64,000 nucleotides of DNA from Phytoactinopolyspora alkaliphila (GTDB taxonomy: Bacteria; Actinomycetota; Actinomycetes; Jiangellales; Jiangellaceae): the NCBI RefSeq assembly GCF_010550695.1, contig NZ_JAAGOB010000002.1, positions 248,001 through 312,000 on the forward strand, read 5' to 3'. Shown piece after piece: positions 1-64,000 of the stretch. The position numbers were made by a program, and so were the translations under genes. The notes below the pieces were generated by a model. It saw nothing but the letters and a program-made list of their open reading frames with translations. It did not search any database and was not told where the DNA came from. Position 1 is the first letter of the stretch, and the number at the start of each line of letters is the position of its first letter.

Positions 1-8
1 ACGGTCGG

Positions 9-3000
9 CTACTGACCGTAGCCGCCGCCCCCTGGAGTCTCGATCACCAGCGTGTCGTCCGGAACGACCTCGACGGAGTCGCAGCCAGCCATGTCCACGG
101 TGGTGCCGTCGGCTCGTTCGACGTAGTTACGCCCCAGCGCTCCCGGTTCACCTCCGGCCATGCCGTACGGCGGCACCCGCCGGTGACCGGTCAAAGTGCT
201 CACTGTCATCGGTTCCCGGAACCGCAGCCTGCGCACCACGCCGTCACCACCTCGCCACTGCCCGTCGCCCCCGCTGCCTTTGCGAACCGCGAAGCTGTCC
301 ACCAGCACGGGATAGCGCCACTCAAGCACCTCGGGATCGGTCAGGCGCGAGTTGGTCATGTGCGTCTGCACCGCGGGAACGCCGTGGAATCCGTCACCCG
401 CTCCGGATCCGGAGCCGATGGTCTCGTAGTACTGGTGCCGCTCGTTGCCGAAGGTGACGTTATTCATGGTGCCGGAGCCCTCGGCCTGCACGCCGAGCGC
501 TGCATACAACGCACCGGTGACGGCCTGCGACGTTTCGACGTTGCCAGCGACGACGGCGGCCGGGTACACCGGCGCAAGCATCGACGGCTCCGGGACGACG
601 ATCCCCAATGGCCGGAGGCAGCCGTCGTTCAGCGGGATGTCGTCGGCGACGAGCGTCCGGAACACGTAGAGCACCGCCGCCGTGGCCACCGACGTCGGCG
701 CGTTGAAGTTGGAATCCAGCTGGCCGGACGTGCCGGTGAAGTCGATGGTCGCCGCCCGCGCGGCCCGGTCCACGCTGACGGCGACCTCGATCCGTGCGCC
801 GGAGTCCATCTCGTAGGAATACGCTCCGTCGTCGAGCGCGTCGATGACGCGTCGCACCGCTTCCTCGGCGTTGTCCTGAACATGACGCATGTACGCCTGC
901 ACCACGTCGAGGCCGAAATGGTCGATCATCCGCCCGACCTCGGCGACGCCCTTCTCATTGGCGGCGATCTGCGCGTGCAGGTCGGCCAGGTTCGTCGCCG
1001 GGTTGCGGGACGGGTACGGCGCCTCGGTGAGAAGCCGGACCGTCTCCTCCTCCCGGAACTGACCGTTCTCCACCAGCAGCCAGTTGTCGAACAGGACGCC
1101 TTCCTCGTGGATGGTCGTGCTGAAGGCGGGCATGGAACCGGGCGTAAGGCCGCCGATCTCCGCGTGATGCCCGCGGGAGGCGACATAGAACAGGACCTGG
1201 CGGCCGTCGTCGCCGAACACCGGCGTCACCACCGTGATGTCCGGCAGATGGGTGCCGCCGTGGTACGGATCGTTGACGGCGTAGACGTCACCGGGCTTGA
1301 GTCCCTCGGTCCGGGCCCGGCGTTGGATCACCTCCTTGACACTGGAGCCCATCGATCCGAGGTGCACGGGCATGTGCGGCGCGTTGGCGATCAGATTTCC
1401 GTCCGGATCGAACAGCGCACAGGAGAAGTCGAGCCGCTCTTTGATGTTCACCGACTGAGACGTCGACTCCAGGCGGGCGCCCATCTGCTCGGCGATGGAC
1501 ATGAACAGGTTGTTGAAGATCTCCAGCATGACCGGGTCTGCCTCGGTCCCGGCCCGTACGATGTCGGTGCGGTCCCGTACCCGGTCGAGCCGCAGGTGCC
1601 CGTGCTCGGTGGCGACGGCCCGCCACCCGTCCTCGACGACGGTCGTAGCGTGCGCTTCGGCGATGATCGCCGGCCCCTCGACCTGGTCACCGGCGCTCAA
1701 ATGCTCCCGCTGGAACAGGCCCACGTCCATCCACGCGCCACCCGAGTAGAGCCGAACCTGCGGTGACAGACACACGGAGGGATGGGGGCGGGGGGGCCTC
1801 TCCAGGGCGCGGTCGGGCATCGGCGAGCGAGCTCCGGGGTCCCCGCGAAGTATCCGGAGCGGAGCGGAGGAACTTCGTGGGGTGGAGTGGAGCGAGTCGC
1901 GGGCGGGGAGAGGACCCCCCGCCCCCATCCCTCCCAACGACGCATCTGTCAGACCGACGGCCTCTACCGACAGCGCCTCCACGATGAGTGCACGGTCCAT
2001 CAGGAAGGAGTACATCCGCCGGTAGCCTGCCTCGAACTCGTCGCGCATCGACTCCGGGTCGGCGAGGGCGACCTGGATGGCGGTGTCGGTGCCGTCGTAG
2101 CGCACGTGCGCTCGTGTGGACACCCGGATCTGCTCGGGCTGGATGCCCTCATCGTGCAGTTCGCCCGTCGCCGACTCCTTGAGTTCCTCCGCCACTGTGC
2201 GCAGCCTGTCCATCGCGGCTGGCTCGAGCTTGGCCTCGATGGACTGTTCTCGCATGGATGTCGTGTCCGCGAGGCCGATACCCAGTGCGGACAGGACTCC
2301 CGCCATCGGTGGAATGAGCACGGTCCGGATGCCCAGCGAATCGGCTACCGCGCAGGCATGCTGGCCACCGGCGCCGCCGAAGGTGGTCAGCACATATCCG
2401 GTGACATCGTGTCCCTTCTGCACGGAGATCTTCTTCACCGCGTTGGCCATGTTCGCCACGGCGATCGCGAGGAAGCCTTCCGCGACGTCCTCAGGGGTCC
2501 GGCGGTCTCCGGTCTGGACGCGGATGTCCTCGGCGAGCGCCGCGAAGCCCCGCCGGACGACGTCGGCGTCCAGTGGCTCGTCGGCCGCGGGGCCGAACAC
2601 GGCGGGGAAATGTTCGGGCTGGATCCGGCCCAGCATGACGTTGGCGTCGGTCACGGTGAGCGGACCACCGTTGCGGTAACACGCGGGCCCCGGGTCGGCG
2701 CCGGCCGAAGCCGGCCCGACGCGATACCGACTCCCGTCGAAGTGGAGGATGGATCCACCTCCTGCCGCCACGGTGGTGATGTCGAGCATGGGCGCGCGCA
2801 GCCGGACGCCGGCCACCTGGGTGTTGAACACCCGCTCGTACTCGCCCACGTAGTGAGAGACGTCGGTGGACGTGCCACCCATGTCGAAGCCGATGACCTT
2901 GCTGAAACCGGCGAGCTCCGACATCCGCACCATGCCGACGATCCCCCCAGCCGGCCCGGAGAGGATCGCATCCTTGCCCCGGAAGTGCCCCGCCTCCGTC

Positions 3001-3734
3001 AGTCCGCCGTTGGATTGCATGAACATCAGCCGGACCCCCGGCAGCTCGTCGGCGACCTGCCGCACGTAGCGGCGGAGGATCGGCGAGAGGTAGGCGTCGA
3101 CCACGGTGGTGTCCCCACGCGAGACCAGCTTCATCAGCGGGCTGACTTCGCTGGACAGGGAGATCTGCGGGAATCCGATCCGTTCGGCCAGGAGCCGGAT
3201 CTGGTGTTCGTGGTCCGGGTAGAGGTGTCCGTGCATACAGACCACCGCTACGGCCCGGATGCCGTCGTCGTAGGCGGCCTGCAGGTCGGCGGTCAGGGAA
3301 TCGAGGTCCGGAGGGCGAAGGACGGTGCCGTCGGCGGTGATCCGCTCGTCGGCCTCGATCACCCGCTCGTGCAGCAGTTCCGGCAGAACGATCTGCCGGT
3401 CGAAGATGCGCGGCCGGCTCTGGTAGGCGATTCTCAGCGCGTCGGCGAAGCCCTTGGTGATCACCACAACCGTGCGATCGCCCTTCCGTTCCAGCAACGC
3501 GTTGGTCGCCACGGTGGTGCCCATCCTGACGGCCTCGACCTGCTCAGCGGTGATCTCAGGTTGGCCGAGCAGGTGGCGGATACCGGCGACCGCCGCATCG
3601 CGGTAACGGCTGGGGTTCTCGGACAGTAGCTTGTGGGTGACGAGCGTCCCGTCGGGGCGACAGCCCACGATGTCGGTGAACGTGCCGCCTCGGTCGATCC
3701 AGAACTGCCAGCGTCCAGCCATGTCCTCGACCAT
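9..3734 (-). CDS. Fused hydantoinase/5-oxoprolinase (HyuA-HyuB)
   Basis: This 1241-aa protein joins a HyuA half (residues 1 to about 715) to a HyuB half (from about 722, near [15 protein letters not shown]). The HyuA half shows the actin/hexokinase-like motifs [11 protein letters not shown] near residue 14 and [11 protein letters not shown] near 285. The HyuB half ends in the typical glycine-rich GGGGYGQ. Family members hydrolyse cyclic amides (5-oxoproline, hydantoins), usually with ATP; the substrate cannot be read from sequence. The fused architecture matches bacterial and eukaryotic 5-oxoprolinases. Residues about 601-653 are a low-complexity Pro/Arg/Ser stretch encoded by a 159-bp palindromic insertion that keeps the frame. 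A second Met at residue 5 (position 3722) could be the real start. It is divergent from rarD, with 76 bp between the starts. Confidence 0.9.
1776..1934. repeat. 159-bp palindromic element inserted in frame in hyuAB
   Basis: Terminal arms 1776-1803 and 1907-1934 are 28-bp inverted repeats matching at 27 of 28 positions. A second hairpin is nested inside: CCCCGCGAAGT at 1841-1851 pairs with ACTTCGTGGGG at 1872-1882 (one mismatch) around a GGAGCGGAGCGGAG core. A further short outer pair, GACAGA (1765-1770) and TCTGTC (1945-1950), flanks it. The length is exactly 53 codons, so the host gene stays open. No transposase is encoded. It looks like a non-autonomous MITE/REP-type element in a surface loop of the HyuA half. 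Confidence 0.75.
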
Positions 3735-3798
3735 ATCGACAAAGTCCGCACGCGGATGATGTCATGGGCATCACGTATCTTTACTCCTGTTTCTGCGG

Positions 3799-3804
3799 TA
3801 ACGT
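3799..3804 (+). promoter_or_regulatory. Candidate -10 (TAACGT) for leaderless rarD
   Basis: TAACGT fits the actinobacterial TANNNT -10 pattern. It lies 6 nt before the GTG start of the RarD-like gene, and no Shine-Dalgarno sequence intervenes. Transcription would start at or next to the GTG. No convincing -35 is visible. Confidence 0.4.
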
Positions 3805-3810
3805 TTCGTA

Positions 3811-4743
3811 GTGTCCACTTCCCGCGCCGGCGTCGTCTACGGCCTCGGAGCATACGTGCTCTGGGGCTTGTTGCCGCTCTTCTGGGCACTTCTCGATCAT
3901 GTGAGTTCGATCGAGGTGCTGGCACATCGGTTCGTCTGGTCTCTCGTCGTCGTCCTCGCCCTGCTCGCCGTCACCGGCCGGCTCTCCCGGCTTCGCCGTC
4001 TCAGCCTGCGTGCGTACGGCCTGCTCGCCGTCGCGGGTCTGGTCATCGCCGTCAACTGGGGGATGTTCATCTGGGCGGTGAGCACCGGACACGTCATCGA
4101 CGTCTCGCTCGGCTACTTCATCAATCCGCTGGTCACTGTGCTCATGGCGGTCATCGTCCTGCACGAGCGGCTGCGGCGAACCCAGTGGATCGCCGTGGGC
4201 ATCGCCGGCGTCGCGGTGGTGGTGCTGACCGTCAACTACGGACAGCCGCCGTGGATCGGGCTGACTCTGGCCCTGACCTTCAGCATTTACAGCCTGATCA
4301 AGAAGAAGGTCAGGGTTCCCGCCGTGGAGAGTGTCGCCGTGGAGACCGCGGCCGTAGTGCTTCCAGCGCTCGTCTTCGTGATCATCCTCCAGGCCAGCGG
4401 CCGGGCGACCTTCGGCGCCGTGGATGTGGGAACCGACCTGCTGCTGGTCGCAACGGGCATCGCCACCGCTGTTCCGCTCCTGCTGTTCGCCGCCGCGGCC
4501 AGCCGTGCGACGCTCACGACACTGGGTGTGGCGCAGTACCTGGCGCCAACGCTGACCTTCATCCTGGGCCTTACTGTGTTCAATGAGGTCGTTCCGCCAG
4601 TACGCTTTGTCGGCTACGGCCTGGTGTGGCTGGCGCTGGTGATCTTCACCGTCGACGCATTGCACCACCGCAGAGCGACCCTGCGCTCGGCCATCCAGGA
4701 CGACGCGGTTCTCGAATCCCTCCGCGATCCGGCCCGCACCTGA
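3811..4743 (+). CDS. rarD: RarD-type EamA-family permease
   Basis: A 310-aa integral membrane protein with about ten hydrophobic helices in two EamA halves. The N-terminal GLGAYVLWGLLPLFW and the downstream HRFVWSLVVV are characteristic of the RarD subfamily of drug/metabolite transporters. RarD was first linked to chloramphenicol sensitivity in Pseudomonas; the natural substrate here is unknown. Length is usual for the family (about 290-310). The GTG start at 3811 is supported by a -10-like hexamer 6 nt upstream, suggesting leaderless translation. It is divergent from hyuAB and convergent with the polyprenyl synthase, which ends 100 bp away. Confidence 0.88.
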   Translation: MSTSRAGVVYGLGAYVLWGLLPLFWALLDHVSSIEVLAHRFVWSLVVVLALLAVTGRLSRLRRLSLRAYGLLAVAGLVIAVNWGMFIWAVSTGHVIDVSLGYFINPLVTVLMAVIVLHERLRRTQWIAVGIAGVAVVVLTVNYGQPPWIGLTLALTFSIYSLIKKKVRVPAVESVAVETAAVVLPALVFVIILQASGRATFGAVDVGTDLLLVATGIATAVPLLLFAAAASRATLTTLGVAQYLAPTLTFILGLTVFNEVVPPVRFVGYGLVWLALVIFTVDALHHRRATLRSAIQDDAVLESLRDPART

Positions 4744-4843
4744 TGGGAAATCCTGATCCTGATCCGCAGGAGTCAGTACTCACGCCACCACCTTGCGCAC
4801 CATTGTTGTGGTCCCGCTGTGAGAACACCGAAACGCAGAACTA

Positions 4844-5839
4844 TCAGGAGGACCGCGTCACGACGGTGTCGCAGAGGGATTCGAGCGCATCCCTTGCCGG
4901 GGTGGCCGGTAACGACGCCAGGGTCGTGCGCGCGTCGTCAGCCCAGCGCAGGACATCGGCCCGAGCCTCGTCCATGGCGGGATGGGCCCGCAGCAAGGAC
5001 AGCGCCTCCGCGTGCGCGGCGTCGTCCTCGATCGGGCCGGAAATCAGCTCCAGCAGCCTGGCGTCGTCTGGCCGGGCGAGCCTGCGCGCATAGAGCACGG
5101 GAAGCGTGGCCACACCCTCGCGCAGGTCTGTGCCGGGCGTCTTGCCGGAGATCGCGGACTCACCGGCGATGTCGAGCAGATCGTCCGCGAGCTGGAAAGC
5201 CATGCCGATGCGCTCGCCGTAACGAGCAAGCACCTCGACCAGGTCCGCCGGAACGCCCCCGTGAAGTGCGCCCAGCCGCGTGGATGCCTCGATCAGCGAC
5301 GCGGTCTTGTCCGACAGAACGGAGAGGTAGTGCTCCACCGGGTCGTCGCCGTCGCCTGGTCCCAGCGTCTCGTGCAGCTGGCCCTGAACCAGCCGCTGAT
5401 ACGTGCGAGCCTGGATCCGGACCGACTCCGGCCCCAGATCAGCCAGCAGGACCGAGGCGCAGGCGAACAGATAGTCACCGCTGAGAATGGCCACCGTGTT
5501 GTCCCAGCGGGCATTGGCACTCGGGGCCCCCCGCCGTAGCTCCGCCTCGTCCATGACGTCGTCGTGATAGAGGGACGCGACGTGCGTCAGTTCGACCACG
5601 ACCGCCGCCGGCACCACGCCGGGTGCGTCGATGTCGCCGAAGGCCGCCGAGACAAGCGTGAGCAGTGGCCGGAATCGCTTGCCACCGGCCTGGACCAGGT
5701 GACGCGAGGCCTCACCCAGGACGTCGTCGTCCGACTTGACCGCCGCCAGTAGCCGCGACTCCACCTCGTCGAGAGCATCTGAGAGAGATCTCTCGAGTTG
5801 GGGGTCCACAGGCGGAATCCCGAGACCGCGAACGCTCAC
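4844..5839 (-). CDS. Polyprenyl diphosphate synthase (menaquinone side chain)
   Basis: A 331-aa trans-isoprenyl diphosphate synthase that condenses IPP units onto an allylic primer. The first Asp-rich motif is DDVMD (93-97), followed by the RRG basic element; the second is DDLLD (219-223). GGKRFRP near 52-58 is the IPP-binding region. It lies 89 bp after nuoN on the same strand and in the same region as the men genes, so the likely product is the heptaprenyl- to nonaprenyl-diphosphate used by MenA. Chain length is not predictable by eye. The GTG start at 5839 follows GGGGAGG with 5-nt spacing. It may be transcribed with nuoN or separately. Confidence 0.9.
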   Translation of the reverse strand: MSVRGLGIPPVDPQLERSLSDALDEVESRLLAAVKSDDDVLGEASRHLVQAGGKRFRPLLTLVSAAFGDIDAPGVVPAAVVVELTHVASLYHDDVMDEAELRRGAPSANARWDNTVAILSGDYLFACASVLLADLGPESVRIQARTYQRLVQGQLHETLGPGDGDDPVEHYLSVLSDKTASLIEASTRLGALHGGVPADLVEVLARYGERIGMAFQLADDLLDIAGESAISGKTPGTDLREGVATLPVLYARRLARPDDARLLELISGPIEDDAAHAEALSLLRAHPAMDEARADVLRWADDARTTLASLPATPARDALESLCDTVVTRSS

Positions 5840-5905
5840 CGAGACCTCCCCACTACGTGCGTGCTCACCAGGATGACCCCGATCTTGACGATTATCCAGT
5901 CATTA

Positions 5906-5919
5906 CCGCCGACCGGCGG
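5906..5919 (-). terminator. Weak hairpin after nuoN
   Basis: CCGCC-GACC-GGCGG forms a 5-bp GC stem about 10 bp beyond the nuoN stop. There is no U-tract, so termination at the end of the nuo operon is possible but weakly supported. Confidence 0.25.
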
Positions 5920-5928
5920 AGAGCAACG

Positions 5929-7455
5929 TCAGCGTATGAACACCGACGCCTGCTCCGCCAGGTCCAGCAGTGGACCCGGCATCACCCCGAGCAGAACCGT
6001 GGCCGCCACCCCGACGCCGATACCGAACGTGGTCCACATGCTCGGCACGGCTACTGACGGTCCTTCGGCAGCGGGTTCGGAGAAGAACATCAAGACGATC
6101 ACCCGCACGTAGAAGAACGCCGCCACAGCGCTCGTCACGACGCCGACGATCACCAGAGGCATCGCCCCGCCCTGGAACGCCGCGCTGAATACCGCAAGCT
6201 TGCCGACGAACCCGCTGGTCAGCGGGATACCAGCCAGCGCGAGCAGGAAGAGCCCGAACGTGGCCGCCAGCAGCGGAGACCTCTTCCCCAGGCCCGCCCA
6301 CTTGGACAGGTGGGTCGCCTCCCCTCCGGCGTCACGAACCAGAGTCACGACGGCGAACGCACCGAGCGTGGTGAAGCCGTAGGTGGCGAGGTAGAAGAGA
6401 ATGGCGGACACTGCGACCTGATCGACCGCGACGAGCGCGGTCAGGATGAATCCCGCGTGCGCGATGGACGAGTAGGCCAGCATCCGCTTCACGTCGGTCT
6501 GGGTCAACGCGACGATGATGCCGACCACCATGGTGACGATGGCCACGGCCCACAACATCGGCTGCCAGTCGGTACGCACGCCGCCGAGTGCCACGTAGAA
6601 CAGTCGCAGCATGGCGCCGAACGCGGCCAGCTTGGTGCATGCCGCCATGAATGCCGTCACCTGCGTGGGAGCACCCTGGTACACGTCCGGCGTCCAGGCG
6701 TGGAACGGCACCGCCCCGATCTTGAACAGCAACCCGACCGCCATCAGGCCCACACCGGCCAGAAGCAAGCCCTCCTGACCGATTCGAGCACCCAGCGCGG
6801 CATCGATGTCGGAGAAGCGCACCGATCCCGAGAAGCCGTAGACGAACGCCGCACCGAACAGGAAGAAGGCCGATGCGAACGCCCCGAGCAGGAAGTACTT
6901 GAGCGCGGCCTCCTGGGACAGCAGGCGTCGCCGCCGCGCCATCCCGCACAAGAGGTACAGGGGAAGCGAAAGGATCTCCAGCGCGACGAACATCATCAAC
7001 AGGTCGTTCGCCGCGGGGAACAGCATCATGCCGCCCACCGAGAACATCGCCAGCGGATAGACCTCGGTCTGCAACACTCGCTCGCGAACGAGCACCCGCT
7101 CGTCCTCGCTACCCGGCAACGACGACGCGGCCGGCGCGAACGCATCGGCGCCGCCCTCGATCCGCCGCTCAGCGAAGAACATGACGCTGACGAAGGCGAG
7201 GACCAGGACCGTTCCCTGCATGAACAGCGCCGGCCCGTCGATCGCGACCGATCCGACAGCGCCGACGATCTCGGTGCCGCCAAGCCGAACCACCTGCACG
7301 AACGCGGCAGCCAATGCCACGAGTGCCAGCAGCACCTGGACCAGGTGCCGGGGACCTCGCGGCACGAATGCCTCGACCAGAACACCGACCACGGCCGCGC
7401 CGAGGACGATGATCATCGGCAGGAGCGCCGCGTACTCCAGATCTGGCGCGTTCAC
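5929..7455 (-). CDS. nuoN: NADH-quinone oxidoreductase subunit N
   Basis: A 508-aa antiporter-like membrane subunit of complex I, with about 14 hydrophobic helices and the proton-translocating Proton_antipo_M core. Characteristic segments include the EILSLPLYLLCG helix with its conserved Glu, KYFLLGAF, and the discontinuous helix near PFHAWTPDVYQGAP, with TDVKRMLAYSSIAHAGF further on. It is the last gene of the nuo operon and overlaps nuoM by 4 nt, so translation is probably coupled. Length is typical (about 480-550). In this context the electron acceptor should be menaquinone. Confidence 0.96.
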   Translation of the reverse strand: MNAPDLEYAALLPMIIVLGAAVVGVLVEAFVPRGPRHLVQVLLALVALAAAFVQVVRLGGTEIVGAVGSVAIDGPALFMQGTVLVLAFVSVMFFAERRIEGGADAFAPAASSLPGSEDERVLVRERVLQTEVYPLAMFSVGGMMLFPAANDLLMMFVALEILSLPLYLLCGMARRRRLLSQEAALKYFLLGAFASAFFLFGAAFVYGFSGSVRFSDIDAALGARIGQEGLLLAGVGLMAVGLLFKIGAVPFHAWTPDVYQGAPTQVTAFMAACTKLAAFGAMLRLFYVALGGVRTDWQPMLWAVAIVTMVVGIIVALTQTDVKRMLAYSSIAHAGFILTALVAVDQVAVSAILFYLATYGFTTLGAFAVVTLVRDAGGEATHLSKWAGLGKRSPLLAATFGLFLLALAGIPLTSGFVGKLAVFSAAFQGGAMPLVIVGVVTSAVAAFFYVRVIVLMFFSEPAAEGPSVAVPSMWTTFGIGVGVAATVLLGVMPGPLLDLAEQASVFIR

Positions 7456-8993
7456 TCGTCGTTCCCTTCAGCAGCGTGGTCGGTCACGGACACCAGAGGT
7501 GGCGGAGCCTCGACGTCCACCTCGGCCAGGGTCGGTCCCACGCCGTCGTCGATGACGTCGACGACGGTCCTCGGGAAGAACCCGATGGCCAGGATCAACG
7601 CGATCAACGGCGTGACGACGGCGATCTCGCGGCGGCCCAGGTCTCTGGTGGCCCCGATGTCGGCCCGTTCCGGCCCGGTCATGGTGCGCTGGTAGAGCCA
7701 GAGGATGTAGAGCGCGGCGAGCACAATCCCGACCGTGGCGATGACCGCCGCCGCCCGGTACTGCTCGAACGTGCCCGCGATCACCAGGAACTCGGAGAGG
7801 AACGTGGACAACGGCGGCAACGCCAGCCCGGACAGTCCGGCGAAGAGGAAGACACCGGCCAGCTTGGGCGTCGTCTTCTGCATGCCGCCGTAATCCGCGA
7901 CCAGCCTGGACCGGCGGCGGGAGATCATGAAGCCAACGATCACAAACAGGGCGATGGTCGACAAGCCATGGTTGATCATGTACAGCGTGGAGCCCGTGGC
8001 GCCTCGTTCGGTGAGGGCGAAGATGCCCAGCACGATGAACCCGAAGTGGGAGATCGAGGTGTATCCGATCAGCCTCTTCATGTCTGTCTGGCCGATAGCC
8101 AGCAGAGCGCCGTAAACGATGCTGATCACCGCGAGCACGACGATGACGGGAGCGAACTCCGCGGCGGCAGCCGGAAACAGCGGCACGGCCAGCGCGATCA
8201 TGCCGAACGTTCCCACCTTGTCTGCCACGCCGGAGAGGAAGGCGGCGTTGGACGGCGTGGCTTCGGCGGCGGCGTCGGGCAGCCAGGTGTGGAACGGCCA
8301 CAGCGGCGCCTTGATCGCGAACGCGAGCATGAATCCGAGGAACAGCCAGCGCTGCGTCTCCACCGGGATGTCCAATGCCACCAGGTCGGTGAGCAGGAAC
8401 GACGCGTTGCCGGCGTCTACCGACTGGACGTACAGCCCGATCACGGCGGCCAGCATGACCAATCCGCCGAAGAGGTTGTACAGCAGGAACTTCAGGGCCG
8501 CGTAGCGCCGCTGCGGGCCTCCATACATGCCGATCATGAAATACAGCGGAATCAGCATCGCCTCGAAGACGATGTAGAAGAGCAGCACGTCCTTGGCGAG
8601 GAAAGCCGTGAAGATCAGCGCCTCGACGGCCAGCAGCAGCGCGAAGAAGGCCTTAGGGTCGCGCTTCTCGGCCTCGGCCTCCGGCCACATCGCCATCGCC
8701 ACGATCGGCGTCGCCACCGCGGTCAGCGCGATCAGCGCCGCGCCGATGCCGTCGATACCCAGCGCCCAGTAGATGCCGAGCGCGTCGATCCAGGCTTGCT
8801 GTTCGACGAGCTGGTAGCGGTCCGCGCCGAGCTCGAACTGAGCGATCACCGCGATCGCGATGGCCAGACTGAGCAGCGAGAATGCGATCGCCACCTGCTT
8901 GGCGAGCGTACCGCGTCCCGCGGGCACCAGGGCCGTCAGCACGGCACCCAGCGCGGGCGCCGCGATCAGCAGGGTCAACCAGGGGATTGTCAC
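7452..8993 (-). CDS. nuoM: NADH-quinone oxidoreductase subunit M
   Basis: A 513-aa antiporter-like proton-pumping subunit of complex I. Diagnostic pieces are the conserved Glu in [17 protein letters not shown], the Lys in [23 protein letters not shown] in the broken helix, and [17 protein letters not shown]. It has about 14 membrane helices. It overlaps nuoL and nuoN by 4 nt at its two ends. Length and order (L-M-N) are canonical. Nothing unusual in key residues is visible. Confidence 0.97.
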
Positions 8994-10933
8994 GGCAGCC
9001 TCACCAACAACATGGCGACGACGACCAGACCGGCACCGGTCAGCATCGTCAGTGCGTACGAGCGGACGAACCCGGTCTGCCAGCGGCGCCAGCGGGCCGA
9101 CAGGCCCCCCACCGCCTTGGCCGCGCCGATCACCGCGCCGTCGACGCCGCGGTTCTCGACGTAGACGAGGGAGCGGGTCAGGTACTGGCCGGGCCTCATG
9201 AGGACGGCTTCGTTGACAGCGTCGCCGTACAGGTCACGGCGGGCGGCGACGGTCAGCGGGTTACCGGCCGGCGCTTCGACCGGCACCGGACGACGTCCGT
9301 AGAGCAGCCACGCCACGGCGACACCCGCGACGACCACCACGAGGGTGATCGCGATCAGCGCCGCGACCGGCAGCGGAAGATCATGGTGCTCTTCGCCGGT
9401 GACCGGCTCAAGCCATTCCACGATCCCGCCGCCGACGTAGAGCAGTGCGGCACCGCCGACCAGCGACAGAGCAGCCAACCCGATCAACGGCCAGGTCATC
9501 ACCCGCGGCGACTCGTGCGGATGCACATCTTCCGCCCACCTCTTACTGGTGAGGAACGTCATCAGCATGACGCGGGTCATGTAGAACGCCGTGATGCCCG
9601 CTCCGATGAGCGCACAGAGCCCGATCAGGATGTTGTCCGCGAACGCCGCCTCGATGATCTTGTCCTTCGAGAAGTACCCGGCGAAGGGCGGGATGCCGAT
9701 GATCGCGAGGTAACCGAGCGCGAAGGTCAGGAACGTCACCGGCATGGCCGCGCGCAGACCGCCGAAGCGGCGCATGTTCACCTCGTCGTTCATGCCGTGC
9801 ATCACCGAGCCGGCGCCGAGGAACATGTTCGCCTTGAAGAAGCCGTGCGTGATCAGGTGGAAGATCGCGAACGCGTACCCGGCCGGGCCGAGTCCCGCGG
9901 CGAGCATCATGTAGCCGATCTGGCTCATCGTCGAGCCTGCGAGCGCCTTCTTGATGTCGTCCTTCGCGCAACCGATGATGGCACCCATCAGCAGCGTGAT
10001 GGTGCCGACGAGCACCACTGCCGTGCGCGCCTCTGGCGCCAGGTCGTAGATGGCGGCCGAGCGCACCACCAGGTAGACACCCGCGGTCACCATGGTCGCG
10101 GCATGGATGAGGGCGGAGACCGGTGTGGGGCCCTCCATCGCGTCCAGCAGCCAGGACTGCAGCGGGAACTGCGCCGACTTTCCGCACGCCGCCAGGAGAA
10201 GCAGCAAGCCGAGCGCGTTCAGCCAGCTCGTCGGCGCGTCGCCCGCTCCCGCGAAGACCAGCTCGAACGACGACGAGCCGAACACCACGATCATCGAGGC
10301 GATGGCGAGCACCATGCCCATGTCGCCGACCCGGTTCACCACGAAAGCCTTCTTGGCGGCCACAGCGGCGGACGGCTTGTGCTGCCAGAACCCGATCAGC
10401 AGGTACGACGCCAGGCCGACGCCCTCCCAGCCGATGAACAGGATCAGGTAGTCCGACGCCAGGACCAGCAGGAGCATCGCCGCGACGAAGAGATTGAGGT
10501 AGCCGAAGAACCGCCGCCGCCGCTCGTCGTGCTCCATGTAACCGATCGAGTAGACGTGGATCAGCGAACCCACGCCGGTGATCAGCAGCACGAAGGCCAT
10601 CGACAGCTGGTCCAGCAGGAGGCCGACCTCCACCTGGTACCCGGCGGCGTTGAACCACTCCCACAGGGGCACGTTGAACGCCCGGGCGTCACCGCTCTCT
10701 CCGAGCATCGCCACGAACAGGGCGACGGCCATCACGAAGGACAGGCAGGACGCGGCGGTACCGATCAGGTGACCGGTCTTGTCCAGCCTGCGCCCGCCGA
10801 GCAGCAGGACAGCCGCACCCAGCAGCGGGAAGGCGATGAGCAGCCAGGTCGAGGAGATCAGTCCCGAGGCGTCGCGGACGACCTGATGCACCTCGGCTTG
10901 GGCAGCCAGGCCATGCGTCATGATCGAGTTCAC
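8990..10933 (-). CDS. nuoL: NADH-quinone oxidoreductase subunit L
   Basis: A 647-aa largest antiporter-like subunit of complex I, with the C-terminal lateral amphipathic helix expected beyond about residue 500. The core shows [19 protein letters not shown] with the conserved Glu, the AFVVNRVGD motif, the [20 protein letters not shown] broken helix, and the [19 protein letters not shown] segment. The start is uncertain: ATG at 10933 or the internal Met5 (MTHGLAAQ). There is a 14-bp gap after nuoK and a 4-nt overlap with nuoM. Confidence 0.97.
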
Positions 10934-10947
10934 GTCTCCCCCGGCCG

Positions 10948-11247
10948 TTACAGCTTCAGCAGGCTGGCGTCATCAACCGACGCGGACCTGCGAGTTCGGA
11001 AAATCATCACGATGATGGCCAAGCCCACGACGACCTCGGCGGCGGCGATGACCATGACGAAGAACGCCATGATCTGCCCGTCCAGGTTGCCGTGCATGCG
11101 CGCGAACGTGACGAACGCGAGGTTGGCCGCGTTGAGCATCAGCTCAACGCTCATGAACGCTACCAAGGCGTTGCGCCGCAGAAGCACTCCGGCGCCGCCG
11201 ATGGTGAACAGCAGGGTGGCCAGGACCAAGTACGGTGTGGGGCTCAT
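10948..11247 (-). CDS. nuoK: NADH-quinone oxidoreductase subunit K
   Basis: A 99-aa three-helix membrane subunit. It contains the conserved [11 protein letters not shown] segment with the Glu needed for proton translocation (residue about 35), and a second acidic residue in the third helix ([11 protein letters not shown]). Length is normal for NuoK. It starts inside the nuoJ stop (4-nt overlap) and precedes nuoL by 14 bp. Confidence 0.97.
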
Positions 11248-12188
11248 CGCGCGTCACCCCCGTCCTGCTCCGGCTCGTCGTCGGTCTCTTCGGTGCCATG
11301 CGCGGCCGGCGAGTCGTCCGGCAAGCCGCTCGTGGCGGCGTCGCTGGGCTCAGTGGGCCGCTCGGCGGTCGACTCGGCTTCACCAGGCTTCGGCTCGGGG
11401 CCGAGCCTCCCCACGTCCGTGGCGAACTCCTCTGCAAGTCGGGTGGCGCCGCGGGCCACCAGGACGGGCGACACCGACGATTCCGCCGGCGTGCCGTCAG
11501 GCAACAGGGCCGGGGTGTCGACGGCGTTGTGCCTGGCGTAGACACCGGGCACCGGCATGCCGGCCGCGTCCTTGGGGTCGCCTTCACGGAACCGCCGCTC
11601 CGACTGCTCGCGCTGGCTGTGCCGCCGCGCGAGCCGCTCGCGATGGGTCAGCGCCATGGCACCGACGGCGGCGGTGATCAGCACCGCGGCGACGGTCTCG
11701 AAGGCCCAGACATACCGGCCGAAGATCAGGTCGGCGATGGCGTAGACGTTGCCTTCCGGCGCGGCCTGCGCCGTGCCCACCGGATCCGGCAGCGCGGCCC
11801 GGCCGGTCACCGCCACCAGCAGGACGATCACACCGAAGACCGCGAGCGCGGCGGCTCCGCGCTGGCCGCGGATCGTCTCCACCCGGGAGTCGGATGCGTC
11901 CACGCCGATCAGCATGATCACGAACAGGAACAGCATCATGATCGCGCCGGTGTAGACGACCACCTGGACCACGCCGAGGAACGGCGCCTCCAGTGCGATA
12001 TAGAGGATCGCCAGGCCGATCATGGTAACCGCGAGGAACAGTGCGCCGTGCACGGCCTTCCGGGAAAACACCAGCCCCAGCGCCCCAATGACGGCCAGCG
12101 GCGCGATGATCCAGAAGAGCACCTCTTCGCCGGCTGTACTGGCGGTGGTCTCTCCCACCTGCGCTGCGACTGCAGCCAGCGGACTCAC
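11244..12188 (-). CDS. nuoJ: NADH-quinone oxidoreductase subunit J with long acidic tail
   Basis: The NuoJ core of five helices includes [23 protein letters not shown] and [18 protein letters not shown] place the start at GTG 12188 (protein begins [10 protein letters not shown]) because it forms a 4-nt GTGA overlap with the nuoI stop. An upstream open frame to 12563 lies inside nuoI in another frame and is not convincing. The resulting 314 aa is longer than the usual 160-290. The last about 120 residues are hydrophilic and rich in Glu, Asp, Pro and Ser, so probably a disordered cytoplasmic tail, as seen in some actinobacterial NuoJ proteins. Confidence 0.93.
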
Positions 12189-12739
12189 TGCGTCTCCTCC
12201 CCGGAACCGGACGAACGGCCTTGCAGACCCGCGCCGAGATAGTAGTCCCGCTCGTCGTCGCCGAGCCGCATGGGGTGCGGCGGCTGTTCCATTCCGGGAA
12301 GCAACGGCGCGAGCAGATCCTGCTTCTCGTAGATCAGGCTCTCCCGCGTGGTGTCGGCGAGCTCGTACTCGTTGGTCATCGTCAGCGCGCGCGTGGGGCA
12401 GGCCTCGATGCACAGCCCGCACAAGATGCAGCGCAGGTAGTTGATCTGGTAGACCCGGCCGTATCGCTCGCCCGGGGAATACCGGCCCGATCCGTCCTCG
12501 GCGTCGTCGACGTTGGACGCCCCTTCGACGTAGATGGCGTCCGCCGGGCACGCCCAGGCGCACAGTTCACAGCCGATGCACTTCTCCAGCCCGTCCGGGT
12601 GGCGGTTGAGCTGGTGCCGGCCGTGGAAACGGGGCGCCACCGGGTGCGGTTGCTCGGGGTACTGCTCGGTCACCGTCTTGCGGAACATGGTCCGGAAGGT
12701 GACTCCGAACCCCGCTACGGAATCGAGGAACTCAGGCAC
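12185..12739 (-). CDS. nuoI: NADH-quinone oxidoreductase subunit I (2x4Fe-4S)
   Basis: A 184-aa peripheral subunit carrying clusters N6a and N6b, which pass electrons towards NuoB. Two ferredoxin motifs are visible: [12 protein letters not shown] (C54, C57, C60, C64) and [12 protein letters not shown] (C104, C107, C110, C114). The N-terminus ([19 protein letters not shown]) is the usual amphipathic membrane-anchoring segment. It overlaps nuoH by 8 nt upstream and nuoJ by 4 nt downstream. Confidence 0.97.
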
Positions 12740-14093
12740 TGGTGCCCTCCTCAGGGCTGTCGCTCTCGTCGGTTTGGTCGGCCGTGTCCGCCGGCGCTCC
12801 CACTGTGGCCGGCACCGTCAGCGCGGACTCCTGCCCAGGCAGCGGCGGCACCGGATGCCCCCCGGCGAACGGGTCGAACGAGGCCTCCGGCTGTTCGGCC
12901 TCCTCTGTCTCGGAGTCACGCCGGTGCGAGCCGGTGATCATCGGAGCGATCAGGGAGATGACCAGGAAGATCGCGAACACGGCGCCGACCCCCAGCATCA
13001 TCTGCTGCCGCTCGACACCTTCGTTGAGGGCCAGCCGCATCCCCGCGACCAGAACGATCCAGCCCAGCGAGATCGGGATCAGGAACTTCCAGCCGAGCTT
13101 CATGAACTGGTCGTAGCGGAGCCTGGGCAAGGTACCGCGCAACCAGACGAAGACGAACATCAGCAGGATGACCTTGGCGAAGAACCACAGCAGCGGCCAC
13201 CATCCGGTGTTGAGCATGCCGTCGTTGATCGCCGAGAGCGGCCACGGCGCCCGCCATCCGCCCAGGAACAACGTGGTGGCGAGCGCGGAGACGTTGATCA
13301 TGTTCATGTATTCGGCCATGAACGGCATCGCGTACTTGAACGACGAGTACTCGGTGCCCCATCCGGCCACCAGCTCGCCCTCCGCTTCGGGGAGGTCGAA
13401 CGGCGCCCGGTTGGTCTCACCGACCATGGAGACCAGGTACACCCCGAACGACGGCAGCAGGATGATCGCGTACCAGAGATCCTGCTGGCCTTCGACGATC
13501 CCGGACGTGGACATCGTTCCGGCGAACAAGAAGACCGCCACGAACGACAGCCCCATGGCAAGCTCGTAGGAGATCACCTGCGCGGACGAGCGCAGGCCGC
13601 CGAGCAGCGGGTAGGTCGAACCGCTGGACCAGCCGGCCAGCATGATCCCGTACACACCCACGGACGCGATGGCGAGCACGAGCAGGACCGCGACCGGCGT
13701 ATCGGTGAGCTGCAGCCGCGTGGTCTGCCCGAAGATCGACACCTCCGGCCCGAGCGGGATCACGGAGAAGATCAAGAATGCCGGGATCACCGCGATGATG
13801 GGCGCCAGCACGTAGACGACGCGATCGGCGGCCTTGGGGATGATGTCTTCCTTCAACATCAGCTTCGTGCCGTCGGCCAGGCTCTGCAGCCAGCCCCCGG
13901 GACCGGTCCGGTTAGGACCGACCCGGTGCTGCATCTTCGCGACGACCTTGCGCTCGAAGACGATGGAGAAAATGACCAGCACCACGAGGATCACGAAGAT
14001 GGCCAGGCACTTGATGGCGATGATCCACCAGGGGTCGTTGCCGAAGCCCTCGACCTGATCCACCGCCCGGATGTCGAGCAACTGGACGTTCAT
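12732..14093 (-). CDS. nuoH: NADH-quinone oxidoreductase subunit H
   Basis: A 453-aa membrane subunit that helps form the quinone-binding chamber at the junction of the hydrophilic and membrane arms. Eight helices are expected. The signature segments [30 protein letters not shown], the acidic loop [20 protein letters not shown] and [14 protein letters not shown] are all present. The C-terminal about 60 residues are an acidic, Pro/Glu-rich extension beyond the usual end. It overlaps nuoG by 4 nt and nuoI by 8 nt. Confidence 0.97.
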
Positions 14094-16603
14094 GCGTCAC
14101 CTCCGGAGAGCGTCACGATCGCGCCGGCGCCTACCCCGAGGTCGACGTGGATCCGCGAGCCGGGGGAGTTCTGCGGCAGCCACACCACCCGATCCGGCAT
14201 CTCGGTGATCGCCAGTGGCAGCGTGATGGAGCCCTGCGCTGTGCTCACGGTCAGGGGGTCGCCGTCGGCCACACCCACTTCCGCCGCGGTCACGGCGGAG
14301 AGCCGGACAAGGGGGTCCGGTGCCGTCTGCGCCAGATGTGGCTCGCCGTCCTGGCTACGACCGGCATCCAGCATCAAACGCCAGCTGGCCAAGACCGCCT
14401 CGTTGGCGCCGGGCGCCGGTGGCTCGCCCGCCGGCACGTTCAGGTTCGGTTTCGCCGCGGACCATTGGCCGATCTCGTCGAGCTCCGCCCGGATCGCGGC
14501 GACGTCCTCCGTGCCCAGCTTGACGTCCATTTCGGCGGCGAGCGCGTCGAGCGTGGCGGCGTCGGACCAGGCCGCGCTCTGAACCACCTTGGGGAAGGGC
14601 CGGTGCCGCCCCTCCCAGTTCACGAACGTGCCGGCCTTCTCGACCGGTGGAGCCACCGGGAGCACGACGTCGGCCAGCTCGGTCACCTCACTGCGCCGGA
14701 CCTCGAGGCTCACGAGGAACGACGCGGCCTTCAGCGCCTCCCGGGCGGCTGCGGCGTCCGGCAGGTCGGCAAGCTCCACTCCACCGACGACGGCGCCGCC
14801 GAGCGTTCCGCGGGACAGAGCCGTGATGATGCCGGCAGTGTCCCGGCCGTCGAGCGCGGGCAAGTACGACACACCCCAGGCGGCGGCGATGTCGACTCGT
14901 GCTTCGGCTTCCTCGACGGGTCGGCCGCCGGGGAGGAGGGTCGGCAGTCCGCCGGCTTCCACCGCACCACGCTCGCCGGCTCGGCGGGGAATCCACGCCA
15001 GCTTCGCGCCCGTCGCGTCGGCCAGCCGCACGGCGGCGGACAGGGCGCCGGGCACAGCGGCGAGCCGCTCACCGACGATGACCACCGCGTTGTCCTGGGT
15101 CAGCCCCTCGTGAACGTCGGCCACTTCGGTGGCCTTCGCCGCGATCGCATTGAGCACCTCTGCCTCCGTGCCCGGCGCGGCCGGGATGAGATGTCCGGAG
15201 AGCTTAGTCAGGCCGCGCGTCGCGAACGGCGCGATCGACGAGACCACGGTGCCCCGGCGCGACGCCTTGCGCAGGCGCAGGAAGACCGTGCCGGCTTCCT
15301 CCTCGGCCTCCAGGCCGGCCAGCAGGACCGACGGTGCCGACTCGAGATCGCCGAACGTCACACCGTTTACGCCGCCGAACCCTGCGGTGGCCACCCGGCC
15401 GAGGAAGCTTGTCTCCTCCTCCGAGTGCGCCCGGACACGGAAGTCGATGTCATTGGTGTTCAGCACGATCCGGGCGAACTTCGCGTACGCGTAGGCGTCC
15501 TCCAGGGTCACCCGCCCACCGGTGAGCACGCCGACGCCACGGTCGTCGCGGGCCGCGGCCAGGCCATTCGCCGCGATGCTGAGTGCCTCCGGCCAGGACG
15601 CCGTCACCAGCTCGCCGGTTTCCTCGTCCCGGACCAGCGGGTGCGTGAGCCGGTCGTCCAGGTTGTACGAACGGAACGCGAAACGGTCCTTGTCGGTGAT
15701 CCACTCCTCGTTGACCTCGGGGTCGTCGCCGGAGAGACGGCGCATCACGGTTCCGCGGCGATGGTCCACCCGGATGGCGCTGCCGCAGGAGTCGTGTTCC
15801 GCCACGGACGGCACCGACACCAGGTCGAACGGCCGGGCACGGAATCGGTACGCAGCCGAGGTGAGCGCCCCGACCGGGCAGATCTGGATCGTGTTACCAG
15901 AGAAGTAGCTCTCGAAGGGCTCCTTCTCGTAGATGCCGACCTGCTGCAGCGCGCCGCGCTCGAGCAGTTCGATGAACGGGTCACCGGCGATCTCCTGCGA
16001 GAACCGCGTGCAGCGGGCACACAGTACGCACCGCTCGCGGTCGAGCAGAACCTGGGCGGAGATGTTGATCGGTTTGGGGTACGTCCGCTTCTTGCCCTCG
16101 TACCGCGAGTCACCCCGGCCGTTGCTCATCGCCTGGTTCTGCAGGGGGCACTCGCCGCCCTTGTCGCAGACCGGGCAGTCCAGCGGGTGGTTGATCAGCA
16201 GGAACTCCATGATCCCCTGCTGCGCTTTGTCCGCCACGGCCGAGGTCAGCTGAGTGTTGATCACCATGCCAGGCATCACGGTCAACGTGCACGACGCCTG
16301 CGGCTTCGGCATACCGCGACCGTTGCCCATGTCGGGCACCTCGACCAGGCACTGCCGGCACGCGCCGGCCGGCTCCAGCAACGGGTGGTCGCAGAATCGA
16401 GGGATCTGGACACCGATCATCTCGGCGGCCCGGATGACCAGCGTGCCCTTGGGCACACTCACCTCGAAGCCGTCGATAGTGACAGTGACCAGGTCCTCGC
16501 GCTGCTCGACAGCGTCGTCCGGCGCAGCCGAGGCGTTCTTCTCCGCCGAGGGAATCTTCTCCGCCGAGGTCGAACCGACGCTGGCGTTGGTGCTCCCGCT
16601 CAT
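14090..16603 (-). CDS. nuoG: NADH-quinone oxidoreductase subunit G
   Basis: An 837-aa Fe-S subunit. From the ATG at 16603, which overlaps the nuoF stop as TGATG, it has a Ser/Ala/Glu-rich N-terminus with a short SAEK duplication (about 13-26). Then come a 2Fe-2S domain (C71, C82, C85, C105), the His-Cys3 cluster (H139, C143, C146, C152) and a 4Fe-4S site (C192, C195, C198, plus Cys in QICPVG). A molybdopterin-oxidoreductase-like domain fills the remainder, with an Asp/Ala-rich dinucleotide-binding-like end. Upstream in-frame codons to 16954 lie within nuoF and are rejected. It overlaps nuoH by 4 nt. Confidence 0.95.
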
Positions 16604-17976
16604 CAGGCTTTGGCTCCCGCTTCTTCCTTGCGTTCGAGGTCGAACAGTGCCGAGGCCGCCGGATCGAACGGGCAGCCGCCATGTTCGAAGTGGGCGATGT
16701 ACTCGTCGCGGAAGTACTGGACGGACGAGTTCACCGGTGACACGCCGCCGTCCGCGAGTGCGCAGAAGGAGCGCCCGGCGATGTTGTCGGTCAGGTCGAG
16801 GAGCTTGTCGAGGTCGGCCTCGGTGCCCTGCCCCTCCTCGAGCCGGTCCAGGATCTGCACGAGCCACCAGAAGCCTTCCCGGCACGGCGTGCACTTGCCA
16901 CAGGACTCGTGCTTGTAGAAGTCGACCCATCTGGCGGTGGCACGTACCACGCACGTCGTCTCGTCGAAGATCTGCAGTGCGCGGGTTCCCAGCATCGACC
17001 CGACACCGGCCATGCCCTCGAAGTCCAACGGGAGGTCGGCGTGCTCCGCCGTCAGCATCGGGGTCGACGAGCCCCCTGGCGTCCAGAACTTCAGCTCATG
17101 CCCGGCCCGGATACCTCCGGCCATCTCCAGCAGTTCGTTGAGCGTGATGCCGAGAGGAGCCTCGTACTGGCCTGGCCGGTTCACATGGCCGGACAGCGAG
17201 AAGATGCCGAATCCCGGCGACTTCTCGCTGCCCATCGAGCGGAACCAGCCCGCCCCGTTGGAGACGATGGATGGGACCGAGGCGATGGTCTCCACGTTGT
17301 TGATCACCGTGGGTGACGCATACAGGCCGGCCACCGCCGGGAACGGGGGCTTGAGCCTCGGCTGGCCTCGCCGGCCCTCCAGAGAGTCGAGCAGGGCGGT
17401 CTCCTCACCACAGATGTAGGCTCCCGCGCCGGTGTGGACGACGACGTCGAGCTGGTACCCGGAGCCAAGGATGTTGGAGCCGAGGTACCCGGCCTCGTAC
17501 GCCTCGGCGACGGCCTGTTGCAGCCGCCGGACCACGTGAAGCACTTCGCCGCGCACGTAGATGAACGCATGATGGGCACCTATCGCGTAGGCGGAGATGA
17601 TCACGCCCTCGATCAGCACATGCGGGTCCGCCATCATCAGCGGAATGTCCTTGCAGGTGCCCGGCTCCGACTCGTCGGCGTTCACCACCAGGTAGGTCGG
17701 CTTCGGGCTGTCCTTCGGGATGAAGCTCCATTTCATCCCCGTGGGGAAGCCCGCGCCTCCGCGGCCGCGCAGCCCGGAGTCCTTGACCGCCTCGACGATC
17801 GACTCGGGGGTGCGCTGCAGGGCTTGGCGCAGTGCCTTGTAACCGCCGTTGCGCTCGTAGACCCGTCGGGTGAACGCGTCCTTCTGGCCCCACCGCGCGG
17901 TGAGCACCGGCGTCAGGGCCGAGGCCTGGTCTGCGGCCGAGGCTCCGTTATTGGGCACCTCGGATGGGGTGGTCAC
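16603..17976 (-). CDS. nuoF: NADH-quinone oxidoreductase subunit F
   Basis: A 457-aa FMN- and NADH-binding subunit where electrons enter complex [17 protein letters not shown] (69-83) is the NADH/FMN glycine-rich motif; ESEPGTCKD (102-110) and [14 protein letters not shown] belong to the FMN site. Cluster N3 ligands are C359, C362 and C365 in [10 protein letters not shown], with C405 in RSFCALADG. The ATG at 17976 overlaps the nuoE stop by 4 nt. The C-terminus ends in a short Lys/Glu-rich tail. Confidence 0.97.
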
Positions 17977-18821
17977 TTCTTCTCTCCTCCGGTTGTGCCT
18001 TCACCACGGGCGCCGGCTCCCAGCTCACGCTGACCGCCTTCCGGAGCGGTCCAGCCGTTCTCCTCGGCCAGGCGCAAGCCCACCAGCGACGCGTGCCCGG
18101 CCGTCTCGCCCTGACCGGCGAGCCCATCGGGGAAACCAGCGAGCACTCGCTCCGCCTGCTTCCAGCTGCAGACCTTGGGGCCACGGGTCGACGTGACCTC
18201 ACCACCGTCACGGAGCGTATCGACCAGATCCCGGGCAGAGTCCGGTGTCTGGTTGTCCATGAACTCCCAGTTCACCATGACGACCGGCGCGAAATCGCAG
18301 GCGGCGTTGCATTCGACGCGCTCCAGAGAGACCTTGCCGTCCTCCGTGGTCTCGTCGTGCCCGACGCCGAGGTGGTCGGAGAGTTCCGACCAGATCGCAT
18401 CGCCGCCCATGATCGCGCACAGCGTGTTGGTACACACGCCGACGTGGTACTCACCGACCGGACGACGCTTGTACATCGTGTAGAACGTCGCCACCGCCGC
18501 TACCTCGGCCTGGGTGAGACCCAGGACGTCCGCGCACATCTCGATGCCCGCCGGGGTGACGTAGCCCTCATACGACTGCACCAGGTGCAGCATCGGCAGC
18601 AGTGCCGAGCGGGCCTGCGGATACCTCGCGACGATCTCGAGCATCTCCGCGCGCACCTTCTCGTCGAGCACGGTCGTCTCTCCCACGTTGTCTTCCGGTC
18701 GAAGCTCACTCGTCACGTCGTCACTCGACGCCTGTGGTCGCACTCCGCTCCTCGTTCGCTCCGCGGGCGGCTCCGCTTCGCTACGCCGACCACTCCGCTC
18801 ACTCGTCACGTCGTCACTCAC
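17973..18821 (-). CDS. nuoE: NADH-quinone oxidoreductase subunit E with repeat-derived N-terminus
   Basis: Thioredoxin-like 2Fe-2S subunit (cluster N1a ligands C130, C135, C171, C175 in the frame used here). I prefer GTG 18821 because it overlaps the nuoD TGA as GTGA, like its neighbours; an ATG three codons further upstream (18830) is the alternative. The recognisable NuoE domain begins only near residue 52 ([14 protein letters not shown]). Residues 2-8 and 33-39 are both SDDVTSE, encoded by two copies of a 23-bp repeat 93 bp apart; the segment between is Arg/Ser/Glu-rich. A start within or after the second SDDVTSE cannot be excluded. The C-terminus has an extra about 60 residues ending GTTGGEKK. 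Total 282 aa, longer than most homologues. Confidence 0.9.
18704..18819. repeat. 23-bp direct repeats enclosing a 70-bp palindromic insert
   Basis: Identical 23-bp copies occur at 18704-18726 and 18797-18819, an offset of 93 bp (31 codons). The 70 bp between them contains GTGGTCG and CGACCAC as inverted arms (minus-strand reading) around a GGAGCG/GCGGAG-rich core resembling the core of the element in hyuAB. The second copy overlaps the nuoD stop. The arrangement resembles an insertion with target-site duplication, or a tandem duplication, that kept the nuoE frame. Confidence 0.7.
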
Positions 18822-20170
18822 CTGTCGCACCCGCCCATCACCGGGTCGATGCTTGCCACCGCAACGATGACGTCGGCGACCATACCGCCTTCCGACGTCG
18901 CGGAGACAGCCTGGAGGTTGTTGAACGACGGGTCACGGAAGTGCACCCGGTACGGACGCGTGCCGCCCTCGGAGACCACGTGCGCTCCGAGCTCTCCGCG
19001 CGGGCTCTCGATTGCCGAGTACACCTGCCCCGGCGGCACCCGGAAGCCCTCGGTCACCAGCTTGAAGTGATGGATCAGCGCCTCCATCGACTCACCCATG
19101 ATGTGCCGGATGTGGTCGAGCGAGTTGCCCATCCCGTCGGCGCCGATGGCCAGCTGCGCCGGCCAGGCGATCTTCTTGTCCTCGATCATCACCGGGCCGG
19201 GCTCGAGACGATCCAGGCACTGCTCGACGATCTTCAGCGATTCCTTCATCTCGTCGATGCGGATGCGGAAGCGGCCGTACGCGTCGCAGGTGTCCGCGGT
19301 GGGAACGTCGAAGTCGTAGGTTTCGTAGCCCGAGTACGGCTGGCTCTTGCGCAGATCCCACGGGAGGCCGGTGGCTCGCAACATCGGTCCGGTGATCCCC
19401 AGCGCCATGCAGCCGGCCAGGTCGAGATAGCCGATGCCTACCGTGCGGCCCTTGAAGATCGGGTTCTCGTTACAGAACGACTCCAGCTCGCCGATGTGGT
19501 CCCACATCCAGCGCAAGTACTCGCGGACGCTCTCCACGGCCCCGGGCGGCAGATCCTGTGCCACGCCACCCGGGCGGATGTAGGCGTTGTTCATCCGCAG
19601 GCCGGTGATCAGCTCGAAGATGTCGAGCGTCTTCTCCCGCTCGCGGAAGCCGACGGTCATGACCGTCAGCGCGCCAATCTCCATGCCTCCGGTGGCGATG
19701 CACACCAGGTGGGACGAGATCCGGTTGAGCTCCATCATCATGACCCGAATGACATTGGCCCGGTCCGGGATGTCGTCGGTGATCCCGAGCAGGCGCTCGA
19801 CCCCGAGGACGTACGCGGCCTCGTTGAAGAACGGGGCGAGATAGTCCATCCGGGTCACGAACGTGACGCCCTGGGTCCAGTTCCGGTACTCCATGTTCTT
19901 CTCGATACCGGTGTGCAGGTAACCGACGCCGCAACGTGCCTCGGTGACAATCTCGCCGTCGAGCTCGAGGATCAGCCGCAGCACCCCGTGCGTCGACGGA
20001 TGCTGCGGGCCCATGTTGACGACAACGCGTTCCTCGCCGGCCGCGGCCGCGCCGACCACGTCTTCCCAGTCCTGCCCGGTGACCGTGTATACCGGGCCTT
20101 CGGTCGTCTCCCGGACGCCCGCATACGGGTCGTCGGTCTCCTCGGCCGGAGTGAATGTGACGTCGTTCAT
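18818..20170 (-). CDS. nuoD: NADH-quinone oxidoreductase subunit D
   Basis: A 450-aa, 49-kDa-type subunit forming the quinone site with NuoB and NuoH. Visible conserved segments are [22 protein letters not shown] near 51-72 (the quinone-contacting His lies here), [13 protein letters not shown], and [16 protein letters not shown] near 389-404. It is homologous to the large subunit of NiFe hydrogenases but lacks the metal cysteines. It ends GGCDR. The ATG at 20170 is overlapped by the stop of a 14-codon mini-ORF that begins at the nuoC stop. Confidence 0.97.
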
Positions 20171-20211
20171 CTGGTCACGCTCGTTCCGTTCGCATTGGCC
20201 ACAATCGTCAT
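20167..20211 (-). CDS. 14-aa mini-ORF linking nuoC to nuoD
   Basis: The frame [14 protein letters not shown] starts with an ATG sharing its A with the nuoC stop (TGATG at 20213-20209). It ends with a TGA overlapping the nuoD start as ATGA (20170-20167). It exactly fills the only 40-bp gap between nuoC and nuoD. The peptide is unlikely to have a function. The likely role is to keep ribosomes moving from nuoC into nuoD. The junction geometry is directly visible; translation is inferred. Confidence 0.5.
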
Positions 20212-20939
20212 CACTGGTACGCCCTCCGCTCGTCGGGCGGTGGGATCGTCGCGCCCTTGTACTCGACCGGTATGCCCCCCAAGGGGTAGTCCTTGCGCTG
20301 CGGGTGGCCGGGCCAGTCGTCCGGCATCTGGATCCTGGTCAGCGCCTGGTGCCCGTCGAAGATGATCCCGAAGAAGTCGTAGGCTTCGCGCTCGTGCCAG
20401 TTGGCCGACGGGTACGTCTCGGTGATCGACGGCACGTGCGGGTCGTCGTCGGGGCAGGCCACCTCGAGATTGACCCTGCGGTTGTGGGTGATGGAAAGCA
20501 GTTGAATGCACGCGTGCAGCTCTCGCCCGGTCTCCTCCGGATAGTGCACGCCGTCCACGCCGGTGCACATCTCGAACCGCAGGGCGGGGTCGTCGCGGAA
20601 CACCTTGGCGGTCTCCGCCAGCTTCTCCCGCTTGATGAAGATGGTCATCTGCCCACGATCGACGACGACCTTCTCGACGGCGTCCTCGTAGCCGATACCC
20701 GCCTCTCGCAGCGCGGAGCCGACCTCCTCGTCGAGACGTTCGAATTCCTCGGCCCACGGCCTGGGCGTGGACGCACCGCGCACGGGGTTGGTGTCGCGCG
20801 GGACCAGCCCGCCGTAGCCGGATGTGTCGCCCGAGCCTTCGGCTCCGAACATGCCGCGACGCGACGGGTGCTCCGGTGGAAGCGCCGGGCCTTCCGGACC
20901 GGACGGAAGGCCCGGTTCCATGCCTTGCTCGTCGGTCAC
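20211..20939 (-). CDS. nuoC: NADH-quinone oxidoreductase subunit C
   Basis: A 242-aa, 30-kDa-type subunit. The signature [23 protein letters not shown] lies near 175-197, followed by [22 protein letters not shown]. The first about 60 residues are a Gly/Pro-rich extension ([20 protein letters not shown]) typical of actinobacterial NuoC. It overlaps nuoB by 4 nt; its stop is coupled to the mini-ORF before nuoD. It is not fused to NuoD, unlike E. coli. Confidence 0.96.
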
Positions 20940-21490
20940 CGCAGCAGACCCTTCATCTCGTGCGTCGGCGTCGCCGTCAGCGCCAGCGACTCCGCCTCAT
21001 CCTCGGCCGCGATCCGATGCGCACCCAGCTTGGTGTGCTGGATCTTGTCGTGAAGCTTGAGGATCGCGTCGATCAGCATCTCCGGACGAGGCGGGCAGCC
21101 GGGGAGGTAGATGTCCACCGGCACGACGTGGTCGACACCCTGGACGATCGCGTAATTGTTGAACATGCCGCCGGAGCTGGCGCAGACACCCATGGAGAGC
21201 ACCCACTTGGGATTCGGCATCTGGTCGTAGATCTGGCGCAGCACGGGCGCCATCTTCTGGCTCACCCGGCCGGCGACGATCATCAGGTCCGCCTGGCGAG
21301 GCGAGGCGCGAAAGACCTCCATGCCGAACCGGGAGGAGTCGTGGCGAGGCGCGCCGAACGACATCATCTCGATGGCGCAGCAGGCCAGGCCGAACGTGGC
21401 CGGCCAGACCGAACTCTTGCGCATCCACCCGGCCAAGCCCTCAACCGTGCTGAGCAATACTCCGGACGGAAGCTTCTCTTCGATACCCAT
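20936..21490 (-). CDS. nuoB: NADH-quinone oxidoreductase subunit B
   Basis: A 184-aa subunit holding cluster N2, the last Fe-S centre before quinone. The tandem cysteines are in [11 protein letters not shown] (near 35-36), with further ligands in MGVCASSGG and LPGCPPRPE. The C-terminus extends slightly past the domain ([15 protein letters not shown]). It starts 21 bp after nuoA and overlaps nuoC by 4 nt. Confidence 0.97.
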
Positions 21491-21511
21491 GTCTTTGTGC
21501 CCCTTACGCCT

Positions 21512-21871
21512 TTAGTCCCATTCCAGGCCGCCACGGCGCCATTCGTAGATGAACGGAACCGTGATCAGGAACAAGAACGTCACCATCGCGACGAAACCGA
21601 ACACCCCGAGGTGATCGAACCGCACCGCCCAGGGATACAGGAAGATGATCTCGATGTCGAAGATGATGAAGGTCATCGCGGTCAAGTAGTACTTGATCGG
21701 GATTCGCCCGCCGCCGACCGGCTGCGGAGTGGGCTGGATGCCGCACTCGTACGAGTCGAGGCGGGCCCGGTTGTAGCGCTTCGGCCCCGCCACCGCGGAG
21801 AACGCCACGGAACCCACCGCGAAGACGGCGCCCAGGATGATCAGACCGATGATCGGTGCATACAGATCCAT
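21512..21871 (-). CDS. nuoA: NADH-quinone oxidoreductase subunit A
   Basis: A 119-aa three-helix membrane subunit. YECGIQPTPQPVGGGRIPIKYYLTAM carries the conserved Cys-Gly loop near the quinone cavity, and FDIEIIFLYPWAV contains the conserved acidic residues of helix 2. It is the first gene of the nuo operon. The ATG at 21871 is preceded by GAGAGGAGC with about 9-nt spacing, a clear Shine-Dalgarno site. The 90 bp back to menJ is the likely promoter region, though I see no strong hexamer pair there. Confidence 0.96.
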   Translation of the reverse strand: MDLYAPIIGLIILGAVFAVGSVAFSAVAGPKRYNRARLDSYECGIQPTPQPVGGGRIPIKYYLTAMTFIIFDIEIIFLYPWAVRFDHLGVFGFVAMVTFLFLITVPFIYEWRRGGLEWD

Positions 21872-21961
21872 GGACGCTCAGCTCCTCTCGGTCAAATCGG
21901 TCACGCCCGGCTCCTTACTCACGTGAATCACGCGGTCCTCACTCATTCGTCGGCAGTCTCA

Positions 21962-23314
21962 TCATGCGGCCGGTGCCAATCGCGTCATCGCGTTGATAAC
22001 CCGGTCGTAGACGTCACCATCGCGGTGGTCGGTCAAGTTGGCCAGCAGTTTCAGGGTGAATTTCATCAGCCAGGGCCGCGGCAGGCCGTGGTTGGTGGCG
22101 ATCTTCATGATGCGAGGGTCTCCGATCAGCCGGAGGAAGACCCGGCCGAGTGTGAAGTATCCACCGTGCTCGTTCTTGAGTGCATCCGGGTACCCCTGCA
22201 GGACCCGTTCCCGGGCGAGCGCCGTATCACGGGAGAGCGCATCGGCGATGACGGTGGCGGCCAGGCTGGCCGCCTCCATCGCGTAGTCGATTCCCTCGCC
22301 GTTGAACGGGTTCACCATGCCCCCGGAGTCACCGACGAGGAGCAGCCCGCGGCTGTAGTGCGGCTGCCGATTGAATCCCATCGGCAGGGCCGCACTACGC
22401 ACGTCGCCGACCTGGTTCTCTTCGGTGAAGCCCCATTCGGTGGGGGTCTGCGCAACCCAGCGGCGAAGCAAGTCCTTGTAGTCGACCTGGCCGAAGGCCT
22501 TGGACGTGTTGGTGATACCGAGGCCGACATTGCTGGTCCCGTTGCCCGCACCGAAGATCCAGCCATAGCCGGGCAGCAGGTCACGACCGCCACGATTGTT
22601 CGCCGCCCACAGCTCCAGCCACGACTCCATCCAATCGTCGTCGTGCCGAGGGCTCTTGAAGTAGGTCCGGACGGCCACGCCCATCGGCCGGTCGTCCCGC
22701 TTGTGGATGCCCAACGACGTTGCCAACCTCGACGACGTGCCGTCAGCTGCGACGACCAGGGGCGCCCGATATGTGAGCTGCTCGCCGGTGGCCCGGCCGC
22801 GCTCGTTCAGCGGCTTGACCCGTACACCGACGACGCGCCCGCTGCTCTCATCCACCACTGGTGCGGTCACGTTCGATCGTTCGTGCAGTCGCACTCCGGC
22901 GGCGGTCGCGTGCCGCGCCAGGATGTGGTCGAAGTCCATCCGGGTGCGCACCAGGCCGTGATCCGGATAGCTGACCAAATCCGGCCACGGCAGGTGCAGC
23001 CGCATGCCGCCGCCGATGATCCGCAAGCCTCGATTCCGGATCCAGCCGGGGCCAGAGGTGTCCACGCCCATCCGCACCAACTGGCGCACGGCGCGGGGCG
23101 TGAGGCCGTCCCCGCAGATCTTGTCCCGGGGAAACGACGCTTTCTCCAGCAACAGCACGTCCAGCCCGGCGCGAGCCAGGTAGTAGGCCGTGGTGGTGCC
23201 AGCTGGCCCAGCGCCGACGACAATGACGTCGGCGTCGCCGGCCTGCGCAGTCATCAGATTCCCCAGCATCTGTCGAGAAGGTACCGCTGTCACCGGAAGC
23301 GCTCGTGAATTCAT
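21962..23314 (-). CDS. menJ: Geranylgeranyl reductase-family flavoprotein (MenJ-like)
   Basis: FAD-dependent oxidoreductase with an N-terminal dinucleotide fold (VIVVGAGPAGTTTAYYLARA), the family motif KICGDGLTPRAV, and the second FAD motif VGDSGGMVNPFNGEGIDYAM. Actinobacterial members in this setting (MenJ, Rv0561c in M. tuberculosis) saturate an isoprene unit of menaquinone. Location between nuo and the men genes supports that, but chlorophyll- or archaeal-lipid-type reductases share the fold. The start is uncertain: ATG 23314 or internal Met16/Met21 (MLGNLMTAQAGDADV). A palindrome spans the 23314 start. Confidence 0.8.
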   Translation of the reverse strand: MNSRALPVTAVPSRQMLGNLMTAQAGDADVIVVGAGPAGTTTAYYLARAGLDVLLLEKASFPRDKICGDGLTPRAVRQLVRMGVDTSGPGWIRNRGLRIIGGGMRLHLPWPDLVSYPDHGLVRTRMDFDHILARHATAAGVRLHERSNVTAPVVDESSGRVVGVRVKPLNERGRATGEQLTYRAPLVVAADGTSSRLATSLGIHKRDDRPMGVAVRTYFKSPRHDDDWMESWLELWAANNRGGRDLLPGYGWIFGAGNGTSNVGLGITNTSKAFGQVDYKDLLRRWVAQTPTEWGFTEENQVGDVRSAALPMGFNRQPHYSRGLLLVGDSGGMVNPFNGEGIDYAMEAASLAATVIADALSRDTALARERVLQGYPDALKNEHGGYFTLGRVFLRLIGDPRIMKIATNHGLPRPWLMKFTLKLLANLTDHRDGDVYDRVINAMTRLAPAA

Positions 23315-23320
23315 TCACGA
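23303..23320. promoter_or_regulatory. 18-bp palindrome over the menJ start
   Basis: TCGTGAAT-TC-ATTCACGA has 8-bp perfect arms with a 2-bp centre and straddles the ATG at 23314. A TAGGTT hexamer (minus strand) ends 5 nt before that ATG. Position and symmetry suggest an operator, but a chance palindrome is possible. Confidence 0.4.
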
Positions 23321-23447
23321 ACCTACTTCCTGCCCAAGTGTAGGCGCTGTGCCTGACGAGTTTCGACCGGGGCCGACACCCTGACCTGCACATTTACGCA
23401 TCACTTCTGTTGCGAAAATCTTGTCCGGCCGAAACGGGCTGCTTCCA

Positions 23448-24314
23448 TCAGGACGTGCGCAGCACCTGCGATCCATCGGACGTCCACGTGACGCTGTGGT
23501 TGTCAGTACCGTCCTCGACCCGGACCGTCAGGACGACGTCGCCGTCGTCGAAGACGCTCCGGCCCACTCGGGCGAGCGTCGTCTCGCCATGGGGGAGGCC
23601 GGCTGCTTCCGGGGATTCGTCGATGGCACGCACAAGCGCCCCAGGTGACACGTCGTAGAGATAGAAGAAGCCACCTTCAGTCTCGGAGTATTCGCGTCGC
23701 CACCGGGGCGGCATCGCCAGCCCTCCCTCATATCTGATCTCCGCCAGTCCGAGCTGTTCGCTGTCGGCACGCACCAACGCCTCGGCCCAACTCGCCCGCA
23801 CGGTAATCGACTCGACCTGTTCTATGCCGTTGTCGTCGAACGTCGCCCACATCCGAGTCAATCCCGCCTCGGTGAACATGCCCATCTCCTCGGCGGCGAT
23901 CTCCGGCGCATCCACGTCCACCGGATCAACGCCCGGTGCGGGCGGTGCTTGGGCAGGGTCGCCCGCATTGCGCGAGCTACTACCGTCGTCGATGAGCGCG
24001 GACACACCAATGGCTGCAAGACCGAAGACCATCAGCACCCCCGCCATCACCAAGCGTCCGTACCGCCGAAAGCCGCTCGGCAGCGGTTGCGAAACAGATG
24101 AGGCTCGCACTGGCTCGCGGATGTCATGCATGATCGCGTCCAGATCGGCGATCGACGTCGCCTCATAGACCAGGGCCGTACGTGTCTGCAGATCATCCAC
24201 AGCGATCCGCCCGTCGGAATAAGCCCGGGAGATTGCTTCCACACACCGTTCACGGTCCGCGTCTGATAGCCGCCGTCGTCGATCAGGACTCGGCTTTCCA
24301 CTGCCTGCGCTCAT
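23448..24314 (-). CDS. DUF1707-domain membrane-anchored protein
   Basis: A 288-aa protein. Residues about 14-65 match the actinobacterial DUF1707 pattern (LSDADRERCVEAISRAYSDGRI, followed by LQTRTALVYEATSIADLDAIM). A single membrane helix follows near 85-105 (YGRLVMAGVLMVFGLAAIGV), then an extracytoplasmic region with an Asp/Pro-rich linker and a beta-rich domain of unknown type. The function of DUF1707 is unknown. The start at 24314 (MSAGSGKPS) is preferred over an upstream Met because AAGGCGGGA lies upstream and the domain begins soon after. It stands alone between menJ and menG. Confidence 0.75.
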   Translation of the reverse strand: MSAGSGKPSPDRRRRLSDADRERCVEAISRAYSDGRIAVDDLQTRTALVYEATSIADLDAIMHDIREPVRASSVSQPLPSGFRRYGRLVMAGVLMVFGLAAIGVSALIDDGSSSRNAGDPAQAPPAPGVDPVDVDAPEIAAEEMGMFTEAGLTRMWATFDDNGIEQVESITVRASWAEALVRADSEQLGLAEIRYEGGLAMPPRWRREYSETEGGFFYLYDVSPGALVRAIDESPEAAGLPHGETTLARVGRSVFDDGDVVLTVRVEDGTDNHSVTWTSDGSQVLRTS

Positions 24315-24864
24315 GCTAAATCCCGCCTTGAGAAGGTGCTGACCAGTGCGGTTCCTCCGCACCGGACACCACCGGCACATCGAAACTCACGCGATCAGGC
24401 CGGACCACGATACTCCGACGTCCGGCCACGCCATCTTGTCCCGTTCGGCGAGCAGCGCCTCCGCCCATTCCCGGGAAAGAGGCCGAATCGTCGGCCGGCA
24501 GGCGCCCGTTCAGGCACGGCTGCCGCATCTCTCGCCTGCCACGCGCCCGCCAGATTGCTCGCCGGTCGCCTCTGCCGGTCGCCTTCGCTGGTCGCCATGG
24601 AGAAGGGGGAAGCCGCGAAACACTCCGCTCCGGAGATGCCCACATGACAGCCACCACCAGGGCAACTACCCCAAGCCCGCGCTGCGGACGAATCAGCCCG
24701 CTGCCGGCGCACGCCTGGAAGCGCTCCCGGTTGCTTGTGGGAAATTGAGCTAGCAATCCCCGCCTGGTGCATTCAAGGGTGGAAGGTTCTGTCAACGGTG
24801 GAGCCCTTTGTGGGTCCTGGCCCACACAAACCTCCACCGTTGACAGAATTGCCGGGACGGGCGA
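24315..24864. other. 550-bp stretch without a convincing gene
   Basis: Open frames exist on both strands (longest 173 codons on the minus strand, 24316-24837) but none resembles a known protein. The longest runs through the hairpin at 24787-24848 and is Arg/Pro-rich, as expected of chance frames in GC-rich DNA. The stretch separates menG from the DUF1707 gene and may hold promoter sequence for the latter or a decayed gene. Confidence 0.5.
24787..24848. terminator. 62-bp nested hairpin after menG
   Basis: Perfect 17-bp outer arms, TTCTGTCAACGGTGGAG and its complement, enclose a second stem TGTGGG/CCCACA around a TCCTGG loop, separated by about 5-nt internal bulges. It begins 16 bp past the menG stop. 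There is no U-tract. It could be a transcription terminator or a dispersed repeat reused as one; two more hairpins of the same layout occur at 32575 and 51691. Confidence 0.6.
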
Positions 24865-25557
24865 TCAGGGGCGAACCCCGTAGTGCAACGCCACGATCCC
24901 ACCGGAGAGGTCGCGCCACCGCACGCCGACCCAGCCCGCTCGCTGGAGCCGCTGCGCCATTCCGGCCTGATCCGGCCATGCTCTGATCGATTCGGCCAGA
25001 TAGACGTAGGCGTCGGGGTTGCTCGCGATCTTCCGCGCCACCGGAGGCAATGCACGCATCAGGTATTCCACATATACGGTGCGGAACGGACGCCAGGTGG
25101 GGTGGCTGAACTCGCAGACCACCAGTCGGCCGCCCGGGCGGGTGACCCGTAGCATCTCCCGCAGTCCAGTATCAGGATCGTGCACGTTGCGCAGGCCGAA
25201 CGAGATGGTGACCGCGTCGAACGACGCGTCGGCGAACGGCAGCCTGGTGGCGTCGCCCGCGACGAACGGGAGATCAGCACGACGACGCTTACCGGCGCGA
25301 AGCATGCCCAAGGAGAAATCGCAGGGCACCACCGTGGCCCCTGCGGCCTGGAACGGCTCGCTGGACGTCCCGGTCCCCGCGGCCAAGTCCAGGATCTTCT
25401 CACCCGGCAGCGGGCGAACAGCACGCTCCGCGGCTCGCCGCCAGTATCGGTCCTGGCCCAGAGAGAGCACGTCGTTGGTGATGTCGTAGCGCTCGGCGAC
25501 GTCGTCGAACATGGCGGCGACATCACTCGGCTGCTTGTCAAGAGAGGCCCGGATCAC
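24865..25557 (-). CDS. menG: Demethylmenaquinone methyltransferase
   Basis: A 230-aa SAM-dependent methyltransferase of the UbiE/MenG family, performing the last methylation of menaquinone. Motif I is [14 protein letters not shown] (about 57-70). The family signature spans [20 protein letters not shown] and [21 protein letters not shown]. The N-terminal [24 protein letters not shown] is also diagnostic. The GTG start at 25557 is preceded by TATGCT at 6 nt and no Shine-Dalgarno, suggesting a leaderless message. Divergent from menF. Confidence 0.94.
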
Positions 25558-25563
25558 CCTGCC

Positions 25564-25569
25564 AGCATA
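25564..25569 (-). promoter_or_regulatory. Candidate -10 (TATGCT) for leaderless menG
   Basis: TATGCT on the minus strand sits 6 nt before the menG GTG. It matches TANNNT at a spacing that puts transcription initiation on the start codon. Confidence 0.45.
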
Positions 25570-25654
25570 GAGAAACCCACGATCCGTGAGGCGGGGACGT
25601 ACGCTGTGACCAATTCGTCAGCCCGTGAACAGTGGTCACCGCGCAGTTCGGACA

Positions 25655-25660
25655 TAGGCT
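25655..25660 (+). promoter_or_regulatory. Candidate -10 (TAGGCT) for leaderless menF
   Basis: TAGGCT lies 8 nt before the preferred GTG start of menF, with no ribosome-binding site in between. The divergent menG -10 is about 90 bp away, so this 111-bp region would hold two promoters. Confidence 0.45.
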
Positions 25661-25668
25661 TAACGCCC

Positions 25669-26928
25669 GTGACGAGTGCCCCACTCACCGTACCGGCGCC
25701 CGAACTGGTCACGCGCACGGTGGAGATCCCTGATCCAGGCGCGTTGCTCTCCCTTCTGCCTGACGAGGCATCCCTGGCTTGGGTGCGGCACGGCGAAGGA
25801 CTGGTGGGCTGGGGCGAGGCCGCCCGGTTCGAGGGCGACGGCGTGAACCGGTTCGCCGAAGCCGAGCGCTGGTGGAACACCCTGACACGCACGGCGATCG
25901 TCCGCGACGAGGTCCAGCTGCCCGGCACCGGACCCGTGGCGTTCGGCTCGTTCACCTTCGACGACGCGGGGGAATCGGTACTCATCCTGCCCGAGACCAT
26001 CGTCGGACACCGGGACGGCCGCTGGTGGGTCACCACGGTCAGCCTCAACGGCAATCTTCCCCCGTGGCCGGCGCTACCGGCCGTCAGCTCCCCCCGTCGA
26101 CCCGGCCCGGTCACGTTCGCCGACGGCGCGCGTACCGGCCCGGAGTGGGAGTCCGTCGTCGCCGAGGCGGTCCGCCGGATCATCGCGGGTGAGCTCGAGA
26201 AGGTGGTCCTCGCCCGCGACCTCGTCGCGGAGTGTCACAGCATCATCGACCCGCGCTGGCCCCTTCACCGGCTCAGCGACCGCTATCCCCGATGCTGGAC
26301 GTTCAGCGTCGACGGCACGCTGGGGGCAACACCAGAGTTGCTGGTCCGGCGCGAGCGGGGGCTGGTCACGTCCCGTGTCCTCGCCGGAACGATCCGCCGC
26401 ACCCGGGACGACATCCACGACCTCGCCCTCGCTGCCTCGCTGGCACGCTCCAGCAAGGATCTCGAGGAACACGAGTTCGCCGTGCGCTCGGTGGCGGACG
26501 CCCTGGCCCCGTTCTGCTCCAGCATGAACGTCCCGGAGACACCCTTCGTCCTGCACCTGTCAAACGTTATGCACCTGGCGACGGACCTGGCCGGTGTGGC
26601 CTCGGGGAACGCGTCGTCGCTGGCATTAGCCGCGGCTCTGCACCCGTCCGCGGCCGTCGGCGGCACACCAACAGATACCGCCCAAGCCGTCATCCGTGAG
26701 ATCGAGGGGCTGGACAGGGGCCGCTACGCCGCGCCCGTAGGCTGGATCGACAGCGCCGGGGACGGCGAGTGGGGTATCGCGTTGCGCTGTGCCCAGGTGG
26801 ATACCGCTGATCCATCGCGGATGCGGCTCTTCGCCGGCTGTGGAATCGTGGCCGGCTCCGATCCAGCGGCCGAGCTAGCTGAAAGCGCCGCAAAGCTCGT
26901 CCCCATGCGTGACGCTCTCAACCGCTAG
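25669..26928 (+). CDS. menF: Isochorismate synthase
   Basis: A 419-aa chorismate-utilising enzyme converting chorismate to isochorismate. C-terminal family motifs include EKVVLARDLVAE, VDGTLGATPELLVRR, AGTIRRT, SSKDLEEHEFAV, HPSAAVGGTP, and RGRYAAPVGWIDSAGDGEWGIALR. An entC/dhbC siderophore role is possible by homology alone, but the adjacent menD and menG favour menaquinone. The frame is open to 25180 but that part lies over menG. GTG 25669 (VTSAPLTVPAPELV) is chosen because a TAGGCT hexamer lies 8 nt upstream. It is convergent with menD, 25 bp apart. Confidence 0.92.
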   Translation: MTSAPLTVPAPELVTRTVEIPDPGALLSLLPDEASLAWVRHGEGLVGWGEAARFEGDGVNRFAEAERWWNTLTRTAIVRDEVQLPGTGPVAFGSFTFDDAGESVLILPETIVGHRDGRWWVTTVSLNGNLPPWPALPAVSSPRRPGPVTFADGARTGPEWESVVAEAVRRIIAGELEKVVLARDLVAECHSIIDPRWPLHRLSDRYPRCWTFSVDGTLGATPELLVRRERGLVTSRVLAGTIRRTRDDIHDLALAASLARSSKDLEEHEFAVRSVADALAPFCSSMNVPETPFVLHLSNVMHLATDLAGVASGNASSLALAAALHPSAAVGGTPTDTAQAVIREIEGLDRGRYAAPVGWIDSAGDGEWGIALRCAQVDTADPSRMRLFAGCGIVAGSDPAAELAESAAKLVPMRDALNR

Positions 26929-26953
26929 TGGTCACGGGCAGGACACTGAGCGA

Positions 26954-28729
26954 CTATGCCGTAGCCAGGGCGGCCACGACGGCGGCATCCAGTCGCGCGT
27001 GCAGTGCACGCAGCCCGGACCGGTCCACCCGTACCTCGACCACGGAACGGCCCTCCGGCGGCGAGTTCAGGAGACCACGCAGCTGGTCCAGCGACTCCGC
27101 AGGCCGGTAGTCGAGCCCGTAAGCCGCACACAGTCCGGCCAGGCCCACACCGTGAGACGTGCCGAAGACCCGCTCGAACACGGAGGCGTGCCGCGGCGCG
27201 CCCTGCTCCAACAGCGAGAAGATGCCGCCTCCGTCGTCATTGACAACGACCAGCTGCGTGGTCGGCTGCTCCTCTCCGGTGCCCACGAGTAGGCCGCCCA
27301 CGTCGTGCAGAAAGGTCAGATCTCCGAGAAGGACACGGGTGAAGCGGCCGGAACCCAGGGCAACCCCGGACGCCGTGGAAACCACCCCATCGATACCGGC
27401 CAGGCCCCGGTTCGCCAGCACAAGCGGACGGTCCCCGACGTCCGCGTCGGCGGCCCTGCCCTCGGCTCCGCCAGCCGGCCACGGCCGTGCAGTGAGGTCG
27501 AGATCCCGGATCGGGTTCGACGAGCCCACGAGGAGCGCCTGGGACGGCCTGGTCGACGCCCACACCTCCCTGGCCACCAATGGGCCGGTCAGCGGGCTGG
27601 AGTCGAGGAGATCGTCGATCACGGCCCGGGCGAGGCGATCCGCCTCTACCCAGGTCTTGAGCCAATCGGCATCCGGTAGCCCCTCGGCCCGCACCGCCCC
27701 GACGACGCGTGCGGCGTTCCTAGCGGCGTCCGGCCAGTCGCCCCGTGGCGCGACCACCACGACCTCGATGTCACGGCGAGCGAGCAATGCCGAGACCGGC
27801 CGGGAGAGTGTGACGTGCCCGAACACGACCACGCGCTCGATCTCGTCACTCAGCGGTGCCGACTTCAGTAGCAGGCGGTAAGGGCCCAGCGCGTTGGCGC
27901 CCCAACGAGCTCCCGATGACGGCTCGGGAAGGACCGGGTATCCGCCGGCCTCGGCGAACCGCACGGCGGCTGGGCCGGCTCCGTCGCCGGCGATCACGAC
28001 AGTACGCGGGCCGGCCGGCAGCACCATGGGGTCGGGAACACGATCCAGCGGATGCACGTGTGTGACGGGCCGGCGTCGTGACTCTCCAAGGGATTCGCCG
28101 GACTCCGACGGCTCCTCGCTCGCCAGACCAGCTGCCGGGTCGACAGCGTCCGTCCCCGCATCGGGAAGGTTCTCGGCATCCGGCACCAATGGCTCCCGGA
28201 AGGCCAGGTTCACGTGCACCGGGCCCGGCAGGCCGGTCCGGGATCCGGTGCTGGCGGCGATCGCCCGGCTCAGCAGGCTACGCAGGTCAGCTGCTTCTCC
28301 GGGCCTTCCGAAAGGAGCCGGCACATCGGCGTCGAACCGCACTGCACCGCCGAAGATCCGCACCTGGTCGGTGGTCTGGTTCGCGCCGGTCCCGCGGATC
28401 TCGTGCGGGCGGTCCGCCGACAGCACCACCAGCGGGACGCCGGTGTGCGACGCCTCGAGCACCGCGGGATGGAGATTGGCGACGGCGGTGCCCGAGGTGG
28501 TCACGATCGCGACCGGAGCCCCCGAGCCACGGGCGAGCCCCAAGGCGAGAAAACCCGCCGAACGCTCATCGATACGCACGTGCAGGCGGACGTCGCCGCG
28601 ATCGGCCGCGCTGGCCAAGGCGATGGCCAGCGGCGCACTGCGCGAGCCCGGGGCGAGTACCACGTGCCTGGTCCCCAGTGCGGCCAGCGTCTCCACGAGG
28701 ATCCGGGCCGCCGCAGTCGAAGGGTTCAC
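26954..28729 (-). CDS. menD: SEPHCHC synthase
   Basis: A 591-aa thiamine-diphosphate enzyme that joins 2-oxoglutarate-derived succinyl semialdehyde to isochorismate. The N-terminal LAPGSRSAPLAIALA (25-39) and RIDERSAGFLALGLARG with the cofactor-activating Glu at position 55 are canonical. The ThDP/Mg motif is GDLTFLHD near 467 through VVVNDDGGGIFSLL. A Glu/Ser-rich stretch near 185-215 is an insert relative to shorter MenD proteins. The GTG start at 28729 has TAGGCT 6 nt upstream and no Shine-Dalgarno. Confidence 0.95.
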   Translation of the reverse strand: MNPSTAAARILVETLAALGTRHVVLAPGSRSAPLAIALASAADRGDVRLHVRIDERSAGFLALGLARGSGAPVAIVTTSGTAVANLHPAVLEASHTGVPLVVLSADRPHEIRGTGANQTTDQVRIFGGAVRFDADVPAPFGRPGEAADLRSLLSRAIAASTGSRTGLPGPVHVNLAFREPLVPDAENLPDAGTDAVDPAAGLASEEPSESGESLGESRRRPVTHVHPLDRVPDPMVLPAGPRTVVIAGDGAGPAAVRFAEAGGYPVLPEPSSGARWGANALGPYRLLLKSAPLSDEIERVVVFGHVTLSRPVSALLARRDIEVVVVAPRGDWPDAARNAARVVGAVRAEGLPDADWLKTWVEADRLARAVIDDLLDSSPLTGPLVAREVWASTRPSQALLVGSSNPIRDLDLTARPWPAGGAEGRAADADVGDRPLVLANRGLAGIDGVVSTASGVALGSGRFTRVLLGDLTFLHDVGGLLVGTGEEQPTTQLVVVNDDGGGIFSLLEQGAPRHASVFERVFGTSHGVGLAGLCAAYGLDYRPAESLDQLRGLLNSPPEGRSVVEVRVDRSGLRALHARLDAAVVAALATA

Positions 28730-28735
28730 GACCCG

Positions 28736-28741
28736 AGCCTA
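28736..28741 (-). promoter_or_regulatory. Candidate -10 (TAGGCT) for leaderless menD
   Basis: TAGGCT on the minus strand, 6 nt before the menD GTG; it is the same hexamer as for menF. No -35 stands out. Confidence 0.45.
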
Positions 28742-28785
28742 TGCACACCGCAGCTGCGGCTGGGGCAGTTCCCGCATCGGCCGGC

Positions 28786-29925
28786 TCAGTCGATCTTCCG
28801 CAACCAGGTGAAGCCGGTGTTGCTGCCTTGGCACGTCTGCAGGATGACGTCACATGCGTCGCCGCAAGCCCAGTTCGACGCGGCGCCCAGAGCCGAGCCC
28901 CGGCCCGGCGCGATGGTCCGGTCGACGACTTCGTAGATGCCGGCCTCGCGGCCCTCGAGCTCGACGACGGTGCCCATCGGCATTGCGTTCCACCACGCGT
29001 TGCCCAGGTAGTCATGGGCGACGACGAAAGTGTCGACGGTTACGGGCGCGTAATGGCAGGCGGCGCCATAGGGCAGGTTGTCGATGTCCGTGCCGTTCTG
29101 GCACGTGCTGACCGGGATGGTGCGGACGTCGGCACCGATCACGACGGCATCGTCGCTCTCCACCGCTTCGAATCGGCTGCCGCCGGGGTACACGAACCGG
29201 AAGCGGTCACCGATGCTCGCGTCGATCTCCAGCTCGGCTGTGCTGTCCGCCCCGGTGGTCACCGTGGACACCGGCTCCCACTCGTCGTCGACGAGCCGCT
29301 GGAGCTCGAGTTCGCCGACGATCGCCACGCCGCCCTTCGTCGTCCACGTCGCGGTGATCTCCGCGGCGTCGTCACCAGCGGGTGCGGCGGTGGCCGTAAT
29401 CCAGGACTCCATCAGCTCGCCGGAGACCACGGCAACGTCGTTGGACGACGTGGCCTCGACCGTGTCTCCGCCGCCATAGGCAAGGCGGTAGATGCCCGAG
29501 CGGCCCACCTCGAGTTCCGTCTCACCTCCGGCCGCCCCGATGTCCAGGTCCGCCACCGTGGTCCAGGACTCGCCGTCGAGTTGTTGCAGATCGACCGTGC
29601 CGACGATTGTCTGGGCGCCGTCCGCTGTCCATGTCGCTGAGAAGGGCACCTCGTCCCAGCCGTTGGCCTCCTCCGGCGCCGACAGGACGAGGCCTTCGTC
29701 GCCGGGCTCTTCCGGTTCGGCGTATACCGCCTCGGCAGGCTGGTCGTCGACAGGTGACGGTTCGGCGATCACGGACTTCTCCACGCTCGCGGTGACCTTC
29801 GCCCGGAGCTCGCCTGCCTCGTCAGCACTGCTGGCGCCGCCCAGCAGCGCGAACCCCGCGGCCGCAGCGAGCGCGGCGGCACCTGTACCGGCAAGCAGAC
29901 GAGACCACATGCGTCTATCTTCCAT
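28786..29925 (-). CDS. Secreted protein with sortase-like C-terminal domain
   Basis: A 379-aa protein. ATG 29925 follows GGCGGAG with about 5-nt spacing. A signal peptide or membrane anchor occupies roughly 8-31 (LLAGTGAAALAAAAGFALLGG). Two related beta-rich repeats of about 100 residues follow (WTADGAQTIVGTVDLQQL and WTTKGGVAIVGELELQRL), resembling Ig-like stalk modules. The C-terminal about 80 residues contain VVAHDYLGN (H304), MPMGTVVEL, VILQTC (C365) and LRKI (R376). The His-Cys-Arg order and spacings of 61 and 11 residues parallel class A sortases. I infer a cell-wall transpeptidase or a degenerate relative; two other cysteines nearby (CGDAC) are unusual. It follows menC by 40 bp. Confidence 0.6.
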   Translation of the reverse strand: MEDRRMWSRLLAGTGAAALAAAAGFALLGGASSADEAGELRAKVTASVEKSVIAEPSPVDDQPAEAVYAEPEEPGDEGLVLSAPEEANGWDEVPFSATWTADGAQTIVGTVDLQQLDGESWTTVADLDIGAAGGETELEVGRSGIYRLAYGGGDTVEATSSNDVAVVSGELMESWITATAAPAGDDAAEITATWTTKGGVAIVGELELQRLVDDEWEPVSTVTTGADSTAELEIDASIGDRFRFVYPGGSRFEAVESDDAVVIGADVRTIPVSTCQNGTDIDNLPYGAACHYAPVTVDTFVVAHDYLGNAWWNAMPMGTVVELEGREAGIYEVVDRTIAPGRGSALGAASNWACGDACDVILQTCQGSNTGFTWLRKID

Positions 29926-29965
29926 GATCGCTCCGCCCACTATCCACGCCAGGGGTGACACTTGT

Positions 29966-30895
29966 TCAGACGATCCGAGCTATCCGGAGGTTCCACCAAG
30001 CTCGAGTCTCCTCGCCGGCCGCGTTGGCCCGCAGGGCAGCCGGGGCCGGTGCCGGTCGGCGCACCGGAAGCGCACCGTCGATCGCCACCAGCGGATCCGC
30101 GACGACGTCCCTGGAGAGCAGGCTCACGGTCGCCAAGCCACACGCGTACGGCAGATCCGGCAGCGCCGCGGCGAGCGCGATGCCGGCAGCGATACCGACC
30201 GATGTCTCCAGCGCGCTCGAAACGACGACCGGCAGCCCGATGTCTTCCGCGATCCGCAGGCACGCCCGGACGCCGCCCAGCGGCTGGACCTTCAGCACCG
30301 CGATGTCCGCCGCCTCGAGGCGGGCGACACGCATCGGATCACCCGCGCGGCGGATCGACTCGTCTGCGGCGATAGGCACAGGCACCCGGCGGCGGACCGC
30401 GGCCAGCTCTTCCACGTCCCGGCACGGCTGCTCGGCGTATTCGAGCCCGCCCGCTGCCCGGTCGTAGCGGGGCAGGAGCGTCGTCGCGGTATCCACGTCC
30501 CAGCTGCCGTTCGCATCGATCCGGATCGCCCCGCCGGGACCCAGAACGTCGCGCACGGCGCGTAAGCGCTCTTCATCCTGAGCGGATGTCTGATCCGGCG
30601 CGCCGACCTTGACCTTGGCCGTGGAGCAGCCCGGGAACCGGGCAAGGACGCCGGCCACTTGCTCCGGCTCTACCGCCGGCACAGTCGCATTCACGGGGAC
30701 ACGATCCCTGACCGGCTCAGGCCAGCCGACATCGGCGGCCTCTCGAGCAGCGCGCCACCATGCCGCTGCCTCGGTGTCGTCGTACTCCTTGAACGGCGAG
30801 AACTCGGCCCAGCCCGCCGCGCCTTCGAGCAGGACGCCTTCGCGGACGTCGATCTCCCGGAAACGGGATCTCAGTGGAATGGAGTAGACGTGCAT
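29966..30895 (-). CDS. menC: o-Succinylbenzoate synthase
   Basis: A 309-aa enolase-superfamily dehydratase making OSB from SHCHC. Catalytic pattern: K94-x-K96 in TAKVKVGAP, metal ligands D127 (RIDANGSWD), E155 (YAEQPC) and D178 (AADES), and catalytic K202 (VLKVQPLGG). The N-terminus MHVYSIPLRSRF with WAEFSPF is typical of actinobacterial MenC. ATG 30895 is chosen; the longer open frame covers the neighbouring lipoprotein gene. TAGGAT lies 8 nt before this ATG, so the message may be leaderless. Confidence 0.93.
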   Translation of the reverse strand: MHVYSIPLRSRFREIDVREGVLLEGAAGWAEFSPFKEYDDTEAAAWWRAAREAADVGWPEPVRDRVPVNATVPAVEPEQVAGVLARFPGCSTAKVKVGAPDQTSAQDEERLRAVRDVLGPGGAIRIDANGSWDVDTATTLLPRYDRAAGGLEYAEQPCRDVEELAAVRRRVPVPIAADESIRRAGDPMRVARLEAADIAVLKVQPLGGVRACLRIAEDIGLPVVVSSALETSVGIAAGIALAAALPDLPYACGLATVSLLSRDVVADPLVAIDGALPVRRPAPAPAALRANAAGEETRAWWNLRIARIV

Positions 30896-30903
30896 CGCCA
30901 CGA

Positions 30904-30909
30904 ATCCTA
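30904..30909 (-). promoter_or_regulatory. Candidate -10 (TAGGAT) for leaderless menC
   Basis: TAGGAT on the minus strand, 8 nt before the menC ATG. The lipoprotein gene ends 45 bp further upstream, so menC could have its own promoter here. Confidence 0.4.
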
Positions 30910-30953
30910 CGGTCCCAGCATTCGTCTGCGCGTGTGCCGGATACGGGACGGAG

Positions 30954-31490
30954 TCAGCCAAGGTCGATCGAGTCGACGAGCTGGCTGAAGTACTCGTCCC
31001 CTGTCGATCGATTGTCCTGCTCGGTGGAGACCATCGGCTGCAGCACGTGGTCGTCGAGCAGGATGAGCTGGAACACCGCGACGAAATCGTCCTGGAAAAT
31101 GACCTCCGCCTCGACGCCGTCGTACCCATCCACCGTGATGGGCTCCCTGCTGGCGATCTCACCCTCGATGGCGGCGGCAGTACCCTCCAGGCCCGCCTCC
31201 AGGTCGTATGTTCCGCCATCCAGGTCGAGCACATTGAACCCCATCTCGACGCCCTCCCGGACCACGAAATAGGACCGCGTCGTCATGGTGCCGCCGTCGG
31301 ACGTGGGCGCCTCCTGCTCCTGCGGGTCCACGTTCTCCGGCATCGCCACCGCGATACCGGAAGACTCGTCGTCGATCATGGTCCAGCCCTCCGGGGTGTC
31401 GTCACCTGATCCGCAGCCGGCGAGGAGCAGGCTGACCAGGGCGGCCGAGGACAGCGCCGTGGTGGACAGAGAGGGACGAGCGAAACGCAT
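30954..31490 (-). CDS. Small lipoprotein of unknown function
   Basis: A 178-aa protein from ATG 31490 (MRFARPSLSTTALSSAALVS). The signal peptide ends in the lipobox LLAGC, so it should be lipidated and exported. The mature part is acidic and shows no catalytic motif (GWTMIDDESSGIAVAMPENV, then a beta-rich region). It resembles the LpqN/Mog1-like style of small actinobacterial lipoproteins, but I cannot assign it. GGAAGG lies 9 nt before the start. An in-frame ATG at 31535 is less likely because it lengthens the signal region. Confidence 0.7.
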   Translation of the reverse strand: MRFARPSLSTTALSSAALVSLLLAGCGSGDDTPEGWTMIDDESSGIAVAMPENVDPQEQEAPTSDGGTMTTRSYFVVREGVEMGFNVLDLDGGTYDLEAGLEGTAAAIEGEIASREPITVDGYDGVEAEVIFQDDFVAVFQLILLDDHVLQPMVSTEQDNRSTGDEYFSQLVDSIDLG

Positions 31491-31650
31491 CGAGATGAGC
31501 CTTCCGACAGTCGAGAGAAGTACTGGTGCTTTCACTGCCGGACCCTACTGGAACATGGCACCGGCCAGGGTCCTCAACGCGGTGATCGGCACAGCCGGTC
31601 CAGATCCGTGCTGCTCCGGGGTGGCGCAGGCGGACCACCGGCGTGGCCCG

Positions 31651-31656
31651 TACAGT
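31651..31656 (+). promoter_or_regulatory. Candidate -10 (TACAGT) for leaderless menB
   Basis: TACAGT ends 7 nt before GTG 31664 and lies inside the longer reading frame that opens at 31643. Its position supports the downstream start. Confidence 0.4.
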
Positions 31657-31663
31657 GACCGGT

Positions 31664-32563
31664 GTGACCAGCACACCCTTCGACCCCGATCGGTGGCGCC
31701 CTGTGGAGGGCTTCGACTTCACCGACATCACGTATCACCGCCACGTCGCCGGCGCGCACGACCAGGGAACGGTTCGGGTAGCGTTCGACCGGCCCGAGGT
31801 CCGCAACGCGTTCCGGCCACATACGGTCGACGAGCTGTACCGTGCCCTCGACCACGCCCGGATGACACCCGACGTGGGCTGCGTGCTGCTGACCGGCAAC
31901 GGACCGTCCCCGAAAGACGGCGGCTGGGCCTTCTGCTCCGGCGGTGACCAGCGGGTACGTGGGCGAGACGGATACCGGTACGCCGCATCGCCCGACGATC
32001 CGGCCCGCGCAGGCCGCCTGCACATCCTCGAAGTGCAGCGGCTGATCCGGACGATGCCGAAGGTCGTCGTCGCCGTCGTCCCCGGATGGGCGGCCGGCGG
32101 TGGCCACAGCCTGCACGTCGTGTGCGACCTCACCCTCGCCAGCGCCGAGTACGGACGGTTCAAGCAGACCGACGCCGACGTCGGGTCGTTCGACGGTGGC
32201 TACGGCTCGGCGTACCTGGCTCGCCAGGTTGGACAGAAGTTCGCCCGGGAGATCTTCTTCCTCGGGGACGAGTACTCCGCCGCCGACGCCCATCGAATGG
32301 GGATGGTCAACGCCGTGGTTCCGCACGCGGAGCTGGAGGACGTGGCGCTCGAGTGGGCTGCGCGCATCAACGGCAAGAGCCCCACCGCCCAGCGCATGCT
32401 CAAGTTCGCGTTCAATGCGATAGACGACGGCATGGTGGGGCAGCAGGTCTTCGCGGGTGAGGCGACCCGGCTGGCATATATGACGGAGGAGGCCGTCGAG
32501 GGCCGCGACGCGTTCCTCGAGAAGCGCCCGCCGGACTGGTCGCGTTTCCCCTGGTATTACTGA
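31664..32563 (+). CDS. menB: 1,4-Dihydroxy-2-naphthoyl-CoA synthase
   Basis: A 299-aa crotonase-family ring-closing enzyme of menaquinone synthesis. Motifs include TDITYHRH, RVAFDRPEVRNAFRPHTVDE, DGGWAFCSGGDQRVRG (oxyanion hole), AAGGGHSLHVVCDLTLAS, QTDADVGSFDGGYGS and the C-terminal EKRPPDWSRFPWYY. This is close to the mycobacterial MenB pattern. GTG 31664 (VTSTPFDPDRW) is chosen for its -10 spacing; GTG 31643 would add seven residues. A 100-bp palindrome begins 12 bp after the stop and separates it from menE. Confidence 0.95.
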   Translation: MTSTPFDPDRWRPVEGFDFTDITYHRHVAGAHDQGTVRVAFDRPEVRNAFRPHTVDELYRALDHARMTPDVGCVLLTGNGPSPKDGGWAFCSGGDQRVRGRDGYRYAASPDDPARAGRLHILEVQRLIRTMPKVVVAVVPGWAAGGGHSLHVVCDLTLASAEYGRFKQTDADVGSFDGGYGSAYLARQVGQKFAREIFFLGDEYSAADAHRMGMVNAVVPHAELEDVALEWAARINGKSPTAQRMLKFAFNAIDDGMVGQQVFAGEATRLAYMTEEAVEGRDAFLEKRPPDWSRFPWYY

Positions 32564-32574
32564 CTGCGCCATCT

Positions 32575-32674
32575 GCTGCTAAATGATCATGTAAACCATG
32601 TTTTCTCGTGCTTCACCAGGCCTGCAGACCTGGTATCGCACGAAAAAACATGGTTTACATGATCATTTGGCAGC
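32575..32674. terminator. 100-bp palindrome between menB and menE
   Basis: Arms 32575-32611 and 32638-32674 are 37 bp long and match at 35 positions. They are notably AT-rich (AAATGATCATGTAAACCATG) for this genome. Inside, after 4-nt bulges on both sides, CCAGG/CCTGG forms a second stem. It follows menB and precedes a candidate promoter for menE, so it probably ends or attenuates the menB transcript. Its composition suggests a dispersed repeat family. Confidence 0.7.
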
Positions 32675-32694
32675 GGGCGGTGGTGGCGGCGAAG

Positions 32695-32723
32695 GTGACG
32701 GACGGCGGGAACCTCTCTAAGCT
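32695..32723 (+). promoter_or_regulatory. Candidate promoter for menE-menA
   Basis: GTGACG (32695-32700) and TAAGCT (32718-32723) are 17 bp apart, a normal sigma-70-type spacing. The ATG of menE is 10 nt after the -10, giving a leader of only a few bases. Confidence 0.4.
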
Positions 32724-32733
32724 GGACTACGCG

Positions 32734-33957
32734 ATGCAGAGATCGACTCCCGTGACGACCACGTCTGCGACACGTTCACTCCAAGTGATCGACGTGCCGC
32801 TGACTCCCGCCGTCGTTCCCCGGCTCTTTCCCGCCGTCACCGCGGCACTGGAGGGCGGCCACGCACTGCTGCCCATTCCGACGCATCCGGAGCCGGTACG
32901 CGAGCAGCTGCTGGACGCTCTGCGTCCGGACGAACCGGCAGAGGACGACGCCGCCCTGATCGTCCCCACCTCCGGCTCCACGGGCGAACCCAAGGGAGTC
33001 CTGCTCAGCGCCGATGCGATTCAGGCATCCGCCACCGCCAGCGTGCGGCGGCTCGGCGGTCCGGGCCGCTGGCTGCTCGCCCTACCGGCCACGCACGTCG
33101 CCGGGCTCATGGTCCTGGCCCGCTCGTACGTCGCGGGCACCCAGCCGGTGGCGCTCGACCTGTCGCAGGGCTTCGATCCCGAGCTGTTCGCCGCGGCGTC
33201 GGTGCGCTTGTTCGGCTCCGGCTCTGGACGCCGCTACACCGCCTTGGTCGCGCGCCAGCTCGCCGCCCTGCTCGACGGCGGTGACGCCGCGGTCGCGGCC
33301 CTTTCCGGATACGATGCCGTCCTGGTCGGCGGTTCGGCCATCAGCTCTGAACTGCTGGACCGTGCCAGGTCAGCCGGAATCCCTGTCGTGACCACATACG
33401 GCACCACCGAGACCTGCGGCGGTTGTGTGTACGACGGCCGCCCTCTGGACGACGTCGAGCTCGCCGTCGACGACGACGGCCGCGTCCGGCTGCGTGGGCC
33501 GATGCTGGCCAGCGGATATCGGCTCCGCCCCGAATTGAGCACCGAGACGTTCGTCGACGGCTGGTACGTCACCACGGACATCGGCCACTACAAGGCCGAC
33601 GGCACCGTCGAGGTGGTCGGCCGGGTCGACGACGTCGCGGTCTCCGGCGGGGTGAACGTTCCGCTGGCCGCCGTGGATCGCGTGGTGGCGACGCACCCGG
33701 CGGTGCGCGAGGCGCTGGCCGTCGCAGTCACGGACCCGGAGTGGGGGCAACGCGTCATCGCGGCTGTCGTAGCGGAGGACACCGACCAGCCACCACGGCT
33801 CGAGTCCGTCCGCGCCCATGTGATGCGGCAGGCTCCTGCCGCATACGCTCCGAAAGATCTGGTGCAGCTGGATTCGCTGCCCACCCTGCCCAGCGGAAAG
33901 CCGGATCGCCGCGCGCTTGCCCGGCAGCTGGCTACCAACCAAAACACCGAGGTCTGA
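32734..33957 (+). CDS. menE: o-Succinylbenzoate-CoA ligase
   Basis: A 407-aa adenylate-forming enzyme activating OSB. P-loop IVPTSGSTGEPKGVLL near 93-108; ALPATHVAGLMVLARSY; the TTYGTTETCGGCVYDG core motif; GWYVTTDIGHYKADGTVEVVGRVDD hinge; and LPTLPSGKPDRRAL with the catalytic C-terminal Lys. Upstream in-frame codons to 32608 overlap the palindrome and look non-coding. ATG 32734 is preferred; GTG 32752 is an alternative. Its TGA overlaps the menA ATG (TGATG), so the two are translationally coupled. Confidence 0.92.
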   Translation: MQRSTPVTTTSATRSLQVIDVPLTPAVVPRLFPAVTAALEGGHALLPIPTHPEPVREQLLDALRPDEPAEDDAALIVPTSGSTGEPKGVLLSADAIQASATASVRRLGGPGRWLLALPATHVAGLMVLARSYVAGTQPVALDLSQGFDPELFAAASVRLFGSGSGRRYTALVARQLAALLDGGDAAVAALSGYDAVLVGGSAISSELLDRARSAGIPVVTTYGTTETCGGCVYDGRPLDDVELAVDDDGRVRLRGPMLASGYRLRPELSTETFVDGWYVTTDIGHYKADGTVEVVGRVDDVAVSGGVNVPLAAVDRVVATHPAVREALAVAVTDPEWGQRVIAAVVAEDTDQPPRLESVRAHVMRQAPAAYAPKDLVQLDSLPTLPSGKPDRRALARQLATNQNTEV

Positions 33958-34832
33958 TGGCGACGTCTACCCAGTGGGTGCAGGGCACCCGCCCGCGGAC
34001 GCTGCCCGCGGCCGTCTCGCCCGTTCTCGTCGGCACCGGGGCGGCGGCCGCCGCCGGGTCGGTGCACATCGGGCGTGCGCTGCTCGCACTCGCCGTCGCC
34101 GTCGCGCTGCAGATCGGCGTGAACTTCGCGAACGACTACTCCGACGGCGTCCGGGGGACCGACGACGACCGGGTCGGCCCGTTCCGGCTCGTCGGCTCCG
34201 GCGCGGTTCGCGCGGCCACGGTGAAAGCCGCGGCCTGGGTCTCCTTCGGTGTGGCCGCGCTGTGCGGCCTCGTCCTCGTGGTGCTTACAGCCGAGTGGTG
34301 GCTGCTCGCGGTGGGTGCCGCCGCCGTCGCGGCCGCGTGGTATTACACAGGTGGATCCCGGCCATACGGCTATCGGGGGATGGGCGAGCTCTCCGTCTTC
34401 GTCTTCTTCGGGCTGGTCGCCGTCGGTGGGACGACGTTCGTCCAGACCGGACAGATCAGCGCTTCGTCGGTGCTCGCGGGGGCGGCCGTCGGCAGCAGCG
34501 CATGTGCCCTGCTGCTGGTCAACAACATCCGTGACGCCCCGAAGGACGCGGGAGCGGGTAAGCGCACGCTGGCCGTCTTCCTCGGCCAGCAACGCAGTCG
34601 CCTGCTCTACGCCGGACTGATGACGGCGCCGTTCGTTCTGGCGCTGCCGATGATCGTCACCGCTGATCCGTGGGTGGCGCTGGCACTGCTGGCTATCCCG
34701 ATGACCGCGCGAGTCACCGTGCCGGTCCTCCGCGGCGACGAGGGTCCGGCACTCATACCCGCGCTGCAGGGCACAAGCTTCACCGGATTGCTGTTCGCGA
34801 GCCTGCTCACCGTGGGGCTGTTCCTCAGCTGA
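33957..34832 (+). CDS. menA: 1,4-Dihydroxy-2-naphthoate polyprenyltransferase
   Basis: A 291-aa UbiA-family integral membrane prenyltransferase adding the isoprenoid tail to DHNA. The first Asp-rich motif is NFANDYSDGVRGTDDDR (about 58-74) and the second is NNIRDAPKDAGAGKRTLAV. About nine membrane helices. The start overlaps the menE stop. It is convergent with the DUF4229 gene, 20 bp apart. It would use the product of the polyprenyl synthase at 4844-5839. Confidence 0.95.
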   Translation: MATSTQWVQGTRPRTLPAAVSPVLVGTGAAAAAGSVHIGRALLALAVAVALQIGVNFANDYSDGVRGTDDDRVGPFRLVGSGAVRAATVKAAAWVSFGVAALCGLVLVVLTAEWWLLAVGAAAVAAAWYYTGGSRPYGYRGMGELSVFVFFGLVAVGGTTFVQTGQISASSVLAGAAVGSSACALLLVNNIRDAPKDAGAGKRTLAVFLGQQRSRLLYAGLMTAPFVLALPMIVTADPWVALALLAIPMTARVTVPVLRGDEGPALIPALQGTSFTGLLFASLLTVGLFLS

Positions 34833-34852
34833 CACCCTGGCTGGCGGTCAAT

Positions 34853-35206
34853 TCACGGAGATGACGGATGGCCGTCTTCCTTGGGGCCCGGGCCCTGTTC
34901 AGCCCCGTGCCGGCCACCGGGACCGGAACGGGGCACGTCGTCGGCCTCCGCCCTTCGCTGGGCCTCATCCCATGCGTCCTCGGCAGCCGTGCGGTGCTGG
35001 AGGCGCTGGTTGATGGTGGCCAGCCGCCGGTCCAGGGTGGCGGAGACCTGGTCCCGGCTGGCACGCAGGACGAAGATGCTGACCAGGCCGGACACGAAGA
35101 CGGCGACGAACAGCAGCCAGAACCCGCGGAATCCGAGCAGCCAGGCCAGCGAGCCCACGACCACGAGGATCAGGGCCCTGAGGAGGGTGTAACGCAGAAC
35201 AGCCAT
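34853..35206 (-). CDS. DUF4229 small membrane protein
   Basis: A 117-aa protein. MAVLRYTLLRALILVVVGSL begins the first of two membrane helices (about 8-25 and 28-48), followed by a charged helical region (SRDQVSATLDRRLATINQRL) and a Gly/Pro/Glu-rich tail. This matches the actinobacterial DUF4229 family, commonly found next to menA; its function is unknown. ATG 35206 is chosen because the domain begins there; upstream codons to 35374 are not conserved-looking. Confidence 0.8.
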   Translation of the reverse strand: MAVLRYTLLRALILVVVGSLAWLLGFRGFWLLFVAVFVSGLVSIFVLRASRDQVSATLDRRLATINQRLQHRTAAEDAWDEAQRRAEADDVPRSGPGGRHGAEQGPGPKEDGHPSSP

Positions 35207-35275
35207 GGTGATATCCAGGGTACGTCGTGGGTCACCACCCTGTGGACCCAGGCAAGCGTGAGACGAGCCGGCACG

Positions 35276-35281
35276 TAAGTT
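35276..35281 (+). promoter_or_regulatory. Candidate -10 (TAAGTT) for a leaderless oxidoreductase gene
   Basis: TAAGTT lies 7 nt before ATG 35289, the expected distance for transcription starting at the initiator codon. GGACGG in the spacer is too close to act as a normal Shine-Dalgarno. Confidence 0.4.
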
Positions 35282-35288
35282 GGACGGC

Positions 35289-36323
35289 ATGACTATGCGC
35301 TTCGGGCTCTTCATTCCGCAAGGCTGGCGACTAGACCTCGTCGGTATCGAACCAGCTGAACACTGGGATGCCATGATGCGGGTGGCTGAGCATGCAGATC
35401 AAGGCACCACGTTCGAGTCGATCTGGGTATACGACCACTTCCACACCACCCCCGTGCCCACCGACCAGGCGACCCACGAGGCATGGACCCTGATGGCCGC
35501 GCTCGGGGCGTCGACCGAGCGGGTCCGGCTGGGTCAGATGTGTACGTGCATGGCGTACCGCAACCCGGCGTACCTGGCCAAAGTTGCCGCGACGGTGGAC
35601 ATCGTCTCCGGCGGACGCACCGAGATGGGCATCGGCGCCGGCTGGTACGAGCACGAGTGGCGAGCGTACGGCTACGGGTTCCCCCGTGCGGGTGAGCGGC
35701 TGGCGATGCTGGACGAGGGCGTGCAGATCATGCGTCAGCTCTGGAACAGCGGCACCGCCACGCTGGACGGCAAGCACTACACGGTCGACGGCGCCATCTG
35801 CCGGCCGCTGCCATTGCAGGATGAGGGCATTCCGCTGTGGATCGCCGGCGGCGGGGAGAAGGTCACGCTGCGTATCGCGGCCAAGCATGCCCGTGGCGGT
35901 GATGTCGTCGACGGTGCCAGCTACACGCGGTATACGAACTTCGGCGGCAGCGACGTCGAGCAGTTCACGCACAAATCCGAGGTGCTGGCCCAGCATTGCC
36001 GCGAGCTGGGAACCGACTTCGACTCGATCACTCGCTCGGCGAACATCACTACCGTCCTCGGCGAGACGGAGTCCGATGTCGAGGACAAACTGACTCAGCT
36101 CGCCGAGGCCCATCGTCCGTTCGTTGCCGAAGGTGAGATCCAGAGCACACTCACGAATCTTCGCAACAGCCCCACGGTGGGCACACCCGCGCAGGTCACC
36201 GAGGCGCTGGCCACGATGAGAGACGCCGGAATGACGTATGCGGTCTGTTACTTCTTCGACGCCGCTCATGACCTTGGCAGCGTCGAGTTGTTCGAGCGCG
36301 AGGTGGCTCCGGCGCTCCTCTAG
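35289..36323 (+). CDS. Luciferase-like, probably F420-dependent oxidoreductase
   Basis: A 344-aa TIM-barrel protein of the bacterial luciferase superfamily. MRFGLFIPQGWRLDL, FESIWVYDHFHTTP, RVRLGQMCTCMAYRNPAYLAKVAATVD, and GRTEMGIGAGWYEHEWRAYGY are typical of actinobacterial F420-dependent members. Substrate unknown. TTG 35280 would add three residues; ATG 35289 is supported by the -10 spacing. Proximity to menA may be coincidental. Confidence 0.85.
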   Translation: MTMRFGLFIPQGWRLDLVGIEPAEHWDAMMRVAEHADQGTTFESIWVYDHFHTTPVPTDQATHEAWTLMAALGASTERVRLGQMCTCMAYRNPAYLAKVAATVDIVSGGRTEMGIGAGWYEHEWRAYGYGFPRAGERLAMLDEGVQIMRQLWNSGTATLDGKHYTVDGAICRPLPLQDEGIPLWIAGGGEKVTLRIAAKHARGGDVVDGASYTRYTNFGGSDVEQFTHKSEVLAQHCRELGTDFDSITRSANITTVLGETESDVEDKLTQLAEAHRPFVAEGEIQSTLTNLRNSPTVGTPAQVTEALATMRDAGMTYAVCYFFDAAHDLGSVELFEREVAPALL

Positions 36324-36402
36324 GTGTATCCGGTCCATCCACGTCCGGCCCGCTCGTCGTTCGGCTTCGGGAGCGAGGCCGGACCAGCGAAACAGCTACC
36401 AG

Positions 36403-36432
36403 TTGCCCGCAGTGGGCGTGGGAGGGTATCTA
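36403..36432 (+). promoter_or_regulatory. Weak candidate promoter for the PLDc_N gene
   Basis: TTGCCC (36403-36408) and TATCTA (36427-36432) are 18 bp apart, 49 bp before the GTG start. A second TAGGCT-like hexamer overlaps a few bases downstream, so the exact -10 is unclear. Confidence 0.3.
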
Positions 36433-36481
36433 GCTTAGGCTGGGTGGGTAAGAAGCTTGAGTTCAACGAGGAGGTCCCGTA

Positions 36482-36955
36482 GTGGCCCGCGTATTGCCGG
36501 TGGTCGTGGCGCTCATTCTGGCTGTCTACGCGCTCATCGACTGCCTGCAGACGGACTCCGCCAGGATCCGGTCGTTGAACAAGCCTGCGTGGATGGCCAT
36601 CATCTTGCTGATCCCGGTGGTCGGGCCCATTCTGTGGCTGGTCACCGGGAAGCCGGGCGCCCAGCCCAGGCCGAGACCCGCCGCGCCCAAGGCTGCACCC
36701 CTCCCGCCTGACGACAACCCCGAGTTCCTCCGCGAGCTACGCAATCTGGATGACGAGCACGAGAAGCTGCTGAACGAGTGGGAAGAGAGCTTGCGGCGCC
36801 GCGAAGAGGAGTACCGCAAGCAGCACCCCGACCCCAATGTGCCGGACCCCGGGGCCGGCGCTCCGGACGAGAAGAAGAAGCCCAAGCGGGAGGACGGCGG
36901 CGCCGAGGAAGAGCTGCGCAAACGCGGCGACGGCGGCGACGACGACGCCCGCTGA
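36482..36955 (+). CDS. PLDc_N-domain membrane protein with charged tail
   Basis: A 157-aa protein. Two membrane helices (about 4-22 and 37-55; WMAIILLIPVVGPILWLVTG) form the PLDc_N (phospholipase D-nuclease N-terminal) module, without any PLD catalytic HxK motif. A Pro/Ala linker is followed by a strongly charged, probably coiled-coil segment (LDDEHEKLLNEWEESLRRRE) and a Lys/Glu/Asp-rich end. Such stand-alone PLDc_N proteins are common in actinobacteria; function unknown. The GTG start has an excellent AGGAGG 7 nt upstream, one of few strong ribosome sites in this part. Confidence 0.8.
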   Translation: MARVLPVVVALILAVYALIDCLQTDSARIRSLNKPAWMAIILLIPVVGPILWLVTGKPGAQPRPRPAAPKAAPLPPDDNPEFLRELRNLDDEHEKLLNEWEESLRRREEEYRKQHPDPNVPDPGAGAPDEKKKPKREDGGAEEELRKRGDGGDDDAR

Positions 36956-36990
36956 CAGGCGCCCCGGGCCACGAGGACTCCCGCTGGACC

Positions 36991-38010
36991 TCAGAGGCCG
37001 CCGTAGACGTGCATGCCGCCGAAGAAGATGTTGACTCCGAAGTAGCTGAACAGCGCGGTGGCGAATCCGATCAGTCCGACCACCGAGGCCTTGGACCCCT
37101 TCCAGCCAGCGGTAGCGCGGGCGTGGAGGTAGGCGGCATACACAAGCCAGGTGATCAGCGCCCACACCTCCTTGGGGTCCCAGTCCCAGTAGCGACCCCA
37201 CGAGACCTCGGCCCAGATGGCCCCGAGAATCAGTGGGCCCACGGTCCAAATCGGAAAGCCGATGGCTGTCAGCCGGTATCCCAGCCGGTCGAGGGTCGAC
37301 GACGCCGGTAGCGACGCCGCGAACCCGGTGACCTGCCCCCTGCGCCCGGCGCGTTCGGCGATGATCTGCATCGCCTGGACGACCGCCGCCACGGTGAAGA
37401 GCCCAAAGGCGACCACGGCGCAGCCGACATGCACGATCAGCCAGTACGACTGCAGCGCAGGCACCAGCGGACCAGGCGGCACATACAACAACGTCACGGC
37501 GAGACCGAGGGTGATGAACACGATCAGGGAGCCCCAGGCCGTCACGATCCGCCCAGCGGCGGTGCGACCCAGATAGATGAAGGCGATCGAGGCGACCAGG
37601 CCGGCTGTGATGGAGAACTCGTGCATGTTGCCCCACGGGAACCGGCCGGTGCCGACCCCGCGCATCACCACACCCACGGCCAGCACCACGGTGGCCACTA
37701 CCAGGCAGGCGCGCCCCGCCCGGCCGCGGCTGTCGGCCTGCTCGGCCAGCTGCCGCACCTGCGCCGTTCCGCCTTCTTCGCGGGGCCGGGCGTCGTCGCC
37801 CGCTTCCTGCGCCGTACGAGCGGTGACCGACGTCTCCGCCGACACGGCGGCGAGTTCGCCCGAGCGCACCCCACCAACGTTCGCTGCCTCGGTGCGCAGC
37901 CGGGTCCGCAGACCCATCTCCGAGCTGAAGCCGAGCCAGGCCCCGAGATAGACGAAGAGAGCGGCGCCGACCACGTACCGGCTCCACTCGGCAATCGCGT
38001 CGAGATCCAT
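36991..38010 (-). CDS. ccsB: Cytochrome c biogenesis protein CcsB (CcsA/ResC type)
   Basis: A 339-aa haem-handling membrane protein of the System II cytochrome c synthase. The tryptophan-rich WWD-type motif WGRYWDWDPKEVWALITWL lies near 270-285, and conserved His residues flank it (LIVHVGCAV, NMHEFS). About eight helices, with an Ala/Arg-rich cytoplasmic insert near 35-85. Its ATG overlaps the resB stop (TGATG). It works with ResB to attach haem to apocytochrome at the outer face. Confidence 0.93.
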   Translation of the reverse strand: MDLDAIAEWSRYVVGAALFVYLGAWLGFSSEMGLRTRLRTEAANVGGVRSGELAAVSAETSVTARTAQEAGDDARPREEGGTAQVRQLAEQADSRGRAGRACLVVATVVLAVGVVMRGVGTGRFPWGNMHEFSITAGLVASIAFIYLGRTAAGRIVTAWGSLIVFITLGLAVTLLYVPPGPLVPALQSYWLIVHVGCAVVAFGLFTVAAVVQAMQIIAERAGRRGQVTGFAASLPASSTLDRLGYRLTAIGFPIWTVGPLILGAIWAEVSWGRYWDWDPKEVWALITWLVYAAYLHARATAGWKGSKASVVGLIGFATALFSYFGVNIFFGGMHVYGGL

Positions 38011-39680
38011 CAGGTCTCCTGCCGTTTCTCACCTGTGTTGACTCTGCGCCGAACCGCGTCGAGGACCTCCTCGACCTCGTCGCCGAGGTTTCCGCCCTCG
38101 GAACGATGCAACCCTGCGGCTTCGACCACGGTACGCCCGTCGCCGGCGGCGGTGACACGCACCCATACCCTGCGACGGCGCACGTAGAGCGAACCAGCCA
38201 GGCCGGCTACCGCGAGCACGGCTCCCAATAGGGCGATCTCTTTGCCCGAGTTCCGCGAAACCTGCAGGTTCACCCAGGTGACGTACCCGTCGAAAGTGAC
38301 GAAACCGCTGCCGCCGGGCAGTTCCGCGGTCTCACCGGGGGTGAGGACGGCCGCGAACGGCTGGCCGTCGTCCTCGAACTGTTCCAGGTTCTCCTGGTTC
38401 AAGCGGTAGATCGACTGCGGCGTGCCGTCGTCGATCCCGAGGTCACCGTAGAACGCGGTGATGTACAGCTCGGGCTGCCGTGGCTCCGGGAAGATGGAAC
38501 GCATGCCCGTGCCGTCGACATAGGCGGTCGGCAGGAAGAGGCCCTCCAGCCCGATGTCCGGCCCTGCCTCGTCCGCCACCGGCACCTTGAGGACACCCGT
38601 CGAGGTGAAATTGTCGTCCTGCGGCAGGAACGGCACCGGCCCCTCGGCCAGGACCTCACCCGCTGCGTCGCGGACGGTGATGGCTGGCGCGTAGCCGGGG
38701 TTGAGGATGTGGACGAGTGTGCCGTTCACGTTGAGCGGCTCGTTGACCCGGATGGAGTGTTCCTCGGGTTCGGCGCCGGGTTCGCGGACAAGACTCACCG
38801 TCGCCTCGTAGTCTTCCGGCAGACCGATGTGGGGGCCGGCGTCGATGAAGTCCATCGAGAACCTCTCGACCCGCAGCGAGAACGGCGGCAGGTCGATGGG
38901 GTCGAACATCGTCCCGGAAGACAGGTTGTCGTACTGGACCACCGAGTTCGCGAAGCCGTTGCCTTCCGGAACGAGCACCGTGCCGCGGTAGCCGAACAAG
39001 CCGCCGAGCGCCACCGCGAGCAGGACCACCACCAGCGAAAGGTGGAAGACCAGGTTGCCGGTCTCCCGCAGATGGCCCGCCTCGGCGGAGACCGCGTCGT
39101 CGCCCTCGCGCATTTCAGCGACCCGGAACCGCCGGCGTCGCAGTTCCGCGTGGGCGGCGTCGAGGACCTCCCCGGGAGGTGCGGTCACGGTGGCCGTCCG
39201 GTGCACGGGCATCCGGGCCAGCCGGCTCGGGGTGCGCGGAGGCTGTGCTCGCATCGCCTTCCAGTGGTGCCACGAGCGGGGCAGGATGCAGCCCACCAGC
39301 GACACCAGCAGAGCCAGATAGATCGCCGCGAACCAGGGCGCCGAGTAGACGTCGAACAGGCTCAGCCGGTCATACCAGTCCGCCAGGCCGGGATTGCGCG
39401 CCCGGAAGTCCCTGACCTCGAGCGGGTCGACGCCGGACTGGGGGATGACAGAACCAGGGATGGCTGCCATGGCCAGCAGGAACAGCAAAATGAGCGCCAC
39501 GCGCATCGACGTGAACTGACGCCACGCCCAGCGGGCGAACTCCACGGTGTTCAGTGCCGGTGGGCGCTTCTGCTCGCCGCTGCTCACCTGGCCGGGGACC
39601 AGCCGCCCTTCCGGGCCGCGGTCCGCGGGATCGGGACCCTGTTCAGCACCGGTGGACACGGTGCCGCGCCGGCTTGTCAT
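38010..39680 (-). CDS. resB: Cytochrome c biogenesis protein ResB
   Basis: A 556-aa System II partner of CcsB. Four membrane helices: LALILLFLLAMAA-type near 58-80, WFAAIYLALLVSLVGCILPR, FHLSLVVVLLAVALGG, and IALLGAVLAVAGLAGSLYV near the end. A large extracytoplasmic domain lies between the third and fourth. The N-terminal 45 residues are hydrophilic. It overlaps ccdA by 4 nt and ccsB by 1 nt, so the four maturation genes form one unit. Confidence 0.93.
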   Translation of the reverse strand: MTSRRGTVSTGAEQGPDPADRGPEGRLVPGQVSSGEQKRPPALNTVEFARWAWRQFTSMRVALILLFLLAMAAIPGSVIPQSGVDPLEVRDFRARNPGLADWYDRLSLFDVYSAPWFAAIYLALLVSLVGCILPRSWHHWKAMRAQPPRTPSRLARMPVHRTATVTAPPGEVLDAAHAELRRRRFRVAEMREGDDAVSAEAGHLRETGNLVFHLSLVVVLLAVALGGLFGYRGTVLVPEGNGFANSVVQYDNLSSGTMFDPIDLPPFSLRVERFSMDFIDAGPHIGLPEDYEATVSLVREPGAEPEEHSIRVNEPLNVNGTLVHILNPGYAPAITVRDAAGEVLAEGPVPFLPQDDNFTSTGVLKVPVADEAGPDIGLEGLFLPTAYVDGTGMRSIFPEPRQPELYITAFYGDLGIDDGTPQSIYRLNQENLEQFEDDGQPFAAVLTPGETAELPGGSGFVTFDGYVTWVNLQVSRNSGKEIALLGAVLAVAGLAGSLYVRRRRVWVRVTAAGDGRTVVEAAGLHRSEGGNLGDEVEEVLDAVRRRVNTGEKRQET

Positions 39681-40423
39681 ACCGCCACCTCGAACCCGCT
39701 GATCCAGCCCTGCATGTGCGCCATGAGCTCACCCCACAACCCGGTGACAAGCAGAAGCCCGACAACCACGAGCATCGCTCCGCCGAAACGGACCAGCGCG
39801 ACCTGATGCCGGCGCAGCCAGGCGAACGTCGTCATGGAGCGGCGATACGCCAGCGCGGCGAGCAAGAACGGCAGCCCCAGCCCGACGGTGTACATGAAAG
39901 AGAGCAACGCTCCTCGTGCGGCATTGGCCTCGTCGAAGGCAAGAAACTGCACAGCCGCGAGGGTGGGGCCCATGCACGGCGTCCATCCGAGGCCGAACAC
40001 GACCCCGAGGGCCGGGGCTCCGGCCAGTCCGACGGCAGGCTTGGCCTGCGTCTTCCATTGCCTGGTCAGCCCGGGAAGCCAGCCTGCGAAGGCCAGCCCC
40101 AGGCCGATGGTCACCACCCCCATCACCCGGGTGATCACGTCGGCATGCTGACGCAACGTGCTCCCCAGGCCGCCGAAGAGCAGCCCGTAGGAGACGAATA
40201 CGAGCCCGAAGCCGAGGATGAACAAGCTGACGCCGAGGACAAGCCGGCCACGGCTGCCACGGGACAGCTCGGAGCCGGAGAGTCCGGTCACGTAGCCGAG
40301 ATAGCCCGGAACGAGCGGCAGTACGCACGGGGACAGGAACGACACCAGTCCGGCGAGCACGGCCACGGGGATCGCCAGCAGCAGCGACCCCGACAGCACC
40401 GTCTCACCGAACGTCGTTCCCAT
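39677..40423 (-). CDS. ccdA: Thiol-disulfide transport protein CcdA
   Basis: A 248-aa membrane protein of the DsbD-beta/CcdA family, moving reducing power across the membrane to the apocytochrome thiols. Redox Cys C33 in LSPCVLPLVPGYLGYV and C150 in GLGWTPCMGPTLAAV. Six or seven helices. It starts 2 bp after the tlpA stop and overlaps resB by 4 nt. Confidence 0.95.
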   Translation of the reverse strand: MGTTFGETVLSGSLLLAIPVAVLAGLVSFLSPCVLPLVPGYLGYVTGLSGSELSRGSRGRLVLGVSLFILGFGLVFVSYGLLFGGLGSTLRQHADVITRVMGVVTIGLGLAFAGWLPGLTRQWKTQAKPAVGLAGAPALGVVFGLGWTPCMGPTLAAVQFLAFDEANAARGALLSFMYTVGLGLPFLLAALAYRRSMTTFAWLRRHQVALVRFGGAMLVVVGLLLVTGLWGELMAHMQGWISGFEVAV

Positions 40424-40425
40424 CG

Positions 40426-41025
40426 CTACCCGCCGCTGGAGTCTTCAGCGGCGATGTCCGACACCAAGTCACGCAGCGAGGCCCGCCCGATCGGGCCGAG
40501 CACCCGCGCGGCCATCCGGCCCTCCCGGTCGATGACGAGGGTACTGGGAATCGCCTGGGGTGGAAGCGTCGCGCGGAAGGCGAGCAGCGCCTGACCATCG
40601 GGATCGAACACGCTCGGATAGGTGATGCCGAACTCCCGCTCGAACGCCAGTGCCGCGGTCTCGGTCTGGCCGTCGCGGGTGTTGACGCCGATGAAGCGCA
40701 CGCCGTCGTCGGCCAGCTCTTCGTGCACAGCTTGCAGGTCCGGCGCTTCCTTACGGCACGGCGGGCACCAGGAGCCCCAGACGTTGATCACGACGACGTC
40801 ACCCTGAGCCTCAGCCAGCTCGAAAGTACCGCCGTCGGCCAGCAACTCGCCGCCGAAATCCGGCGCGGGCTCTCGCTCTTCCGGCGGGATGATGCTCACG
40901 ACGCCGTCGCCCTCGATGTAGCCGATGTTGTCGGCGTCCCCGTCTCGGGTCACCTGACCGTCAGAACAGCCGGCCAGGCCGAGAAGCAGCAGCGACGCCG
41001 CCAGCAACCTCTTCCCGGCGTTCAT
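40426..41025 (-). CDS. TlpA/ResA-type thioredoxin lipoprotein
   Basis: A 199-aa exported thioredoxin. The lipobox LGLAGC puts the lipidated Cys at position 20. The redox site is WCPPC (C87, C90) in NVWGSWCPPCRKEAP, and LPPQAIPSTLVID holds the cis-Pro loop. It would reduce haem-binding CXXCH cysteines in apocytochrome c using electrons from CcdA. ATG 41025 overlaps the upstream phosphatase stop (TGATG). Upstream in-frame codons to 41148 lie over the phosphatase gene. Confidence 0.93.
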   Translation of the reverse strand: MNAGKRLLAASLLLLGLAGCSDGQVTRDGDADNIGYIEGDGVVSIIPPEEREPAPDFGGELLADGGTFELAEAQGDVVVINVWGSWCPPCRKEAPDLQAVHEELADDGVRFIGVNTRDGQTETAALAFEREFGITYPSVFDPDGQALLAFRATLPPQAIPSTLVIDREGRMAARVLGPIGRASLRDLVSDIAAEDSSGG

Positions 41026-41669
41026 CACGCCCCTGCCGTGAACGACGTGCCCGACTCTGGCAACAGGTCGGCCGCGGGCTCGCTGTACGCGACGGAGACG
41101 ATCGAGGCACCGTCGTAGGTGAAGGTGGTGAGGCTGGCCAGCGCGCATTCGCGTCTGCGCGGATCGTGCCAGAGCCGGCGGCCCTCAATGGCGGACCGGA
41201 CCGTCCAGATGGGCAGCTGATGGGAGACGAGGAGCGCCTCATGCCCCTCGGCCTCATTCCGGGCGCGGTCCATCGCCGCTCGCATCCGCGCCGCGATCTC
41301 CAGGTACGGCTCGCCCCAGGACGGGCGGAAGGGGTTGCGCAGCTGTCGCCAGTGCCGGGGCTTGCGCAACGAGCCGTCTCCGACGCCGAACGTCAGCCCC
41401 TCGAAGTTGTTGGAAGCCTCAATGAGGTCCTCGTCGAGCCGCGGGGTGAGCCCGAGCGCGGCGGCTATGGGCGCGACGGTCTCGACAGCCCGTTCGAGCG
41501 GGCTAGTGACCAGTGCGACGATATCCCGGTCAGCCACCACTTCGGCGACCCGCTCGGCCATCGCCGTGCCACGTTCGGAGAGGTGGTAGCCGGACAGGCG
41601 CCCATACAGCACCTTGCCCGGATTGTGCACCTCGCCGTGGCGCAGCAGGTGAATCTTCGTGGTCGCCAT
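41025..41669 (-). CDS. Histidine phosphatase family protein
   Basis: A 214-aa phosphoglycerate mutase-like phosphatase. The catalytic motif LLRHGEVHNPGK lies at about residues 8-19; the second His is in ALLVSHQLPIW, and SPLERAVETVAPI supplies the conserved Arg. Substrate unknown; the family includes phosphosugar, nucleotide and cobalamin-pathway phosphatases. It heads the tlpA-ccdA-resB-ccsB string, overlapping tlpA by 1 nt, and follows hemL by 73 bp. Confidence 0.88.
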   Translation of the reverse strand: MATTKIHLLRHGEVHNPGKVLYGRLSGYHLSERGTAMAERVAEVVADRDIVALVTSPLERAVETVAPIAAALGLTPRLDEDLIEASNNFEGLTFGVGDGSLRKPRHWRQLRNPFRPSWGEPYLEIAARMRAAMDRARNEAEGHEALLVSHQLPIWTVRSAIEGRRLWHDPRRRECALASLTTFTYDGASIVSVAYSEPAADLLPESGTSFTAGA

Positions 41670-41742
41670 GAACCCCTCACTCGTCCTGTCCCATGATCAT
41701 CGACCGATCGGCTGTCTCATGACCCAGCTGATTCCTTGAAGA

Positions 41743-43062
41743 TCACGGGGTCGTTCGCTCCGTTGTCTTCGCCGCGGCCTCGGCGGCGGCGGGCAGCGCG
41801 TCCGCGATTCGCGCCAGTGCGTCGTCGTCGTGCGCCGAGCTGACGAACCATGCTTCGAACGCCGACGGGGGCAGGTAGACCCCGCCTTCCAGCATCCGGG
41901 TGAAGAACGCCGCATACCGGCGGGTATCCGTGCGCTGCGCCGTCTCGAAGTCGCTGACGGTCTCGCCTGGATCGACGAAAAACACGGTGAACAAGTTCCC
42001 CGCGAACTGCAGCAGATGGGGGACGCCGGCCGCGTCCAGCGCTTCCCGCACGAGGCCGCCGATGGCGTGGACTGTCCGGTTCAGGTGGGCGTAGACGGCG
42101 TCGTCGGCCAGCCGCAATGTGGTGAGGCCGGCCGTCGTCGCCACCGGGTTTCCGGCCAGGGTTCCCGCCTGGTACACGGGGCCGGCGGGTGCCAGCTGCG
42201 CCATGACCTCGGCGCGCCCGCCGAAGGCGGCCGCGGGGAAGCCCCCACCCATGACCTTGCCGAACGTGGTCAGGTCGGCGGCCACCCCGTCCAGGCCGTA
42301 CCACCCGGATCGAGAGACCCGGAATCCGGTCATCACCTCGTCGAGGATGAGCAGGGCGCCGTGGGCGCGGGTGGTCTCGCGGAGGTAGGCGTTGAAGCCT
42401 TCAGCCGGCGGCACCGCTCCCATGTTGCCGGCGGCGGCCTCGGCGATGACACATGCGATGGAGTCGCCGTGTTCGGCGAAGGCTGCTTTGACCGCTTCCG
42501 GGTCGTTGTACGGCAGGACGATGGTGTCGGCGGCGCTGGCCTGGGTGACGCCAGGGGTACCCGGCAGGCCCAGGGTGGCCACACCGCTTCCCGCGGACGC
42601 CAGCAGGGCGTCGACGTGGCCGTGGTAGTGGCCCGCGAACTTGACCACCTTGCTCCGGCCCGTGTAGCCGCGGGCCAGCCGGACGGCGCTCATGGTCGCT
42701 TCGGTTCCACTGGTGACGAGGCGGACCTGCTCCACGCTGGTGCGGGAGATGATCTCCTCGGCGAGCTCGACCTCGGGCCGGGTGGGCGTGCCGTAGGAGA
42801 CCCCTCGAGCCACCTGAGCCTGGACGGCGCCGACAACTGCAGGGTGGGCGTGCCCGAGGATCATCGGCCCCCACGAGCACACGAGGTCGACGTATTCCCG
42901 CCCGTCGGCGTCGTAGATGTAGGGGCCGCTGGCCCGCTCGATGAACCGAGGCGTACCGCCGACGGCCTTGAACGCCCGCACCGGCGAGTTGACGCCACCG
43001 GGGGTGACTGCCCGGGCACGGTCGAATAGTTCAGCACTGCGGGGAGCGTCGTCGTTGCTCAC
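41743..43062 (-). CDS. hemL: Glutamate-1-semialdehyde 2,1-aminomutase
   Basis: A 439-aa PLP enzyme producing 5-aminolevulinate in the C5 haem pathway. [29 protein letters not shown] and the Schiff-base Lys K269 in [12 protein letters not shown] are canonical. The N-terminal [15 protein letters not shown] is specific to HemL. GTG 43062 is preceded by GAGAAT 6 nt upstream within TGCGAGAAT, a possible extended -10. The 312-bp region upstream holds six CTGATC-type motif copies. It acts before HemB, whose gene lies at the window end. Confidence 0.95.
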
Positions 43063-43374
43063 TGCCTCATTCTCGCAACCGCCTCATGGCCGCCCGCACT
43101 CCCCCCACCCCGAGTTGGCCACCTGATCTCCGTTCTCTCACCTGATCTTTTGCACGACGACGATCAGGTGACCTCATACCCGTGGTGGAACGGTACTTGT
43201 GCATCTGATCGCGTCCCACATGCTGGACTCGAAATGATCAGGTGACCTCATGCTGCGGAACAGGCCCACTGCGCCATCTGATCCACATCGACACAGCGCG
43301 CCGGCAGGCAGACGACGGGCAGACACCGGGAGCCGGCAAGAACGCCGGCGCCAGTGTCCGCCCGCCTGGCACGA
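43063..43374. other. 312-bp intergenic region between hemL and the catalase gene
   Basis: No convincing gene. The stretch is upstream of hemL and downstream of the catalase stop. It holds the motif cluster described in the next entry and no other clear structure. Confidence 0.5.
43121..43283. repeat. Six-copy (A/T)CTGATC motif cluster upstream of hemL
   Basis: Copies of ACCTGATC or ATCTGATC, or their complement, lie at 43121, 43140, 43162 (reverse), 43203, 43236 (reverse) and 43276. TCACCTGATC (43138-43147) and GATCAGGTGA (43162-43171) form a 10-bp perfect inverted repeat around a 14-nt loop. GATCAGGTGACCTCAT recurs exactly at 43162-43177 and 43236-43251. It may be an operator array for hemL or a cluster of small dispersed repeats. 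Confidence 0.55.
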
Positions 43375-44817
43375 TCAGCTCGCGAGCGCCTCTTCGACAC
43401 GCTTGCCGAGCATTTCGTCCACGTTGCGCCAGTACGCGAACACGCGCTGGCGGAGCTCGTCGGAGGTGACCTCGCTGACGTGCCCGGCGATGTTGTTCAC
43501 CAGCCGGTCCCGCGCTGCGTCGTCGAGCACCTCGCGTACGAGCGTGCCGGCCTGGACGAAGTCGTCGTCCTCCGAGTGCAGCGTGGCGGCGGCCCGGACG
43601 AGCTCACCGTCGGACTCCCAGCCGGCGTCGCCCACCAGCGACGGATCGGCAGCCGGGCCGCCGTGGCTGTTCGGCGCGTAGACGGGCCGGTCCGGTGAGT
43701 TCCACGAGTACCGCATCCCGCCGTCCTTGGAGTACGAGTTGACCTCGGACTTCGGGGCATTCACCGGAAGCTGCGCGTAGTTGGTGCCGATCCGGTACCG
43801 GTGCGCGTCGGCGTAGGAGAAGATCCGGCCCAGCAGCATCTTGTCCGGGCTGGCGGCGATGCCGGGCACGAAGTTGCTCGGCTCGAACGCGGCCTGCTCG
43901 ATCTGCGCGAAGTAGTTCTCCGGATTGCGGTCCAACCGCAGGGTGCCGACCTTGATGAGCGGGTAGTCGCCCTTCGGCCAGACCTTGGTGAGGTCGAACG
44001 GGTTGAACCGGTAGTCCGCGGCATCGGCGTACGGCATCACCTGGACGTGCACCGTCCAGCTGGGAGCGTCACCGCGCTCGATGGCGGTGTACAGGTCACG
44101 GATGTGGTAATCGGCGTCCTCTCCCGCGATCCGGTCGGCGTCGGCCTGGGTGAGGAACTCGTGCCCCTGGTCGGTACGGAAGTGGTACTTGACCCAGAAG
44201 CGCTCGCCGGCGGCATTGATCCACTGGTACGTGTGCGAGCCGAAGCCGTCCATGTTCCGCCAGCTGCGCGGAAGCCCGCGGTCACCCATGAGCCAGGTCA
44301 CCTGGTGGGCGCTCTCCGGGGAGAGCGTCCAGAAGTCCCACTGCATGTTGTGGTCACGCAGGTTGGAGCCCGGCAGTCGCTTCTGGGACCGGATGAAGTC
44401 GGGGAACTTGATGGTGTCGCGAAGGAAGAAGACCGGCGTGTTGTTGCCGACGAGGTCGTAGTTGCCTTCACTCGTGTAGAACTTCAGCGCGAAGCCGCGG
44501 GGGTCACGCCAGGTGTCGGGGCTGCCCTGCTCTCCTGCCACGGACGAGAACCGCGCGACGGCCTCGGTCCGGGCGCCTGGCTGGAAGAGCGCCGCCTTGG
44601 TGAACTGGCTGACGTCCTCGGTCACCTCCAGCACGCCGAACGCGCCGCCGCCCTTGGCGTGCACGACACGCTCCGGAACGCGCTCCCGGTTGAACTGGGC
44701 AAGCTTCTCCACCAGATAGTGGTCGTGGAGGACGATCGGTCCGTTCGGGCCTACGGTCAGCGAGTGCGCGTCGCTGCCGACGGGAGCGCCGGAATTGGAC
44801 GTGGTAGGTGGTGTCAC
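43375..44817 (-). CDS. Monofunctional haem catalase
   Basis: A 480-aa small-subunit catalase, disproportionating H2O2. Active-site His H53 in [11 protein letters not shown], distal Asn in [10 protein letters not shown] (about 126), and the proximal haem Tyr in [14 protein letters not shown] (about 335). Length suits clade 3. GTG 44817 ([10 protein letters not shown]) is preceded by AAGGAG at 5 nt and overlaps the fur stop by 4 nt, so it is co-translated with its regulator. The upstream open frame to 44967 lies inside fur and is rejected. Confidence 0.94.
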
Positions 44818-45266
44818 GCGTTCTCCTTGTTCATTTCGTCGGTACAGGTGGGGCAGAGACCCCAGAACGTGACCTCGGCTTCGTCGATGGTGAAGCCGTG
44901 CCGCGGTTCCGGGATCAGACAGGGGACGGCCGCTCCAGAACACTCGACGTCGACGACGACGCCGCACGAACGACAGACCAGGTGGTGATGGTTGTCGCCG
45001 ACGCGGGTCTCGTAGAGCGCCGGGGAACCGGCCGGCTCGATGCGACGCAGGAGGCCGGCATCGGTCAGGGCATGGAGCACGTCGTAGACGGCTTGCGTGG
45101 AGACCGTGCCGAGCGACGCCCGCACATGCCTGGCCACGGTGTCCGCGTCCGCATGCGGCTCTGTCTCGAGTGCGTTCAGTACGCCCAGCCTGGGAGCGGT
45201 GACCCTCAGGCCGGCCGCACGCAGACGCTCCTCGGGCGTGGAATGTTCCGCGACCTGAGCAGGCAT
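44814..45266 (-). CDS. Fur-family regulator (FurA/CatR-like)
   Basis: A 150-aa metal-dependent repressor. Winged helix about 12-80 ([34 protein letters not shown]); metal region [11 protein letters not shown] (H93-H95, C98, C101); C-terminal CPTC (C138, C141) for structural zinc. I choose ATG 45266 (MPAQVAEHS): a TTGACT/GATGAT promoter ends 7 nt upstream, and the upstream Met at 45278 lies inside the -10. In mycobacteria and Streptomyces such regulators repress the adjacent catalase or KatG and respond to peroxide; the same is inferred here. Confidence 0.92.
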
Positions 45267-45273
45267 GACATTG

Positions 45274-45302
45274 ATCATCGCGTCTTTTCTGGAATCAGTC
45301 AA
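45274..45302 (-). promoter_or_regulatory. Promoter of fur-catalase operon (leaderless)
   Basis: On the minus strand, TTGACT (45302-45297) and GATGAT (45279-45274) are separated by exactly 17 bp. The ATG of fur begins 7 nt past the -10, so the transcript should start at the initiator codon, as reported for mycobacterial furA-katG. Confidence 0.6.
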
Positions 45303-45316
45303 CTTTACGAGCCACT

Positions 45317-45354
45317 CCATTGTCTTGCACTGTCAGTGCCGGCGGCGACAATGG
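45317..45354. promoter_or_regulatory. Nested dyad upstream of the fur promoter
   Basis: CCATTGTC (45317-45324) pairs with GACAATGG (45347-45354), and inside them GCACTG-T-CAGTGC (45327-45339) is a perfect 13-bp palindrome. The inner palindrome lies about 25 bp upstream of the -35 and could bind the Fur-like protein or a regulator of the divergent gene at 45399. Confidence 0.45.
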
Positions 45355-45398
45355 CCGTGGCACGGGCCGCGCAATGCCAGTGATCATGGGAACATGGG

Positions 45399-47747
45399 AT
45401 GGTGCGCGACGACGCGAGTCTCGACACGAGCCTGGACGGCAGCACTGAACTGCGAGTTCACGGCGTCAGCGGTACGCCTCCCGAGACCGTCCTGGACCAT
45501 CCGCTGCTCAAGCGCGTGGCCGGCGACGAGCGGGCCGGTTTCTACCGGCGCTGGTATCCGGGCGGCCGGTCCGCCGACCTGACCGAGAGCCGCCGGCTCG
45601 AGGCGTACGGCTGGGGCAATCTGACCTCCGGACCGGCTGCCCGCGCGGCGTGGCTCATGCTGCTGCCGTTCATGCTGGTCAATCTGGCCCATTGGATGCT
45701 CCCCGCGATTCCGGCCGGTGCCGGACGACTCGTGAGCGTTGCGGGCCGGGCCTCAGCAACCTTGCTCAGGCTCTTCGGTGTGGTCCTGAGCATCACGTTG
45801 GTGCTCACGGCAGTGCAGGCCGCCATGGACGTCGCCGGATGGCAGTGCGCCGGGCATTGGCGGTGCGGTTCGTCGTCGCCGGTAACCGCCGCACTTACCG
45901 ACGGCTGGCTCTCCGAACCCGGACGCCGGGTGGTCGTCTCCGGGCTCGTGCCGATGCTCGTCGTACTGGGTATCGCCATGCTCGGCCGGAAACCTCTACG
46001 CCGGTCCACATCGGTGCCGGAGGTGCCGGTGGCCACGGAGCGGGACCGCCCGATGACGCATGCCGCCTTCTGGAAGGGCAACCCGGGCCTGCCCGCCTTG
46101 CGCTCGGCTCACGTGGCGGCCGCCACCGCGTTGCTGGCTGCCACCATCGCCTGGCCCGCGACCACGCTCGCCGCTTCGGGCCCCCTGCGCGTGGTGGGTG
46201 TGGCGATCTGTATCGCCGCCCTCGCCACGCTGGCCACCGCCGTGGTCGCGGTGGCTGTCGAGGGTATCGCAGGGCGTGGGGCACATCACTCGCTCCTGGC
46301 CCGGGCCGCACGTTCGGTCGCGACGGTGCTCCTGATCCTCGGGGTCGCGTTCTCCCTGTGGGATCACGGGGCGTGGGAATCCGCCGGGAGGCTGCCGGGT
46401 ACGCGTGCCGCGATACTCGTGACGTTCGTCGTCGGGATCGTCATCCTTGCCTTGCTCACCGCGACAGTGGCTGTCCAGCGGCCATGGAGCCAAGGCCGAG
46501 GAGGGTTCCGGGTGAGCATGCGAGGGCTCGGCGCGCCCGCAGTCGCCGTCGTCGCCTATCTCATCGCCGGAGGCTTCTCCGCCGGCCTGACGTACCGAGT
46601 CACCGACCTGCTCGGTTACCCGGTACTGAGCCAAGCGACGGCGAATGCGCAACGCGCGTCGCTGAACCTGGTCATCGCGGACGAATCCTTGCCGTTCGCC
46701 ACCCGGCAGGCGGCGTGGTCCGCGGACATTCCGTTGGTACTGCCGCCGTCCTTCGCCTGGGCCGGCGCCGCTGCGGCCGTGATCTTCGCCGCCATTCTGG
46801 TGATCGTCGCCTTGGTGGCGCTCGGCGTCGCCCGTCGAATCGGCCCAGTGGCGGACGTGGTCGCCGCGGAACACAATGCCGCCGCGACGGAGACAGCGAA
46901 CCCAGCCGACCCGCCCGCGCCGGCCAAGCCAGCCGATCCAGCCGTGCGCCGGGTGGCGCTCGTCGTCGCCCTCGCGTCGCTGACCGACGGAGCCGGCCGA
47001 ATCGTCGGACGGGTCGTCCTCGTGGCGGGATTGGTTCTGCTCGCCGGGCTGGCCGTCTACGTGGGCGGAGCCGACAACTGGCGGCTCATCGAGGAGCCGC
47101 CACTGTCCACACTCACCGCCTTCGGCACGTGGTTCATGGGCGCGTTCGCGCTCGGCCTGATCGGACTGGCCTGGAGCAGCGCCCGCAAGCCAGCGCTCCG
47201 GCGCACCGTGGGCATCCTGTGGGACATCGGCAGCTTCTGGCCCCGGGCCGCGCATCCTCTCGCGCCGCCCTCCTACGGCGAGCGAGCGGTTCCCGACCTC
47301 GTCGAACGGATCACCGCGCTGAACTCCCACGACGAGTCGCGCGTCGTGCTGTCCGGGCACTCGCAAGGATCCATACTCGCCGTGGCGACGGTCCTGCAGC
47401 TGCCTGCCGGCACTGCTCGCCACGTCCACCTCGTCACCCACGGATCACCGGCACGACGACTGTATGCGCGCCATTTCCCCGCCTATGTCGACGAGCGCAC
47501 GTTGCGCGCGCTGATCCACGATCTCGGGAGCTGGCGGAACCTGTACCGGGACACCGACCCAATCGGCGCCTGGATCCTGGATCCACCCCGCGCCCCCGAC
47601 CCGGCGGTCGACCGCCGGCTCCTCGATCCGCCGACGCTCGACGCCCCCATCGCCGGACACGGCGAATACTGGCTCGACCCCCGCTACGTCGAGGAGCTCA
47701 CGACGCTCACCACCTCAGTCCAGCCAGGTCACAACGATCACGAGTAG
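45399..47747 (+). CDS. Large polytopic membrane protein with serine-hydrolase motif
   Basis: A 782-aa protein. The N-terminus STELRVHGVSGTPPETVLDH resembles the first strand and oxyanion region of alpha/beta hydrolases. About ten hydrophobic helices fill residues 80-580, with a Pro/Ala-rich loop near 500. The C-terminal cytoplasmic or extracytoplasmic part has VVLSGHSQGSILAVATVL with the nucleophile Ser at 655, HLVTHGSPARRLYARHFP, and later Asp/His candidates (YRDTDPIG, AGHGEYW). It looks like a hydrolase domain split by a membrane domain. Substrate unknown; a lipid ester is a guess. Divergent from fur. Confidence 0.65.
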   Translation: MVRDDASLDTSLDGSTELRVHGVSGTPPETVLDHPLLKRVAGDERAGFYRRWYPGGRSADLTESRRLEAYGWGNLTSGPAARAAWLMLLPFMLVNLAHWMLPAIPAGAGRLVSVAGRASATLLRLFGVVLSITLVLTAVQAAMDVAGWQCAGHWRCGSSSPVTAALTDGWLSEPGRRVVVSGLVPMLVVLGIAMLGRKPLRRSTSVPEVPVATERDRPMTHAAFWKGNPGLPALRSAHVAAATALLAATIAWPATTLAASGPLRVVGVAICIAALATLATAVVAVAVEGIAGRGAHHSLLARAARSVATVLLILGVAFSLWDHGAWESAGRLPGTRAAILVTFVVGIVILALLTATVAVQRPWSQGRGGFRVSMRGLGAPAVAVVAYLIAGGFSAGLTYRVTDLLGYPVLSQATANAQRASLNLVIADESLPFATRQAAWSADIPLVLPPSFAWAGAAAAVIFAAILVIVALVALGVARRIGPVADVVAAEHNAAATETANPADPPAPAKPADPAVRRVALVVALASLTDGAGRIVGRVVLVAGLVLLAGLAVYVGGADNWRLIEEPPLSTLTAFGTWFMGAFALGLIGLAWSSARKPALRRTVGILWDIGSFWPRAAHPLAPPSYGERAVPDLVERITALNSHDESRVVLSGHSQGSILAVATVLQLPAGTARHVHLVTHGSPARRLYARHFPAYVDERTLRALIHDLGSWRNLYRDTDPIGAWILDPPRAPDPAVDRRLLDPPTLDAPIAGHGEYWLDPRYVEELTTLTTSVQPGHNDHE

Positions 47748-48055
47748 CGTTACGGACGCCCATGGACGGGAATTACGCAGAGATTATATTCGCGCTTCCG
47801 CTGAAACAGCAATGCTCCGCCACCCCCGGGCAATCCCCGCGCGCACGTCTTTCACCAGCAAATAGACGCCAACATCAGCATGGACCTTCGGCTGCAAAGA
47901 GCTACGGCTACCTAAATATGCGTGACCTAAAGTCGGAATGAGGGTATTGAAAAAATAACCATCTGCGATAAGCTCACCAACACCGCGGACCGCCCCATCG
48001 CCATGGATGACCAGCTTCTCCACCCCGTGACCCGTCGATGTCCTGGGAGCCTGTC
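47748..48055. other. 308-bp AT-richer intergenic region upstream of the lyase
   Basis: Composition is visibly less GC-rich than the neighbours, with runs such as TTGAAAAAATAACC. No convincing gene; open frames on both strands are short and unlike known proteins. It probably holds the lyase promoter and 5' leader. Confidence 0.5.
47947..47974 (+). promoter_or_regulatory. Candidate promoter for the polysaccharide lyase gene
   Basis: TTGAAA (47947-47952) and TAAGCT (47969-47974) are 16 bp apart in an AT-rich patch. The leader to the ATG at 48056 would be about 75 nt. Confidence 0.35.
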
Positions 48056-51000
48056 ATGGACGAAGACCACCGCCCACCGTTGTGGAACCGCCGCTCGTTT
48101 CTCCGCACAGCGGGACTCGTAGGCGTCTCCTCCGCCCTCCTGCCACCGATCATCACGCGCTCCGCGTTCGCGCAGGCCGGGCCGTTGAAGGCCGACCTGC
48201 CGCACGACCCCGCGGACGCCCCGGTCAAGACCGCGGCCACGTACTACACACCCGACAAGGTCGACGCCGCGCGGCGCAACGTCGCAGATTACGCCTGGGC
48301 CGCCAAGCTCCGCGACGAGGCGGTCGCCACCGCCCAGCCGTACATCGACGCCGGCGACGACTGGCTCTGGGCGTTGCCCACGGGCCAGGGCCTGCCACGC
48401 AGCTACGCGGTGAACCAGGACCTCGGCTCGCCCGTCTCCGGCCAGGACATCTACGAGTACGGCAACTACCCCTGGCGCATCGACGAGTTCGAGCAGCCGT
48501 GGAAGCTGACCGACCCGTCCAGCGACTACGTCTTCCCCACCAACGACTTCGGCGCCTTCTACCGCAGCGGACTGAATGAGCACGGCGAGTTCGACCGTTC
48601 TCTTGCCGACGAGAGCCTGCTGGTCAACGAGCTGTATCCGGACCGCGGACCGACCTGGGGCGTGGACGACGGGTTCGGCTGGATCGACGACAACGGCAAC
48701 AAGTGGACGTTCATCGCCTACTACGTCCACTGGGGGCTCTGGTACAACACGCTCGACGGCGGAGGGCTAACCAGCGGAATCAGGGCTCTGCGCGACGCCT
48801 ACCTCTACACCGGCGACCCCGTCTACGCACGGTCCGGGGTGATCCTCCTCGACCGGGTGGCGGACCTCTACCCTTCCATGGACACCGCGCCGTACAAGCG
48901 GGCGGACGGTTACTTCCACTCTGACGGCCTCAGTGGCAACGGCAAGGTGGTCGGGTGCATCTGGGAAACCGGCCTGATCCGGGACTACATCTACGCGTAC
49001 GACGCCTTCTTCCCGGCCATCGCCGAATCGGACACGCTCGACGTCATTCCCTTCCTGCGGGACAAGGCGCAAGCGCATCGGCTCCCGGCCAAGGAATCGG
49101 TGGACGACCTCCGGCTCAATGTGGAGAACGGGATCCTGCGCGAGACCTGCCGCGGCGTGCTGAGCGCGAAGATCTTCGGCAACTTCGGCATGCATCAGAA
49201 CACGCTGGCGTCGGCGGCCGTCGTCCTCGACGACCCCGACGCTTCGCCGCAATGGATCGACTTCGTCTTCGCCAACGGCGGGCGGGTGCAAGACCCGGAC
49301 TACCGGGTCACAGGAGGAGCCTTCTACCAGACCCTGATCGACAAGGTGGACCGGGACGGAGCCGGTGACGAGGGCGCGCCTAGCTACAACCGCCTGTGGA
49401 TCGGTCACGTCAAGGGCGTCGCCGACGTGCTGGCCGGCTACGCCGACTACCCGCAGGCTGACCTGTACGAACACCCGAAGTACCGCAAGATGTTCCAGAT
49501 GCGCTACCGGCTGCCCATGCTCGGCACGTACACGCCCTCGATCGGGGACTCCGGGCAGACCGGTGCACCGGGCCTGTTCGGCTCAACGAACGACCACGTC
49601 GCTGCGTTCGAGCGTTTCGGCGATATCGAGCATGCCCAGCTGGCCCATATCTCAGGTGAGGGAAAGATTGACGACCTCTACAGTGACGTCTTCGCTCTCG
49701 ACGTCGCCGGGACGCAGCAGCGCATCGCCGCCGTCGTCGCCGAGCACGGCCCGCTGAACCGGCCCAGCGAGAACCTCACCGGGTTCGGCTTCGCCGCCTT
49801 GCGCGCCGGAGATCCCGAGCATGCCCGCGCGGCCTGGATCTACTACGGCCGCAGCAACGGGCACGGCCACCGGGGCACGCTCAACCTGGGGCTCTACGGG
49901 TTCGGCGTCGACCTGGCTCCTGACCTGGGTTATCCCGAGTACGCCGACGGCGGTGCCCGGCGGCACGAGTGGACCAGCAACACCATCGCGCACAACACTG
50001 TCCTGGTCGACGCCAAGCAGCAGGGCCACCAATGGGTTTCCACCCCGCGGGGATTCGGCGCGGCCGAACGGGTCCAGATGGTGGATATCGAGGCCCCGAA
50101 GGTGTACCCCCAGGCCAGCGTCTACCGCCGGGTGACCGCACAGATCGAAGTGGACGAGGGCAACGCGTATGCCGTGGACGTGTTCCGGGTGGTCGGCGGG
50201 CACGAGCATCATTTCAGTTTCCATGCGGCAGAAGGCGCCGCCACCGCGGAGGGCCTGGCGTTAGTCGAGCAGAAAGGTGCGGCTGCGCGGATCTCCTACC
50301 CGTGGCGCACGCCGTCCACAGCGGGTGACTACGGCGCCCTGAGCCAGCAGATCAGCATCGAGCCGACCGGCTCTCACCAGCTGTCCGTACGCGTCTACGA
50401 CGACTACGCCGCCGGCACGGCCGGGTACCACTTCATCCAGGTGCTCATCGACGACACCGTGGTGGCGGAGCGCGATGTCGCCGGAAACGGCGACTGGGCC
50501 GAGCTGACTGCGGACGTCACCGGCGCCCTGGCCGGGAAGACCACGGCCACGGTCACGTTGCGGCTGTATGAAAAGCGCGGGGTCGGCAACTTCGGGGTCA
50601 TGGTCCTCTTCGACGACCTGTCCATCTCCGGCGCGACCATCGAGAACGGAGACTTCGAGGACGCGGACTCGACCGCCTGGCAGGCCGACTCTAACTCCGC
50701 ACACTTCTCCATCGACGCCCGGGTCGAGGGCAGCTACGCCGGACCCGGCATCGCGCCGCCGGCCCCCGAGGCGCCGTACCGCCCGGACGCCAACGGGTTC
50801 GACTGGCTGGGCAACGTGGAGCGCGACGACGCTCCGCCGGCCGCGTTCAGCGTGGACTGGTCCGTCGTAGACACCTATGACGTCGGCGCACCGGACGATC
50901 TCCACCTGCGGTTGCACGCCCTGCACGACGCCGACGACGTCGCCCTTGCCGACGGCATCCCGCCCCGCAACAAGCCGGGAAACCCGAAGTCACTGCGGTA

Positions 51001-51685
51001 CCTGATCTCGCACCGGCACTCCAGCGACGAGCTGGCGAGCCAGTTCGTGTCCGTACTCGAGCCTTACGCGGGAGCGCCGAACATCGACGCGGTGCAGCGC
51101 GTCGAGGCCGTCGCTATCGACGGCGAGGTCGCCGGACACGAGGTGGTGGCGCTCAAGGTCGAGCTCTCCGGCGGGCGGGTGGACTACGTGGTCAGCTGCG
51201 CCCGGCCCGAGGTCAAGCTGCGGGTGGACAGCCGATTCACGTTCCGCGGCTCGTTCGGCGTGTGCTCGTGGCGCGGCGACGCGGTCACGTACGGCTTCAC
51301 CCACGGTGCCGACGAGATGGCAGGCGTCAACGCCCTGTCTGGCCGTCCCGCTGCGCTGGTCGGCACGCTGGCTGACTTCACCGCCGAGTTGAGCGACACC
51401 AACCACCTGACCGTCAAGCTCGAGAACCTCGCCGAACTGCACGGGAACTATGCGAAGGCATTGACCGGCGCGGACATCTACGTAGAGAACGACGGCGAGC
51501 GCAATGCCGTGTACCGCGTCGAGAGCGTCGGGCCCCGCACCGGGAACGAACTGGTGCTGGAGATCGGCGACGCTACGCTGATCAGGACCTACCTGGACCC
51601 CGACGACGTAGACCGCGGTTACCGCTACGACGTGGCCAAGGGCGCACGGGTACGGATTCCGCTGACCCGCGAGTGGACCGCGTGA
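48056..51685 (+). CDS. Tat-exported heparinase II/III-like polysaccharide lyase
   Basis: A 1209-aa secreted protein. ATG 48056 follows GGGAG with 6-nt spacing and gives a twin-arginine signal NRRSFLRTAG (R12-R13) with cleavage expected near SAFAQA (about 40). An alpha-helical toroid domain follows (WGLWYNTLDGGGL, HQNTLASAAVVLDD). The heparinase II/III beta-sandwich part is marked by HRGTLNLGLYGFG and RRHEWTSNTIAHNTVLVD with candidate catalytic His/Tyr. Residues about 765-890 (SIEPTGSHQLSVRVYDD to DDLSISGATIENGDFEDAD) look like an inserted carbohydrate-binding beta-sandwich. Family members cleave uronic-acid polysaccharides (heparin, alginate) by beta-elimination; the substrate here is unknown. 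Confidence 0.82.
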   Translation: MDEDHRPPLWNRRSFLRTAGLVGVSSALLPPIITRSAFAQAGPLKADLPHDPADAPVKTAATYYTPDKVDAARRNVADYAWAAKLRDEAVATAQPYIDAGDDWLWALPTGQGLPRSYAVNQDLGSPVSGQDIYEYGNYPWRIDEFEQPWKLTDPSSDYVFPTNDFGAFYRSGLNEHGEFDRSLADESLLVNELYPDRGPTWGVDDGFGWIDDNGNKWTFIAYYVHWGLWYNTLDGGGLTSGIRALRDAYLYTGDPVYARSGVILLDRVADLYPSMDTAPYKRADGYFHSDGLSGNGKVVGCIWETGLIRDYIYAYDAFFPAIAESDTLDVIPFLRDKAQAHRLPAKESVDDLRLNVENGILRETCRGVLSAKIFGNFGMHQNTLASAAVVLDDPDASPQWIDFVFANGGRVQDPDYRVTGGAFYQTLIDKVDRDGAGDEGAPSYNRLWIGHVKGVADVLAGYADYPQADLYEHPKYRKMFQMRYRLPMLGTYTPSIGDSGQTGAPGLFGSTNDHVAAFERFGDIEHAQLAHISGEGKIDDLYSDVFALDVAGTQQRIAAVVAEHGPLNRPSENLTGFGFAALRAGDPEHARAAWIYYGRSNGHGHRGTLNLGLYGFGVDLAPDLGYPEYADGGARRHEWTSNTIAHNTVLVDAKQQGHQWVSTPRGFGAAERVQMVDIEAPKVYPQASVYRRVTAQIEVDEGNAYAVDVFRVVGGHEHHFSFHAAEGAATAEGLALVEQKGAAARISYPWRTPSTAGDYGALSQQISIEPTGSHQLSVRVYDDYAAGTAGYHFIQVLIDDTVVAERDVAGNGDWAELTADVTGALAGKTTATVTLRLYEKRGVGNFGVMVLFDDLSISGATIENGDFEDADSTAWQADSNSAHFSIDARVEGSYAGPGIAPPAPEAPYRPDANGFDWLGNVERDDAPPAAFSVDWSVVDTYDVGAPDDLHLRLHALHDADDVALADGIPPRNKPGNPKSLRYLISHRHSSDELASQFVSVLEPYAGAPNIDAVQRVEAVAIDGEVAGHEVVALKVELSGGRVDYVVSCARPEVKLRVDSRFTFRGSFGVCSWRGDAVTYGFTHGADEMAGVNALSGRPAALVGTLADFTAELSDTNHLTVKLENLAELHGNYAKALTGADIYVENDGERNAVYRVESVGPRTGNELVLEIGDATLIRTYLDPDDVDRGYRYDVAKGARVRIPLTREWTA

Positions 51686-51690
51686 CGAGG

Positions 51691-51742
51691 CGTTGCGTCC
51701 TGCACCCTGAGGGCTCGAGCCCTCACTTTGCAGGACGCAACG
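51691..51742. terminator. 52-bp nested hairpin between convergent genes
   Basis: Outer arms CGTTGCGTCCTGCA (51691-51704) and its exact complement (51729-51742) enclose the perfect 16-bp palindrome GAGGGCTCGAGCCCTC, separated by 4-nt bulges (CCCT and ACTT). It lies 5 bp after the lyase stop and 7 bp beyond the metS stop, ideal for a bidirectional terminator. There is no U-tract. Confidence 0.65.
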
Positions 51743-51749
51743 GCCGTCA

Positions 51750-51887
51750 TCACCTCGAGGGAGGCGGGGGACGGTCCTCATCGCGGGGATCATCCGGGTG
51801 ACGCCTGAGCACCACGATGCCGGCGACGAGTCCGCCCCACACGACGAGAATGGAAACGATCAGCATGATCACGGCTCCGGTGGACAT
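51750..51887 (-). CDS. metS: MetS-like small subunit of methionine/alanine importer
   Basis: A 45-aa protein with one membrane helix: MSTGAVIMLIVSILVVWGGL, then VAGIVVLRRHPDDP and a charged Pro-rich end. This matches the MetS small-subunit family that accompanies MetP in Corynebacterium (methionine/alanine uptake). Its ATG shares an A with the upstream transporter stop (TGATG), and GGGGAGGG inside the end of that gene serves as ribosome site. Such short genes are easily missed. Confidence 0.8.
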   Translation of the reverse strand: MSTGAVIMLIVSILVVWGGLVAGIVVLRRHPDDPRDEDRPPPPSR

Positions 51888-53410
51888 CAGACCCTCCCCT
51901 CATCGCCGTGCACCCGCACCAGCTGGTCGGCCTGACGCCAGGGCAACAACGAGAGCGCGATGCCGACCAGCAGCACGCCCGCCGCCACTCCCCAGCCGGC
52001 GACGGCCAGGAAGGCCCCAGGGTAGTCCTGGTACGGAGCCTCGAGCTCACCGCGCAGGCTGTCCCACATCATCAAGCCCAGCACGACCGGCGTGATCACA
52101 CCCAATGTGAACAGCCACAGCCTGCCGACCTTGATAGCCGAGGTCTCGTCCGCATGGACCTGGAGAGTGGGCAGCGCCCGCAGCATCCAGGCCACCACGA
52201 CGACGGCCACAAGTGCGGCCATCGCGATGCCGTACTGGTTCACGAAGTGGTCAGCCGCATCGAGGATGTAGATCCCTTCTCCAGTCGGGAACAACACGAT
52301 CGACACCACCGCGATCCCGCCGCCGACCACAAGCACGGCAGGAACACGTGGCATGCCGGTCCGGTCCTGGACCGCACTGATCACCACCTGGACGATGCTG
52401 ATCAGCGACGACAGCCCCGCGATCACCAGGGAGCCGAAGAAGAGCAGCCCGAAGAGGTCCCCGGCGGCCGGGAGGCTGGAGATGATCTGCGGGAAGGCGA
52501 CGAAGGCCAGCCCGATGCCGCCCTCCTCCAGCACCTCGCCGACGCCCAGGCCGGCGGTGGACGCCATGAAGCCGATGGCCGCGAACACGCCGATGCCCGC
52601 CAGGATCTCGAACGAGCTGTTCGCGAACCCCGCCACCAGCGCGGAACCGGTGAGATCAGCCCGTCGGTGCAGGTACGACGCGTAGGTCACCATGATCCCG
52701 AAGCCGACGGACAATGAGAAGAAGATCTGCCCGTACGCCGCGACCCACACGCTGCCGTCGGTGATGGCGCTCCAGTCCGGTGAGAAGAAGGCGTCGAGCC
52801 CGTCCGCCGCGCCGTCGAGCGTGAGCGCCTGCACGACGAGGACGAGGAACAGGATCGCGAGCAGCGGAATGAAGATCTTGTTCGCACGCTCGATGCCCCG
52901 GCGCACGCCGAACGCCAGCACCCCGAGCGTCACCACCCAGATGCCGATCAGAGGCCAGGCCACCCCGGAGACATACGATGAAACGAACCCCGGCTCGTCG
53001 GCGGTCTGCAGGACTTCGCCGTACAGGTACGCCTCCGGGTCGTCGCCCCACTGCTGACCGATCGAGAACCCCGTGTAGCGCACGGCCCAGGCGATGATCA
53101 CCGCGTAATAGGTGGCGATGACGAAACAGATGGCGACCTGCCACCAGCCGATCGGCTCCGCCCGGCGAGACAGTGCCCGGAACGCGAGCGGTGGTGAGCC
53201 CTTCGCGCGCCGGCCGATCGTGTATTCCATGATCAGCAGCGGGATCCCCGCGGTGAGCAGCGCGATCAGATAGGGAAGCAGGAACGCCCCGCCGCCGTGC
53301 TCATACGCGACGTACGGAAATCTCCAGATGTTGCCGAGGCCGATGGCTGATCCGACAGCGGCGAGAATGAACCCAGCGCGGGTGGCCCATTGCTCCCGCT
53401 CGCGAACCAT
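51887..53410 (-). CDS. metP: NSS-family sodium-dependent transporter (MetP-like)
   Basis: A 507-aa LeuT-fold sodium symporter with about 12 helices. The N-terminal REREQWATRAGFILAAVGSA followed by GLGNIWRFPYVAYEHGGGAFL forms the unwound TM1 binding region of the family. Internal motifs include SLSVGFGIMVTYASYL and MEYTIGRRAKGS. Paired with MetS it probably imports methionine and/or alanine. ATG 53410 follows GGAGG at 9 nt; the open frame continues upstream to 53485 but lacks conserved sequence. Confidence 0.88.
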   Translation of the reverse strand: MVREREQWATRAGFILAAVGSAIGLGNIWRFPYVAYEHGGGAFLLPYLIALLTAGIPLLIMEYTIGRRAKGSPPLAFRALSRRAEPIGWWQVAICFVIATYYAVIIAWAVRYTGFSIGQQWGDDPEAYLYGEVLQTADEPGFVSSYVSGVAWPLIGIWVVTLGVLAFGVRRGIERANKIFIPLLAILFLVLVVQALTLDGAADGLDAFFSPDWSAITDGSVWVAAYGQIFFSLSVGFGIMVTYASYLHRRADLTGSALVAGFANSSFEILAGIGVFAAIGFMASTAGLGVGEVLEEGGIGLAFVAFPQIISSLPAAGDLFGLLFFGSLVIAGLSSLISIVQVVISAVQDRTGMPRVPAVLVVGGGIAVVSIVLFPTGEGIYILDAADHFVNQYGIAMAALVAVVVVAWMLRALPTLQVHADETSAIKVGRLWLFTLGVITPVVLGLMMWDSLRGELEAPYQDYPGAFLAVAGWGVAAGVLLVGIALSLLPWRQADQLVRVHGDEGRV

Positions 53411-53527
53411 TACCGTGCACCTCCGCGTCGACGATGCTCGCGTCCCGAATGACGAGCGCTCAAGCCGGCACTCGACAGGACACAACCGGTCCCGGTACCC
53501 AAGATCGGCACCGCCACACCCGGTAGG

Positions 53528-54379
53528 TCATGTTCCAGAGGTCAGCACCCGCTCGACCAGGAACCGGCGCACAACGCTCTGGAACAGCTCCGGCTCCTCC
53601 AAGGGCGGGGAGTGCCCCGACTTCTCGAAGATCACCAGCGTGCTGTCCGGGATGAGCGAGGCGATGGTCTCGCTGCATTCCACCGGGGTGATCCAGTCGG
53701 CCCGGCCTACCGTCACGAGAGTGGGGCACGAGACGTTTGGAAGCCCCGGTTTCACGTCGTACTTGTGCTTGTTCACCGAGAACGCGAAGTTGTGGGTGGC
53801 GTAGTGGTAGTCGACGGCCGCGATCCGCTCGGGCAGCGTGGCAGGGTCGAAGTCGTAGTCGTACAGCGGCAGGATCTCGGCCCAGCATTCGCGGAAGTCG
53901 TCGTTGTCGTAGACCCGTCCTTCCATGATCCGCATCAGTTTCTCTTCGTCGATCTCGACGCGGGCGGACGCACGGGCGTTGGCCAGGGCGAGGTCGTCGT
54001 GGCTCTGGTCCGCCGCGGTGTCCCGGAGCACCATCGCCCGCAACCGCTCGGGATGGACGATCGCGTACTCCATCGACAGGAAGCCGCCGTAGGAGCCGCC
54101 GGCCATCACGAACGTCTCCGCGCCCGCCCACTCCCGCAACGCGTCGATGTCCGCCACCCACTGCTCGTGGGTGAACGGCGGAGTGTCGCCGCTCTTGCCG
54201 CTGCCCCGCGCGTCGAAGACCAGCACCCGGAAGATGTCCGCGAGGTGCCCGAAGGCGGCGAGCGGCTCACGTTTCGAACCCAGGCCTGGAGCACCGTGAT
54301 GCGCGATCAGCAGCGGTGCGTCCGGGTTGTCTCCGAGTAGCTCCACGTCCAGCGGATTACCGTTGATCTCGACGATCAT
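53528..54379 (-). CDS. Alpha/beta hydrolase, proline iminopeptidase-like (S33)
   Basis: A 283-aa hydrolase. HHGAPGLGSKREPL (oxyanion-hole HGxPG type), VLVFDARGSGKSGD, nucleophile S96 in MAGGSYGGFLSMEYA, acid D228 in VGRADWITP and His H256 in FEKSGHSPPLEEP form a complete triad. The DARGSGKS segment resembles proline iminopeptidases (DQRGxGRS). ATG 54379 (MIVEINGNPLDV) is preferred to an upstream start at 54454. It lies 91 bp after the M24 gene on the same strand and may belong to the peptide-utilisation unit. Confidence 0.8.
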   Translation of the reverse strand: MIVEINGNPLDVELLGDNPDAPLLIAHHGAPGLGSKREPLAAFGHLADIFRVLVFDARGSGKSGDTPPFTHEQWVADIDALREWAGAETFVMAGGSYGGFLSMEYAIVHPERLRAMVLRDTAADQSHDDLALANARASARVEIDEEKLMRIMEGRVYDNDDFRECWAEILPLYDYDFDPATLPERIAAVDYHYATHNFAFSVNKHKYDVKPGLPNVSCPTLVTVGRADWITPVECSETIASLIPDSTLVIFEKSGHSPPLEEPELFQSVVRRFLVERVLTSGT

Positions 54380-54470
54380 CTCGTGTCTGGCCTCTTTCGT
54401 TCCGTGGGGGTCATGCCGGGTGCTCCACACCGGCGGTCCCGGGGCCTGGCCCACGGGACCGCCGGGGGTC

Positions 54471-55643
54471 TCATAGCGGAATCACGACATCGTCGAGATC
54501 ACGCGGATAGGTGGTGAGCCGTTCGTGGCCGGTCTCCGTCACGAGCACCGTGTCCGAGATGCGGTAGCCGGCATGGCCGGGGACGTATACGCCGGGCTCG
54601 CTGGACACGACCATGCCCGGTTGCAGCTCGCTCGAGTCGCCGTCCTCCAGCCACGGCGGCTCGTGGAAGTCCAGACCGATGCCGTGCCCCTGCCGGTGCC
54701 GCAGGTTCCCGGCGAACCCGGCATCGCGGATGACGTCGAGACAGACCCTGTTCACGTCTCTGCACACGGCTCCGGGCCGTATCGCCTGGGTGCCTACCTC
54801 CTGGGCTTCCCGGTCCGCGGTGAAATACCGCAGCTGCTCGGCACTGGGCTCGCCGAGGAAGAACGTCCGCTCGCTCTCCGCGTACCGCCCGCCGACCGCC
54901 CCGCCGAGGGACAGGATGAAGGTGTCGCCGGGCTTGAGCCGGTTCGCCGACGGAAGCCCGTGTGGGTAGGCGGACTTCTCGCCGCTGTACACGAGCCCGC
55001 CCGTGAGCATGGGAACGACGACGACGTCCTGATGCTCGGCGTACATCCACCGGCTGCCCGCACGCACCACGTGGTCCGCGAGCTCCGCCTCCGACGGCAG
55101 CTCGCCGGACTCCACGGCGGCCTTCACCAGGTCGATGCCGGCCGCCAGCATGACGTCTCCGAGCCTGGCGGCACCACGGTGGAGTTCGATCTCCTCCGGC
55201 TGTTTGACCAGCCGCAGCTCGTCGACGACCGCCGAGATCTCCCAGGTGACGCCCGGCAGGGCCGCCGACAGCGACCGCAACCGGCCGGTGGTCATGGCCG
55301 GCGTGTGTGCCCACCGGCCAGCGCGGGGCACCGCCGCTGCCAGTGTCTCGAAGGGGCTGACTACGCCCGGGTACTCGGTGAAGGCGACGATCTCGTCCAC
55401 AACCGCCCCCTGGGCCACCGCGTGCTCCCGTTCCAGTTCAGGAACCAGCAGGACACTGCGGTCGCGGGCCACCCACACAATCGCAGGGCGCTCGTTCGGA
55501 TGGTGGAAGAAGCCGGTCACGTAGGCGACGTCGTGCCAGTCGTCGATCACGACGGCGTCCAGACCGTCGGCGTCGAGCCTGGCCCGGAGCCGATCGTGGA
55601 CGCCGCGGTAGAAGTCGGGGCTGAGCCGTTGGGAGAACGTCAT
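54471..55643 (-). CDS. M24 (pita-bread fold) hydrolase with degraded metal site
   Basis: A 390-aa protein with the creatinase/prolidase N-domain (about 10-140) and the M24 catalytic domain. Compared with aminopeptidase P-type enzymes, the five metal ligands (D, D, H, E, E) appear as S245 (FILSLGG), E256 (RYAESERT), H320 (QGHGIGLDFHEPP), E349 (VSSEPGVY) and S363 (YRISDTV). Three are changed, so metal-dependent Xaa-Pro cleavage is doubtful. Creatinase shares the fold without metal, so a metal-free hydrolase is plausible. It follows dppC by 24 bp in the transporter operon. Confidence 0.82.
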   Translation of the reverse strand: MTFSQRLSPDFYRGVHDRLRARLDADGLDAVVIDDWHDVAYVTGFFHHPNERPAIVWVARDRSVLLVPELEREHAVAQGAVVDEIVAFTEYPGVVSPFETLAAAVPRAGRWAHTPAMTTGRLRSLSAALPGVTWEISAVVDELRLVKQPEEIELHRGAARLGDVMLAAGIDLVKAAVESGELPSEAELADHVVRAGSRWMYAEHQDVVVVPMLTGGLVYSGEKSAYPHGLPSANRLKPGDTFILSLGGAVGGRYAESERTFFLGEPSAEQLRYFTADREAQEVGTQAIRPGAVCRDVNRVCLDVIRDAGFAGNLRHRQGHGIGLDFHEPPWLEDGDSSELQPGMVVSSEPGVYVPGHAGYRISDTVLVTETGHERLTTYPRDLDDVVIPL

Positions 55644-55667
55644 GCGTCGATCGCACCTTTCACCGTG

Positions 55668-56603
55668 TCAGCGGTGGTCGTCTTGCCGGGTTCGGGGGTT
55701 GCGGGCATCGTTGTAGGCGAGTGCGCACAAGGTCGCGGCCACCACCAGGAGCAGGATCGCCAGTGACGGGAAGAACGCCGTCCACCACGACGAGCTCAAC
55801 GCCCCGGAACGCTGGGCGTTGTGCAGGATGGCGCCCCACGACCAGCTGCTCGGGTCACCGAGACCGAGGAAGGACAGGCCGGCCTCGCTGAGCACCGCGC
55901 GGGACGCGGTCAGCACCACGGAGACGGTGATCACCGGCGACACCGCCGGGAGCACATGGCGGAACAGCACCCAGCGGTTCGAGCCGCCGATCACGTGCGC
56001 TGCGTCCACGTAGGACAACGTCACGACGGGCATCGCCTGCGAGCGCACCACCCGGGCCACCTCCGGCCACGAGAACGCGGCGATCACCACCACGAGGGTG
56101 GAGACGCTGGGCCCGGCCAGGGCCGCCACCAGGATCATCAGTGGAAGCACCGGCAGCGACAACATCAGGTCGACGAGCATTCCCAGGGGCGTGTCGAGGC
56201 GCTTGAAGTACGCCCCGCTGACCCCGACCGCCACCCCGAGGACGATCGCCAGGCCGGCGGCGCCGAGCCCGACCACCATGCTGGTCCGGGTGCCCCACAC
56301 CACCTGGGCGAAGATGTCGCGTCCGAGGTTGTCGGTGCCGAACCAGTGCTGGGCCGACGGCCCGGACAACACCTCGGTGCCGTAGCCACTCGGATAGTCC
56401 GCGATCAGCGGCGCGAACACCGCCACGAGCACCAGCAGTGCCAGCATCGCCACGGACACCGTGCCCAGTGGATTGCGGCGGAAGGCTCGCCAGGTCCGGG
56501 CCCGCGGGGAACCGTACGGTGCTCCACCGTCCGGCAGCACCATCGGATCAGCGGGTGCCGCGCTCGTCGCGTCGCTCATGCCTTCTGGTCGCGATCGGCT
56601 CAT
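55668..56603 (-). CDS. Dipeptide/oligopeptide ABC permease (DppC-type)
   Basis: A 311-aa inner-membrane permease with an OppC N-terminal region (RAFRRNPLGTVSVAMLALLVLVAVF) and about six helices. The EAA-like loop is AHVIGGSNRWVLFRHVLPAVSPVI. ATG 56603 overlaps the dppB-type stop by 4 nt (ATGA); ATG 56579 (MSDATS) is a possible alternative. It forms the pore with the preceding permease, energised by the fused ATPase at 61646-63331. Confidence 0.9.
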   Translation of the reverse strand: MSRSRPEGMSDATSAAPADPMVLPDGGAPYGSPRARTWRAFRRNPLGTVSVAMLALLVLVAVFAPLIADYPSGYGTEVLSGPSAQHWFGTDNLGRDIFAQVVWGTRTSMVVGLGAAGLAIVLGVAVGVSGAYFKRLDTPLGMLVDLMLSLPVLPLMILVAALAGPSVSTLVVVIAAFSWPEVARVVRSQAMPVVTLSYVDAAHVIGGSNRWVLFRHVLPAVSPVITVSVVLTASRAVLSEAGLSFLGLGDPSSWSWGAILHNAQRSGALSSSWWTAFFPSLAILLLVVAATLCALAYNDARNPRTRQDDHR

Positions 56604-57562
56604 GAGACTCGCACCCTGGGGTCGAGGAATCCATATGCCATGTCGGTCAGGAAATTCGCCACGACGACGGTCGCCGCCAGCAGCACGAACGCACCCTGCA
56701 TGACCGGGAAGTCCAGCTGGCCGACCGACTCGTAGATCGCGCGGCCGATTCCCGGATAGGCGAAGATGGTCTCGGTCAGCACGGCGCCTCCGACCAGGAA
56801 GCCCAGCTGCAGACCGACCAGCGTCGTGGTCGGCAACAAGGCGTTGCGCAGGGCGTGCTTCCACACGACGGTCCGCTCCGACGATCCCTTGGCCCGGGCC
56901 ACGTTGCAGTACTCCTCGCCCAGCGCGTCGATGAGGTTGGTCCGCAACGTCAACACGTAGGCGCCGATCTGCAGCAGCACCAGGCTCAGCGCGGGCAGGA
57001 CCAGATGACGGGCCATGCTGATGTAGGCCTCGAAACCGTAGACGTCGGAGTCGATGGCCCCGCCGATGGGGAACCAGCCCAGCCCGAGGCCGAAGGCGTA
57101 CAGCAGGGCGATGCCGACTGTCGGCACGAACAAGGACTGGCCCACCACCCCGCCGATCTGCACGATGCGGTCGATCGTCCCGCCCTTGTGAGTGGCCGCG
57201 GCCACCCCCAGCGGAAGCCCGATGATCAGCGTCAGGACGAGCGCGCTACCCGTGAGCATGAGTGTCCACGGCAGCCGTTCCAGCAAGATGTCCAGCACCG
57301 GCTGCGACTGCCGGAAAGAGATCCCGAGATTGCCCTGGACCAGCTGGGCCAGATAGTTGACGTACTGCAGCAGCAAGGGCTCGTCCAGACCGAAGTCGGC
57401 GAGCATCTTGGCCCGCTGGTCCGCGGTCATCGTCGGGCTGGCCACAGCCAGGGCGGGGTCGCCCGGCAGTAGCCGCACCAGGAAGAACGTGACGGTGACC
57501 GCGAACCACAACGTGAGCAGACCACGAAGCAGCCGCAGCGAGCCGAATCTCAGGATCGCCAT
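56600..57562 (-). CDS. Dipeptide/oligopeptide ABC permease (DppB-type)
   Basis: A 320-aa permease. The N-terminal FFLVRLLPGDPALAVA is the classic DppB/OppB motif; the EAA loop is YCNVARAKGSSERTVVWKHALRNALLP. Six helices are expected. It starts 19 bp after the binding-protein gene and overlaps dppC by 4 nt. Confidence 0.92.
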   Translation of the reverse strand: MAILRFGSLRLLRGLLTLWFAVTVTFFLVRLLPGDPALAVASPTMTADQRAKMLADFGLDEPLLLQYVNYLAQLVQGNLGISFRQSQPVLDILLERLPWTLMLTGSALVLTLIIGLPLGVAAATHKGGTIDRIVQIGGVVGQSLFVPTVGIALLYAFGLGLGWFPIGGAIDSDVYGFEAYISMARHLVLPALSLVLLQIGAYVLTLRTNLIDALGEEYCNVARAKGSSERTVVWKHALRNALLPTTTLVGLQLGFLVGGAVLTETIFAYPGIGRAIYESVGQLDFPVMQGAFVLLAATVVVANFLTDMAYGFLDPRVRVS

Positions 57563-57581
57563 ATCGCCTGACCGTCCGGGA

Positions 57582-59231
57582 TCACTCCGCCGGCCGCACC
57601 GACGCCAAGGACTGCGGGTTGACCACGGAGAGCAACTCGCTCGGCTTCGGATCGAATCCGGTCCACTGGTCGGTCGCGGCGAAGGTGAACTGCTCGACGT
57701 ACATCACGTTGTCGTACACCTCGTCGGTCACGATCCTGGCGATCTCCTGGAGCGGGCCGCGCGCGTCCTCGACCGTCAGCGCCGACGACGCCTCCTCCAT
57801 CAGCGCGTCGATATCCGGGTCGTCGACCCCGGCGTAGTTGATGAAGCCCTCCTCGTCGAACAGCAGCACGAAGTTCGACTGCGGCTCGTCGATGATCGCC
57901 CAGGAACCGGCGTAGATGTCGAAGTCCCGGTCCTGGGTGCGAGAGAGGTACGTATTGCGCTCAAGCCCGGAGAGCTCGATCTCGATTCCGGCCTCGGCGC
58001 TCTGGTCACGCACGAGTTCGGCCCACGTGGAGATGATCGGGTCTCCGGTGTCGTAGATCATTTCGAAGCTGACGTCGTCGTACATTCCGTCGCCGTTCGC
58101 GTCCTCGAAGCCGGCATCCTCCAGCAGGCTGCGGGACAGATCCGGGTCGAAGGCGTACTCCTCCGCCGTATCGTCGGCCCATTGCGCGAAGGTGGGCGTG
58201 AGCACGCTGGAGTTCGCCGATACCGCATTGCCGCCCAGGACTACCTGCCGGATTGCCTCGTAGTCGACCGCGTGCGCCAGCGCCCGCCGCACCTCGACCT
58301 GGTCGAGCGGTTCGCGGCGCATGTTGTACTGCATGTGAGCCCAGCCCAGAGACGGAACGGAGTACAGCTCCAGCGAGTCGTCACCGGAGAGCTCTTTCAC
58401 CACCGACGGCGGCAAGGCGTTGGCGATCAGGTCGAGCTCGCCGGAGCGCAGCGCCAGCACCTGCGTGTTGACGTCCGGGTACACCCGGTAGATCACCCGG
58501 TCCAGATTGGCCTGCCCGCCCTCGGCCAGCGGGTAGTTGTCGACGGCGTCGAGCACATACCGCTGTCCGCGATCGACCTCTGTCAGCACGAAGGGGCCGG
58601 CTGACACCCAGTCGGAGTCGTTGGCGAAGTCGGCCACGGTGGGTGCCTCACCGAAGACGTGCGACGGAACGATCGGCATCCAGAAGCCGATGCTGTTCAG
58701 GAACGCACCGTCCGGCCGGCTCAGCGTGAACTCCACGCGGGTGTCGGAAACCGCTTCGGCGTCCTCCATGGCTCCGATCATCCCGGACACGGTTCCCAGG
58801 CTCTCATCCTTGACCGCGGTGACCGTGAAGGCGACGTCCTCCGCGGTCAGCGCCGTGCCGTCGGTCCACTCCAGGTCGTCACGAATCTCGATCCACGCCG
58901 TGAGGCCGTCTTCGCCGTAGCCCCACTCCGTCGCCAGGGCGGGGACCTTCTCGCCGTCGCTGTTCAGCGTCATCATCGACGGGTACATGAGATTGGTCAC
59001 CCAGGTGTCGGTGCGGCTGTTGCCCACCAGTGGGTTGAAGTTGACGACGTCGGCCGTGGTGCCGATGCGCAGATCGCCGCCGGACGCATCGCCGGCGTCC
59101 TCGCCGGACGTGCCGCCCTCGTCGTCGGCGGCGTCCGGATCGGACGGGGTGCAGGCGGCCATCATCACCGCGGCGGCGGCCACGATCGCGGCCCCGCGCA
59201 GTCCCGCCCGGGTGTTCCTGCTGTTCCTCAT
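57582..59231 (-). CDS. Peptide ABC transporter solute-binding lipoprotein
   Basis: A 549-aa SBP_bac_5 family protein. The lipobox AAVMMAAC puts the lipidated Cys at position 27, followed by an Asp/Glu/Gly-rich linker. The domain begins LRIGTTADVVNFNPLVGNS and contains the family segment VEVRRALAHAVDYEAIRQVVL. It should capture a peptide or related solute outside the membrane. ATG 59231 overlaps the dipeptidase stop (TGATG). The open frame to 59342 is out of register with any conserved sequence. Confidence 0.92.
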   Translation of the reverse strand: MRNSRNTRAGLRGAAIVAAAAVMMAACTPSDPDAADDEGGTSGEDAGDASGGDLRIGTTADVVNFNPLVGNSRTDTWVTNLMYPSMMTLNSDGEKVPALATEWGYGEDGLTAWIEIRDDLEWTDGTALTAEDVAFTVTAVKDESLGTVSGMIGAMEDAEAVSDTRVEFTLSRPDGAFLNSIGFWMPIVPSHVFGEAPTVADFANDSDWVSAGPFVLTEVDRGQRYVLDAVDNYPLAEGGQANLDRVIYRVYPDVNTQVLALRSGELDLIANALPPSVVKELSGDDSLELYSVPSLGWAHMQYNMRREPLDQVEVRRALAHAVDYEAIRQVVLGGNAVSANSSVLTPTFAQWADDTAEEYAFDPDLSRSLLEDAGFEDANGDGMYDDVSFEMIYDTGDPIISTWAELVRDQSAEAGIEIELSGLERNTYLSRTQDRDFDIYAGSWAIIDEPQSNFVLLFDEEGFINYAGVDDPDIDALMEEASSALTVEDARGPLQEIARIVTDEVYDNVMYVEQFTFAATDQWTGFDPKPSELLSVVNPQSLASVRPAE

Positions 59232-60439
59232 CAGTTCCAGACCTCCTCGATCACTCGCATCGCGTTCCCCCCGATGACGGCGCGAATCTCGTCGTCGGAG
59301 TAGTCGTGTGCGACCAGCCAGCCAACGATGTTCCAGAAGCACTCGGCCGGGTTCTCGAGGCCGTCGACGTACTCGACCTCGTCGTACTCGACCGAACCGT
59401 GCGCTTCACCGATCGACAGGTGATCGGCGAAGAGGTGATGCAGCCCGACGTGGTCACCGAAGAGCGTGTCCGGGCCGAACGCGACATGCTCGATGCCGAC
59501 CAGATCGACGCAGTACACGAAGTGGTCCATGACCGACTCGAGATTGTGCCGGGGGTGCGCGGGCGACAGCGTGGTGTGCGGCGCGGCCTCAAGGCCGATG
59601 ATCCCGCCACGCTCGGCGCACGCCTTGATGACGTTGTCCGGCTTCATCCGGTTGGTGTTCCAGACGGCGCGGGCGCCGGCGTGGGTGATGATGATCGGCT
59701 TGGTGGAGTGCTCGATGACCTCGAGCGACGTCACGTCCCCCGAATGCGACACGTCGATGATGATGCCGAGTGCGTTCATCCGCTCGACGGCCTTGCGGCC
59801 GAAGACGGTGAGGCCTCCGTCGCGCCGCTCCTTCAGACCACTGCCCAGCGTGTTCGCCTCGCTGTAGGCGATGCCGAGCTGGCGCACCCCGAAGCCGTAC
59901 AGAATGTCGATCCGGTCCAGCTCGTTCTCGATTGGCGTCGAGGCCTCCAGCCCGGCGATCAGGGCGATCCGTCCGGTCTGTTCGGCGTGGCGGATGTCCG
60001 CGACCGTCTCCGCCTTGACGACGAAGTCCTGATGCGCGAGGTCGCTGAACCGCATCCCCAGGTCAGCGATGATGTCGGTCCACTTCCACCCGGCATGGCT
60101 GGTGACGCACGCGGTGCCGTCCATGAAGTTGTCGAAGACTGCGGTCAGCCCGGAGCGGGCCAGGCCTTCGTATCCGGTGCGGTGCCGGCCGTGCCGGTTG
60201 TAATCGATGGTCTCGCCGATCTCCTCCGGGAACCGGGTGGGGTGCTCATGCGTGGAGACGACGACGCTCTCCGTGAGCAGGCGGGTGACTCGCTCCTGCT
60301 GGGCCGAGGACAGCTCCAGGCCGGCGTAGGCGGGAACCCGCCCCAGCTCCGGGGCCAGCTTGAAGGACTTGTAGTCGACTCCCTCCCGCAGGTAGCCGTA
60401 CGAGGTGTAGCCCTGGTAACGCGCAGCAGGTTCGAGCAC
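59231..60439 (-). CDS. M19 renal dipeptidase-like hydrolase, HxH variant
   Basis: A 402-aa amidohydrolase-fold dipeptidase. Family signatures: IALIAGLEASTPIENEL (bridging Glu), GVRQLGIAYSEANTLGSGL, IIIDVSHSGDVT, IIITHAGARAVWNTNRMKPD, and GIEHVAFGPDTLFG. The first metal motif, normally H-x-D, reads STHEHPTRF (H64, H66), so Asp is replaced by His. GTG 60439 follows GGAGG at 7 nt; the frame open to 60529 is rejected. It leads the operon with the binding protein and permeases, suggesting that the enzyme processes the imported substrate, though M19 enzymes may also act outside the cell. Confidence 0.88.
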   Translation of the reverse strand: MLEPAARYQGYTSYGYLREGVDYKSFKLAPELGRVPAYAGLELSSAQQERVTRLLTESVVVSTHEHPTRFPEEIGETIDYNRHGRHRTGYEGLARSGLTAVFDNFMDGTACVTSHAGWKWTDIIADLGMRFSDLAHQDFVVKAETVADIRHAEQTGRIALIAGLEASTPIENELDRIDILYGFGVRQLGIAYSEANTLGSGLKERRDGGLTVFGRKAVERMNALGIIIDVSHSGDVTSLEVIEHSTKPIIITHAGARAVWNTNRMKPDNVIKACAERGGIIGLEAAPHTTLSPAHPRHNLESVMDHFVYCVDLVGIEHVAFGPDTLFGDHVGLHHLFADHLSIGEAHGSVEYDEVEYVDGLENPAECFWNIVGWLVAHDYSDDEIRAVIGGNAMRVIEEVWN

Positions 60440-60632
60440 TTGTGACCCTCCGTCAGCACGCCGCGATGGCGGCACAGAACAACGTTCAATCGTGAACAGT
60501 GCCAGAAACAGACACTTTCGGCAAGTCAAATGACGGAGATAGACGCGACGAGTAGTTTTCTAGATAGATTTCTGCGCGACGTACACGCTAAGCTCAGCTC
60601 CACGACAAGCCGAGCCAGGATGGAAACCCCGC

Positions 60633-61649
60633 ATGACCGACGAAGCCGTCGTGCTCGACGAGATGGACCGCCAGATCGTGGCCGCCCTGCAGATACACGG
60701 GCGTGCCACGTGGCAGCAGATCGCCCGGGCCGTCGGAACCTCGGACACCACGGTGTCCAGGCGGGCGCAGCGACTCTTCTCCGATGGCGTGGTCCGCGTC
60801 GTCGCGTCGACCGATCCGCTGCGCTGTGGCTCCGGATACCCGGTCATGATGCAGGTGAGATGCCACGTGGGCCAGAGCCCGCGCGTGGCCGCCGAGCTCG
60901 CGAAGCGGCCCGACGTCCGGTTCATCGCCTTGGTCACGGGGTCCTTCGACATCGTGCTTGAGCTGATCGTGGCGTCACAACGCGAGCTGGCGAGAGTCCT
61001 GTTCAACGGCATCGAAGCCATCGAGGGCATCTCGTCCACCGTCACGGAGAACGTCATCGCCCACTACAAGGTCGCACACGTCTGGTCCCACGGCACCCTC
61101 GACGAGCCGGCCGCGGAATCGCTGGCAGAAGCGCGCGGTCCCATCGTCGAGACCGAGCCGGCTCCCCTCGACGAGCGCGATCGGGCACTCGTCGAACTCC
61201 TCGGCACGGATGCGAGGCTGAGCTTCGCCGGACTCGCCGGCCAGCTCGGCATGAGCGAGTCGATGGCCAAGCGACGGGTCAGCACGCTGGTCCGCGAGGG
61301 ACGGGTGCGGTTCACCACCGTGGTACGGCCAGAACTCCTCGGCTACCAGGTCGAGGCGTTCTGCTGGCTCGATGTGGATCTGCGGCACCTCGACGACGCC
61401 GCTCGGACACTGGCGGCCCGGCCCGAGGTCCGCTACGTGGCGGGAACCGCCGGCTACACCGATCTCACGTGTGAGGCGGTTCTACGCGACCACGCGGACC
61501 TACACCGGTTCACCACCGAGGTTCTGGCTAACCTGCCAGGTCTGAGGCGTACCGAGATCGGCCTCGAGCTGGTGACCCTCAAGCGCGCCTATGCGCACGT
61601 GGACTCCCCGTTCTTGGACGGGGACGGATCGGACAAGGGGATCGTATGA
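60633..61649 (+). CDS. Lrp/AsnC-family regulator, duplicated
   Basis: A 338-aa protein with two full Lrp modules. The first HTH is LDEMDRQIVAALQIHGRATW to VSRRAQRLFSDGVV (about 8-50), with its AsnC ligand domain to about 145. The second HTH is LDERDRALVELLGTDARLSF to KRRVSTLVREGRVR (about 178-225), with a second ligand domain to about 325. Normal Lrp proteins are about 150 aa, so this is an internally dimeric form. GGATGGA precedes the ATG. It overlaps the ATPase gene by 4 nt and diverges from the dipeptidase operon, so it probably controls both using a peptide-derived amino acid. Confidence 0.88.
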   Translation: MTDEAVVLDEMDRQIVAALQIHGRATWQQIARAVGTSDTTVSRRAQRLFSDGVVRVVASTDPLRCGSGYPVMMQVRCHVGQSPRVAAELAKRPDVRFIALVTGSFDIVLELIVASQRELARVLFNGIEAIEGISSTVTENVIAHYKVAHVWSHGTLDEPAAESLAEARGPIVETEPAPLDERDRALVELLGTDARLSFAGLAGQLGMSESMAKRRVSTLVREGRVRFTTVVRPELLGYQVEAFCWLDVDLRHLDDAARTLAARPEVRYVAGTAGYTDLTCEAVLRDHADLHRFTTEVLANLPGLRRTEIGLELVTLKRAYAHVDSPFLDGDGSDKGIV

Positions 61650-63331
61650 CCACGCCGGCACTGGCGCTGCACGCGCTGACGGTGTCCTTCCGGATGGGAC
61701 GCCAGCAGCTCGACGCCGCACGAGACGTGACGTTCGAGGTGCAGCCCGGCGAGATCCTGGCGCTCGTCGGCGAGTCCGGTTCCGGCAAGAGCGTCAGCGC
61801 CACCGCGGTGCTCGACCTGCTTCCGCGTACTGCCACCCGCACCGGCCGCATCGAGGTCGCCGGGCGAGACGTGACCGGACTGGGCCAAGCTGCCCTGCGC
61901 AGGCTTCGCGGCAAGGACGTCGCCATGGTCTTCCAGGAACCCATGACCGCTCTCAACCCGGTCCTGACGGTCGGCTCCCAGATCGTCGAGGCGCTGCGCC
62001 TGCACACGTCGCTCTCCAAGTCCGCGGCGCGAGCCCGGGCCGTCGAACTGCTGGACATGGTGGGAATCCCCGATCCCGCCACGCGCTACCGCTATTACCC
62101 ACACCAGATGTCCGGCGGGCAGCGGCAGCGAGCCGTCATCGCGATGGCCATCTCATGTGACCCCGCCGTGCTCATCGCCGACGAGCCCACCACCGCGCTC
62201 GATGTGACCGTCCAGGCGGAGATCCTGGAGCTGCTGCGCGATCTCCGGCATCGGCTCGACTCAGCCATCCTGCTCATCACCCACGACATGGGCGTCGTCG
62301 CCGACATCGCCGACCGCGTCGTCGTCATGCGGCGTGGTGAGGTGGTCGAGCAGGCCCCGGTGACCGAGATCTTCGCCCGCCCTTCTCACCCCTACACTCG
62401 GGAACTCCTGGCCGCCGTACCGCATCTGGGTCACCGGCCCGAGTCCGGTCGCCTGCTCGAGGCCGAGCCCGCGGAGCCAGCGGAGACTCCGGCGGCTCAG
62501 GCTGCCGCTCATGCCGGGAACGCGCTGGAACTGCGCAATGTCGCAGTCGAGTATCCGGGCGGCCTCGGCCGCGCCGGGTTCCGCGCGGTCGACGACGTCA
62601 GCTTCACCATCGGGCGCGGCGAGATCCTGGGTCTCGTCGGCGAGTCCGGCTCGGGCAAGTCCACGCTGGGCCGGTGCGCGGTCGGCTTGCTGCGGGCTGC
62701 CTCTGGCCAGGTACTCGTCGACGGGCAGGACATCACCACCGCGTCGCGGCGCGAGCTCCGGAAGGTACGCGGCCGCATCGGCATGGTGTTTCAAGACCCG
62801 GCGTCGTCGCTGAATCCGCGCTATCCGATCGGCGACAGCATCGCGGAGCCGCTGCGTCTGCAAGGCGAACTGTCCGGACGCGCCGCAATAGACCGCCGGG
62901 TGACGGCGCTCCTGGAGAGCGTCGAACTGCCGGCCGCCTGGCGGCATCGGTTTCCACACGAGCTCTCCGGTGGCCAGCGGCAGCGGGTCGGCATCGCCAG
63001 GGCGATCGCCTTGGATCCGGTGCTGCTGGTGGCCGACGAGCCGACCAGCGCGCTCGACGTCTCGGTTCAAGCCCGCGTCCTGGACCTGCTGCTCGACCTG
63101 CAGGCCCGGCTCGGATTCTCGTGCTTGTTCATCAGCCACGATCTCGCCGTCGTCGAACTGCTCGCCAACCGGATCGCCGTGATGCACCAGGGCAAGCTTG
63201 TCGAGGTGGGCACGCGCGACGACGTGCTGTCCCGGCCGCGCGAGGACTACACCAAGCGCCTGCTCGCCGCCGCCCCCGTACCCGATCCCGTGGAGCAGCG
63301 ACGCCGTCGCGAGTCGCGTCGTGTCAGCTGA
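61646..63331 (+). CDS. Fused peptide ABC transporter ATPase (DppD-DppF)
   Basis: A 561-aa protein with two complete nucleotide-binding domains. Domain 1: Walker [14 protein letters not shown] (41-53), signature [15 protein letters not shown], Walker [14 protein letters not shown]. Domain 2: Walker [14 protein letters not shown] near 331, signature [16 protein letters not shown] near 440, Walker [14 protein letters not shown] near 460, and the OppF-type [14 protein letters not shown]. An Ala/Glu/Pro-rich linker joins them near 275-290. It should power the permeases encoded on the opposite strand. It starts within the lrp-type gene's stop (4-nt overlap). Confidence 0.94.
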
Positions 63332-63341
63332 GCGGTGAAGC

Positions 63342-64000
63342 TCAGCGTCCCGCACCGGAAAGCCGGCGGGCCGCGTCGACGGCCCAGTAGGTGAGGACGA
63401 TGTCCGCACCCGCGCGGCGAATCGAGGTCAGCGACTCCATGATCGCGTGGTCACGGTCGATCCATCCGTTCGCGGCCGCGGCCTCGACCATCGCGTACTC
63501 GCCGGATACCTGGTACGCCGCCACCGGAACATCCACGGCATCTCGCACACGTGCGAGCACGTCGAGGTAGGACATCGCCGGCTTGACCATCACCATGTCG
63601 GCGCCCTCCTCGATATCCAGCCGGACTTCGCGCATCGCCTCGGTGGCGTTGGCCGGATCCTGCTGGTATGTGCGCCGGTCACCGGACAGCGACGACTCCA
63701 CCGCATCACGGAACGGCCCGTAGAACGCGGACGCGTACTTCGCCGCGTAGGCCAGAACGGCGACGTCGTGGTGGCCCGCCGCGTCGAGCGCACCACGAAC
63801 AGCCGCGACCTGGCCATCCATCATCCCGCTGGGTGCCACCACGTGTGCTCCGGCGTCTGCCTGCGCCACGGCCATGGCTTCGTAGGCTCCCAGGGTGGCG
63901 TCGTTATCGACCGTCCCGCCGGGCGTGAGGAGGCCACAGTGCCCGTGGTCGGTGAACTCGTCCAGGCACAGGTCGGCCATCACCACCGTCGCGTCGCCCA
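63342..64000 (-). CDS. hemB: Delta-aminolevulinic acid dehydratase, C-terminal part
   Basis: The gene is cut by the window edge; about 219 C-terminal residues are visible. HemB joins two 5-aminolevulinate molecules to porphobilinogen. The metal region reads [14 protein letters not shown]: the zinc-enzyme C-x-C-x7-C motif has Asp in place of the second Cys. The two active-site lysines are in [12 protein letters not shown] and [10 protein letters not shown], and the C-terminal [15 protein letters not shown] is typical. It is convergent with the ABC ATPase, 10 bp apart. It works two steps after HemL (41743-43062) in effect supplying haem for the cytochromes. Confidence 0.95.

Follow-up and report, generated by a model that had tools for sequence, protein, structure and literature searches.

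A dispersed palindromic repeat of Jiangellaceae between menB and menE: a putative RNA 3'-end hairpin and landing pad for insertion sequences

Introduction

What is the long palindrome that separates menB from menE in Phytoactinopolyspora alkaliphila, and did its arrival alter the men cluster? An initial annotation of the 64,000-nucleotide stretch of DNA analysed here (the window) had read it as an AT-rich, foreign or dispersed repeat that rewired the cluster. We examined it within the window, across the 5.5-Mb genome (33 contigs) in which the window sits, and in relatives. Our best reading, made from sequence, is that it belongs to a native REPIN/ERIC-like repeat that is a putative RNA 3'-end hairpin and an insertion sequence (IS) landing pad. 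We assign a probability of roughly 0.55 to the joint account of a palindromic repeat family that is native to Jiangellaceae and dispersed in their genomes, has an 86-bp core, invariant ends, a species module and a CTGCAG centre, and would act at RNA 3' ends, spread, be kept alike by conversion and harbour IS elements.

The palindrome between menB and menE

A repeat search of the window placed two arms of 50 nt each at 32575-32624 and 32625-32674, which are 88% complementary with a spacer of 0 nt. The palindrome and its position between menB and menE, gene names with which Pfam agrees, had thus been described correctly, but the arms are longer than the 37 bp first given. RNA folding of 32560-32690 yielded -83.5 kcal/mol (z = -12.5), and 0 of 200 shuffles folded as well. 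In that fold, internal loops of 3 nt (UUC/AUC) precede the inner ACCAGG/CCTGGT stem, so the CCAGG/CCTGG stem noted before is present but its 4-nt bulges are not. The claim of AT-richness in GC-rich surroundings also stands, as the repeat copies have a GC content of 0.437 versus 0.676 for the window, with a local minimum of 0.48 over the palindrome (measured over 100 nt). Within the window the arm motif occurs at this single site (expected, 0.01), and the curated Rfam covariance models gave 0 matches to the window at gathering score. The core of the repeat begins 18 bp 3' of the menB stop codon (32561-32563) and ends 66 bp 5' of the menE ATG (32734). The features of the locus are as follows.

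31664..32563, + strand: menB, naphthoate synthase (ECH_1), the gene preceding the palindrome, with 18 bp between its stop codon and the core
32575..32674, unstranded: whole palindrome, two 50-nt arms with the junction at 32624/32625
32582..32667, unstranded: 86-bp repeat core AATGATCATGTAAACCATG...CATGGTTTACATGATCATT, of this exact length in 60 of 61 genome copies
32582..32592, unstranded: left outer end AATGATCATGT, near-invariant; ISL3 lands at its edge, after C-Y-AAATGA
32593..32600, unstranded: species-specific module of the left arm, AAACCATG in the present genome
32612..32637, unstranded: centre; ACCA-G-CTGCAG-TGGT conserved, internal loops of 3 nt; in other copies the landing site of IS30-type elements
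32649..32656, unstranded: species-specific module of the right arm, complement of the left module
32657..32667, unstranded: right outer end ACATGATCATT
32718..32723, + strand: TAAGCT hexamer, 10 nt 5' of the menE ATG; motif and spacing also in relatives without the palindrome
32734..33957, + strand: menE, AMP-binding, o-succinylbenzoate-CoA ligase

A repeat family of Jiangellaceae

About 67 places in the genome match a covariance model of the repeat, and a search with a 15-base arm motif gave 67 forward and 65 reverse matches, with 0 for the reversed control. This genome-wide arm search bears out the description of a dispersed repeat. We recovered 61 distinct full copies, in 60 of which the core, AATGATC...GATCATT, is exactly 86 bp long. 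Counted in each genome with a strict pattern made of the two outer ends of the core, copies number 58 in the present genome (G000), 78 in G002, 67 in G020, 24 each in G005 and G014, and 22 in G001; other Jiangellaceae have few or none by this pattern, and the count is 0 for G004, which belongs to the same genus, and for several Jiangella.

In a BLAST-type search at class level, the core was found in 16 of 22 Jiangellaceae genomes and in 0 of 274 genomes of the class outside the family, apart from a 34-bp partial match in G048 that covers the self-complementary centre only and was taken as chance. Viral, phage and plasmid collections searched with the repeat gave no match. This spread through the family, with essential absence from the rest of the class and from those collections, gives no support to a foreign origin. 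By menE, Phytoactinopolyspora halophila (74%) is the closest of the named relatives, with Haloactinopolyspora and Jiangella next.

Other forms were seen in relatives. G008, a 1.7-Mb Jiangellaceae metagenome-assembled genome, carries many diverged copies (loci L025 and L038) whose outer end reads AATGACCACGT; they form another dialect, which the strict pattern does not detect. At ~1499-1700 of locus L046 there is a longer compound form, with the same outer ends ~205 bp apart and two inner hairpins.

The men locus in relatives

The proposed comparison with relatives in which menB and menE are adjacent was informative: the two genes are 21 bp apart in P. halophila, without the repeat, and all relatives with a readable menB-menE spacer lack the repeat there. 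The copy in this spacer is therefore most simply a gain in the present lineage. A TAARCT-N10-ATG arrangement precedes menE in G000, G001, G002, G003 and G005, with N9 in place of N10 in G004, and G001 to G005 have this element despite a spacer free of the repeat. Since the arrangement occurs in repeat-free relatives, menE probably had a start signal of its own before the repeat arrived. A sigma-70 consensus scan found no promoter; of the GTGACG/TAAGCT promoter proposed earlier, the TAAGCT hexamer exists, and the GTGACG -35 element and the promoter itself gained no support from that scan.

Other strong hairpins, unrelated to the repeat, stand 3' of menB in G001, G004, G009 and G012. Together with the shared TAARCT arrangement, they leave the idea that the repeat rewired the men cluster unsupported. 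The repeat occupies the position of a hairpin in other relatives, and it may reduce read-through from menB; the palindrome hairpin would replace the ordinary hairpins of the relatives. The G001 hairpin was also considered as the seed of a second dispersed palindrome family, which we rejected because it is not repeated and is an ordinary single hairpin.

Two further observations concern this spacer. In Jiangella asiatica (L051) and at L210, a MazE/MazF-like toxin-antitoxin pair, recognised by eye from the translation, lies between menB and menE, which suggests that the spacer is insertion-prone in Jiangellaceae. Outside Jiangellaceae, a Pseudonocardiaceae metagenome-assembled genome (L058) has a different near-perfect palindrome, CCCCGTTTTGGTTCCAGAACGGGG..., between the two genes.

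Placement at gene 3' ends

With genes called in 3-kb loci by a simple codon-usage gene finder rather than an annotation, junctions with a palindrome were 29 convergent, 25 tandem and 1 divergent, versus 9, 101 and 21 among other junctions (Fisher p = 1.6e-11). The corresponding counts in G002 were 13, 8 and 0. No copy among the ~67 lies inside a called gene away from the gene end, and of the 86 stop codons facing a copy, 80 are inside the core or at most 40 bp from it, 29 of them inside. The core edge carries stops in all three frames in both directions; in the CTAAATGATCATGTAA form, TAA, TGA and TAA all fall in a stretch of 13 nt. Most copies are flanked by C/T-rich DNA on the left and G/A-rich DNA on the right.

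The copies stand just after stop codons, as intrinsic terminators do. A terminator scan of 32400-32900 found no intrinsic terminator: no T-run follows the stem, and the flanks are G-rich. A canonical intrinsic (Rho-independent) terminator was excluded on this ground. From position and maintained pairing (see below), we infer a 3'-end RNA hairpin role, in which transcripts of the flanking genes would extend into the palindrome and form a hairpin of ~36 bp that could end the mRNA, protect its 3' end or be cut there by RNase III, in both directions. The placement at 3' ends could also come from the purging of harmful insertions.

Sequence constraint and species modules

Of the 1320 sites that the outermost 11 positions make up across 60 copies (120 arms), four are changed. 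Further in, positions 26-30 and 34-37 hardly vary, and there is free variation at positions 20-21, 23-25, 31-33, 38 and 40. The outer end is conserved as AATGATCAYGT in most of Jiangellaceae; species have in common the outer ends, a TTTTCTCGTGC block and the CTGCAG centre. A module of 8-9 bp varies by species, in both arms at once: it is AAACCATG in the present genome, TTGGTGGG in G001, GAAGTRGG in G002 and TTGGTACG in G005. Pair counting found 97.3% of cells paired and 12 pairs with two-sided changes, a score that 0 of 500 shuffles reached; the slid control somewhat favours the structure, because the pairing was derived from the same sequences, and the two-sided changes are visible by eye.

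The patchy invariance of single positions goes beyond the needs of a bare hairpin and points to sequence recognition. We also considered whether the repeat is the recognition site of a co-evolving, putative host DNA- or RNA-binding protein, active in chromosome organisation or 3'-end processing, with the module as its dialect and with sites that track its specificity. Near-invariance of the outer 11 bp over 120 arms, invariant positions interleaved further inside, the constant 86-bp length and a module that is uniform within a genome yet differs between species, in both arms and at orthologous sites, would all fit. However, G004 in the same genus and several Jiangella have zero strict copies, so the sites are not essential, and conversion alone would give the same homogeneity and is a good fit to chimeric copies. 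We regard such a protein as quite improbable. A broader version is decidedly unlikely as well: the palindromes would be conserved sites of a putative Jiangellaceae binding factor, concerned with transcript 3' ends or chromosome organisation, whose specificity changes between species; at dozens of sites and in both arms, their modules would be rewritten genome-wide, species by species, and two unrelated IS families would exploit them as safe harbours.

Shared junctions and concerted evolution

For 11 of the 61 copies, compared with 48 sampled copies from relatives, a gene-end neighbour is shared with a relative's copy, and both neighbours are shared in six. Control junctions were shared in 3 of 121 cases, about one-eighth the rate of the copies (p = 3e-4, a rough value). 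At the pair L169/L240, both neighbouring genes end inside the palindrome in both species, and the flanks are homologous at L175/L259. Mean identity among copies of the present genome is ~0.91. Orthologous copies are 0.69-0.80 identical, equal to the 0.70-0.80 of non-orthologous copies compared across species, which means either concerted evolution or repeated insertion. Chimeric copies, with a different module type in each arm, occur at L149, L225 and L276.

The simplest reading is of long-lived sites that conversion keeps alike. Ectopic conversion, turnover or both would homogenise the copies of a genome, giving each species its own module. Under the other option, species-specific elements inserted independently into the same hot-spot junctions, and the shared sites are not ancestral copies under concerted evolution. 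This would explain why two orthologues are no more similar than copies picked at random and why the distance to the stop codon differs at L012/L246 (16 versus 39) and L181/L237 (12 versus 54). It accords less well with chimeric arms, with a sharing rate, in a partial sample, ~8 times that of controls, or with the pairs L169/L240, L150/L266 and L175/L259, in which placement is almost the same and the flanks are homologous. Repeated hot-spot insertion is disfavoured by L169/L240 and L175/L259 in particular, and we consider it possible but doubtful. The spacer to the left of the L246 copy holds, at a distance of ~14 bp from it, a further partial end, CCCTAAATG, which is perhaps the footprint of an excised or decayed element.

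A landing pad for ISL3- and IS30-type elements

All assessable ends of two kinds of IS in the present genome lie in the palindrome. For ISL3-type elements, of two subtypes, 15 of 15 ends are at its outer edge, and a DDE_Tnp_ISL3 match was found at the edge of contig C23. Eight of these ends directly follow CYAAATGA and seven follow a complete copy, a pattern that fits an apparent 8-bp target duplication of CYAAATGA. ISL3 ends are at the same edge in relatives (G001 at L258, L028, G014, G020 and G021). The IS30-type elements (HTH_38) have 13 of 13 assessable ends in the palindrome centre. Among copies that they split, the arms differ and the visible IS30 ends are identical; thus, the IS30-type element came second, and for the same reason the arms were rejected as that element's own ends. 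IS elements specialised on the palindrome would gain a safe harbour outside genes. At L314 and L317 (G020 and G014), palindromes and remnants of ISL3 follow each other in turn, which looks like reuse of the pad.

IS elements lodged in the palindrome are the reason why many contigs break off ~127 bp past a copy. The repeat therefore explains contig breaks in such assemblies, and it could serve as a marker for Jiangellaceae. These contig ends are also what might suggest an assembly artefact or a chance palindrome. Given that they are accounted for by the IS elements, that independent genomes hold copies with the same repeat architecture, that no shuffle matched the fold energy and that the reversed pattern had 0 matches, we take an artefact or chance origin to be refuted, with practically no probability left to it.

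How the repeat might spread

A RAYT/Y1 transposase (PF01797) was detected in 0 of 22 Jiangellaceae genomes, with control genomes positive. No autonomous mobiliser of the repeat was found in the assembly, which is incomplete and could hold an autonomous copy in a gap. The palindrome shows no excess of direct repeats at 2-12 nt that would mark a target-site duplication, nor terminal inverted repeats in common with an autonomous IS, as MITEs have; every arm is either half of an 86-bp pair or parted from its partner by an IS30-type element, whose own ends are different. Ungapped pairing between flanks (303 versus 295 +/- 10.5 expected) is not above chance overall. Copy-specific extensions of the stem by at least 6 bp occur in 8 copies, where 0.7 would be expected, and a fold test at 12 nt gave p = 0.002, so simple insertion into a pre-existing stem has a minority of copies on its side and, against it, flank pairing at chance level overall. 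One natural empty site is present in the window, at 4743-4843, where a convergent junction is without a palindrome and its G001 orthologue (L249) has one.

The repeat would spread without a gene of its own, through some enzyme acting on it. A stricter alternative is that it is purely selfish, a non-autonomous MITE/REPIN-like element mobilised in trans by a putative transposase and with no host function; its position at 3' ends would then reflect the loss of other insertions or the targeting of C-rich/G-rich terminator-like DNA. Gain of the menB-menE copy in the present lineage only, the junction filled in G001 and empty at ~4743-4843, copy numbers from 0 to 78 among relatives and high identity within species are as such an element would have them, and C/T-rich left and G/A-rich right flanks with some extended stems look as if copies had inserted into existing stems. 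Yet 11 copies are at orthologous junctions shared by deeply diverged species, with genes ending inside the palindrome in both at L169/L240, and invariant and variable positions are interleaved. As there is also no target-site duplication and no Y1/RAYT transposase in the 22 genomes, we hold a purely selfish element to be unlikely.

Comparison with known repeats

REP sequences are short dispersed extragenic palindromes, often 3' of genes, that serve as IS targets, and REPINs combine two inverted units into a long hairpin that is mobile without a gene of its own (PMC3733652, PMC3116915). The Jiangellaceae repeat is likewise a dispersed extragenic palindrome in many copies (~67 here). GTAG repeats are known from Proteobacteria, Cyanobacteria, Chloroflexi and the PVC group, and CGTC repeats from five phyla that do not include Actinobacteria (PMC3733652). 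Unlike these, the present repeat is an 86-bp near-perfect palindrome rather than units of 20-40 bp, it has the ends CYAAATGA/TCATTTRG and no GTAG or CGTC tag, and its family of hosts has a RAYT/Y1 transposase in 0 of 22 genomes.

The ERIC/IRU, YPAL and NEMIS elements of enterobacteria and neisseriae are palindromic intergenic repeats of ~100-170 bp that are cotranscribed and form long hairpins. Compared by description rather than alignment, their sequences appear unrelated to the repeat studied here, which differs further in its species-specific modules and near-invariant ends. RU elements are treated in PMC2759123.

Complete association between IS and REP has been reported for ISPpu9 (7/7) and ISRm22 (10/10) (Tobes and Pareja 2006, PMC1525189), and IS ends fall just as reproducibly in the Jiangellaceae repeat. 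The fully associated IS elements in that report belong to the families IS3, IS110 and IS4, with no mention of ISL3 (PMC1525189), whereas here ISL3 (at the edge) and IS30 (in the centre) use different points of the same palindrome. IS30 is known to insert into nearly palindromic hot spots (PMC9333248); in the present case a repeat with many copies in the genome plays that part, and none of the assessable ends falls outside it.

The REP/RAYT system with its mobiliser is well described; for this actinobacterial family, which is without RAYT, we found no report, and the Jiangella palindromic-repeat literature, covered through open-licence papers only and hence as weak evidence, contained no description of the repeat. 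It offers a natural system for asking how dispersed short repeats stay alike within a genome, whether gene-end palindromes act as bidirectional 3'-end signals without a U-run, and how the transposases of ISL3 and IS30, which are unrelated, can come to use a single host repeat as a place to insert without harm. Taken together, these comparisons show that the Jiangellaceae repeat is like a REPIN/ERIC-type repeat and an IS-target REP in the way it works, and that it departs from REP in two features, the RAYT and the tag.
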